From the NCBI RefSeq assembly GCF_000420245.1, contig NZ_ATUO01000014.1, positions 1-38,010 of the forward strand: a stretch of DNA of 38,010 bases, in the 5' to 3' direction. Below, in pieces: positions 1-38,010 of this stretch; the stretch's first letter is position 1; each line of letters opens with the position of its first letter. The notes beneath the pieces were generated by a model. The model had not been told where the DNA came from. It did no database searches and saw only the letters and a list, made by a program, of their open reading frames with translations. Position numbers and translations under genes: made by a program. This DNA is from Psychromonas hadalis ATCC BAA-638 (GTDB lineage: Bacteria > Pseudomonadota > Gammaproteobacteria > Enterobacterales > Psychromonadaceae).

Positions 1-160
1 GAATCGTTACACAATAACTTGCGCTAAATTGTTTTCAAAAAGCCTTAAGTGACTGGCTATTTTAAAAACAAAATTGCAAGTAATGTTGAAGCCAATCCTA
101 AATGACGGATTTTTTTGAAAACAAAAGCGCAAGTAATTTTGAGGCCGATCCTTAGTGACT
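1..160. repeat. Dispersed palindromic repeat, copy A plus a partial tandem copy
   Basis: Bases 1-102 are an inverted copy of 25421-25522, with about 6 mismatches in 102 bases by eye. Bases 112-157 repeat the distal half of the unit (the part containing GCAAGTAAT and GCCAATCC) at roughly 80% identity. The unit is itself an imperfect palindrome: ATAACTTGCG near one end mirrors GCAAGTAAT near the other, and GCCTTAA..TGACTGGC forms an inner stem. It has no coding content and behaves like a small non-autonomous interspersed element. It may extend beyond the window edge. Confidence 0.8.
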
Positions 161-164
161 GTTA

Positions 165-195
165 AAGCAATAATATCATGATGATACTATTGCTT
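165..195 (-). terminator. Putative hairpin terminator downstream of trhO
   Basis: AAGCAATAATATCAT (165-179) and ATGATACTATTGCTT (181-195) are inverted repeats with a single mismatch. They lie 20 bases past the trhO stop codon. The uridine tract on the minus strand is poor (TTTAACAG), so termination efficiency is uncertain. Confidence 0.45.
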
Positions 196-214
196 CATTT
201 AAACTGAACTTATT

Positions 215-1195
215 TTAGTTTTTAGCGCGTTGTACCGCTTTAAGTGCCTTTTTTTGAGTTCTGTTTTTTTCTAATTGCACTAAAGCATCACTACCGATAT
301 GTGCTTGACCACGCAGTGTTGCCAAATGCATCTGCTTTTCTCGCTCTGCAAAACGGTGTTTTTGAGCCTCGGTAATGGAATCAAAACATTGATGGCATGA
401 GATGCCTTTAATGTATTTATCAGATTTTTTATCTTCTTCAGTAATCGGTAAACGGCAGCCATGACATTGATCATATTGCCCTTTTTTTAACTGATGATTA
501 ACAGAAACACGATTATCAAAAACAAAACATTCCCCTTTCCACATCGTTTGTGCCTCGGGTACTTCTTCAAGGTACTTCAGTACACCACCTTCAAGGTGAT
601 AAACCTCATCGAAGCCTTGCTCTTTTAAGTAAGCAGTCGATTTTTCACAGCGGATACCACCAGTACAAAACATAGCGATTTTTTTATGTTTTTTAGGATC
701 GAGATTTTCTTTCACATAAGCGGGAAACTCACGAAAAGAGGTGGTTTTGGGATCAACCGCATTTTCAAAAGTACCAATGCTGATCTCATAATCGTTACGT
801 GTATCAATCAGTAAGACGTCGGGATCGCTAATCAGCGCATTCCAATCTTGTGGTTTTACATAACTGCCTACCGTGTGGCGCGGATCAATGCCCTGCACAC
901 CCATGGTCACAATCTCTTTTTTTAGTTTTACTTTAGTGCGGTAGAATGGGTTGTCTACATCATAAGACTCTTTGGTGGTTAATGCCTGTAAACGCGGATC
1001 TGACTTTAACCAGCTAATGACATTATCGATCCCTTCACGGGAGCCTGCGATAGTGCCGTTGATCCCTTCACTGGCCAGCAATAACGTCCCTTTTACCTCA
1101 TTATTTTTCATAATAGTTAATAACGGAGATTGAATCTCTTGATAGTTATCAAGTGCGACAAAACGGTATAACGCACAAACGATGATATTTGACAT
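215..1195 (-). CDS. trhO: tRNA uridine(34) hydroxylase TrhO (rhodanese domain)
   Basis: This 326-residue protein matches the TrhO/YceA family, which hydroxylates U34 of certain tRNAs in an oxygen-dependent step on the way to 5-(carboxy)methoxyuridine. An N-terminal acylphosphatase-like domain (about 1-95, with ASEGINGT) is followed by a rhodanese domain. The active-site loop CTGGIRC spans 177-183, with the expected catalytic cysteine at 177. Two CxxC pairs near the C terminus (CHGC and CHQC) look like a metal-binding site, as is usual in this family. GAGGA lies six bases before the ATG and supports the start. It is a cytosolic housekeeping gene and appears monocistronic. Confidence 0.95.
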
Positions 1196-1330
1196 GGTAT
1201 TTCCTCAGATTGCTAACTGGAACGTAAATCCAGCGCTTTAAATAAGGCGGTATTATATTGAGTGATTTATGAACACACAACTCATGAATTTAACAGTGAA
1301 GTAACAAATAGGTAACAAGATTGTGAAGTG

Positions 1331-1351
1331 GCTGATGCATCGCATCAGCCT
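1331..1351. other. Perfect 9-bp hairpin after the peptidase gene
   Basis: GGCTGATGC-ATC-GCATCAGCC is a perfect inverted repeat just past the stop codon of the minus-strand peptidase gene. No uridine run follows on either strand, so it may protect the mRNA end rather than act as an intrinsic terminator. Confidence 0.4.
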
Positions 1352-1364
1352 GATAGGTTAAAGG

Positions 1365-2861
1365 CTAAAATGTGCCTGGTGGATTTTGTTGAGCTGGGTG
1401 GTTGAATATTTTAGTCATTTTTCTTTGCTTGTTAGTATTTATATCACAACTTGCATCTGCAATTTTGACCGTTGGATCAAGTAAATAGCCAGTGGTATAT
1501 TGATCAACGCAGCGGATGTTGGTGTAACTAAATGCATGGCTCACTAAGTTCTTAACAGTGATCACTGTCGCTAAATCACCAAAGCTATTGGCCATCTCGG
1601 TTGTCCATTGGTAAGGTGTGGCGGTGTCATATTGTCCACCAATAATAAGTATCTGCTGGCCCGATAAAATATCTTGCATGGACTTAACATGATCGATAGG
1701 GTCGCGTTTAGGTTGCCAGTTTGCGCACATTGCAGAGTACTTCCACATGTATGCCCCATATAACATCGATTGTTGTTCAAATTCAGGCAGACTAGCATTT
1801 ATCTCTGACTGTGTTAATCCGATTGATTCATCGGTACATACAACGGCGGTGAAAACTTGATTGAATCGTAGATCATCTGCAGTGTATTCACTAGATGACA
1901 TGCTGTTAAGTTTATTAATCAGTGGTTCTGCTTTATCGTCATCAAGCAATGTGATGAGTTCATTTTTTATTTCAGCCCAGTCACCCCAAGCCTCTCTGCT
2001 GACCGTATGAGTTAATGTTGTACTGATGTTTGCCATAGAGAGGTGCGAACCATCATTAGCTGTATATTCATTCGCATTATAGAAATGGCTAATGACTGCT
2101 TCATAGCTTTGTTTTTGTTGTGGATTAAAATCTAAGCGATAATTTGCGATCAAATCATTACCTGCTGTAGACGCTTTTTTAAGGTCAATAAAGTTGTCTG
2201 AAACAGGTGGCATGGGGGAATCTAAAACCATCGCGCGTACATTTTCAGGGAAATATTTAGCATATAAAGACCCTAGGCGTGTGCCATAAGAGTAACTAAA
2301 GAAACTAATTGTTTCTTCACCTAATGCCTTTCGTAATTCATTCATATCTTTGACAATGGTATTACTACCCATATAAGGCGCGACTTGTGTAAGCGTATCA
2401 TCACAATTACCTGTCGTAGCTGCGAGTGCAATCGCGCAATCCGTCAGTTCAGTTGCAAAAGCACTTTTACCTGTACCGCGTGGATCTAAGGCCACAATAT
2501 CAAAGTGTTGTAATATTTCATCGGGAAAATCATGGGTGATCATACGTGATGCACCCTGTACTGCTTCACCACCTGGCCCGCCAAAATTAACCATTAAAAT
2601 ACCGATACGGTTATCGGTATCTGATGCTTTATGAATGGCATAGTGCACTTCAACCGTTTCAGCATCTGCTTGGTAATAATCTTTAGGAACCGTTAACATT
2701 TTACAAAACATATTATCCGGGCAAGCGGGGATGATACGCTCCCATTGACTCCCTTCTTTATCAGTTGAGTCGGTTGCTGAATAGCTATCGCCTCCACCGC
2801 CTCCTCCACCACAGCCAAATAAAATAGTCGATAGGGACAAAGCAAGTATTGAACGGTACAT
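1365..2861 (-). CDS. Alpha/beta-hydrolase lipoprotein, tripeptidyl/prolyl aminopeptidase-like
   Basis: The 498-residue protein has a lipoprotein signal with lipobox LFGC (Cys17), followed by a flexible Gly-rich stretch and Ser/Asp-rich linker, so it should be membrane-anchored outside the cytoplasm. The hydrolase body has GGPGG (93-97, oxyanion region of the peptidase S33 family), DPRGTG (125-130) and the nucleophile elbow SYSYG (Ser190). The C terminus carries GGQYDTATP (acid) and VSHAF (histidine). This layout fits the secreted S33 peptidases that remove N-terminal peptides or amino acids. The actual substrate is not evident. AAAGGA lies five bases before the ATG. No functional link with its neighbours is apparent. 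Confidence 0.85.
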   Translation of the reverse strand: MYRSILALSLSTILFGCGGGGGGGDSYSATDSTDKEGSQWERIIPACPDNMFCKMLTVPKDYYQADAETVEVHYAIHKASDTDNRIGILMVNFGGPGGEAVQGASRMITHDFPDEILQHFDIVALDPRGTGKSAFATELTDCAIALAATTGNCDDTLTQVAPYMGSNTIVKDMNELRKALGEETISFFSYSYGTRLGSLYAKYFPENVRAMVLDSPMPPVSDNFIDLKKASTAGNDLIANYRLDFNPQQKQSYEAVISHFYNANEYTANDGSHLSMANISTTLTHTVSREAWGDWAEIKNELITLLDDDKAEPLINKLNSMSSSEYTADDLRFNQVFTAVVCTDESIGLTQSEINASLPEFEQQSMLYGAYMWKYSAMCANWQPKRDPIDHVKSMQDILSGQQILIIGGQYDTATPYQWTTEMANSFGDLATVITVKNLVSHAFSYTNIRCVDQYTTGYLLDPTVKIADASCDINTNKQRKMTKIFNHPAQQNPPGTF

Positions 2862-2990
2862 AATAATCCTTTATTAAGTCAGAGAGTTTAATTTCCATTC
2901 ATATTATCATCTTTAAGTCACCTGCATATTTATTTTTAAGTGTTTTATGTTCTTAAATAGACAAATTAAATACTTAGTCAAAAAAACATC

Positions 2991-3983
2991 CTAACACCCG
3001 CAAATATTGAATTTAATAAGTGTTTTTTCTGTTTGTTGTGCCTCACGCAAAAACGCTATTTTCTGATCGAAATAATGTTCATCTAACCAACCCTTAGCAA
3101 TTGCAATATCAATATGTAACCCCATTAACCAAAGTTGGCGAATGGAGACCAATATGTCTACCATTGCTAAGTCGTTGTTATTAAGAGGACGATATTGTAA
3201 GTAACGTTGTAAAAACGCTTGCCATATCTCATCCTCTTTTTTATCTTGTTTTAATGCCCATTTAAACACCGCTAAATCATAAACACGTAGTCCAAAACCA
3301 CAGCAATCAAAGTCAAAAAAAGCGAGTTTATTGCCATCATAGTGTGCGTTTCCACCGTGTAAATCACCGTGACAAAAACCAAGGTCTTGTGATTCATTGA
3401 GTGCTTGTTGTAGGTGCAAAGAAGCGGTTTTTGCATAGTTTGAAATAAACGCCCAATCATCACCTCTTTCTTTTAAAAAGGGTTTTATTCGTTGCAGTGG
3501 CTCGGTAATTAAATGCTTAACATCTAATTTAAAACGCTGAAATTCACTACTGAATTGTTTCGATGCAAGGTGAAGTTGAGCCATATATTTCCCATATAAG
3601 GCTGCATTTTCAGTGCTGTTGAATTTAAGCTCTTTGCCTTGAATATAACGAGTTAATATCGCGTAGCGTAACCCCTCAGGCGCATTGATACTGACAATAT
3701 ACTCTCCGTTGTGGGTGACCATCGGATAAGCAACATATAGTCCCTTTTTTTGCACGTGAAGCAACGCATCTAACTCGAATTTTATCTCCTCTAATGTTCG
3801 CCAGTTATGGCGATAAATGCGTAATAAAAAAGTGTCTGAAGTGGTTATTACTTTGTAAGAATCATTTAATCCTTGGCACCAAAACTCACAATGTAGGACA
3901 TTAAGGATTTTAAATTGTGGAATAATTTCTTTTAATAGTGCATTGGCGCTGGTCACAGAATAGCTAACAGGTAGTTGGCGCAT
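2991..3983 (-). CDS. APH-family phosphotransferase (protein/small-molecule kinase fold)
   Basis: This 330-residue cytosolic protein belongs to the aminoglycoside phosphotransferase/choline kinase-like superfamily. The catalytic loop HGDLHGGN is at 205-212 and the metal-binding DFD is at 224-226. The N-terminal lobe has a degenerate nucleotide-binding strand (GLNDSYKV, then TFLLRIYRH). Its length matches the stress-response kinase SrkA and homoserine-kinase-type relatives, but the sequence does not clearly assign it to either, and the phosphate acceptor is unknown. AAGGA lies six bases before the ATG. It is separated from both flanking genes and is probably transcribed alone. Confidence 0.8.
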   Translation of the reverse strand: MRQLPVSYSVTSANALLKEIIPQFKILNVLHCEFWCQGLNDSYKVITTSDTFLLRIYRHNWRTLEEIKFELDALLHVQKKGLYVAYPMVTHNGEYIVSINAPEGLRYAILTRYIQGKELKFNSTENAALYGKYMAQLHLASKQFSSEFQRFKLDVKHLITEPLQRIKPFLKERGDDWAFISNYAKTASLHLQQALNESQDLGFCHGDLHGGNAHYDGNKLAFFDFDCCGFGLRVYDLAVFKWALKQDKKEDEIWQAFLQRYLQYRPLNNNDLAMVDILVSIRQLWLMGLHIDIAIAKGWLDEHYFDQKIAFLREAQQTEKTLIKFNICGC

Positions 3984-4086
3984 CAGATTTCCTTTGAATT
4001 GAGACTCTTTTTAGGCATGAGTTGCGACAAAATCGTTATTATATACAAATGGAGGGAAGTAGTAAGGATGATTAAATTAGGGATAA

Positions 4087-4121
4087 TAAAAAAATGCCAA
4101 GGTACCTATACGTTGGCATTC
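4087..4121 (-). terminator. Rho-independent terminator of the OmpA-like gene
   Basis: On the minus strand ATGCCAA pairs with TTGGCAT (positions 4113-4119 and 4094-4100), followed by six to seven uridines. It sits 25 bases downstream of the OmpA-like stop codon. Confidence 0.85.
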
Positions 4122-4145
4122 AGATTTTATGATTTATGACTGAAC

Positions 4146-5207
4146 TTATTTTTTAGTGACAAAAAACGAGGGTGAGAAAACAGATACACGACGGTTTTTT
4201 GCTTGGCCTTCTTTGGTTTGGTTATCTGCAATTGGTGCTAATTCACCTTTTCCTGAGTAGGTAATACGATCAGGGTTGATGGAGAACTCTTTTATTAAGT
4301 AATCACTTAATGCTTTAGCGCGTTGCTCTGAAAGCTTTTGATTACTTGCTTCAGGGCCACTTGAATCGGTATGTCCAACAGCAACAATTGTTGCTTTAGG
4401 GTGCTCTGTTAAGTGTTTAATGATGGGTTGTAATTGTTCAATTGATGCTGCAGAAAGAGTATTACTTTGAGAGTCAAAATAAACTTCTGCTGTTTGGTGA
4501 ATAATTTCAATCGCTTCTTCTTTTATTTTCTCTACGGCAGGTGCAATAATAGTGGCCTCTATTTCTTCAGCAATAGGTTCCTCTTTTGTTACCTTAGGTT
4601 TTTCAGTGATGGGTGCATCTTTAACGATAACATTCTCACTTTTACCCCAGCTATAGACCAATCCAAGTGCGACTAAGTGAGTATCCCAACCAGACGTATA
4701 GGCTTCATCATTTAACGTTAGGTTGTGGTAAAATTGGTATTCTAAGCGCGCAGAAAGATTCGAGCTAAAGTGGTGTTCGATACCTAGCCCTAGTGTGCCA
4801 TCAATATCTTTTTCTTTGAGCCCTGAAAGCTGTTTCTTGCCTTCGGTTTTATATGCAAAACCACCCGCTTTAACAAATAGGTCTAATGATTTACTGGCTT
4901 GCCAAGTAAATTTACCAACGAGCTCTAGTGACTCATTAGTGATGTTCGCGTGATCACCTATTTCAACTTTTCCTAAATAGGTATAGCCAGTTTCTAAAGC
5001 AAACCAATTATTGATGTTGTAACCTAAAAATAATCCACCAGCCAAATTCTTATTATCAATATCTGCATTTTGAAATTGGTTTTGCTCAAAATCACTATAG
5101 TGTGTCGCTCCAATTCTAGCCCCCGCATACCAAGTGTTATCAAGGTCATTTGCTACTGAACTTCCTGCAAACAATAGCGCACCTAAAACAGCAATTTTTT
5201 TATTCAT
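4146..5207 (-). CDS. OmpA family outer-membrane protein
   Basis: The protein of about 353 residues has a signal peptide (MNKKIAVLGALLFAGSSVA) and an N-terminal eight-stranded barrel typical of OmpA (roughly residues 22-190, with WYAGARIG and FALETGYTYLG). A charged Pro/Glu linker follows, then a C-terminal OmpA/MotB peptidoglycan-binding domain (VYFDSQSNTL, GHTDSSG, RITYSGKGE, NRRVSV). The role inferred from the family is outer-membrane anchoring to peptidoglycan. Two in-frame ATGs exist. The upstream one at 5216 touches its AAGG with no spacing, while the ATG at 5207 has AAGGA eight bases ahead, so 5207 is preferred. A strong terminator follows, and a stem-loop lies in the leader. Confidence 0.92.
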   Translation of the reverse strand: MNKKIAVLGALLFAGSSVANDLDNTWYAGARIGATHYSDFEQNQFQNADIDNKNLAGGLFLGYNINNWFALETGYTYLGKVEIGDHANITNESLELVGKFTWQASKSLDLFVKAGGFAYKTEGKKQLSGLKEKDIDGTLGLGIEHHFSSNLSARLEYQFYHNLTLNDEAYTSGWDTHLVALGLVYSWGKSENVIVKDAPITEKPKVTKEEPIAEEIEATIIAPAVEKIKEEAIEIIHQTAEVYFDSQSNTLSAASIEQLQPIIKHLTEHPKATIVAVGHTDSSGPEASNQKLSEQRAKALSDYLIKEFSINPDRITYSGKGELAPIADNQTKEGQAKNRRVSVFSPSFFVTKK

Positions 5208-5242
5208 TTTATTCATCCTTTTTTTAGATTAATATCTAGTGC

Positions 5243-5265
5243 AATTTATGGGTGCTCCATAAATT
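5243..5265. promoter_or_regulatory. Stem-loop in the OmpA-like 5' leader region
   Basis: AATTTATGG (5243-5251) and CCATAAATT (5257-5265) form a perfect 9-bp stem around a 5-base loop, 36 bases upstream of the preferred start codon at 5207. It could stabilise the transcript, as 5' hairpins do in enterobacterial ompA mRNA, or be a dyad operator. The sequence alone does not decide between these. Confidence 0.5.
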
Positions 5266-5379
5266 TTTATCACATATAAAGCAAGACATTACTTCATTTT
5301 CTTCATTTTTGATAGTAAGTTAGTTTCTCTTCTGTTTTTCCTGTTAACCTTTGATACTGGTACACCAACGAGCTAATTA

Positions 5380-5982
5380 ATGAACTACCTTGCCCACTTA
5401 CATATTGCTGAACATACACAAACCAGTTTATTGGGGAATTTTCTCGGTGATTTTGTAAAAGGTAACCCCGATGGATTATTTAACCTAGAAGTGGTGAAAG
5501 GGATACGTTTGCACCGTTTTGTAGACAGTTATACTGACAGTCACCCGTTAGTAAAGTCGGTTAAACCCCTGTTTAAAAAAGAGTTGCGTCGATTTTCTCC
5601 GATCACGTTAGATATGTTTTGGGATCATTGTTTGGCGAAACACTGGCATAAATTTCATGAATATTCATTGGTGGATTTTTCGTCACAAGCGCAAGTGATG
5701 ATAAGCCAAGAAACAGCGCTGTTATCACAACCATTACCGGCAAGGTTTGAAAAAGTATCACGCTTAGTTTGGCAAGGTCGGTGGTTTGAGCATTATAGAG
5801 ACATTAAAAATATAGAGTTCGCTTTGCAACGCATCGCGTCACGGAGTCCACGTATCGCACCATTAGCGGGTACTTTTGAAACATTAATTACGCATTACGA
5901 TCAGTTAAGTGATACGTTCTTTGAGTTGTATCCTGACGTACTCGTTGCTGTGATGGCACAAACAAAAAAGGAGACAAAATAG
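5380..5982 (+). CDS. acpH: Acyl carrier protein phosphodiesterase AcpH
   Basis: This 200-residue protein matches AcpH (YajB), which hydrolyses the 4'-phosphopantetheine arm from holo-ACP. Recognisable features are the N-terminal MNYLAHLH, the LLGNFLGDFVKG segment, the HRFVDSYTDSHP metal-binding segment and FWDHCLAKHW. These conserved His/Asp residues belong to an HD-like metal centre in the family. The Shine-Dalgarno site is weak (ACGAG, 5368-5372). It is divergent from the OmpA-like gene and its stop codon lies in the loop of the following terminator hairpin. Confidence 0.9.
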   Translation: MNYLAHLHIAEHTQTSLLGNFLGDFVKGNPDGLFNLEVVKGIRLHRFVDSYTDSHPLVKSVKPLFKKELRRFSPITLDMFWDHCLAKHWHKFHEYSLVDFSSQAQVMISQETALLSQPLPARFEKVSRLVWQGRWFEHYRDIKNIEFALQRIASRSPRIAPLAGTFETLITHYDQLSDTFFELYPDVLVAVMAQTKKETK

Positions 5983-5992
5983 TCTCCTTATT
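5961..5992. terminator. Bidirectional terminator between acpH and the phosphoribosyltransferase gene
   Basis: AAGGAGAC (5968-5975) pairs with GTCTCCTT (5982-5989). The minus-strand product ends in a run of six uridines, making it a good terminator for the phosphoribosyltransferase gene. On the plus strand the tract is weaker. The acpH stop codon overlaps the loop. Confidence 0.75.
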
Positions 5993-6014
5993 GTATCAAT
6001 TTAATTTATTGAAT

Positions 6015-6578
6015 TTAATCTTTAAACAAGTGCTTAATGTTTTCAAGATCACTCTTGCCATTAAGAATCTCTTCAATACTTAAACCAGACACTTCATGCG
6101 GAAAGACTAACCACTCTTCTGATTCATGAATATAATAATCTGGCACCATCTCAACCGCTTTATTTTTCGGTTTGTAATAAGGGGTTGCGATACGCACGTC
6201 ACGTGGCATGTTGAGGCGCATTAATTCGGTTAACTTTTCTTTTAATGCCACCACACTACGACCAGAATCAAACACATCATCAACGATTAATAAGCCGTCA
6301 TCAGCATTGGCATTTTCAATAATGTAATGTAAACCATGCACTTTGATGGTTTTACTCTGCTTGCCAATGCCGTAATAAGAGGAAGTACGCACTGCAATAT
6401 GGTCTGTTTCTACCTTTTTGAAATCAAAGTATTCTTGTACAGCGATACCGATCGGTGCACCCCCACGCCAAATACCAACAATAAATTGTGGACGGAAACC
6501 ACTTTCATAAACTTGTGCCGCTAAGCGAAATGAATCTTCCAGTAGTGTTTTCGCGGTGATAAATACTTTGTCTGACAT
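6015..6578 (-). CDS. Purine-type phosphoribosyltransferase
   Basis: The 187-residue protein has a type I phosphoribosyltransferase fold. The PRPP-binding motif LLIVDDVFDSGRS spans 96-108, and the pyrophosphate loop is IWRGGAPI near 36-43. Overall length and the FPHEVSG segment resemble bacterial hypoxanthine/xanthine phosphoribosyltransferases, which salvage purine bases in the cytosol. Which base is preferred cannot be told from the sequence. AGGAGG lies five bases before the ATG. It converges on acpH with a shared terminator and is divergent from the next gene. Confidence 0.8.
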   Translation of the reverse strand: MSDKVFITAKTLLEDSFRLAAQVYESGFRPQFIVGIWRGGAPIGIAVQEYFDFKKVETDHIAVRTSSYYGIGKQSKTIKVHGLHYIIENANADDGLLIVDDVFDSGRSVVALKEKLTELMRLNMPRDVRIATPYYKPKNKAVEMVPDYYIHESEEWLVFPHEVSGLSIEEILNGKSDLENIKHLFKD

Positions 6579-6721
6579 AGTGCCTCCTGTTAATTGTGCG
6601 CAAAGTCTAGACTAACGTCACAAAAATACAATGACTAATATCAATCCTCTGCACTATTGAAGTTTAGCGCAAGAAGTAGGTTAAACTGATTATCTCTTTT
6701 ATGTGTATTTCAAGGAATTTA

Positions 6722-7369
6722 ATGTCCACTTCGGTTCCCTATGATCGTTTTGCTCAAGTGCAGTTAAAATTGCAAACGTTATTAAAAGAGACGGTCACCA
6801 GTACCCTGTTAGAAAATCGCATTCCCGTCTCTGTGGCAGATAAGTTAGCGCGACAAGTGGCTAATAATCTCGATTTAGCCCACTTTTATGACATTATTGA
6901 ACAGAATATTCAAGATACTCGCTTCCCTAAACAACGTGTTTTAGATCGTACCATTGTGCATATGTTTGAAATTTTATATCGTAGTGTCAATGTCCCTTTA
7001 TCTGCAAAAGATGCCACTAATGAGAAAGAGTTCTTTAGTATTGTACCTCGTGGTGAATGCTTGGATCTGTTTCTACAGTTAGTTAAAGAGTACTGCATGG
7101 GAGATGCTGAGATAGAGAAACATACTCAGCAGATAGAGCCAATGATTGAGGAAAATTGTAATGATAATACGATTGATTGGGAAGCTATCTATGCCAGTGC
7201 AAATTTTAAGGTTTATTTAGAGGGGTTATTAAAGCTTATTTTAAGCCGTTTACGTAAAGATCAAAAACCTATTCCCGCCCTTGAAAATAAGATGCCACTT
7301 AAATACCAACCTTATCGCATTAACTCTTTTTTAAATCAGGTCTGTTTAATGTGGGAAAAAAAGCAATAA
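6722..7369 (+). CDS. Uncharacterised cytosolic protein
   Basis: I do not recognise this protein of about 215 residues. It has no signal peptide or membrane segment and looks predominantly alpha-helical. It is rich in charged residues, with a Glu-rich central part (about 120-150) and a Lys/Arg-rich segment near SRLRKDQKPIP. An upstream in-frame ATG exists at 6701, but AAGGA (6712-6716) lies five bases before the ATG at 6722, which is therefore chosen. It converges on the TetR gene with only eight bases between the stops, and its last codons overlap that gene's terminator hairpin. Confidence 0.7.
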   Translation: MSTSVPYDRFAQVQLKLQTLLKETVTSTLLENRIPVSVADKLARQVANNLDLAHFYDIIEQNIQDTRFPKQRVLDRTIVHMFEILYRSVNVPLSAKDATNEKEFFSIVPRGECLDLFLQLVKEYCMGDAEIEKHTQQIEPMIEENCNDNTIDWEAIYASANFKVYLEGLLKLILSRLRKDQKPIPALENKMPLKYQPYRINSFLNQVCLMWEKKQ

Positions 7370-7386
7370 ACTCACGTTTATCGCTT
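7355..7386 (-). terminator. Terminator overlapping the convergent stop codons
   Basis: AAGCAATAAAC (7361-7371) pairs with GTTTATCGCTT (7376-7386) with one mismatch around TCAC. Minus-strand RNA then runs into seven uridines (the A tract before 7361). It ends the TetR transcript while lying in the coding 3' end of the opposing gene. Confidence 0.65.
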
Positions 7387-7953
7387 AAAGCGCAACAAAT
7401 TTTCTACGCAAGCAGTGGCATCTAATGCGCTATTTGTGTCGCCTTGTACTAATGCTTGGTTGATCACCCCCTCTTTTAATAGACAGAGGGTATTAACAAG
7501 AAACTGATTTTTTTCAGGGTTTTGTTCAAAAGCGTTAATATGCGTTTGGATGATGTTTTTTATCGCTTCTTTGTGAGATTGGCAGGTGGCATAAACAAGT
7601 TGGTTTGATTGTCCGTATTCAGCACAACTATTATTAAAATAATCACCTCTAAAGTTACCTAAGGTGGTATCTCGATGATTGATAAAATCATCTAATAGCT
7701 CAAACAGTGCTAACAGTGCATCTTTACCAATTTCAGCTTGCTCAAGTTTAAATTTAAGGTGAGTGAGTTCTAACTGATCGCGGTAGATAAGGGTGGCAAT
7801 AATTAACTCATCTTTACTAACAAAATGGTTGTAGAGGGTCTTTTTGGCAATCGATGCTGTTTTGATTATCTCATTAATGCCCACAGCATGAATTCCTTTT
7901 TGATAAAACAGTGAAAAGGCGACTTCGATAATGTGACGTTTTTTGTTATTCAT
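7378..7953 (-). CDS. TetR/AcrR-family transcriptional repressor
   Basis: The 191-residue protein has the N-terminal TetR helix-turn-helix (residues about 1-55: IIEVAFSLFYQKGIHAV, then GINEIIKTASIAKKTLYNHF and SKDELI). A variable helical ligand-binding C-terminal domain contains Cys residues at NSCAEYG, TCQSH, TLCLL and ACVEN. It is transcribed divergently from the oxidoreductase-glycosyltransferase pair, with 63 bases between starts. A TAGACC-type dyad in that gap, close to the start of the pair, is the probable operator. NemR/AcuR-type TetR regulators use dyads of that type. The Shine-Dalgarno site is weak (GAGAG). The ligand is unknown; the cysteines leave electrophile sensing possible. Confidence 0.88.
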   Translation of the reverse strand: MNNKKRHIIEVAFSLFYQKGIHAVGINEIIKTASIAKKTLYNHFVSKDELIIATLIYRDQLELTHLKFKLEQAEIGKDALLALFELLDDFINHRDTTLGNFRGDYFNNSCAEYGQSNQLVYATCQSHKEAIKNIIQTHINAFEQNPEKNQFLVNTLCLLKEGVINQALVQGDTNSALDATACVENLLRFKR

Positions 7954-7986
7954 ATTAAACTACTCTCAATTGATATTTATTAACTA

Positions 7987-8002
7987 TAGACCAACTTGTC
8001 TA
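7987..8002. promoter_or_regulatory. Probable TetR-family operator dyad
   Basis: TAGACCAACTTGTCTA is an inverted repeat (TAGAC..GTCTA) in the 63-base divergent gap between the TetR gene and the oxidoreductase gene. NemR- and AcuR-type TetR proteins bind TAGACC-N4-GGTCTA dyads, and this site matches that pattern at all but one position. It lies directly before the Shine-Dalgarno site of the oxidoreductase gene, a position suited to repression. Confidence 0.65.
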
Positions 8003-8016
8003 CTAAGGGCTAATTG

Positions 8017-8937
8017 ATGAAAATTGCAATCATTGGTTTGGGAGATATTGCTCAAAAAGCATATCTACCTATTTTGACTCAGATTGAAAAGTTAGAGTTA
8101 GTTTTTTGTACGCGTAATCCCGTTACATTGACTAAATTGGCTAAGCAGTATCGAATTCAGCAGACCTATCAAGACTATCGCAAGCTTAATAAAGCTAATA
8201 TTGATGCGGTAATGATCCATTCTAGTACCGCTTCACATTCAGAGATTGCAAGCTACTTTTTACAGCTGGGGATCCCGACGTTTGTCGATAAACCGTTAGC
8301 TAATAATGCTTTTGATTGTGAAAAATTGTATGAGTTAGCCGAGCAGAAACAGACTCCACTTTACATGGGATTTAACCGTCGTTTTATTCCGCTTTATCAG
8401 CAACACCTGCATAACGAACCCTTGCTTTCGTTAAGATGGGAGAAGAATCGTTTTGATCTCCCTGGAGAATTACGTACTTTCATTTTTGATGATTTTATTC
8501 ATCCCCTTGATAGTGTGAATATTTATGCTAAAAATAGCATTGAAGATATTAATCTTATTACCCAGTTTAAAGGAAAGCAACTTAGCCGTTTAGATTTGCA
8601 ATGGCAACAGAACGGTACGCTGTTGCATGCTTCTATGAATCGTTTATATGGCACTACCAACGAAATTGTTAGCTTTAATTACCAGAATTGCAGTTATCAA
8701 TTTGACTCTTTTGTATCGGGAACAAAATGGCAAGCGAATCAACAAACAACGTTACGTTTAGCAGACTGGACACCAATGTTAACCAGCAAAGGTTTTGCCG
8801 ATATGATCGATGATTGGTTAAAAGTGGTGGCAATGGGCAAATTAGACGGATCGGTTATCAAGCGTAATTTAGCAACGCATCAATTGGCGGAAGCGATTTG
8901 TCAGAAACTTGTTGCCCAGAGAAAAGGAAAAAGCTGA
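8017..8937 (+). CDS. Gfo/Idh/MocA-family NAD(P)-dependent oxidoreductase
   Basis: The 306-residue protein has an N-terminal Rossmann fold (KIAIIGLGDIAQ with the dinucleotide glycine motif), the VDKPLA motif containing the family's conserved EKP-like lysine, and a C-terminal alpha/beta domain. Family members act on sugars, inositols or related substrates; this substrate is unknown. The frame extends to a TTG at 8014, but AAGGG lies seven bases before the ATG at 8017, which is the likely start. Its stop overlaps the next start by one base (TGATG), indicating translational coupling. Expression is probably controlled by the divergent TetR protein. Confidence 0.88.
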   Translation: MKIAIIGLGDIAQKAYLPILTQIEKLELVFCTRNPVTLTKLAKQYRIQQTYQDYRKLNKANIDAVMIHSSTASHSEIASYFLQLGIPTFVDKPLANNAFDCEKLYELAEQKQTPLYMGFNRRFIPLYQQHLHNEPLLSLRWEKNRFDLPGELRTFIFDDFIHPLDSVNIYAKNSIEDINLITQFKGKQLSRLDLQWQQNGTLLHASMNRLYGTTNEIVSFNYQNCSYQFDSFVSGTKWQANQQTTLRLADWTPMLTSKGFADMIDDWLKVVAMGKLDGSVIKRNLATHQLAEAICQKLVAQRKGKS

Positions 8938-10013
8938 TGCATTTTTGCTTCTCCATTACTGCACACGGTTTTGGTCACGGTGCAATTTCATGTTCAGTGA
9001 TCAATCGTTTGATGAAATACCACCCGCACATTAAAATATCAGTGATGACACGGTTGCCTAAAAGTTATCTTGATTCACGTTTGATTGCTGAGTTTGATTA
9101 TCATTCGATTGGTTTTGATTTTGGTATGTTGATGGCATCACCGATTGTAGTGGATGTGCAAAACAGCCGTGATAAATACCAAGCTCTTTTTGAGAATTGG
9201 CAGTCCTTTGTTGATCAAGAGAAGCAACTATTAATAGAGATAAAGCCCGATAGAATGATCAGTAATATCTCTCCCATCAGCCTTGATGCCGCTTTGCAAC
9301 TTGGTATAAAAACAGCCTCCGTTGCGCCTTTTAATTGGGCGCAAATATACCAACGTTATTGTTTAGATGAAAGCCAACAAACCCAGTCTGTCTACCAAAA
9401 GATGAATGCTGTATATCAAGCGGTGGACCAAGTGTTTAAACCACTGCCTTTTGTGCCATTAGATGACGGTAGTGAGATAATCCTCGCCAGTATTAATGAT
9501 CAACCGCAAGTTGATTTAGTCTGCTTGTTAAAGTTATTACCAGAAAATACAAAAAAAATAGGGTTAATAGCGCTGGGCGGTTTACCTTTTCCCTTAGATT
9601 TGACTCGCTGGCCAAAAATAGAAGGGTTACATTGGCTGGTAGATCAAACTATCCTGACTGCACGTAGTGATATGAGCCAAATAGGTCTGTTAAACATGCC
9701 TTTTTTACAGCTCGTTGCATCAGCTGATTTGATCATTACTAAACCCGGATATGGTACCTATTGTGAAATCGCTTCACTGGCAAAGCATAAAAAAATTAGA
9801 ACGATCAGTCTCGAACGTCCAGATTGGCCAGAAACCCCTTATCTGAACCATTTTTTATCTGAGCGTGTGCCGTTTGTTGAAATTGATGCGTTGCAATTAA
9901 GCACAGAGGCTTTAAAAACTGTTATAGAGAATTTAAGCCAGTTAGATTACCCCAATGAGTTACTTTGCGAAGATGGTGCAATGCAATTAATTAAATTTCT
10001 ACTTAGATATTAA
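8937..10013 (+). CDS. GT-B-like glycosyltransferase, MurG-related
   Basis: This 358-residue protein resembles GT-B enzymes with an N-terminal glycine-rich loop (ITAHGFGHG) and a C-terminal donor-binding motif (ADLIITKPGYGTYCEIA), as in MurG/family 28-like proteins and the N-terminal half of some sugar kinases. No membrane segment is visible. An upstream in-frame start at 8898 would overlap the oxidoreductase gene by 40 bases. The ATG at 8937 has AAGGA eight bases ahead and a one-base stop-start overlap, so it is preferred. Pairing with a sugar-type oxidoreductase suggests the two make and transfer a modified sugar, which is an inference. Neither acceptor nor donor is known. Confidence 0.75.
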   Translation: MHFCFSITAHGFGHGAISCSVINRLMKYHPHIKISVMTRLPKSYLDSRLIAEFDYHSIGFDFGMLMASPIVVDVQNSRDKYQALFENWQSFVDQEKQLLIEIKPDRMISNISPISLDAALQLGIKTASVAPFNWAQIYQRYCLDESQQTQSVYQKMNAVYQAVDQVFKPLPFVPLDDGSEIILASINDQPQVDLVCLLKLLPENTKKIGLIALGGLPFPLDLTRWPKIEGLHWLVDQTILTARSDMSQIGLLNMPFLQLVASADLIITKPGYGTYCEIASLAKHKKIRTISLERPDWPETPYLNHFLSERVPFVEIDALQLSTEALKTVIENLSQLDYPNELLCEDGAMQLIKFLLRY

Positions 10014-10150
10014 TCAGATAGATGAAATTACTGATCCTCGCTCACTATTTCTCCAAAAAATACTGGAAATTTTGTTGTTTTTTTACTATTTTATATTTAT
10101 CATATACATCTAATCAATCACTCATTTGGATGTTTAAATATTGTAGCTAG

Positions 10151-10308
10151 AAAAAGGCAAGTTAAGGGAAACCTTAATACGCAAAGCCACCGGCCTGTCG
10201 ACGTTAGTCTATGGTAGCGGAGTTACCGAGGCGATAATTGTTATTATATCCCTCCACTTTTAAAATAATACAATGTCACTGAACGCTGAATGATCACTTT
10301 TGTGGAGG
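10151..10308 (+). promoter_or_regulatory. c-di-GMP-I (GEMM) riboswitch with SD-masking expression platform
   Basis: The aptamer spans about 10151-10233. It has a GTTAAGG-GAAA-CCTTAAT stem with a GNRA tetraloop (10161-10178), then the diagnostic ACGCAAAGCCACCGGCC (10179-10195), and GGTAGCGGAGTTACC (10213-10227), which differs at one position from the usual GGTAGCGGGGTTACC. Downstream, CCTCCAC (10251-10257) is exactly complementary to GTGGAGG (10302-10308), which contains the Shine-Dalgarno of the gene starting at 10314. Translation control is therefore likely. GCGGAG (10217-10222) and GAGG (10228-10231) in the aptamer could compete for the masking strand. Whether c-di-GMP turns the gene on or off cannot be read from the sequence. 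Confidence 0.88.
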
Positions 10309-10313
10309 CAAAA

Positions 10314-11735
10314 ATGAATCAGCAACTTAGCTTTGTAAACAAATGTTACCTTACTTTACTCGCCTGTTTATTGCTCAACTCGATGGCTTTTGCCGAAAGC
10401 TTACAGATAAATTGGGCAGATAATTCCGATAATGAAGATGTTTTTATTGTCGAAAAGCGTTTTTTGCAGAGTGATACTTTCCAGCGTATTGCAGTCCTTT
10501 CTGAAAATACCACGCATTATAATGATGCTGATGTGAACATTGATGAAACATATTGTTATCGTATCAGTGCGTTTAATCAAGCAGGGCAGAGTATTTCAAG
10601 TGAATCATGCATGAAGGTGACTGAAACATCTTCATCGCCATCTTTGCCTTCATCCCCCTCCACACCAGCTCCCTCTTATCCTGATTTTGTTGAGGCGTCT
10701 GGAAATATGTCGATATCCCATCAATTTATCGCAAGACCTGTAGATATAGAAATAGGAGATAAAGAGTTCTATTCCTTTAAAAATAATGCGTTATATAACG
10801 ATTGGTACAGCGAAGATGAGATATTTAATGTGAATTTTTACGTAAATGAAGGCCGTGTTGGGCATCATGATCTCGATTATTTTAGCTTCCAGCAACAGGG
10901 TGAGGAACTAGAAAACGGCTATGCGAGCATGAAATTTAATACAGAAAATAGCCTGTCTTTTGTTCTACAGGGAAATGGGAGCGAGCAAATTGCAACCTTA
11001 TATATGAAAGCGGGCGCTTGGAGCAGTGATGCCTCCAGTATTATTGTGACTGTGGGTGATGAAGTGGAGGTTATTACATTGCCAAAAGGCTACAGCTGGT
11101 TTTATTTTTCTGTAGATATTGAGTTTGATGGGACAGCACCCGTTACTATTACCACGGACAGTGAGCGAGCTGGTTATAGCTCAGTGATGTTTGCTGGGTT
11201 GGTATTGAACAATGAAAATAATGCCAATGTAATTAAATATGCCTCTATGGTAGATGTGGATAGCAATTTTGGCGATAAGATTGATATTAGTGAAATGAAG
11301 TTTATGACCTCGCGTGGTGAAACTGGCAATGAAGATAACTCGGGTGCGAGCATTGAATCTTTAGATTTTTATGGGAAAGGTAAAATATATAATAGTCGCT
11401 ATGTTTATATTAACCCTAACGGTGAAAATTACACTGGTTATCGATATATGGGCTGGAGCGAGTCAAATGGCGTAGCGATAAAACTGAAAAGCGCAGAATC
11501 TCAAGTTAGCAACGTCTCTCTTTACTTTAAAACAGGTATTTGGAGCCATGAGGCTAGTTTTGTAGAGCTGATGATTAACGGAGAAAGTCAGTTAATTGAA
11601 ATCGCTAAAGGGTATCGCTGGTATTATATGAAAGTTGATATTGAATTTGAGGGGGAATTAGATCTTGACTTGCATCCATATGAGCAAAGAGGGGGGTATA
11701 GCGCACTGGGGTTTGCGGGGTTAACACTTAATTAA
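10314..11735 (+). CDS. Secreted Fn3-like protein with a duplicated C-terminal domain, riboswitch-controlled
   Basis: The 473-residue protein has a signal peptide ending at about SMAFA, then an Fn3-like module (residues 27-100; WADNSDNEDVFIVEK, YCYRISAFNQAG). A Ser/Pro linker follows, then two copies of a domain of about 165-175 residues. The copies share KAGAWSSDAS/KTGIWSHEAS, KGYSWFYFSVDIEFDG/KGYRWYYMKVDIEFEG and ERAGYSSVMFAGLVLN/QRGGYSALGFAGLTLN. I do not recognise this domain; it is probably a beta-sandwich. There is no PEP-CTERM tail or lipobox, so release to the surface or matrix is inferred. GGAGG lies five bases before the ATG at 10314, so the upstream in-frame ATG at 10290 is rejected. 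A c-di-GMP riboswitch precedes it. Confidence 0.85.
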   Translation: MNQQLSFVNKCYLTLLACLLLNSMAFAESLQINWADNSDNEDVFIVEKRFLQSDTFQRIAVLSENTTHYNDADVNIDETYCYRISAFNQAGQSISSESCMKVTETSSSPSLPSSPSTPAPSYPDFVEASGNMSISHQFIARPVDIEIGDKEFYSFKNNALYNDWYSEDEIFNVNFYVNEGRVGHHDLDYFSFQQQGEELENGYASMKFNTENSLSFVLQGNGSEQIATLYMKAGAWSSDASSIIVTVGDEVEVITLPKGYSWFYFSVDIEFDGTAPVTITTDSERAGYSSVMFAGLVLNNENNANVIKYASMVDVDSNFGDKIDISEMKFMTSRGETGNEDNSGASIESLDFYGKGKIYNSRYVYINPNGENYTGYRYMGWSESNGVAIKLKSAESQVSNVSLYFKTGIWSHEASFVELMINGESQLIEIAKGYRWYYMKVDIEFEGELDLDLHPYEQRGGYSALGFAGLTLN

Positions 11736-11750
11736 TCAATAATCACAAAT

Positions 11751-11792
11751 AAAAAAGCCGAAGTAGCGATAGAGATAGTCTTCGGCTTTTTA
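11751..11792. terminator. Bidirectional terminator
   Basis: AAAAAGCCGAAG (11752-11763) pairs with CTTCGGCTTTTT (11780-11791), with A and T tracts on both sides. It separates the convergent Fn3-protein and PEP-CTERM genes. Confidence 0.92.
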
Positions 11793-11809
11793 GTTTCTAC
11801 TGTTTTAGA

Positions 11810-12364
11810 TTAAGCTTGTTTTTTACGACGAGCAGCACCAAAACCAACTAATGCAAGACCTAGTAGTGCAATTGTTGCTGGAGCAGGAACTGCTGAAGCT
11901 GAGAATGTGAATTTACCATTTTCAATACCAGTTGAATCATCTGCAGAGAATGTCCATGTACCAGCAGTATCAGCATAACCAACACCTTTTAAAGTACCTG
12001 AACCCGCCAGGCGGATAAAAGTGGTGTCTGCTTGATTTAAAGTGATAGATTCCAAATCAAATGTAAATCCACCCACAGCCCATAGTGGACCTTGTAACAC
12101 AAGAGGAGCGAATGAAGTGATGTTGTTGAAAGTAACAGGTGTCAATACGTTAAGTGCTTGGTAATCGCCAGCAGCAAGAAAAGTAAATCCAGCAATAAAA
12201 TTTAATGATGTTACTGCATCTTTATTATTATTTAATGTTGCTTCTGCAGCGCCAAAAAAATCTAGTTTACCAGTAATCTCTTCAAGAGCTGGAGTAGCAA
12301 ATGTAGATGTTGATGCTACTAAAAGTGTCGCCGCAGCAACAAGCTTTAAAAGTACGTTTTTCAT
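11810..12364 (-). CDS. PEP-CTERM sorting-domain protein
   Basis: The 184-residue secreted protein has an N-terminal signal peptide (cleavage near STFA-TPA). A cysteine-free, probably beta-rich body is followed by a C-terminal exosortase signal at residues about 159-184: the Pro motif VPAPAT, a hydrophobic helix (IALLGLALVGFGA) and the basic tail ARRKK. The variant PAP in place of PEP occurs in this family. Exosortase would recognise and cleave this tail during export. AAGGA lies five bases before the ATG. A sigma-54 promoter about 80 bases upstream and the linked PrsR gene indicate PrsK/PrsR control. The body's function is unknown; matrix or surface roles are typical of the class. Confidence 0.92.
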   Translation of the reverse strand: MKNVLLKLVAAATLLVASTSTFATPALEEITGKLDFFGAAEATLNNNKDAVTSLNFIAGFTFLAAGDYQALNVLTPVTFNNITSFAPLVLQGPLWAVGGFTFDLESITLNQADTTFIRLAGSGTLKGVGYADTAGTWTFSADDSTGIENGKFTFSASAVPAPATIALLGLALVGFGAARRKKQA

Positions 12365-12442
12365 GTTAATCCTTGTTTGAGTTGTTTTCCCTAACGGGGT
12401 ATTTGTTTTAGCTCAAGAACAACCTGAACCTGTTTGTATATA

Positions 12443-12459
12443 AGCATGTAGTGTGCCAA
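12443..12459 (-). promoter_or_regulatory. Sigma-54 (RpoN) promoter of the PEP-CTERM gene
   Basis: The minus strand reads TTGGCACACTACATGCT, matching TTGGCAC-N5-TTGC with one mismatch and the obligatory GG-N10-GC spacing. The predicted transcription start is near 12432, giving a leader of about 68 bases to the ATG at 12364. PrsR, encoded nearby, has the GAFTGA loop required of sigma-54 activators. Confidence 0.85.
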
Positions 12460-12739
12460 TTTTTTATTTTGTTGTTTTTCAATTGGTTATGTATTTAATG
12501 TGGATTTTTGCACCCTGTGATGTAAAAGTATCCGTCACTTCTTTAGGTGCGTTATATCAGAGATAAAATATTTTTATGATTATTATTTATTAAGTGAGGT
12601 GGCTAAAGAAATAAAGAAAAAAGGATATAAAAGTAATAGTTATCTCATAGAATGAGGAGGACGGGTATTGAACCTGTTTGCTTCTCACCATATAATTCCA
12701 GTGTATAGGCATATGGATATTATTAATTTTGGAGTTTAG
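12460..12739. other. Non-coding region between the PEP-CTERM and lipoprotein genes
   Basis: No gene is visible here. The part next to the sigma-54 promoter is where an upstream activator site would lie. GTGATGTAAAAGTATCCGTCAC (near 12518) is a loose dyad but too imperfect to call. GGAG at 12731-12734 is the Shine-Dalgarno site of the lipoprotein gene. No GG-N10-GC promoter was found for the plus-strand gene. Confidence 0.5.
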
Positions 12740-13291
12740 ATGCATAGGTTTTCATGGATGAAGCAAGTAATTACGTCTGTTTTTTTATTACTGTTTTTAT
12801 CAGCGTGTATTGAAAGTGATTCAGAACCCTCTCCCCCTCCTAGCTTGGGAACGTCAGGTGAGGAACAAGCTGAATTGATAACAAAAGAAGAACCTGTAAC
12901 AGCACCACCTGTTGCAGTACCACCTGTAACAGCGCCACCTGTAACAGCGCCACCTGTTGCAGTACCACCTGTAACAGCGCCACCTGTTGCAGTACCACCT
13001 GTAACAGTACCACCTGTTGCAGTACCACCTGTAACAGCACCTGCTATCGTAGTCGCGCCGGTATTAATTGAGTGGCTTGATAATTCTGATAATGAAGATG
13101 GTTTCATTGTTGAGAGAAAAGCAGAAAGAGAGGCTAGCTTTACAAAGGTGAATTATCTTATGCCTGATGCAACTCATTATATAGATGATAGTTTATTAGC
13201 TGGTATCTATTATTGTTATAGAGTGATTGCTTTTAACCAAGCGGGTAGTACTTCGTCCGATGAAGTTTGTATTGATGCACTTTATAAATAA
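12740..13291 (+). CDS. Lipoprotein with Pro/Val repeat stalk and Fn3-like module
   Basis: The 183-residue protein has a lipoprotein signal with lipobox LSAC (Cys23). An acidic Ser/Pro segment and a low-complexity stalk follow (residues about 51-102), built from PPVAV/PPVTA pentapeptides. A C-terminal Fn3-like module (106-183) closely parallels that of the riboswitch-controlled protein: WLDNSDNEDGFIVERK, THYIDDS and YCYRVIAFNQAG correspond to WADNSDNEDVFIVEK and YCYRISAFNQAG. A stalked module displayed from a membrane is inferred. GGAG lies five bases before the ATG. The shared module suggests duplication and a common partner. Function is unknown. Confidence 0.8.
   Translation: MHRFSWMKQVITSVFLLLFLSACIESDSEPSPPPSLGTSGEEQAELITKEEPVTAPPVAVPPVTAPPVTAPPVAVPPVTAPPVAVPPVTVPPVAVPPVTAPAIVVAPVLIEWLDNSDNEDGFIVERKAEREASFTKVNYLMPDATHYIDDSLLAGIYYCYRVIAFNQAGSTSSDEVCIDALYK
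12891..13046 (+). repeat. In-frame 15-base tandem repeats (Pro/Val stalk)
   Basis: About ten 15-base units alternate between GTTGCAGTACCACCT and GTAACAGCGCCACCT types and encode VAVPP/VTAPP. Such near-identical units can expand or contract in frame and change the stalk length. Confidence 0.9.
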
Positions 13292-13430
13292 GTGTTTTGT
13301 TTCATTTTAAATGAGATGATTATCACGCCAACTACGCTCAGTTCTGCAATAGGGAGCTAACAAAAAAACTTAACTATTTCAGCTTTTTTTTCATCGTAGC
13401 ACTTATAAAATAATCGTTTTTGCGTAGTTT

Positions 13431-13462
13431 AAATGGCTTCAGTAGACACTGAAGCCATTTTT
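13431..13462. terminator. Bidirectional terminator between the lipoprotein gene and prsT
   Basis: AAATGGCTTCAGT (13431-13443) and ACTGAAGCCATTT (13448-13460) are a perfect 13-bp inverted repeat around AGAC, followed by a T tract on the plus strand. It lies between two convergent genes. Confidence 0.88.
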
Positions 13463-13475
13463 CAATATGAATTAA

Positions 13476-16115
13476 CTAAAGATCTTTTACCTCTAACCAA
13501 TGTTGCTCAATGTCTATATTACGGGGAGCTAATTGATGCGCTTGTTGAATCAGTGTTTTCGCTTGCTCTATGTTGCCCGACTTATATAAAATCCAACCAT
13601 ATGTATCGACTATTGCCGCATTTTTTGGGGCGAGTGTAAACGCTCTTTCAGCCAGTTCGGTTGCTCGATTGTTATTTGTGATGAAATATAACCATGCTGC
13701 ATTATTCAGGCTTGTCAGGTTATTGGGGTCTTGTGCTAGTATTTTTTCATACAACGCTAAAGCACCTTGTTCATCTCCTTTTTTCTGTAATAGCAGGGCG
13801 TTGTTGAGAGCCACAAATAAGCTTTCAGGTGCTTGCTTTTGCCACTGTGCTAAAAATAGCACCGCTTGCTGTTTATCCCTCTGTTGAAGTAGTGCATAGC
13901 GTTTTCGTGCCACTTGTTCATTGTGAGTTACCTGCCATTCTTCCTGTAGAATGTTGAGAGCTTTATTGGGATCATTCTCTGCTAATGCAATCTCTGCTTT
14001 ATAAATTGAGATGATAGGGTTGTTAGGTAAGATGACTTCAACTTGTTTTATGACCTTTTTTGCCTCGCTTAACTGTTTCGATTCAATCTCTATTTTTGTT
14101 AGTAATATTAATAGTAAAGGATGCTCTGGCGTACCTTGCAGTGCAGTTAAGGTGATTTTTCTCGCTTTATTAAACTCTTTGTCGGTCAGGGCAAGAATAG
14201 CGCGCTGATAATCTATCTTTTTCTGTAGGTCGGTTAAATAGGGCTGTAGATTATTTAGCAATTGCTGTGATGCTTGCTCTATATGCACTGCTGCTTGCTG
14301 TATATTGCGTTGTTGTAGCTGGGCGTCAGCTAAAACAAGTGCCAAAATAGCGGGATCGTGGTTTTCTGGCAATCGATTATGGGCTTGTTCAATATCTAAC
14401 GCTTGTTTGATTTGGCTAAACACAAAACCTTGATAACCTTTTAGCTCTTTAGGGTGAAATAGAATGATATTTCGATAAGCGCTTTGTGTTGCTTGCCAGT
14501 TCTGTGCCTGTTGTTTGCTCTGCGCTAGTCCATATAATCCTGTTAAATTATTTTCTTGTTGTGCTAAAACCGCGCTGAAAAGCTTATCGGCTTGCTGATA
14601 CTGCTTACGATATAGTTTGTATTTAGCGATAAGTAATTGTGTTTCTAAACTGTTGTTTTTGGTTGTTTGCAGTTGCTGTATATACTGTTGTGTCGCTTTG
14701 TCTTTTTTAAGAAAGATTAATTTTTTCAAATAAGCGGTTTGCAAGTGGATATTAGTCGGATTGTTTTTTAACGCGTTTTGTAAAATAGCGTGTGCTTTTT
14801 CATGATCGGCAGGGGTTACCTTGCTGTAATAGTTCGCAGACAAAAGCGCTGCTTTATCACTGTTGGGAAAAAGTTTTTCAATCCTGTTTAAGGCAAATTT
14901 TGCTTTATCAAATTGTTGTTGATCCATGGCCGCTAATAGATACAAGGTTAATGTTTCGTAGCTGTTTTCGGTTGCAATTATATTTTCTAGCATGGTTAAA
15001 ACAGCCGCTGAATTATCAAGTTTTAGCTGTGTCATTGCATACAGTTGTGTCAATTTTGCGGAGTTTTTTTCTGGATCAATAATGCCATTTAAGTATTTTT
15101 GAGCACCTTTAAGATCTCCCTGCGTATAGAGGATCACACCATATAAGGTCAATGTTTTTTTATGGCCTGGTGCGATTTTTAATATCTTATCAAGTGTTTG
15201 TTTAGCGAGTTTGAACTCTTTGTTTTGGTATTGTTTTGTCGCCTGTGCATAATTTTGATTGATAGACGCGGCTTCTGGAAATTCATCGGCTAAAATTCGA
15301 GAATACAGCAGCGCTTCTGAACTGCGTCCTTGTGAGGTTAATACCTCTGTCAGAGCTTGCAATATGCTAATACGTTCAGGGGTGAAGATATCAGAAGAGG
15401 GGATCACTGTGAGTGCGAGTGAAAGTGTTTTTTCTGCCTCGCGAAAATTATTTTCATTAATCAGCAGGTAACTTTTTAATATTAATGCTTCACTATTTTT
15501 TGCATCGCTATTAATGGCGCGATTGAGTAGTGAGATGGCATCTGGTATATCATTTGCGAGCGCAGATATCTGCGCTTGCCCAATGAAGGCATCTGCTTGG
15601 TATTTTGATTGTTTTTCTAGCGTTTTAAAGAGTGCTAATGCTTGCTCAAATTTTTGTTCACGCAAGTGTATTTGCGCTTGCTCTTTCATTAATCGATAGG
15701 GTTGTCGTTGTAATACATCGTTATTTTCTTCAATTAATCGTTTTGCAGAGATGAGCTTATTTTCTTTTTGATAAGCTTCTAACAGTAAAAAATAGTACTC
15801 ACTATTTTTACTGTTTTTATACTTTGTTAAAATAAAACTGGATGCTTCTGGTTGCTCTAGTTGCAGGTAGATTTTGGCAAGCATAAGGTACCCATCAACT
15901 TGTTCAGGGTAAGCCACAATAGCATTTTTAGCAGCCACTATAGCCGCTTTAAACTGAAACTGTTCTAAATAGCTTTCCCCTTGTTGTGTATATTGGTTTA
16001 AAGGTGCTTTTTGTGGCGCTGTAGGCTCACCACAAGCGGTCAAAAGCACACTGCTAGCGAGTATGATTGCTGTGAGCATTTTTTTATTATTAAATCGTGT
16101 TTTGATAAAGTTCAT
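13476..16115 (-). CDS. prsT: PEP-CTERM system TPR lipoprotein PrsT
   Basis: This 879-residue protein has a lipoprotein signal with lipobox LTAC (Cys28), followed by tetratricopeptide repeats across nearly the whole length (for example ALILKSYLLINENNFREAEK and the C-terminal AAIVDTYGWILYKSGNIEQA). Length, lipobox and position next to prsR match the PrsT family of XrtA/PEP-CTERM loci, where it is thought to help assemble or export polysaccharide or sorted proteins at the periplasmic face. GGAA lies about five bases before the ATG. It is the last gene of the minus-strand string and ends at a strong terminator. Confidence 0.88.
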   Translation of the reverse strand: MNFIKTRFNNKKMLTAIILASSVLLTACGEPTAPQKAPLNQYTQQGESYLEQFQFKAAIVAAKNAIVAYPEQVDGYLMLAKIYLQLEQPEASSFILTKYKNSKNSEYYFLLLEAYQKENKLISAKRLIEENNDVLQRQPYRLMKEQAQIHLREQKFEQALALFKTLEKQSKYQADAFIGQAQISALANDIPDAISLLNRAINSDAKNSEALILKSYLLINENNFREAEKTLSLALTVIPSSDIFTPERISILQALTEVLTSQGRSSEALLYSRILADEFPEAASINQNYAQATKQYQNKEFKLAKQTLDKILKIAPGHKKTLTLYGVILYTQGDLKGAQKYLNGIIDPEKNSAKLTQLYAMTQLKLDNSAAVLTMLENIIATENSYETLTLYLLAAMDQQQFDKAKFALNRIEKLFPNSDKAALLSANYYSKVTPADHEKAHAILQNALKNNPTNIHLQTAYLKKLIFLKKDKATQQYIQQLQTTKNNSLETQLLIAKYKLYRKQYQQADKLFSAVLAQQENNLTGLYGLAQSKQQAQNWQATQSAYRNIILFHPKELKGYQGFVFSQIKQALDIEQAHNRLPENHDPAILALVLADAQLQQRNIQQAAVHIEQASQQLLNNLQPYLTDLQKKIDYQRAILALTDKEFNKARKITLTALQGTPEHPLLLILLTKIEIESKQLSEAKKVIKQVEVILPNNPIISIYKAEIALAENDPNKALNILQEEWQVTHNEQVARKRYALLQQRDKQQAVLFLAQWQKQAPESLFVALNNALLLQKKGDEQGALALYEKILAQDPNNLTSLNNAAWLYFITNNNRATELAERAFTLAPKNAAIVDTYGWILYKSGNIEQAKTLIQQAHQLAPRNIDIEQHWLEVKDL

Positions 16116-16152
16116 AATCGTTCCATCTGTATTGCTTACGTTGTTAAAATAA

Positions 16153-17499
16153 TCACGAGCTCATATTGTATTTTTTCATTAAGTCATAAAGTGTTGGTCG
16201 GGTGATGCCCAGTGTTTTGGCTGCTGCTGAAATATTGTTATCACTAGCGATAAGTGCTTGCTTGAGGGCGCGAACCTCGGCATTTTTTCTGATCTCTTTC
16301 AGATTAAGAGCGCTACTCTCTATCTTGCTTAAACCAAGATCTAATGCGCTGATATATTTTAGCTCACACATGATGGTGGCGCGTTTAATTTTATTTTCCA
16401 TTTCACGTACATTGCCAGGCCAACTGTGGTTTTCAATGGCATTGATGGCATCTTCAGAAAAACCAATAATATTGAGTTTTTGTTTTTTGACAAATTTATT
16501 GAGTAGATATTTGGCGAGTAATATCTTATCTGAGCCTCTATCTTTTAGTGCAGGAATGTCTATCTGTATCTCGGAAATACGATAAAAAAGATCTTCTCGG
16601 AACTCTCCTGACGCTATCATCTCATCAAGATTTTTATGTGTTGCACAAACAATGCGTGTATCAATAGCAATCTGTTTACGACCCCCGACACGTTCGATAA
16701 CACGCTCTTGTAAAAATCGCAATAGTTTTGCTTGTAAATGCAGGGGCATATCACCGATTTCATCAAGAAAAAGTGTGCCTTTGTGCGCCTGTTCTATTTT
16801 ACCAATAGTGGTTTTTACTGCGCCTGTAAATGCGCCTTTTTCATAACCAAAGAGTTCACTTTCAATTAAGTTTTCAGGAATTGCAGCACAATTAATCGCG
16901 ATAATATTATGCTCTTTTCTTGGGCTGAGTTGGTGCAGAGCGTTAGCAAGCACCTCTTTTCCTGTCCCACTGTCACCGAGCAATAAGCAAGATACGTCAG
17001 TCGGGGCTACTTTTTCGATCATTTTACAAATTTTAAGCATCTTCTCGTCGCTGGCAATAAGACCATTTAACATCGATTCTTGATGTTGGCTGAGGTGGCG
17101 ATTTTTCTCTTCTAAATCATGTATGTGAAAGGCGCGTTGTACAATAAGATCCAATGTATCGGGGTCTACGGGTTTCGCATAAAAGTCATAAGAGCCTAGT
17201 TTAATCGCCTGCATTGCATGTTGATTACCCTCATTGCCGGTCATGACAATCACTTTCATGTGTGGATTAAGGTGTAATGCTTGTTGTAGTAGTTCAAAGC
17301 CCTCTTTTACGCCATCTTCATCAGGGGGTAATCCGAGATCTTGAATCATTACTTTGGGCTCATGTAAGCGAATGGCGGCCACTGCATCTTTTTGATTGGC
17401 CGCCACCACTACTTGATAATCAGAGAAGTGCCATTTTAATTGTGTTTGTAGCCCTTTATCATCTTCGACAATTAATAGGGTTTCTGCTTTAGTTTTCAT
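16153..17499 (-). CDS. prsR: PEP-CTERM-box sigma-54 response regulator PrsR
   Basis: The protein of about 448 residues is an NtrC-type activator. It has a receiver domain (acidic pocket Asp13/14, phosphoacceptor Asp54 in IQDLGLP, Lys109) and an AAA+ domain with Walker A GDSGTGKE (175-182) and the sigma-54-contacting GAFTGA loop (222-227). The C-terminal Fis-type helix-turn-helix is NISAAAKTLGITRPTLYDL. Together with PrsK it forms the two-component system of XrtA loci; in Zoogloea such a pair with RpoN activates PEP-CTERM genes. A longer frame starts at 17538 inside the preceding gene, but GAGGAG six bases before the ATG at 17499 marks the real start. The only clear sigma-54 promoter seen here precedes the PEP-CTERM gene. 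Confidence 0.93.
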   Translation of the reverse strand: MKTKAETLLIVEDDKGLQTQLKWHFSDYQVVVAANQKDAVAAIRLHEPKVMIQDLGLPPDEDGVKEGFELLQQALHLNPHMKVIVMTGNEGNQHAMQAIKLGSYDFYAKPVDPDTLDLIVQRAFHIHDLEEKNRHLSQHQESMLNGLIASDEKMLKICKMIEKVAPTDVSCLLLGDSGTGKEVLANALHQLSPRKEHNIIAINCAAIPENLIESELFGYEKGAFTGAVKTTIGKIEQAHKGTLFLDEIGDMPLHLQAKLLRFLQERVIERVGGRKQIAIDTRIVCATHKNLDEMIASGEFREDLFYRISEIQIDIPALKDRGSDKILLAKYLLNKFVKKQKLNIIGFSEDAINAIENHSWPGNVREMENKIKRATIMCELKYISALDLGLSKIESSALNLKEIRKNAEVRALKQALIASDNNISAAAKTLGITRPTLYDLMKKYNMSS

Positions 17500-17512
17500 T
17501 AATAACTCCTCT

Positions 17513-18799
17513 TTAATGGCTAAAACGAACAGTGGCAATTAGCCTTGTTTCGTCATAACCATTCATTTGTTCATTATTTAGCTGCTCTTCGTACTGTGCC
17601 GTCAATGAAAAAGTTAGTTTGGGATGGAAACGGTACTCACTTGATAAGCTAGTTAACCACTGCTGTTTATCAAACTCTTTTTCGATATATGTTTGGCTAT
17701 AACTGGCGCTAAAACGTGTTGTTAATAGTGCCGTATGTTTCCAGCTTAATTGTGTGCTAATACCACTACGAGGCTTTACTTCACGTGTTATTAGTGGCGT
17801 TTCTTGTTGATAATAGAGGCTGTTGGTATTAGTGAATCGGGCATTGAATGCAAAGAAGTTGTGATCTAATGACACTCTATCGATCCAAAGTAGCTGCGTA
17901 CCATCAAAATTAATATCGCCACTGTCGGGGGTGTCTTTTCCTAAACCAAGAGATGAATCGGTTAATTCACGTTGCACACTTAAGCCAAGAGTGTTTTTCT
18001 GAAAGCGGTAATGATAACTAAATTGAAATATTCCACCCTCTTCATAACGATTTAGAATTGCTAAACGGCTATAACCTGCTTTTGCTAGGTAACTTCCGTT
18101 TCTTAAGTTGCCAGCGAGTGACATATCAACATTTATTTGTTCATAGGTGAGTTCGTAGAGTAAAAAATCTACTTCGCTGTATTGACTGCTTAACCGATAG
18201 GTCATTTTATTGTTTAAATCATGATACCAAGAGAGACTTAACCCATTACGGTCAGTATTTTGCTGCTTGTCATCACTTAATCGAACCGCTGTATAGGTAT
18301 AACGGGTTTCAAAGCCCGCGCGTTTTGAGTAGGGTAGACGCCACAGCGGACTCACGGTAAATACATCACGATTACCATTGTTGTTTGGCAGGTCAACACC
18401 TGCTTTATCTAGCAGATAACTGTGTCGAAAGTGGCTAAGATCTAAGAGTAGATTCTTGCTAAATATCTGCTGGCTAATGGTTAAGCTACCCGCAATATCA
18501 CTTTCATCTTCAATATCTGCTTCGCTGTAATGTGAATAATAGAGACCGTAATCTAATAGGCTATTGTTAGTGGCAGTGTGGTTTTGATAACTAACATTTA
18601 GATCGACTCGCTGCTCATAACCCGATTTTTGATTAGTATTTGTTTTACGAATGTTATCACTATGTGTGTGTTCAAAACCGAGTGAGATAGAACCCTCCCT
18701 TACTGAAGAGGGCATGATCTCTGCGTCGATATAACCCGTTAATAATAACAGGCTAGCAAAAGAGACCAGCGTAATTGAACGATTCATTTTTATACCCAT
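17513..18799 (-). CDS. PEP-CTERM-associated outer-membrane beta-barrel protein
   Basis: The 428-residue protein has a signal peptide (hydrophobic TLVSFASLLLLTGY). The mature part has many amphipathic strands with alternating aromatic and polar residues (RVDLNVSYQNHT, LSLSWYHDLNNKMTYRLSSQ, LTFSLTAQYEEQL) and ends in RLIATVRFSH, a typical outer-membrane barrel terminus. It fits the uncharacterised barrel family of PEP-CTERM exopolysaccharide loci and may be a polysaccharide channel; that role is inferred. The start is unusual: the ATG at 18799 and its GAGG lie inside a MITE-like repeat. The alternative ATG at 18787 has only a weak site (GGGT). Confidence 0.82.
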   Translation of the reverse strand: MGIKMNRSITLVSFASLLLLTGYIDAEIMPSSVREGSISLGFEHTHSDNIRKTNTNQKSGYEQRVDLNVSYQNHTATNNSLLDYGLYYSHYSEADIEDESDIAGSLTISQQIFSKNLLLDLSHFRHSYLLDKAGVDLPNNNGNRDVFTVSPLWRLPYSKRAGFETRYTYTAVRLSDDKQQNTDRNGLSLSWYHDLNNKMTYRLSSQYSEVDFLLYELTYEQINVDMSLAGNLRNGSYLAKAGYSRLAILNRYEEGGIFQFSYHYRFQKNTLGLSVQRELTDSSLGLGKDTPDSGDINFDGTQLLWIDRVSLDHNFFAFNARFTNTNSLYYQQETPLITREVKPRSGISTQLSWKHTALLTTRFSASYSQTYIEKEFDKQQWLTSLSSEYRFHPKLTFSLTAQYEEQLNNEQMNGYDETRLIATVRFSH

Positions 18800-19051
18800 G
18801 TTGCCTCAAGGTGCTTTGTCAGGCACAAGCTCGGTAACCAGAGCAAGGCGCGATATGAGCGAATGTATTCCCTTTGTGATTGTTGCAACGCCGGGCTGGT
18901 TTTCGAGCTTGCGCCCCGAAGGGCAAGGTAACTCGCACCAATTTGTGTCGTTATTAAATCTCGACTTAGCGCGACTCGGCTTCAATTTCATGCCTTGCAT
19001 CTTGGCGCAATTTCCCTTGCTGGCTTGGCACTTTGAAGTATCATGGGTATA
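18791..19051. mobile_element. MITE-like 261-bp element inside the exopolysaccharide gene string
   Basis: The ends are imperfect terminal inverted repeats: TATACCCATGTTGCCTCAAG on the left and, read from the right end inward, TATACCCATGATACTTCAAA. The interior is clearly more GC-rich than the flanks and encodes no credible protein. It fills the whole gap between the kinase gene, whose stop codon ends nine bases beyond the element, and the beta-barrel gene, whose first codons it contains. No transposase is present, so it would be non-autonomous. Confidence 0.78.
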
Positions 19052-19059
19052 TATCTTTA

Positions 19060-19794
19060 TCATTGATTATTAAACACTAAACCGGCAAGTTTATCTTTAC
19101 CAATGGTATCAATACCCGCTTCTATCTGTGCGTGATTAGATTTTCCATAACCGACAACCAAAATCGCCAAATCACAAATTGAAACCAATATTTGGCTTTC
19201 TGCATATAAACCAATCGGTGGCGTGTCCAAAATAATAAAACGATCGGGATAACGTGTCTTCACTGATTGCATGAAGGATTCCATCTGCTCAGATGAAAAA
19301 TGTTCGGCCGCGTTAATAACATTATTGCCAACAGGAATAACACGTACACGAGGAATGCCCGATGGATAGATAATGTCGGTAATGGCATCAGTATCATTTT
19401 CAAGGAAATTGGTTAATCCTAATGAGGGTGGTGTTTTTAAGTAACTACCAATTTTAGGATTGTAAATATTACAATCGATCACTAACGCTGTTTTTCTTTG
19501 GTCTAAGGCGATACTGGCCGCTAGGTTCATGGCAACATGGCTGGTGCCAGCGCCAGAACGAATACTGGTCACCATGCAGATGAAATTTTGGTTATTGGCC
19601 TTTTTTAATAGATTGGTACGCAATTCACGGTAAGCATTTAAGGTATCGGCATCATCAATTCCGGGATAAATTATTTTCCGCTCATCAAGCTCTTTGTGCG
19701 ATAGCAGTGATGTTTCCTGCATTCTTTTAATACCCGTGCGTAGAGGTTTTTCCGTTGTGACGAGTACTTGTTGTTCAGCTTCTGTATTAGACAT
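19060..19794 (-). CDS. CpsD/CapB-like polysaccharide co-polymerase kinase, degenerate Walker A
   Basis: The 244-residue protein aligns with bacterial tyrosine autokinases of exopolysaccharide systems: Walker A' with Asp107 (ALVIDCNIYNP) and Walker B FIILDTPP. The Walker A loop, however, reads SGAGTSH (80-86) where GEGK(S/T) is expected, so the ATP-contacting lysine is a threonine. There is also no C-terminal tyrosine cluster (it ends LVFNNQ). It may therefore be a structural or non-phosphorylating partner of the Wzz-like protein. AGGAGG lies eight bases before the ATG, and one base separates it from the Wzz-like gene, indicating co-transcription. Confidence 0.82.
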   Translation of the reverse strand: MSNTEAEQQVLVTTEKPLRTGIKRMQETSLLSHKELDERKIIYPGIDDADTLNAYRELRTNLLKKANNQNFICMVTSIRSGAGTSHVAMNLAASIALDQRKTALVIDCNIYNPKIGSYLKTPPSLGLTNFLENDTDAITDIIYPSGIPRVRVIPVGNNVINAAEHFSSEQMESFMQSVKTRYPDRFIILDTPPIGLYAESQILVSICDLAILVVGYGKSNHAQIEAGIDTIGKDKLAGLVFNNQ

Positions 19795-19795
19795 G

Positions 19796-21340
19796 CTAAA
19801 AGCCTCCTAATTCAATAATTTGCGCTAATGACAGCCCATATTTATGCCTTATTGCAAAGCCAGCATAAAGCAGTATCGCAATTGAATATAAAGCCAATAA
19901 AAACAGGTTTTCCATACGTCGACGTACTTTCTCTTTTTTAGTGGTGGCATGTGGCAAACTAGCTAATATTGGAATACCTTTAATGGTACTTAATTGATGA
20001 GCAAAACGGATGCGCCCATCTAATACTATTTTGGCCACAAATAAACCCATCACCAATAACAATGCAACAACCGGGCCTGCCATTAAAAAGTGGATGAAAC
20101 GGGCACCTGTTGGCGCGTTAGGGTAAGTCGCCGCTTCTTGTAATTTAAAATTAACACCTTGGCCTTGAATATCCAATACCATTGATATTCTTGCTTTCTC
20201 TTTTTTAGCAAGCATATCTTCATATTGCGCTTGAAATACACTGTAATCACGTGTTAATTCAGATAGCTCCGCTTTATTATTCGCGATACGTTTACGACGT
20301 TCGTAAGCCTCTCCAAGTAGCGAATTAAATGCTTTGGCACGGTTGTTTAATGTGCGTTTTTCTACACGGGCAGTTGACAGTTTACTACGTAACTCTTTGT
20401 AAAGTGGATTGAAGTCTGAGTCAATGGCCTTTTTAGGCTTATCTTTTTTATCTGCATCACGTATGTTTTTTTTAATATCTGCAATTTGATAAGTTAATTC
20501 AATAATGGCCGGGTAGTCATCTTGATAGCTTAGTTCTAGCGTGGCTTTTCTCTTTTGCAACTCTTGCAGTTGGGCATGGTAGATAGATGCTTCAAAATCA
20601 CTATTGGCAAAACGGCTCTCTTTAGAGAGTTGTGACTTTAAAGACCAGATGCGTGTATCGCTCTCTTCAATTAAAATATTCATCTCTTCAATCGCACTGC
20701 GTAATGTTGCAATACGCGCACTTACTTGCTCCTCTGTGCCATCAAAATTGTTTGATTGGAACTCTTTTAATTTGGCTTCTGCCGATAATAGCAGTGCTTT
20801 GTAAGCAACGGTTTGTTGATCAATAAAGTTATAGGCACTACGACTCTCTTCTCGTTTCGAGTTGGCACTGTCCTCAATGAACAGTGTGACCACTTTATTG
20901 ATGGTGATAAAAGCGCGATCTGGATCACTGTCTTTATAAGTGATTTTAATGTAATTTTTTGACTTGCCATTAATCGATAAATTATTGCGCAGATGCCCCA
21001 TTTTAAGATCTCTTGCCTGTGCATTTGGAAAAGTATCTTTGCCGTAAACATCATCAATCACTTGGTTTAAGATACGCGGTGAGTAGATAATATCGCGTAC
21101 TTGTGTGGTTCTATTTTGCTTAATACCTGTGATCGATGTTTTACTGCCCAATAATGGTCTGATAATATTTTGGTTATCAGCAAAAATAGTCAGTGAGGTG
21201 ACAAACGTTGATGGTCTTAACATACCAATCACCATCACCATAAAACTGATGGCAATGATGGTTAATGCCACTTTGAATTTACGTTTACAAAGCTCACGCC
21301 AAACAACAACGATATATTTGAAAATTTCATTTAATTCCAT
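19796..21340 (-). CDS. Wzz-family polysaccharide chain-length determinant (XrtA-type)
   Basis: The 514-residue inner-membrane protein has an N-terminal membrane helix (about 21-40, VALTIIAISFMVMVIGML) and a long periplasmic region with coiled-coil segments (about 175-380). A Pro-containing motif (PNAPTGARF) leads into a second membrane helix, and an additional helix lies near the C terminus (LFLLALYSIAILLYAGFAI). This is the Wzz/GumC-like layout of PEP-CTERM exopolysaccharide loci, where it controls chain length and couples synthesis to export. It sits between the exporter and the kinase genes, two or fewer bases from each. No kinase domain is fused to it. Confidence 0.88.
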   Translation of the reverse strand: MELNEIFKYIVVVWRELCKRKFKVALTIIAISFMVMVIGMLRPSTFVTSLTIFADNQNIIRPLLGSKTSITGIKQNRTTQVRDIIYSPRILNQVIDDVYGKDTFPNAQARDLKMGHLRNNLSINGKSKNYIKITYKDSDPDRAFITINKVVTLFIEDSANSKREESRSAYNFIDQQTVAYKALLLSAEAKLKEFQSNNFDGTEEQVSARIATLRSAIEEMNILIEESDTRIWSLKSQLSKESRFANSDFEASIYHAQLQELQKRKATLELSYQDDYPAIIELTYQIADIKKNIRDADKKDKPKKAIDSDFNPLYKELRSKLSTARVEKRTLNNRAKAFNSLLGEAYERRKRIANNKAELSELTRDYSVFQAQYEDMLAKKEKARISMVLDIQGQGVNFKLQEAATYPNAPTGARFIHFLMAGPVVALLLVMGLFVAKIVLDGRIRFAHQLSTIKGIPILASLPHATTKKEKVRRRMENLFLLALYSIAILLYAGFAIRHKYGLSLAQIIELGGF

Positions 21341-21342
21341 AA

Positions 21343-21951
21343 TTAAAATACACTCTCAGGAATAATTAAAATATCAGATGGGCGTAATACGTAATTTGTA
21401 GTCAGAATACCTTCATGAAGAATTTCATCTACATTAATTGGGTATGACTCAAGACCACTGGGTGTTTTTCGGTACAAAATTGCACTATCAGCATTGGCAA
21501 AATCAGTTAAACCACCCGCCTCTAAAACTAAATCTAATACCGTAATATCTTTATAGAAAGGAATAGAGAGTGGTGTGTTAACGGCGCCTGTAATACGAAT
21601 GCGGTTACGGTAAATCGCACTATTTGCAGCCGTTACAATAATGGTTACATTAGGAGAGCGGATATATTTATTAAGTTTTTTAGCGATCTTTTTGGCAAGC
21701 TTTTCAGGTGTTAACCCCGTTGCTTGCGCATCGCCAATTAATGGCATCGATATCTGCCCGTCTGGGCGCACGGGAACACTGAGTGAGAGCTCTGCATTTT
21801 GCCACACATTAATAAATAGCTGGTCACCGTTACCAATTTGATATTCTGCAATGCTAATATCATCTTCAAAAGGGGTGATCTTGGTAGTGGGTTGGGTTGT
21901 ACACGCGCTTAACAATGTTAGGCATAAAACCATCACTATTTTACGTTTCAT
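21343..21951 (-). CDS. Polysaccharide export lipoprotein (Wza/EpsE-like)
   Basis: The 202-residue protein has a lipobox LSAC (Cys17), a Poly_export domain (IGNGDQLFINVWQNAELS, VRPDGQISMPLIGDAQATG) and an SLBB-type C-terminal part (RIRITGAVNTPLSIPF, VLDLVLEAGGLTDFA). It should form part of the outer-membrane export channel for the exopolysaccharide. It is shorter than E. coli Wza, as is usual for EpsE-type proteins of PEP-CTERM loci, and lacks a separate C-terminal membrane-spanning helix; the nearby beta-barrel protein could complete the channel (inference). It is followed closely by the Wzz-like gene and preceded by prsK with a 33-base gap. Confidence 0.9.
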   Translation of the reverse strand: MKRKIVMVLCLTLLSACTTQPTTKITPFEDDISIAEYQIGNGDQLFINVWQNAELSLSVPVRPDGQISMPLIGDAQATGLTPEKLAKKIAKKLNKYIRSPNVTIIVTAANSAIYRNRIRITGAVNTPLSIPFYKDITVLDLVLEAGGLTDFANADSAILYRKTPSGLESYPINVDEILHEGILTTNYVLRPSDILIIPESVF

Positions 21952-21984
21952 TTTGCTTCTCTCTTATTAATTAAATAACTAATA

Positions 21985-24036
21985 TTAAATAAATACTGAC
22001 TTTGCATTGTGGGGTATATAAATTGAAAATTTACTGCCGACCTTTAAAGTGCTTTCAACAAAAAACTGCCCTTCTAATGCATGAATAATTTCGCGTATTT
22101 GGTACGCACCTAGCCCCATTCCTTTCTCTTTTTTGGTGCTATTAAAGGGTTGAAATAGGTCGTTACTGATAAACGCTTGGCTCATGCCACAACCCGTGTC
22201 TAAGACTTCAAGCCAAATGTCATTGTTCTTCTGACCTAGGGTGATAATAATTTTTCCGCTGTCTGGTGTTGCATCTTGTGCATTTTTAATCAGGTGATTA
22301 AGCACCATTAATAATTTTTCAGCATCTGTTTTAAGGTTGATGGTTTCGTTATTAATCACTAAAGTGGGCAGAGGTAATGCATTTTTATTCATCTCAACCG
22401 CCTGTTTTAATAACAAGCTTAAATTAACCCGTTTATTTTCATTTACATGTTTACCCTGTAATTTAATCAGTAGCTTATCCATTTTTTGCACTGAGTTTGC
22501 GATAGTATCAATGGCATCATCTACAAATTCAGGGTGGTGTTTAAATTTCTCTGCATTCTTCACCACTAAAACCTGCTGTGCGATGAGGTTTTTAATGTCG
22601 TGAATTGCAAATGCACTTACTTTGTTAAACATATCAAACTGTTGATTTTGAACTAATTTCTCATGAGCTTGTTGATGGCTGATATAACTGGCAATTTGTC
22701 GGCCAGTTAACTTCAAAATATCTAAATCTTCCCAAGTGAGTTGATTGCTAACACGTTGCTGAGATAAAACCACAAAACCAATTAATTCTCTCTCTGTATT
22801 GAGTGGCACAATGACCCAACTATCTTGAGTGTTTTTTAACCAATTTGGGAGGTGTGCATTGGTTGCTTTATCAAGCTCGCTACTGTTCTGTGTTGGTTGA
22901 AATATCCACTCTTTCTTTTCCAGTAATTGAATAAACTCACTGTGATTGCTTTGTATTGGATTGTCGGATGATAGGGTGCTGTTAATGGAAGAGACCATCG
23001 AATAAAACTGTGGTCCTTTTATCCAAATTGTACCGCTTTGATATGAAAAAAGTTTAAGCATCGCTTTTAATGATGTTTCATAACTATTACCGCCGAGAGT
23101 AAGTAGTTTGTCTAGCTTTATCCATTGCTGTTTATAGTCATACTTTTGAGAAAAAAAGTGTTTGCTGGTCCATACAACAACAGTAAGACGGGCTTTTTCT
23201 GAAAAAGAGAGTGCAATAATGACAAAGAGTGCCAGCACATACAGCATGATTTTTGATGCATTAAACCAATTCACATCAAAAAAGTTAAAGAGGTAACTCA
23301 ACAGTGCCATTAGTAATAAAAAACTGCCTACCAGTGTGAGGCTAGTATTAAACAATATGACTGAATTAGAGAGTTTAAATTGTCCTCTTTGTTTTAGTTG
23401 AGGCGCATAAAAAATAATGCTCAGTGCTAAAATTAATGATGTTGCTGAGCTAATAAAACCACGGGTGTGCCAGAGGTTTTGGCTTTGTTCTACAAAAAGT
23501 AATGCATTAGAAAAAACAACGATGTCATAAGCAAAAATGGTAAACGCACTTAATGCAACTAACTTAGCCATGCGGCTAGAGTGATCATGGCGCAACAATT
23601 GCTCACATATGATGATGCCTAACAAACAAAATAATATTTTCAAATAGAGCCATAAAACAGCGAAAGGCAGTAGGGTGACTTCGAGGCTTAATGAATAAAC
23701 AAATGCGACCATGAGTATCGGAATAGTCGTAAATAGTGATATTGACCAGCAACGAGGAAGTCTTGTGTTGCGTGATAACATTAATAAACTCAGTAACATT
23801 AACAAAAGTGCTAGATAATGTAGTGTTTCGAGAAGGGTAAACTGTAGGCTGCTAACTAACGGGCTATCAAGCTGATTTGGTATGCTTAAGTGCCAAATTG
23901 CAGAGGTAATGGCACAAATTAAAAAGCTTATTTTTATACGAGTTATGCGTATCTTAAGGAGGACGATGACCGCTAGCGCGATTTCAACAGAGCTTAGTAA
24001 TAGGTCACTAAATTCTATATTTTGATAAAAGTCCAT
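21985..24036 (-). CDS. prsK: PEP-CTERM system sensor histidine kinase PrsK
   Basis: The protein of about 683 residues has an N-terminal block of roughly eight or more membrane helices (to about residue 285) and a GAF-like domain (about 310-450). A kinase core follows, with H-box AIHDIKNLIAQQ, N-box NHLIKNAQDATP, G1 box DTGCGMS and G2 box KGMGLGAYQI. The layout and locus match PrsK, the partner of PrsR in XrtA systems. The signal it senses is unknown. The frame opens with a TTG at 24051, but the ATG at 24036 is the more ordinary start. It heads the minus-strand string, behind a sigma-70-like promoter at 24121-24150. Confidence 0.9.
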   Translation of the reverse strand: MDFYQNIEFSDLLLSSVEIALAVIVLLKIRITRIKISFLICAITSAIWHLSIPNQLDSPLVSSLQFTLLETLHYLALLLMLLSLLMLSRNTRLPRCWSISLFTTIPILMVAFVYSLSLEVTLLPFAVLWLYLKILFCLLGIIICEQLLRHDHSSRMAKLVALSAFTIFAYDIVVFSNALLFVEQSQNLWHTRGFISSATSLILALSIIFYAPQLKQRGQFKLSNSVILFNTSLTLVGSFLLLMALLSYLFNFFDVNWFNASKIMLYVLALFVIIALSFSEKARLTVVVWTSKHFFSQKYDYKQQWIKLDKLLTLGGNSYETSLKAMLKLFSYQSGTIWIKGPQFYSMVSSINSTLSSDNPIQSNHSEFIQLLEKKEWIFQPTQNSSELDKATNAHLPNWLKNTQDSWVIVPLNTERELIGFVVLSQQRVSNQLTWEDLDILKLTGRQIASYISHQQAHEKLVQNQQFDMFNKVSAFAIHDIKNLIAQQVLVVKNAEKFKHHPEFVDDAIDTIANSVQKMDKLLIKLQGKHVNENKRVNLSLLLKQAVEMNKNALPLPTLVINNETINLKTDAEKLLMVLNHLIKNAQDATPDSGKIIITLGQKNNDIWLEVLDTGCGMSQAFISNDLFQPFNSTKKEKGMGLGAYQIREIIHALEGQFFVESTLKVGSKFSIYIPHNAKSVFI

Positions 24037-24120
24037 TTTAAAAAATTCCAAGTGTAATTGCTAAAATTCAAGGGGAAATCAGGGATAAACGCACTTTAAT
24101 GAAAGATGTTTTTTTATTCG

Positions 24121-24150
24121 ATTATAGCTTTTATGTCAATAAGAAAGCAA
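24121..24150 (-). promoter_or_regulatory. Sigma-70-like promoter of the prsK string
   Basis: On the minus strand TTGCTT (24145-24150) and a perfect TATAAT (24121-24126) are 18 bases apart. The predicted start is near 24114, about 78 bases before the prsK ATG. This would make the regulators and exporter genes independent of sigma-54. Confidence 0.55.
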
Positions 24151-24211
24151 ATATTTAATATTGGTTAACGGTGTCTGTTTTTCTCGCAATATGAACATAT
24201 TCGCTTTGTCC

Positions 24212-25231
24212 TTATATCCTGTTGTTTTTTAGTTCTTTTAAATCTTGAAAGGTAATGAAGTTAAGGTTTTTATTATTTTCCAAAAATTGTTGTAATTTTT
24301 TCAGTGAAAAAAGAGATAAGCTTTTAGGGTGCCCCATCACATTAAAAACACTGTGTTTATTGTTTGCTTTTAGATGTTGTTTAAAAGCACTTTGTAATTG
24401 ACCTGCTTTTGCACCATCTATCATCACTGGGCCGTGTGTGGTTTTTGTTAAACGTTCAATATAGTAGTTGCCATGGGCAATCATCGCTTGGCCATCACCA
24501 AAAGGTTTGAATTGTTGGCTGGCGAATTTTTTTCTAAAAGCAAGCTTCCAGAAAAATAGTGGCGACGTTTTAAATGAACTGATCGGCAGTTCAGTAAAAA
24601 AGCCTTTATTATCTTCTTGAAGTGGATCTCCAGAAAAGAACCAATGTGCCTCATGAGGCATTTTTTGAAAGTTGAAGTAGCGTGAGGGGTCATCTGAATG
24701 GCCAGCATTAAAGACGGTGCTATCCAACCAAATACTGTTTTCTTGCAATGCTTGTTTGATTTTATCAAAGGGCTGAATGCACCAGCCTCCTGCACGAAAA
24801 GCAAACACTTCTTTATGGCTGAAGAGTTGTAATTCTTCTTTGTAGCTTTTAACGATCATCGCTATCTCTTGTTGAGAAAAATCATGCAAACGATAGCGTG
24901 TGGTATCAATTTTCCAACCATGTTGATCATAACGGCTATCAAACCAATGTGGATGAATATGTAGCTGAATATCATGGCCTTGTTGCGACAAGGTTAAGAG
25001 TTGTGTTTGAATCTGTTGATATTGAGTGGCTAACTCAGGATAGCGAGGGGCATACTCTTTTAGTTTGACTAAAAAACCAACATCAACAAATAGGCTTACT
25101 TTAGCATTAAATTTATCGAGTACTTTAACTAATTCTTGTGTTGGTTTTATCATGCAATGTTCAACACTGCCCGGATTTTTACCAAAAAATAGTTCGTAAT
25201 CTAAGCTTAATAGAAAGTCTGTTTTATCCAT
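24212..25231 (-). CDS. NodB-type polysaccharide deacetylase family protein
   Basis: The protein of about 339 residues has the polysaccharide deacetylase signatures: LDYE (motif 1, catalytic Asp and metal Asp region), HIHPHW (motif 2, metal-binding histidines), FRAGGW (motif 3) and a late VMGHPKSLS. There is no signal peptide, so a cytosolic carbohydrate or lipid-linked substrate is likely. A longer frame to 25273 lacks a ribosome site; the ATG at 25231 has AAGGAG ten bases ahead. A sigma-70-like promoter lies just upstream. It stands between prsK and the exopolysaccharide operon, which suggests it trims acetyl groups from that polymer or its precursors (inference). Confidence 0.82.
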   Translation of the reverse strand: MDKTDFLLSLDYELFFGKNPGSVEHCMIKPTQELVKVLDKFNAKVSLFVDVGFLVKLKEYAPRYPELATQYQQIQTQLLTLSQQGHDIQLHIHPHWFDSRYDQHGWKIDTTRYRLHDFSQQEIAMIVKSYKEELQLFSHKEVFAFRAGGWCIQPFDKIKQALQENSIWLDSTVFNAGHSDDPSRYFNFQKMPHEAHWFFSGDPLQEDNKGFFTELPISSFKTSPLFFWKLAFRKKFASQQFKPFGDGQAMIAHGNYYIERLTKTTHGPVMIDGAKAGQLQSAFKQHLKANNKHSVFNVMGHPKSLSLFSLKKLQQFLENNKNLNFITFQDLKELKNNRI

Positions 25232-25293
25232 GTTTAGCCAACTCCTTGTTAATTCTAGAGAAGTATAAAGCATCTGAAGGAAGAGCGGAGTTA

Positions 25294-25321
25294 ATTATTT
25301 TTCTTCACGTTTTGAAGTCAA
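25294..25321 (-). promoter_or_regulatory. Sigma-70-like promoter of the deacetylase gene
   Basis: The minus strand has TTGACT (25316-25321), 16 bases, then AATAAT (25294-25299). Each hexamer matches consensus at five of six positions. The start would be near 25287, giving a leader of about 56 bases to the ATG at 25231. Confidence 0.6.
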
Positions 25322-25420
25322 TATTTAATATAAAAAATATACTGTTGTTTGCGCTGTTCACATTTACAATAAACAAGGTAACTGCTATTGTGCACGCTTA
25401 TTTTATAATCTATTTCACAC

Positions 25421-25522
25421 TTTAGGATTGGCTTCAATATTACTTGCGATTTTGTTTTTAAAATAGCCAGTCATTTAAGGCTTTTTGGAAACAATTTATC
25501 GCAAGTTATTTTGTAACGATTC
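25421..25522. repeat. Dispersed palindromic repeat, copy B (inverted to copy A)
   Basis: The reverse complement of this segment matches bases 1-102 with about six mismatches. Its two arms (ATTACTTGCGAT and ATCGCAAGTTAT) can fold into a long hairpin with an inner AGCC..GGCT stem. It lies between the deacetylase gene and the exopolysaccharide operon, ending about 50 bases before the operon's first start codon. Confidence 0.85.
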
Positions 25523-25574
25523 CTTAATATTAAAAGCCGAATAACAGGCGTTACTTATGCTAAGGAGAGCGTTT

Positions 25575-26375
25575 GTGTCCACAGTAGATCCCTCATCAGC
25601 GCATGCACTAGAAAAATATCAGGTTCCTCAAAAAAAAATCAACTTATTTGGCATTAAAATTCATGCGCTGAATATGAATGAAGCGTTAGATAATATTCAC
25701 CAAGCCATTCAGAAAAAATGCTCTTTGCACGTAGGCATGCTCAATGCTGCAAAAGTCGTCAACATGAAACGTAACCCCGCCTTGGGTGAAGATGTGAACG
25801 CTTCCGATATGATTTTAGCTGACGGTAGCGCTATTGTGATGGCAAGTAAATTATTGCGTAAACAGCTTCCTGAACGTGTTGCCGGTATCGATCTCATGCA
25901 TGGTATTTTAAGTCGAGGTAGTGAGCATGGTTACCGTGTGTATTGTCTTGGAGCAAGTGAAGAGATCTCACAGAAAATAGAAGTTGAAATAGGTAAACAC
26001 TACCCTGGTGTTGTTATCGCTGGCCGTCAAAATGGTTACTTTTCTGATGAGCAGGAAGCGAGTATTGCGCAAAAAATTGCTGATGCTAAAGCGGATGTGC
26101 TCTTTGTCGCGATCACCTCCCCTAAAAAAGAGCAATTTATGGCGAAATGGAATGCAATAATGCAAGTCCCTGTCGTGCATGGTGTGGGTGGTTCATTTGA
26201 TGTGTTCGCAGGAAAAGTACAACGCGCTCCACTCATTTGGCAGAAAATGGGCATGGAGTGGTTATACCGCGTATTACAAGAGCCCGGGCGTTTGTGGAAA
26301 CGTTACTTAGTCACCAATACACTCTTTCTTGGCATGTTAGCCAAAGAAATGATCAAACCCACTAAAATACAATAA
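25575..26375 (+). CDS. WecG/TagA/CpsF-family glycosyltransferase
   Basis: The protein of about 266 residues belongs to GT26, which transfers a sugar (often a ManNAc-type residue) to an undecaprenyl-linked intermediate on the cytosolic membrane face. Typical segments are GMLNAAKVV, ILADGSAIVMAS, PERVAGIDLM, VYCLGAS, DVLFVAITSPKKEQF, HGVGGSFDVFAGKVQRAP and GMEWLYRVLQEP. An ATG at 25557 lies upstream of the Shine-Dalgarno AAGGAG (25562-25567); the in-frame GTG at 25575 has a seven-base spacing and is the likely start. It is the first gene of the plus-strand exopolysaccharide operon. Confidence 0.93.
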   Translation: MSTVDPSSAHALEKYQVPQKKINLFGIKIHALNMNEALDNIHQAIQKKCSLHVGMLNAAKVVNMKRNPALGEDVNASDMILADGSAIVMASKLLRKQLPERVAGIDLMHGILSRGSEHGYRVYCLGASEEISQKIEVEIGKHYPGVVIAGRQNGYFSDEQEASIAQKIADAKADVLFVAITSPKKEQFMAKWNAIMQVPVVHGVGGSFDVFAGKVQRAPLIWQKMGMEWLYRVLQEPGRLWKRYLVTNTLFLGMLAKEMIKPTKIQ

Positions 26376-26390
26376 TTTAAAGATTTTACC

Positions 26391-27374
26391 ATGACTCAGA
26401 AAAAGCAAAAATTAGTTTATTTAGCGGCTGCAAGTCATTCAGGTTCAACCATGACTGCGATGTTATTAGGTGCGCATCCTGACTTGTGTAGCGTGGGTGA
26501 GTTGAAAGCGATTAACCTCGGTGATAAAAACAGTTACTTGTGTTCATGTAAAACGCTTGCGAAAGATTGTGCCTTTTGGCAAGGCGTAACAGAAAAAATG
26601 GCCAGCAAAGGTCATGATTTTTGTATCTCTAATGCAGGTACTGATATCCGTACTGGCGCAACACCTTATATGTTACGTTTATTAAGACCTTTAGTGCGCA
26701 GTCCAATAATGGAGTTTGTGCGTGATACGTTATTGTCACTCTCTCCTACGTGGCGCAAGCAGTTACCTCATTTGCAGAAGCGTAATGCTGATTATGTGCG
26801 CTCAATCGCAGAGCAAGCAGGGGTTGATACGGTTGTTGATTCTTCCAAAATTGGTATCCGTCTAAAATATTTACTCAAAAATCCAGATCTTGATGTAAAA
26901 GTTATTTGGGTGGTGCGTGATGGTCGCGGTGTTTCACTTGCCTATAAAAACCCTTCTGAATATGCAGATGCCAAAGATCCTAAATTACGTGGTGGTGGGA
27001 CTGGAAAAACCCCAGAGCATAGTCGTGGTATTGAAGTGGGGGCTCAGGAGTGGATCAGATGCAATGATGAAACTCGGTCAGTGTTAGCAACGATGGATAA
27101 AAACAGTTGGATAAAAGTACATTATGAAGAACTCTGTAATGATACTGAAAAAACACTGGATAAAATATTTGAATTTATTGGCGTTGATCCTAGCAAGAAA
27201 AAATTGAATTTTAAAACGGTTGAACACCATGTGGTGGGTAATGGTATGCGTTTAGATGATTCAGAAGTGATTAAGCTTGATGAACGCTGGAAAGAGCAGT
27301 TGAGTAAAGCGGAGTTAAAAAAATATTTTGAAGTGGCGGGTGATTATCATCAATCACTTAGTTATACGGAATAA
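26391..27374 (+). CDS. Sulfotransferase family protein
   Basis: The 327-residue protein has the PAPS-dependent sulfotransferase layout: an N-terminal 5'-phosphosulfate loop (SHSGSTMTAMLLGAHP), a central strand with the 3'-phosphate-binding serine/arginine region (VVDSSKIGIRL, VIWVVRDGRGVSLAY) and a late VHYEELCNDTEKTL motif. Location in the operon suggests that it sulfates a sugar of the exopolysaccharide, common in marine bacteria. That assignment is from context; protein or small-molecule acceptors are possible. The ribosome site is weak. It follows the glycosyltransferase by 15 bases. Confidence 0.85.
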   Translation: MTQKKQKLVYLAAASHSGSTMTAMLLGAHPDLCSVGELKAINLGDKNSYLCSCKTLAKDCAFWQGVTEKMASKGHDFCISNAGTDIRTGATPYMLRLLRPLVRSPIMEFVRDTLLSLSPTWRKQLPHLQKRNADYVRSIAEQAGVDTVVDSSKIGIRLKYLLKNPDLDVKVIWVVRDGRGVSLAYKNPSEYADAKDPKLRGGGTGKTPEHSRGIEVGAQEWIRCNDETRSVLATMDKNSWIKVHYEELCNDTEKTLDKIFEFIGVDPSKKKLNFKTVEHHVVGNGMRLDDSEVIKLDERWKEQLSKAELKKYFEVAGDYHQSLSYTE

Positions 27375-27379
27375 TTTAG

Positions 27380-28933
27380 ATGAGTGAATGTGAAAATAAA
27401 AAAGCGGATTTAACAGGGCAAGATCGCTTTGCTTGGAATTTATTAGTGAGCTGGGCAAGTCAACTTGTGCTTATTTTTTCTGGTTTTATTATGCCTCGCT
27501 TGGTGGATGAACAAGTTGGACAAGCCTCGTTGGGCATCTGGGATTTTGGTTGGTCTTTTGTCAGTTATCTTAGCTTAGTTGGGTTAGGCATGGGCGCTTG
27601 CTTTAATCGTTATATTGCAAAGCATCGCGCTGCAGGGGATTTTGTCTCACTGAATAAAGTGGCAAATTCCGCTGTTTTTGTACAGTTAATTTTCTCCGCT
27701 ATTACCGCGATGACGACTATCTCCTTCTATTTTTTATTGCCTCTCTATTTTAGTGATACCTTACAAGACAATATTGTTACCGCGCAATGGGTGGTACTCT
27801 TTTTGGGTTTGAGCATCTCCGTTAAAATGATAGCGGGCTCTGCAAGTGGCTTGTTAACAGGTTATCATCGCTGGGATATTCATAATGCCCTGCATGCAGG
27901 TGATAGTATACTGTCATTAATTTTAATGGTTATAGCCCTCTATTTTACCGATCTAAGTGTTGCAGGTATGGCCATCGGCTATCTACTTTCAACCATTGTA
28001 TTTGAAACGCTACGTTTTGTTTTTGTTAATAAACACTGCAAAGAATTTCATTTTAATTTACATTTGGCAAATCTTGCAACCTGCAAAGAGATGTTACTAT
28101 TTGGCATTAAAAGTATGTTATCAAATGTGCCTCCTATTATATTATTACAAACTATCAGTATTATGCTGGTGAGCATGATTGGTCCCGCTGCGCTGGCTAT
28201 TTTTGCGCGTCCGATGGCACTCACCAAGCAGATAAGAACCTTTATGACCAAGTTCACCTTAATGCTTACTCCTACAACGGGATCGATGCAAGGCGCAGGG
28301 GACATGAAGGCGATTCAAACCCTTTTTGTAAACACCACCAAATTGAGTTTTGCTTTTACGCTACCAAGTTTAGGTTTCTTGTTTATTTATGGCGATGTAG
28401 TTTTACAGTATTGGATGGGGTCTGAATACGCCCTGTCTACATTAGTAATGATTTTGGCGCTAGGGCAATTATTGCCAATGGGACAAGATACCTCTATCCG
28501 TATTTTAATGGGCATGAATCAGCATGGGCGTATCTCGCTTGTTGCTTTTATTGTTATTTTTGCTGTTTTTGCGTTGGGCCTTATGTTTACCGGTATTGAC
28601 TCTTGGCAACTAACCACAGCCGCTTTACTGTTTGTTATTCCAATGAACATTGTTTACGGGTTTATTGTGCCTATTTATACCTGTCGCGAATTAAAAATAG
28701 CCTGGTTAAGTTATGTTCGACAGAGTTTTTTAAAGCCTGTTTTATACATTCTGCCCTATTTAGGTTTGCTTGCTTGGTCGCGCCAAGCCTTTAATAGCAA
28801 CGATGTATTAATCGCATGGTCTGCTTTCATCGCGGCGGGTATCGTGACGATAATCATCTACTTTATCTATTTAGTGCCTGAAAAAATGCAACAGAAAATA
28901 TCATCTCGCTTTAAACGCCAAGCGAAAGGTTAA
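27380..28933 (+). CDS. Wzx-like polysaccharide flippase (MOP superfamily)
   Basis: The 517-residue integral membrane protein has about 12-14 hydrophobic segments. The N-terminal WNLLVSWASQLVLIFSGFIMPRLV is typical of the polysaccharide biosynthesis/Wzx family, and ends in a basic tail (RFKRQAKG). It should move undecaprenyl-linked repeat units across the inner membrane for polymerisation. It is five bases downstream of the sulfotransferase gene and six bases upstream of the next, so one transcript is likely. Substrate specificity cannot be read from the sequence. Confidence 0.88.
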   Translation: MSECENKKADLTGQDRFAWNLLVSWASQLVLIFSGFIMPRLVDEQVGQASLGIWDFGWSFVSYLSLVGLGMGACFNRYIAKHRAAGDFVSLNKVANSAVFVQLIFSAITAMTTISFYFLLPLYFSDTLQDNIVTAQWVVLFLGLSISVKMIAGSASGLLTGYHRWDIHNALHAGDSILSLILMVIALYFTDLSVAGMAIGYLLSTIVFETLRFVFVNKHCKEFHFNLHLANLATCKEMLLFGIKSMLSNVPPIILLQTISIMLVSMIGPAALAIFARPMALTKQIRTFMTKFTLMLTPTTGSMQGAGDMKAIQTLFVNTTKLSFAFTLPSLGFLFIYGDVVLQYWMGSEYALSTLVMILALGQLLPMGQDTSIRILMGMNQHGRISLVAFIVIFAVFALGLMFTGIDSWQLTTAALLFVIPMNIVYGFIVPIYTCRELKIAWLSYVRQSFLKPVLYILPYLGLLAWSRQAFNSNDVLIAWSAFIAAGIVTIIIYFIYLVPEKMQQKISSRFKRQAKG

Positions 28934-28939
28934 CGAAAT

Positions 28940-30151
28940 ATGAGTGTTAGTTTACGAAAATATCCTTATCCCTATCAAGCGATGCTCGCTATTTGTAGTG
29001 ATTTAGATGAAACGCCCAACAAAGAGATCTACTTTGAAACTGCACGTTATCTCAATACCACAGAAGAGACTCTGCTGGGAAAAGGGGTTGGCTTAGAAGT
29101 AGGCAATACCATCTATTTTGAGATGCCGGAGCATAATTTTTCTTATACCAATACTGATGATGATGGTCGTAAAAAAATACAAAAATTGATTCAATCAGGT
29201 CATATTGATTGTTTGCACTCTTTTGGTGATTTTGTTAACGACAGAGCAAAAATAGAACAATACTGGTCTGAAATTCGTCAAGGCGAACGAAAAATAGAGG
29301 TATGGGTGGACCACGCCCAAGCACCCACAAATTTAGATAACGATATAATGCAAGGTCAAGGCGCTGAAAGTGGAAAGGCGCCTTATCATAGCGACTTAAC
29401 CGTCAAAACAGGTGCATTGCCTTTTATTTGGAAAGGGCGTGTCACTAGTTGTGTTGCGCAGAATGCCAAAAGAAGTTATCGCGCGTTATTTAATAAAAAA
29501 CAGATAAAAGCTTCTCTTAAAACCATCACGTTAGAGTTTGTTAAAGGTTGGCTTGCAAGGTTAGGCAATCAAAAATATGCAATGCATCAAGCGAATAAAG
29601 TATTAAGAAAAACCCAACTTATTGATGGTACGCCCGTATTAGAGTTTTTACGCTGTAATCCTTCCTGGGGTGGTGTTTCCATGTTTGATAGCGCCCGTGG
29701 CATTCATCAGGTATTAACCAAATCGGTGTTAGATGCTTTAGTTGCAAACGCAGGCTGTAGTATCTTTTATAGTCATTTAGGGAAAATTTTTACTGAAGAA
29801 GAACCTTTTCAGGAAAAAACTCGCCAAGCTTTTGAGCTACTCGCATCGTTTACACATAACAATCAAATATTAGTTACTACTACTCGTCGCCTATTGGGTT
29901 ATTTAAGAGCTTCAGAAGAACTCTGCTTTACAACGAAAGAAACGACTAGTCATGTTCATATATATATAACAACCATAGCTAGTGAAGGTGATTTACAAGG
30001 GTTGACCTGGAATATCCCTTCTGACAAAGAGCCTGTATTATGGGTTAACGATGAAATATATACGAATATAACAAAAAACACTTATGATGAAAACGGAGTA
30101 CAGAGTGTTTCAATTCCATGGCTCGATTTACAATTTCCAAATATTAATTAA
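28940..30151 (+). CDS. Uncharacterised exopolysaccharide-operon protein, possible NodB-like fold
   Basis: I do not recognise this 403-residue family firmly. There is no signal peptide or membrane helix. The N-terminal strand with two acidic residues (AMLAICSDLDETP), a later LHSFGDFVN and VWVDHAQAPTN recall the Asp and His metal ligands of polysaccharide-deacetylase-like barrels. The middle is basic, and the C terminus (about 320-400) looks like a small beta-domain (HVHIYITTIASEGDLQGLTW). Position between the flippase and CapK genes implies a polysaccharide role. A carbohydrate deacetylase or hydrolase is only a suggestion. Confidence 0.65.
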   Translation: MSVSLRKYPYPYQAMLAICSDLDETPNKEIYFETARYLNTTEETLLGKGVGLEVGNTIYFEMPEHNFSYTNTDDDGRKKIQKLIQSGHIDCLHSFGDFVNDRAKIEQYWSEIRQGERKIEVWVDHAQAPTNLDNDIMQGQGAESGKAPYHSDLTVKTGALPFIWKGRVTSCVAQNAKRSYRALFNKKQIKASLKTITLEFVKGWLARLGNQKYAMHQANKVLRKTQLIDGTPVLEFLRCNPSWGGVSMFDSARGIHQVLTKSVLDALVANAGCSIFYSHLGKIFTEEEPFQEKTRQAFELLASFTHNNQILVTTTRRLLGYLRASEELCFTTKETTSHVHIYITTIASEGDLQGLTWNIPSDKEPVLWVNDEIYTNITKNTYDENGVQSVSIPWLDLQFPNIN

Positions 30152-30163
30152 GGTGTGTCAGGT

Positions 30164-31570
30164 ATGAAAAAAGCATTTTCAAAGAAAAATTTATGGGATG
30201 CAATGCCTTCACCTTTGAAGGTAATTGCAAGTACCGTGCTAGCCTATATCCCACTTAAGTACATTATAGGGAAGCGCTTTAGGGAAACAACAAACTTGAT
30301 ATCAGAGGCTGATAAATGGAGCAGAGAAGAGGTCGATAACTACCAATTCATTAAAGTTAAAGAGCAAATTTTAAACGCTTATCAAAAATGTCCTGCCTAT
30401 AAAAAATTATATGATGAAAGTGGCTTTGATATTAATTCCTTTAACTCGATAGGGGACATACAAAAACTTCCTTTGATCGATAAGGCGTTTGTTAACAAGA
30501 ATATAGACGATCTTTTATTGGTAGATAAAAATAGTGCCGGTGTTGATTATGTTACAACGGGAGGAACGAGTGGTGTGCCTCTCACTTTTTACATCAATGC
30601 AAGTCGCTCTCAAATTGAATACGCATACCTGACAGATGGGTGGAAAAGAGCAGGTTTTAACTTGGGGGATACTAAAGCTGTTTTACGAGGTCGTGTAACG
30701 GGTAATAAATCAGGTGTGCATCAAAGTTATGATCCTGTTTTTAATGAACATTATTATAGCAACTTCCATATGAATGATGATGATATGCGCAACTATATAT
30801 CTCATATTAAATCACTTTCTGATTGTTTTCTGCATGTTTATCCCTCTTCTATTTACCAATTAGCTCGTTTTGCTAAGAAAGAAAATATATCGTTTGATAA
30901 TGTCAAAGCTATTTTGGCCGAATCTGAGAATGTCTATCCAGAGCAACGCACATTTGTTGAGTCAGTATTTAATTGTCGTTATTTTTCATCGTATGGGCAT
31001 AGTGAAAAATTAATTGCAGCCGCAGAGTGCGAACATAGTAGTGATTATCATGTGTGGCCTACTTATGGTTTATTAGAATTATTGGATGAGAATGGGCTCG
31101 CTATTACAAAAAAAGGTCAAGTAGGGGAGATAGTAGGCACTGGATTTATTAATACAGTTATGCCCTTCATTCGTTATAAAACGGGTGATTATGCTGAGTA
31201 TGTCGGTAATTATTGTGATAAATGTAAACGTCATCATACGGTTATTAAAAATATTTTAGGACATAGAGTACAAGAACATTTGGTTGCGATAGACAATAGC
31301 CTAATACCATGGACGGCAATTAATATGCATGACGATACCTTTGATGATGTTTTGCAGTATCAGTTTTATCAAGATATCCCTGGTATCGCAGTGATAAAAA
31401 TTAAAATAGGAAAAGATTTTGTAGATGAAAATAAGCAACGCATCATTAATAATATTGGCAGTAAACTACAGCATCGTATAAATGTTTCTGTCGAAATAGT
31501 TGATGAAATACCCTTAACGGAACGTGGGAAATCTATTTTTGTTGACCAACACATTGATTTTACAAGTTAG
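30164..31570 (+). CDS. CapK/PaaK-like adenylate-forming enzyme
   Basis: The protein of about 468 residues matches the phenylacetate-CoA ligase-like CapK family, often found in capsule loci. The ATP-binding loop is YVTTGGTSGVPLTFY and the later adenylation motif is IRYKTGDYAEY. A Cys-containing segment (YCDKCKRHH) and a C-terminal lid domain follow. It probably activates a carboxylic acid that decorates the polysaccharide; the substrate is unknown. The frame begins at a GTG at 30155, one base after AAGG, whereas the ATG at 30164 has AAGG about ten bases ahead and is preferred. The gap to the preceding stop is 12 bases. Confidence 0.85.
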   Translation: MKKAFSKKNLWDAMPSPLKVIASTVLAYIPLKYIIGKRFRETTNLISEADKWSREEVDNYQFIKVKEQILNAYQKCPAYKKLYDESGFDINSFNSIGDIQKLPLIDKAFVNKNIDDLLLVDKNSAGVDYVTTGGTSGVPLTFYINASRSQIEYAYLTDGWKRAGFNLGDTKAVLRGRVTGNKSGVHQSYDPVFNEHYYSNFHMNDDDMRNYISHIKSLSDCFLHVYPSSIYQLARFAKKENISFDNVKAILAESENVYPEQRTFVESVFNCRYFSSYGHSEKLIAAAECEHSSDYHVWPTYGLLELLDENGLAITKKGQVGEIVGTGFINTVMPFIRYKTGDYAEYVGNYCDKCKRHHTVIKNILGHRVQEHLVAIDNSLIPWTAINMHDDTFDDVLQYQFYQDIPGIAVIKIKIGKDFVDENKQRIINNIGSKLQHRINVSVEIVDEIPLTERGKSIFVDQHIDFTS

Positions 31571-31581
31571 TTGGTTTCCTT

Positions 31582-33000
31582 ATGATTCGTATCGCACTCC
31601 TCACTTTATTGATTGCTTATCTATCGGCATATGCTTGGAAAGATTGGTTTCGCTCTGCTTGCTGGTTAGTATTGTTGATGGCTATCTTCCAGCACCCTGA
31701 TATGCCGAAAGCTGTAGGCGGAATTCCAGGCTTGAATCATTGGAATTTTTTATTTATAAATACCGTATTATCTTGGCTTTCTAATCGGAAAAAACAAAAG
31801 CTAACTTGGGATATGCCAAGGATTATTAACACTTTATTGCTAATATACTCTCTTTTTATTTTTATCAGCGTTATTAGATACTTCTCGGACCATAGTGGTG
31901 TAACTGAATTATATGAAGCAATGGGGCGCGTAGCACCTGGAGGGATAAGTGCGGTCAATGAATACCTGTTTAACTGCTTTAAATGGGTGCTTCCAGGAAT
32001 TATTATTTTTGATGGCTGCCGTAGTCGGAAACAATATAACTTTGCTGTAATAATGTTAGCTATGATGTTTGTGCTATTAGCGTTGCAAGTGGTCAAAGCG
32101 ATGAAGTTAGGCTCGCTTACCATGGGGGGGGATGCTTTACAGATTAAAGCACTTAAAATTATCTCTGATAGTGTCGGTTTTCACCGTGTTAATGTGTCAA
32201 TGATGATGAGTGGTGCGTTTTGGGCTGTCTTTTGCTTAAAGGAGCTTGTTACTACCAAGTATTATTGGTTACTGATCTTACCAAGTTGCTTAGTTATTTT
32301 TCTAGCAATGGCACTAACGGGTGGGCGGACAGGTTATGGGACATGGGCTATCCTCGGGATATTTTATTGCCTATTTAAGTGGCGAAAATACTTACTAATC
32401 GCTCCTTTTATTGTATTAGCTATCACTATGTTTGCTCCCTCTTCTGTCGAGCGACTTTTACAGGGTTTTACGCCTGAAGAATCCATCGAGATTGCCGAAA
32501 CAAATTTTGAAGACGGTGGTGTTGACATGTATTCCGTTACTTCTGGTCGCGTTTTTGTCTGGCCTCTTGTCTGGGATTCAATTTTAGAAGCCCCGCTCTT
32601 TGGTTATGGGCGTGAGGCGATGCAGAATACTGGCATTACTCTGCAAATAAAGCAAGACTATGGAGAAGGGGAAAGCTTCCCTCATCCTCATAATGCATAT
32701 TTACAATGGATTCAAGATAATGGGTTTGTTGGAGCATTTCCTGTGTTTTTATTGTATTTAATATTTGTTAAGTATTCATGGTCTCTTTTTCGTGATAATT
32801 CGGAAAAAATATACGTGGTCACAGGTGCGGTATCACTCGCTCTTCTATTAGCATTTTTAATCGCATCGACAGGAAGTCAGACATTCTACCCGCGAGAAGG
32901 GGCTGTTGGGATGTGGGTTGCAATAGGGCTACTCTTACGGGTGCATGTTGAGCGTGAAAAAATGAAAAAATACGGTAAAAGTAACTTAATCAATAGTTAG
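31582..33000 (+). CDS. O-antigen ligase/polymerase-like (Wzy/WaaL family) membrane protein
   Basis: The 472-residue protein has about 10-12 membrane helices and a large loop with the Wzy_C-type signature: TSGRVFVWPLVWDSILEAPL followed by FGYGREA and PHPHNAYLQWIQDNG, whose histidines are conserved in polymerases and ligases. In this operon it is the probable polymerase that joins flipped repeat units, completing a Wzx/Wzy-type pathway with the Wzz- and Wza-like proteins across the divergent region. The ribosome site is weak (TTGGTTTCCTT before the ATG). Confidence 0.88.
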   Translation: MIRIALLTLLIAYLSAYAWKDWFRSACWLVLLMAIFQHPDMPKAVGGIPGLNHWNFLFINTVLSWLSNRKKQKLTWDMPRIINTLLLIYSLFIFISVIRYFSDHSGVTELYEAMGRVAPGGISAVNEYLFNCFKWVLPGIIIFDGCRSRKQYNFAVIMLAMMFVLLALQVVKAMKLGSLTMGGDALQIKALKIISDSVGFHRVNVSMMMSGAFWAVFCLKELVTTKYYWLLILPSCLVIFLAMALTGGRTGYGTWAILGIFYCLFKWRKYLLIAPFIVLAITMFAPSSVERLLQGFTPEESIEIAETNFEDGGVDMYSVTSGRVFVWPLVWDSILEAPLFGYGREAMQNTGITLQIKQDYGEGESFPHPHNAYLQWIQDNGFVGAFPVFLLYLIFVKYSWSLFRDNSEKIYVVTGAVSLALLLAFLIASTGSQTFYPREGAVGMWVAIGLLLRVHVEREKMKKYGKSNLINS

Positions 33001-33049
33001 GTTTATTTGTTTATGCAGTTAATGTTAAGTATCACAAAAAGGAATAGTT

Positions 33050-34333
33050 GTGGGGAAGTATGAATATACGGTTCAAAAGTCACGTTTAATTGACTCTCAA
33101 AAAAACACATTATTAAAAAAATTATTTGCTAGGTTGGTCACAAATATCATTTTAGTGACATCAAATTTTATTATCACGTTACTTTCAGATAAAGATAAAG
33201 ATAAAGATAAAGATAAAGATAAAAATAATTTTTTATTGATGGGGCGTTTTGAATCTGACAATTGGATTGCTGCTCATATTAAACCATTAGCTGAATCTAA
33301 TGTGTGTGCTCATATTTGGGTGGTTGCTGACAGGAAAATGTTAGAAATTGACAATGTTACTTATGTGACGCCATCACCCTTGGTCAAAAAAATATTTGGA
33401 GGCGTTTTTGCTCGAACCTATACCGCTTATCAAGTGACAAAAAATAATGATATTGATTATGTTGGAGGTTTTCATTTATTATTAAATGGCATTTTTTCCC
33501 ATGTTATTGCGAAGATTAATAGAGCTAAATCCATCTACTTTTGTGTTGGTGGTTGGTCTGAAATTATAGGTGGCGGTGTTTATAGTGGCACACCTCTTTT
33601 TAAAGATACAGGCAAGCATGACGCTAATTTAGAAGCGCGACTAATTAATTATGTGAAAAATATTGATCACGTGATCACCATGGGTTCTAAAGCAAAGCAA
33701 TTCCTTGAATCTAAAGGTGTTAAAAGTGTGACTGTAAATCCAGGGGGAATAGATACAAGTATTTTTGAAAAGCTATTAAGTGAGCAAAGCAAAGATATTG
33801 ACTTAATTCTTGTTGCTCGATTAGATCCTATTAAAAGAATTGATCGTTTTTTAACAATAGTAGAGCAATTAAAACTTAGATTACCAAATGTTTCCGCTGT
33901 AATTGTAGGGGGTGGTAATAAACTTCAGGAATACAAATCATTATCTGAACAGAAGGGGCTGAATGATAATGTCAGCTTTGTTGGTGCGACGGGGGATGTT
34001 GCTTCATATCTCTCAAGGGCACGTGTTTTTGTGCTGACCTCTGATTCAGAGGGACTTCCTTTATCGTGTATGGAGGCGACTATGTTAGGCTTGCCTATTG
34101 TTGCTTCAAATATTGGTGATTTATCAGATATCGTTGAACCTGGAAAAACCGGCTACTTAATTGATAAAAATGATGTTGCGGGGTTTGTTGATAGTTTGTG
34201 TACTTTACTTATCGATAAAGAGCATGCTAAATCAGCCTCCGTCGCCACTTTACATAAATCAGCCTCATTCACCCTTCATAGCGCATCAAAGACTTGGGAT
34301 GAAACGCTAAAATTATCAGAGATAAAACCATAA
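33050..34333 (+). CDS. GT4-type glycosyltransferase
   Basis: The 427-residue protein has a GT-B fold with a C-terminal donor domain typical of GT4: VARLDPIKRIDRF, VIVGGG, FVGATGDVASYLSRA and the E-x7-E catalytic/binding motif in SEGLPLSCMEA. An N-terminal hydrophobic stretch (about 27-46, LVTNIILVTSNFIITLLS) may attach it to the membrane. It is followed by a DK6 linker encoded by six GATAAA hexamers. The GTG start at 33050 has AAAGGA six bases ahead. Its stop overlaps the next start by one base (TAATG). Confidence 0.88.
   Translation: MGKYEYTVQKSRLIDSQKNTLLKKLFARLVTNIILVTSNFIITLLSDKDKDKDKDKDKNNFLLMGRFESDNWIAAHIKPLAESNVCAHIWVVADRKMLEIDNVTYVTPSPLVKKIFGGVFARTYTAYQVTKNNDIDYVGGFHLLLNGIFSHVIAKINRAKSIYFCVGGWSEIIGGGVYSGTPLFKDTGKHDANLEARLINYVKNIDHVITMGSKAKQFLESKGVKSVTVNPGGIDTSIFEKLLSEQSKDIDLILVARLDPIKRIDRFLTIVEQLKLRLPNVSAVIVGGGNKLQEYKSLSEQKGLNDNVSFVGATGDVASYLSRARVFVLTSDSEGLPLSCMEATMLGLPIVASNIGDLSDIVEPGKTGYLIDKNDVAGFVDSLCTLLIDKEHAKSASVATLHKSASFTLHSASKTWDETLKLSEIKP
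33188..33223 (+). repeat. Six tandem GATAAA hexamers in the GT4 gene
   Basis: Six perfect copies encode (Asp-Lys)6 between the N-terminal hydrophobic segment and the glycosyltransferase body. Slippage would change the linker by whole DK units without a frameshift. Confidence 0.95.
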
Positions 34334-35448
34334 TGGATATTTTAGGCCAAAGCTGGACTATTAAGTTAAAAGATACTATCCCAGAATTACCTGAAAATAA
34401 CATGTTATTTTTGGGTGATATTGCATTGGCGCGCGGGGTTGCGGAACATATTGAAAAATATGGGAATAATTATAATTTAACGCACATAGAAAATGTATTT
34501 TTTGATAAATCTGTGGTGGTTTTTAACTTGGAATGTTGCTTAACAGAGCGTGGTGAAGCTTGGGAGCCCAAACCTGTTTTAATGAAGGGTAAAGCTGAGT
34601 ATTTGGATGTTTTCCCGAAAAATATCAGTTACGTCGCTAATATGGCAAATAATCATTTTTTAGACTTAGGTGTTGTGGGCGCGCAAGATACGATTGCAGC
34701 CGTGTATAACAAAGGAATGGGCTGTTTTGGGGTCATCGACCATAATTTAAAAAGCTTTGAATACAAAGTTAGTTTGCTGGGAGCTGAAGTGTCGTTAATT
34801 GCATACTCTCCAGCCGCTCATCCGTTGACTGAAAGTGCCAAGATTAATGTTTCTTATAAATCAGTACATGAGATGGGAAAAGATGTTAAAAAGTTAAAAG
34901 CAACGGCAGATTTGTTGATTGTCTCTTTGCATCAAGGTGTTGAATTTTGTCGGTATACCGATAGTGTTTCTCGAAATAGAGCTCGTGCACTCATTGACGC
35001 AGGAGCCGATTGTATTATTTGTCATCATACACATGTAATACAAGGCATTGAAATATACAAAGGGAAGGTCATATTCTATGGAATCGGTAATTTTTTGATT
35101 GATATCGATACTAAAGCGATGCCTCATACTAAATACAGTTTAGGGCTTGAACTCATTACTCAAAATAAAGAAATAACAGAGATAAAACTGATACCCTTTT
35201 TTATTAATGAACAATTACAAGTTGAGTATTTAGAGGGAGATGATAAAGATAGATTGTTACTTGAAATTAATTATTTGTCATCTTTTTTTAATAACTCTTT
35301 TTACAGTAAAATTAACTATCTATTAGCGCGTAGTATGTGGGTGAAATTACATTTAAGCTCAGTTGTTAATATGTATAAAAGAACGGGTCTTATGGCTGTT
35401 ACTCGTTATTATTTTTCACGGTCGATTGTTAAGGTTTTTAATAGATAA
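34333..35448 (+). CDS. CapA-like metallophosphatase-fold protein
   Basis: The 371-residue protein matches the CapA/poly-gamma-glutamate biosynthesis family. Metal-site motifs include LFLGDIALARG, NLECCLTERG, NMANNHFLDLG, VSLHQGVEF, CHHTHVIQGIE and FYGIGNFLID. The C terminus (about 320-371) is basic and partly hydrophobic. No signal peptide is visible. CapA proteins occur in capsule operons, where their exact reaction remains unclear; here it may process or modify the polymer or its lipid-linked precursor. It is translationally coupled to the GT4 gene and is the last gene of the operon, followed by a strong terminator. Confidence 0.88.
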   Translation: MDILGQSWTIKLKDTIPELPENNMLFLGDIALARGVAEHIEKYGNNYNLTHIENVFFDKSVVVFNLECCLTERGEAWEPKPVLMKGKAEYLDVFPKNISYVANMANNHFLDLGVVGAQDTIAAVYNKGMGCFGVIDHNLKSFEYKVSLLGAEVSLIAYSPAAHPLTESAKINVSYKSVHEMGKDVKKLKATADLLIVSLHQGVEFCRYTDSVSRNRARALIDAGADCIICHHTHVIQGIEIYKGKVIFYGIGNFLIDIDTKAMPHTKYSLGLELITQNKEITEIKLIPFFINEQLQVEYLEGDDKDRLLLEINYLSSFFNNSFYSKINYLLARSMWVKLHLSSVVNMYKRTGLMAVTRYYFSRSIVKVFNR

Positions 35449-35474
35449 AAGCAATTTAATCTACTATGGTTTCG

Positions 35475-35528
35475 ACTAAAAAAGCAATCTATAGGATGTT
35501 AATTACCTTATAGATTGCTTGATTTTTT
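35475..35528. terminator. Bidirectional terminator at the end of the exopolysaccharide operon
   Basis: AAGCAATCTATAGG (35482-35495) pairs with CCTTATAGATTGCTT (35506-35520) with a single bulged base. A and T tracts flank both sides. It separates the CapA-like gene from the convergent beta-helix gene. Confidence 0.9.
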
Positions 35529-35533
35529 CGTTT

Positions 35534-37360
35534 CTATGGTTCTGAAGTAACACTGATCAAAGTGGGTTTAAAAGGAGCTTCTCCAAGGTTTGTTCTTACT
35601 GTGCTATCCTCATAACTCCCTATATCCCATTTACCGCTACGCTTGCTACCATAGATATCATACTCAATGCTTAATCCATACAAGTCAAAAAACGCATTAT
35701 AAACGTAATGTTTAGTACCAAGATCATGGCCATTACTATTGCTTACTAATTTAGCTCCTCCTGAATTTAAGTTTGTATTTTCTGTCAAGAAAATATTATC
35801 TGAATTAAAACAGCGCATCTCCTGACATACATTTTCTACCATCTGTGATTGAGCGGTTGTTTTGTGTCCGGCCCAATAAAGACCGTTATCTTTATCGACT
35901 GTCATGCCATAAAGGGAACTCATTAGATGAGATTTATGTTCACCCGCTTCATTTGCATTGAAATAAGCACTTTTTCCTGATTGTATGTAGATATGCTGAC
36001 CTTTGGTAACACCGGAGATGACATTTTGCGATATATTGTAGATTGTTTCACTTTGTGAAGGGCCATAAATTCCAGAGTTTACATTGCGAATGGTATTATT
36101 AACTATGTATCTGTATTTTCCGCCCATCAGCATAATTGCAGCATCTGCCCAAGCTCCGCCTCCTATTTTGGTGATGCTCTCTGGTGTGCTAATGTCGTGA
36201 ATGTAATTGCCAATAACGTATATATGTCCCTCTACAGTTCCGGTATCGCTACCACCGTAAATGCCAAAGCTTGCATTGCTAATGTCATTGAACAGTATCC
36301 ATAAATTATCTGACGAATATTGATAACCAACTCCTTTGCTTGGAGATTTAGATATTTCATATAATGGTCTAGTATCAATGATATCTTTGAACACATTTTG
36401 AGAGATAATGATGTCTTTACCACGTTTTATACCAACACCTGCTTGCCTTACATTTGATATGGTATTAGATCCAATATAGATGTTTTTTGTTGATTCGGTT
36501 GTTCCTAATATTTGTATACCTGAGCCACTGGCAAATTGTATTAAATTATTGACAAACCAATAACCATCGACACCTTTATCAACTTGAACCATGTGATTAT
36601 CTTGATCGAAATCTGCATTTACATCCCCGTTATAAAGAAATTTATTATCAAAAATAAAAATGTTTTTAGCTGGCGTCTCTGCATTAACACCTGTCGTATG
36701 AATTGATCCCCTTTTACCTTCTACACTTGCGTTGTACCCATAAAAAACACAGTTACGAATAACAATATTTTTAGCTAGTCGAGGTTTTGAGCTACCAATT
36801 AGGTACATCCCTCCGGCACCAGTTTGTAATCCAAATTGGATGTTTTCGACAAATAAGTCGCTTCCTTCAATGACAAATCCTTTAGTAAATACTGCATTTT
36901 TCCCTACGAACCATACCGGCCCTGTCTCTCCTTGTTTCCATGTGCCATCATTTCCTTGTGCATTGATGAAGGTAAGGCCGCTATGCGAAATACTATACTC
37001 ACCTTCAATTTTCACATAAGAGCCTGGTGGTATCGGCGAAGGGATGGTTTTTCGAGGCGATAAAGGGGTTCCGTTTGTTGAATCAGAGGCATTAGTAGCG
37101 GTTGAGTTTATATAATACAATCCATCTTGTGGTACTAGCCACTGTGATTCATTAATCTTTGGTGCCTTTTGGGATACATCATAAGGCGGGGATGGGATTC
37201 CAATTGTTTCTATGTAACCAGCACCTTCAACATACCCTTTTGTTTCTGTGTAAGTAATTTGCTCATTTGAATATGCAGTATTTATAAGTATAAGTAAAAA
37301 AAAAGTCACGACTCCTTTCATACTTAAAGCGGGGCTAAGTACTTTTTTTATTGTATTCAT
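35534..37360 (-). CDS. Secreted right-handed parallel beta-helix protein
   Basis: The 608-residue protein has a signal peptide (helix GVVTFFLLILINTAYS) and a long right-handed beta-helix (about 110-460) with repeated N-I-x-I-x-x-N type coils (NIVIRNCVFYGYN, NIFIFDNKFLYNGD, NIYIGSNTISNV, DIIISQNVFKDI, YIVNNTIRNVNSGI). The family includes polysaccharide lyases, epimerases and adhesins. No catalytic set is obvious, so I do not assign a reaction. Its position beside the operon suggests it acts on or binds the exopolysaccharide. Transcription is toward the operon, ending at the shared terminator. It lacks a PEP-CTERM tail. Confidence 0.8.
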   Translation of the reverse strand: MNTIKKVLSPALSMKGVVTFFLLILINTAYSNEQITYTETKGYVEGAGYIETIGIPSPPYDVSQKAPKINESQWLVPQDGLYYINSTATNASDSTNGTPLSPRKTIPSPIPPGSYVKIEGEYSISHSGLTFINAQGNDGTWKQGETGPVWFVGKNAVFTKGFVIEGSDLFVENIQFGLQTGAGGMYLIGSSKPRLAKNIVIRNCVFYGYNASVEGKRGSIHTTGVNAETPAKNIFIFDNKFLYNGDVNADFDQDNHMVQVDKGVDGYWFVNNLIQFASGSGIQILGTTESTKNIYIGSNTISNVRQAGVGIKRGKDIIISQNVFKDIIDTRPLYEISKSPSKGVGYQYSSDNLWILFNDISNASFGIYGGSDTGTVEGHIYVIGNYIHDISTPESITKIGGGAWADAAIMLMGGKYRYIVNNTIRNVNSGIYGPSQSETIYNISQNVISGVTKGQHIYIQSGKSAYFNANEAGEHKSHLMSSLYGMTVDKDNGLYWAGHKTTAQSQMVENVCQEMRCFNSDNIFLTENTNLNSGGAKLVSNSNGHDLGTKHYVYNAFFDLYGLSIEYDIYGSKRSGKWDIGSYEDSTVRTNLGEAPFKPTLISVTSEP

Positions 37361-37584
37361 TGTTTTGCCTTCTTCATATTGGTATTTGTGGCTAATGTAT
37401 CACGCCATGAAGTTAAAAATCTGTATGGGTAATTAAATATGCCTACATCTATCGCCTTCTGAGTTGCATATTCTATTACTTTATTGCTGCAATCTATTCT
37501 ATAACTAAAGTCGAATTTAATGTGAAAACTAGAGGGTAAAGATTAATTTTTGTGAGGTTAATGTAACTTTTATTTACTTGTGTA
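37361..37584. other. Leader/promoter region of the beta-helix gene, no gene seen
   Basis: No coding sequence or RNA gene is apparent. It must hold the promoter of the minus-strand beta-helix gene, but I could not place convincing -35/-10 hexamers or a GG-N10-GC pair. Confidence 0.4.
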
Positions 37585-37714
37585 ATACCATTTCCAGTAA
37601 TTAACTGGTCATATTAATTATTAGGATGTGCTGCTTTAGCTACGCCAATAGTAAAGGCGAGACTAAAGTCTCACGTCCCAAAAACGATCACATATTTATT
37701 GGAATTAATGGTAT
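37585..37714. repeat. Palindromic 130-bp repeat with ATACCATT ends
   Basis: ATACCATT (37585-37592) and AATGGTAT (37707-37714) are terminal inverted repeats. The interior contains the palindrome GAGACT-AA-AGTCTC and other short dyads (CCAGTAATTAACTGG). There is no coding potential. It resembles a small MITE or REP-like element and is directly abutted by the IS110-family element. Confidence 0.6.
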
Positions 37715-38010
37715 GGACCCTCTCCACTCCACTTACGGCTTCAAATGAGCCAATATAGTAGTGTTAAACATTCTATATACAGCAAAATAGAGAGGGTCAC
37801 ATGAATACTATAACAATCGGGTTAGATATCGCAAAGTCAGCTTTCCATTTAATTTGGATGAATGAATCAGGTAAAGTATTAAAGAAAAAACAGTTAACAC
37901 GGAAAAAGATGGTGACATATTTTTCTAATTTATCACACTGTATTGTCGTGATGGAAGCATGTGGCAGTACACATTACTGGTCTCGCGTTCTTATTCGTTG
38001 TGGCCATGAA
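37715..38010 (+). mobile_element. IS110-family insertion sequence, left part only
   Basis: The segment contains a short non-coding end (37715-37800) and the start of an IS110-type transposase; it continues past the window. GACCCTCTC (37716-37724) and GAGAGGGTC (37790-37798) are perfect inverted repeats around the non-coding end. In IS110-family elements a non-coding end can encode the bridge RNA. The exact left boundary is uncertain. Confidence 0.65.
37801..38010 (+). CDS. IS110-family transposase, N-terminal 70 residues (cut by window edge)
   Basis: The open frame runs from the ATG at 37801 to the window end. It begins with TIGLDIAKSAFHLIWM, where the Asp is the first acidic residue of the RuvC-like DEDD catalytic domain, and continues to VVMEACGSTHYWSR, where the Glu is the second. 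These are hallmark motifs of IS110-family DEDD recombinases. The Shine-Dalgarno AGAGGG (37791-37796) lies within the right arm of a 9-bp inverted repeat. The C-terminal part and the other end of the element are not visible. Confidence 0.92.
   Translation, partial: MNTITIGLDIAKSAFHLIWMNESGKVLKKKQLTRKKMVTYFSNLSHCIVVMEACGSTHYWSRVLIRCGHE

Follow-up and report, generated by a model that had tools for sequence, protein, structure and literature searches.

A c-di-GMP-I (GEMM-I) riboswitch aptamer stands in the leader of a gene for a secreted protein in the window, by which we mean the whole 38,010-nucleotide stretch of Psychromonas hadalis DNA that was analysed. Our leading interpretation, held with moderate confidence, is that this riboswitch acts as an OFF switch on the translation of the protein, which combines an Fn3 domain with tandem CBM-like domains and would serve the XrtA/PEP-CTERM system. 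The features that bear on this interpretation are collected in Table 1.

Table 1. Features of the riboswitch leader, the gene behind it and the neighbouring PEP-CTERM locus, in window coordinates
Feature	Position	Strand	Basis or remark
Conserved -10-like stretch, putative promoter end / transcription start region	10130..10149	+	Leader similarity
Strand 1, 5' side of a short putative P1	10146..10148	+	GCU, would pair with GGC at 10230-10232
c-di-GMP-I (GEMM-I) riboswitch aptamer	10146..10230	+	RF01051, 70.6 bits; kept in 16 leaders of the genus
P4 hairpin	10228..10254	+	Outer stem GAGG (strand 2):CCUC (strand 3), inner stem GAUA/UAUC; standard pairs, 16 leaders
Anti-SD CCUCCAC (strand 3)	10251..10257	+	7-bp complement to 10302-10308; shuffle P 0.005
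Start-codon hairpin	10291..10321	+	Fold; SD in loop of UUUUG/CAAAA, AUG in extended stem
GTGGAGG containing the Shine-Dalgarno (strand 4)	10302..10308	+	Sequence; ATG at 10314
Secreted protein P0001, 473 aa	10314..11735	+	Signal sequence ~1-27 (by eye), Fn3 ~29-103, linker, two homologous beta-sandwich domains
CBM-like beta-sandwich domain 1	10689..11216	+	AlphaFold pLDDT 95.5, pTM 0.91
Domain 2, copy of domain 1	11223..11732	+	37% identity over 99 aa
PEP-CTERM protein, convergent neighbour	11810..12364	-	PF07589, 26.1 bits (cut-off 20.7)
Sigma-54-type -24/-12 site before the PEP-CTERM gene	12443..12459	-	TTGGCACACTACATGCT, 0 mismatches to pattern
Fn3 lipoprotein P0002, homologue of the relatives' second riboswitch-controlled gene	12740..13291	+	No riboswitch detected
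XrtA/PEP-CTERM exopolysaccharide cluster (PrsT-like, PrsR, OMP, tyrosine kinase, chain length, export, PrsK)	13476..24051	-	Profile matches

Covariance analysis against RF01051, the Rfam c-di-GMP-I family, revealed a single copy in the genome, which covers positions 1-87 of the 87-position model and scores 70.6 bits (E 4.9e-12; gathering score 35); with these values a chance or mis-called aptamer is ruled out. This search, suggested together with the initial annotation, bears out the GEMM core with a GAAA-capped stem that had been recognised there, and the motifs stand at the positions given (ACGCAAAGCC at 10179-10188, GGTAGCGGAGTTACC at 10213-10227, and the GAAA loop at 10168-10171). The aptamer proposed there is real, but its start at 10151 had left out the first five bases. 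The 5' leader position is shared by relatives: in an alignment of 16 leaders of the genus, the aptamer precedes ten genes of the 10314-11735 family and six sister genes encoding an Fn3 lipoprotein, and the aptamer, the P4 hairpin and the spacing of the Shine-Dalgarno (SD) are conserved before both gene families. The control of the secreted protein by a riboswitch, as first proposed, is supported. Among the aligned leaders, similarity is lost a short way before the aptamer, upstream of the -10-like stretch (10130-10149, in which no sigma-70 consensus pair was detected); this would place the transcription start near 10145-10150.

The riboswitch belongs to the c-di-GMP-I class by its sequence, and ligand binding is predicted. 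In what we take to be Vc2 numbering, the expected ligand contacts G20, A47 and C92 correspond to G10156, A10183 and C10226, and the window aptamer has all three bases. With nucleotide 20 placed in this manner, G20 is found in the window and in 13 of the 16 leaders overall, which argues against an aptamer that senses 3',3'-cGAMP, or is promiscuous, instead of being specific for c-di-GMP. We regard such a ligand as very improbable, although A20 does occur in three leaders (G006a, G021a and G022b) and, according to one report, a GEMM-Ib RNA selective for cGAMP became selective for c-di-GMP upon an A-to-G change at nucleotide 20 (PMC6456294).

The gene behind the aptamer encodes P0001, whose initial description as a secreted protein with an Fn3 and a duplicated domain holds. 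The Fn3 was recognised when a profile of the family was compared with titin chains (E 3.3e-17), the single sequence having no Pfam or NCBIfam match, while the two C-terminal domains are 37% identical over 99 aa and are joined to the Fn3 by a linker of low model confidence. With the full-length protein as query, Foldseek TM scores were low, and domain 1 was therefore modelled alone. Its top Foldseek matches then included CBM35/CBM36 (TMq 0.37-0.42, E 2e-4 to 9e-4), as well as glycan-active enzymes and toxin beta domains (insecticidal and binary toxins). This is a likeness at the level of the fold, and we take the modelled domain to have a glycan-binding-like fold of a generic kind, without assigning it to a CBM family. 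P0001 ends in GFAGLTLN and has no PEP-CTERM tag (PEP motif, TM helix and basic cluster); it is, therefore, by sequence not itself an exosortase substrate, and this role was ruled out. Most likely, it is a matrix- or polysaccharide-binding protein.

In the proposed mechanism, four strands of the leader (GCU, GAGGC, CCUCCAC and GUGGAGG) would pair either as 1:2 with 3:4, or as 2:3. With c-di-GMP bound, strand 1 (10146-10148) would pair with GGC of strand 2 (10230-10232) to form P1, closing the ligand-bound aptamer, and CCUCCAC of strand 3 (10251-10257) could pair with strand 4, by which the SD would be masked. In the absence of ligand, GAGG of strand 2 (10228-10231) would instead pair with CCUC of strand 3 (10251-10254) in P4, leaving the anti-SD occupied and the SD free. 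This geometry would make the leader an OFF switch of the kind found in Vc2 of Vibrio cholerae, which is described as a translational OFF switch with P1 decisive in ON/OFF switching (PMC9262584). Both have a class I c-di-GMP aptamer and would act on translation, as proposed here for the window riboswitch; unlike in Vc2, a P4 hairpin intervenes in the window leader and the SD sits in a start-codon hairpin. The target gene of Vc2 reportedly also differs from that of P0001.

Conservation of the pairing strands was assessed in the 16 leaders. The P1 strands are present throughout (GCU in 16 of 16, AGGC in 16 of 16), and since no P1 covariation occurs among these leaders, P1 is a putative helix. P4, which directly follows the aptamer, consists of standard pairs in all 16 leaders (counted on strands set by hand from folds) and exhibits compensatory changes, the outer G-C being replaced by A-U in two leaders and the inner A-U by G-C in five. 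Its fold energy ranges from -3.0 to -6.6 kcal/mol, and its z-scores are biased in its favour, the fragments used having been cut off where the pairing strand ends.

As first noted, CCTCCAC at 10251-10257 is exactly complementary to GTGGAGG at 10302-10308; a 7-nt complement to the SD was matched by only 5 of 1000 linker shuffles (P 0.005), and is thus longer than expected. Anti-SD:SD pairing of at least 5 bp is found in eight of the ten leaders of the 10314-11735 gene family and in none of the six sister leaders, with a shuffle P <0.05 in seven of the ten (related sequences, uncorrected). The longest complement measures 7-9 bp in five gene-family leaders (G000, G003, G009, G012 and G020); two more (G008 and G019) have 6 bp, G022 has 5 bp (P 0.14), and G006 and G021 have 3 bp. 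The sister leaders (n=6) reach 4 bp, which is no more than chance. P4 is kept without the anti-SD in G006a and G021a, both of which are A20 leaders, and in all six sister leaders. SD masking, as first read from the window, is a candidate mechanism: the pairing is kept in most of the gene family, but is absent from these eight leaders and faces a competing, likewise occluding hairpin around the SD and AUG.

The retention of P4 in all eight leaders devoid of the anti-SD also lends itself to the opposite sign, which we treat as a tentative alternative. Here P4 would itself hinder expression, either as a weak terminator-like hairpin before U-rich sequence or as a fold in which the start-codon hairpin stays closed, and c-di-GMP, by placing strand 2 in P1, would relieve the block and give more matrix protein. 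Biofilm proteins are commonly raised by c-di-GMP, which would agree with an ON switch. GbpA of V. cholerae, with an architecture that presumably differs from that of P0001, is an attachment factor with the same class of aptamer before its gene. Like the window riboswitch, this aptamer (Vc1) precedes the gene of a secreted binding protein, and it is described as acting positively (PMC4744006). The tract after P4 contains 6-7 U in 8 nt in the six sister leaders, whereas it is poor in the gene-family leaders (3-5 U in 8). Furthermore, P4 is weak by its fold energy, the scan for an intrinsic terminator after the aptamer found none in the window or in the two of six sister leaders covered (L058 and L061), and an ON switch leaves the anti-SD without an explanation.

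The start-codon hairpin of the window folds at -11.9 kcal/mol (z -2.9, 43-nt fragment), and the SD lies in or by the loop of a start-codon-containing hairpin in seven of the ten gene-family leaders, the exceptions being G009, G019 and G020, and likewise in those of the sister gene. G009 and G020 lack this hairpin, but have a 9-bp anti-SD match. In folds of the window leader the hairpin dominates both states, and ~9 kcal/mol is needed to open it (37 C); the ligand could then still be bound while switching was lost there, translation being fixed at a constant low level. We consider this improbable, given that the aptamer and P4 persist even among homologues that share as little as 48% protein identity and that P4 shows compensatory changes.

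Folding of shorter fragments is in line with an OFF switch, in that blocking GAGGC cuts SD accessibility in six of the ten gene-family leaders (from 0.91 to 0.21 in the window). With 8 more coding bases, however, the same block leaves the window SD open (1.00 to 0.98, 37 C) and has a smaller effect in the other five leaders (e.g. 0.99 to 0.48 in G003a); at 10 C, the effect in the longer fragment is clear only in G008a and G019a. The energies for opening the ribosome-binding site in the apo and holo states are at most 0.9 kcal/mol apart in 12 of 15 leaders (37 C; G022b gave no value), the exceptions being G009a at +5.6 kcal/mol (toward OFF), G021a at +1.7 kcal/mol and G003b at -2.9 kcal/mol (toward ON); nine of the ten mapped P3 pairs were standard in this run on the window leader. 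In G009a and G020a the SD is masked in both states. As the hairpin around the SD and AUG competes with the anti-SD, and the sign from equilibrium folding differs between leaders, the switch sign is not settled by these modelled energies.

The P0001 gene was initially placed at a PEP-CTERM locus with exosortase-type sorting genes under sigma-54 control. In the window the locus is indeed adjacent: within the cluster the PrsR, PrsK, chain-length and export proteins match over their cut-offs, and the PrsT, tyrosine kinase and TIGR03016 matches fall below theirs. The exosortase is encoded on a separate contig, C5, and its TIGR03109 score of 171 bits falls short of the cut-off (208). The pattern TTGGCAY-N6-TGCW has its sole exact match in the window at 12459-12443, before the neighbouring PEP-CTERM gene, one-mismatch matches being no more than chance. 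This site agrees with 10 of the 12 positions of the sigma-54 consensus, and the G008 homologue of the gene also has a sigma-54-type site with 10 of 12. A sigma-54-type site is present before the PEP-CTERM gene, which PrsK/PrsR may drive, but not before that of P0001, where the best GG-N10-GC site within 300 bp upstream reaches 4 of the 12 consensus positions. A sigma-54 promoter for the P0001 family was likewise rejected, no site above 8 of 12 being found in the 300 bp before 21 homologues. It seems, therefore, that the two neighbours are separately controlled.

The distribution of the family across the genus provides a stronger link to the exosortase system than is visible from the window sequence. 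Long P0001 relatives are present in 16 of 24 genomes; PrsR (TIGR02915) is above its cut-off in exactly those 16, which are also exactly the genomes with an XrtA-like exosortase (TIGR03109, always below the curated cut-off). A relative is thus found in 16 of 16 exosortase/PrsR genomes and in none of the eight others (Fisher 1.4e-6, within one genus and uncorrected for relatedness). Three of those eight are less than 90% complete (85, 79 and 51%), and excluding them leaves 16 of 16 versus 0 of 5. P0001 accordingly co-occurs with the XrtA/PEP-CTERM (EpsH) system, but carries no tag of that system. An exosortase or PrsR lies within 35 kb of a family copy in seven of the 16 genomes (G000, G006, G008, G011, G016, G021 and G023), while of the ten riboswitch-bearing copies only two (G000 and G008) lie beside the PEP-CTERM cluster, as judged over ~20 kb on each side, or less where contigs end, e.g. 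in G003 and G009. The functional link is, therefore, general in the genus, whereas the adjacency seen in the window is not.

The survey of homologues for upstream GEMM elements, which had been recommended at the outset, places a riboswitch before the family gene in ten of the 16 genomes; the genus-wide search used stricter filters that lose weak matches, which qualifies the six genomes without one. In a tree of 18 rows, a group of 12 has a signal sequence, with a riboswitch in ten (not in G015 and G018), and a group of six has no riboswitch. The five complete N-termini in the latter group start with a hydrophobic anchor, the sixth member (G021b) having been read from an internal start. The short Fn3 lipoprotein (sister) gene is preceded by a riboswitch in six genomes (G003, G009, G012, G019, G020 and G022). 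In the window, a second, degenerate aptamer was looked for before its homologue at 12740, and none was found. A scan of the genome contigs for related loci yielded only two distant Fn3 matches.

The initial statement that no case of this gene arrangement had been described is too strong. In Geobacter sulfurreducens, GSU1945 is listed as a fibronectin type III protein and appears in a set of genes carrying GEMM-I elements, while PEP proteins are encoded by GSU1943/1944 (PMC10599522); GSU1945 is among 13 GEMM-Ib transcripts (PMC8835794), and PrsK and PrsR are GSU1941 and GSU1940 (PMC7726332). This gene thus resembles that of P0001 in its GEMM-I element, its Fn3 annotation and its proximity to PEP-CTERM genes and prsR/prsK, but its element is a GEMM-Ib reported as characterised for cGAMP binding, and its likeness to P0001 is by annotation. 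The available portions of the three reports do not point out the arrangement, and in the open-access literature, within the portions available, we found no statement that links a riboswitch or c-di-GMP to the PEP-CTERM/exosortase system.

A survey of 369 genomes of the class revealed that such pairings may be widespread. TIGR03109, the single exosortase family used, matched in 112 genomes (E 1e-20 or better), GEMM-I elements were found in 67 genomes (116 rows), and both occurred in 28 genomes besides that of the window, with 52 riboswitches. Loci were taken for 86 of the 115 non-window elements, comprising 52 of 52 in exosortase-positive genomes and 34 of 63 in others (two of the 34 gave no ORF); the first downstream ORFs were picked by script, and some contigs end early. 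The first ORF carries a PEP-CTERM-like tag in nine of 52 cases in exosortase-bearing genomes and in none of 32 in the others (Fisher P 0.012). Among the other ORFs of the loci, the tag expression matched 5 of 477 in exosortase-bearing genomes and 3 of 210 in others; comparison of 9 of 52 with 5 of 477 gives a Fisher P of 6e-7. The PEP-type matches in a genome range from fewer than ten to a few tens, taken as at most ~1% of genes; at a background of 1.2%, the chance of nine in 52 is ~1e-8, or 2e-6 with same-genus pairs collapsed.

These nine pairs come from nine genomes of seven genera. Four of the proteins pass the curated cut-off (L134, L135, L154 and L157) and L119 does so in one of two scans, while L128, L146 and L147 are ~2 bits or more below it and L167 is well below (13.2 versus 25.35 bits). 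In the genome G208, the gene that follows a riboswitch of 37.6 bits is an XrtA-type export gene, which matches TIGR03027 with 141 bits, below the cut-off of 180. The ORFs after this export gene resemble, by eye, outer-membrane, chain-length and tyrosine-kinase genes.

It is, in our view, probable that cyclic-dinucleotide riboswitches are recurrent direct controllers of exosortase/PEP-CTERM exopolysaccharide systems across Proteobacteria, with GEMM-I targets that would vary by lineage: PEP-CTERM-like proteins, the XrtA-type exopolysaccharide export operon of G208, Fn3/CBM-like proteins such as P0001, and GSU1945. The riboswitch class itself is already known; what is new is its target family, the exact co-occurrence of that family with the exosortase in the genus, and the recurrent pairing of GEMM-I with PEP-CTERM. 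To our knowledge, the control of exosortase/PEP-CTERM systems has been little studied beyond the PrsK/PrsR pair. An unnamed family of Fn3 and CBM-like proteins is hereby placed in this system, and a concrete, testable link is drawn between the main biofilm second messenger and a widespread sorting and exopolysaccharide system. If this reading is true, riboswitches would set the output of the PEP-CTERM matrix according to c-di-GMP (or cGAMP), alongside the sigma-54 route of PrsK/PrsR.

Fn3-type genes downstream of a GEMM-I (c-di-GMP-I) aptamer were also found at three other fetched loci (L190, L198 and L199; two genomes without a match to the XrtA-like exosortase model TIGR03109). The gene at L199 passed the cut-off of the Fn3 model PF00041 and that at L198 matched it below the cut-off, while the L190 gene returned no Pfam match and was assigned to the Fn3 type by eye only. 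Inspection by eye also revealed GEMM-I leaders of other, lipoprotein-like genes (L005 and L012) with the same layout: aptamer, hairpin, CCTC-type anti-Shine-Dalgarno strand and Shine-Dalgarno. The Fn3 lipoprotein of the window (12740-13291) carries a PPVTA/PPVAV-type repeat tract N-terminal to its Fn3 domain.

GEMM-I loci in surveyed genomes
Feature	Genome	Location	Arrangement
GEMM-I cluster (L064)	G021	C134:23304-24314	3 copies inside ~1 kb
GEMM-I cluster (L065)	G006	C1:3752507-3759584	2 copies inside 0.6 kb, third 6.5 kb off
GEMM-I riboswitch directly 5' of an XrtA-type polysaccharide export operon	G208	L117:6800-11496	

In G208, 6 kb separate the exosortase from the GEMM-I/export operon locus, and inspection by eye shows a strong hairpin with a run of T residues behind it immediately 5' of the operon. 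An inverted repeat of the ACTACC..GGTAGT type, or shorter, was likewise noted by eye upstream of the signal-sequence-group homologues without a riboswitch (G018 and G015; L043, L095), with a similar one 5' of the aptamer in G009a, G019a and G020a; it could be an operator or the preceding gene's terminator.

The nearest GEMM-I copy in G006 (L065) apparently carries C at position 20, a ligand contact (Vc2 numbering), and precedes a gene that by eye looks like a fimbrial-type chaperone. Among the 16 aligned leaders, A20 replaces G20 in three aptamers: L066 (G006a), L063 (G021a) and L061 (G022b, a sister-gene leader). Two of these three, G006a and G021a, also have a degenerate anti-Shine-Dalgarno strand of the P0001-gene type. 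The A20 aptamers may possibly sense cGAMP or be promiscuous.
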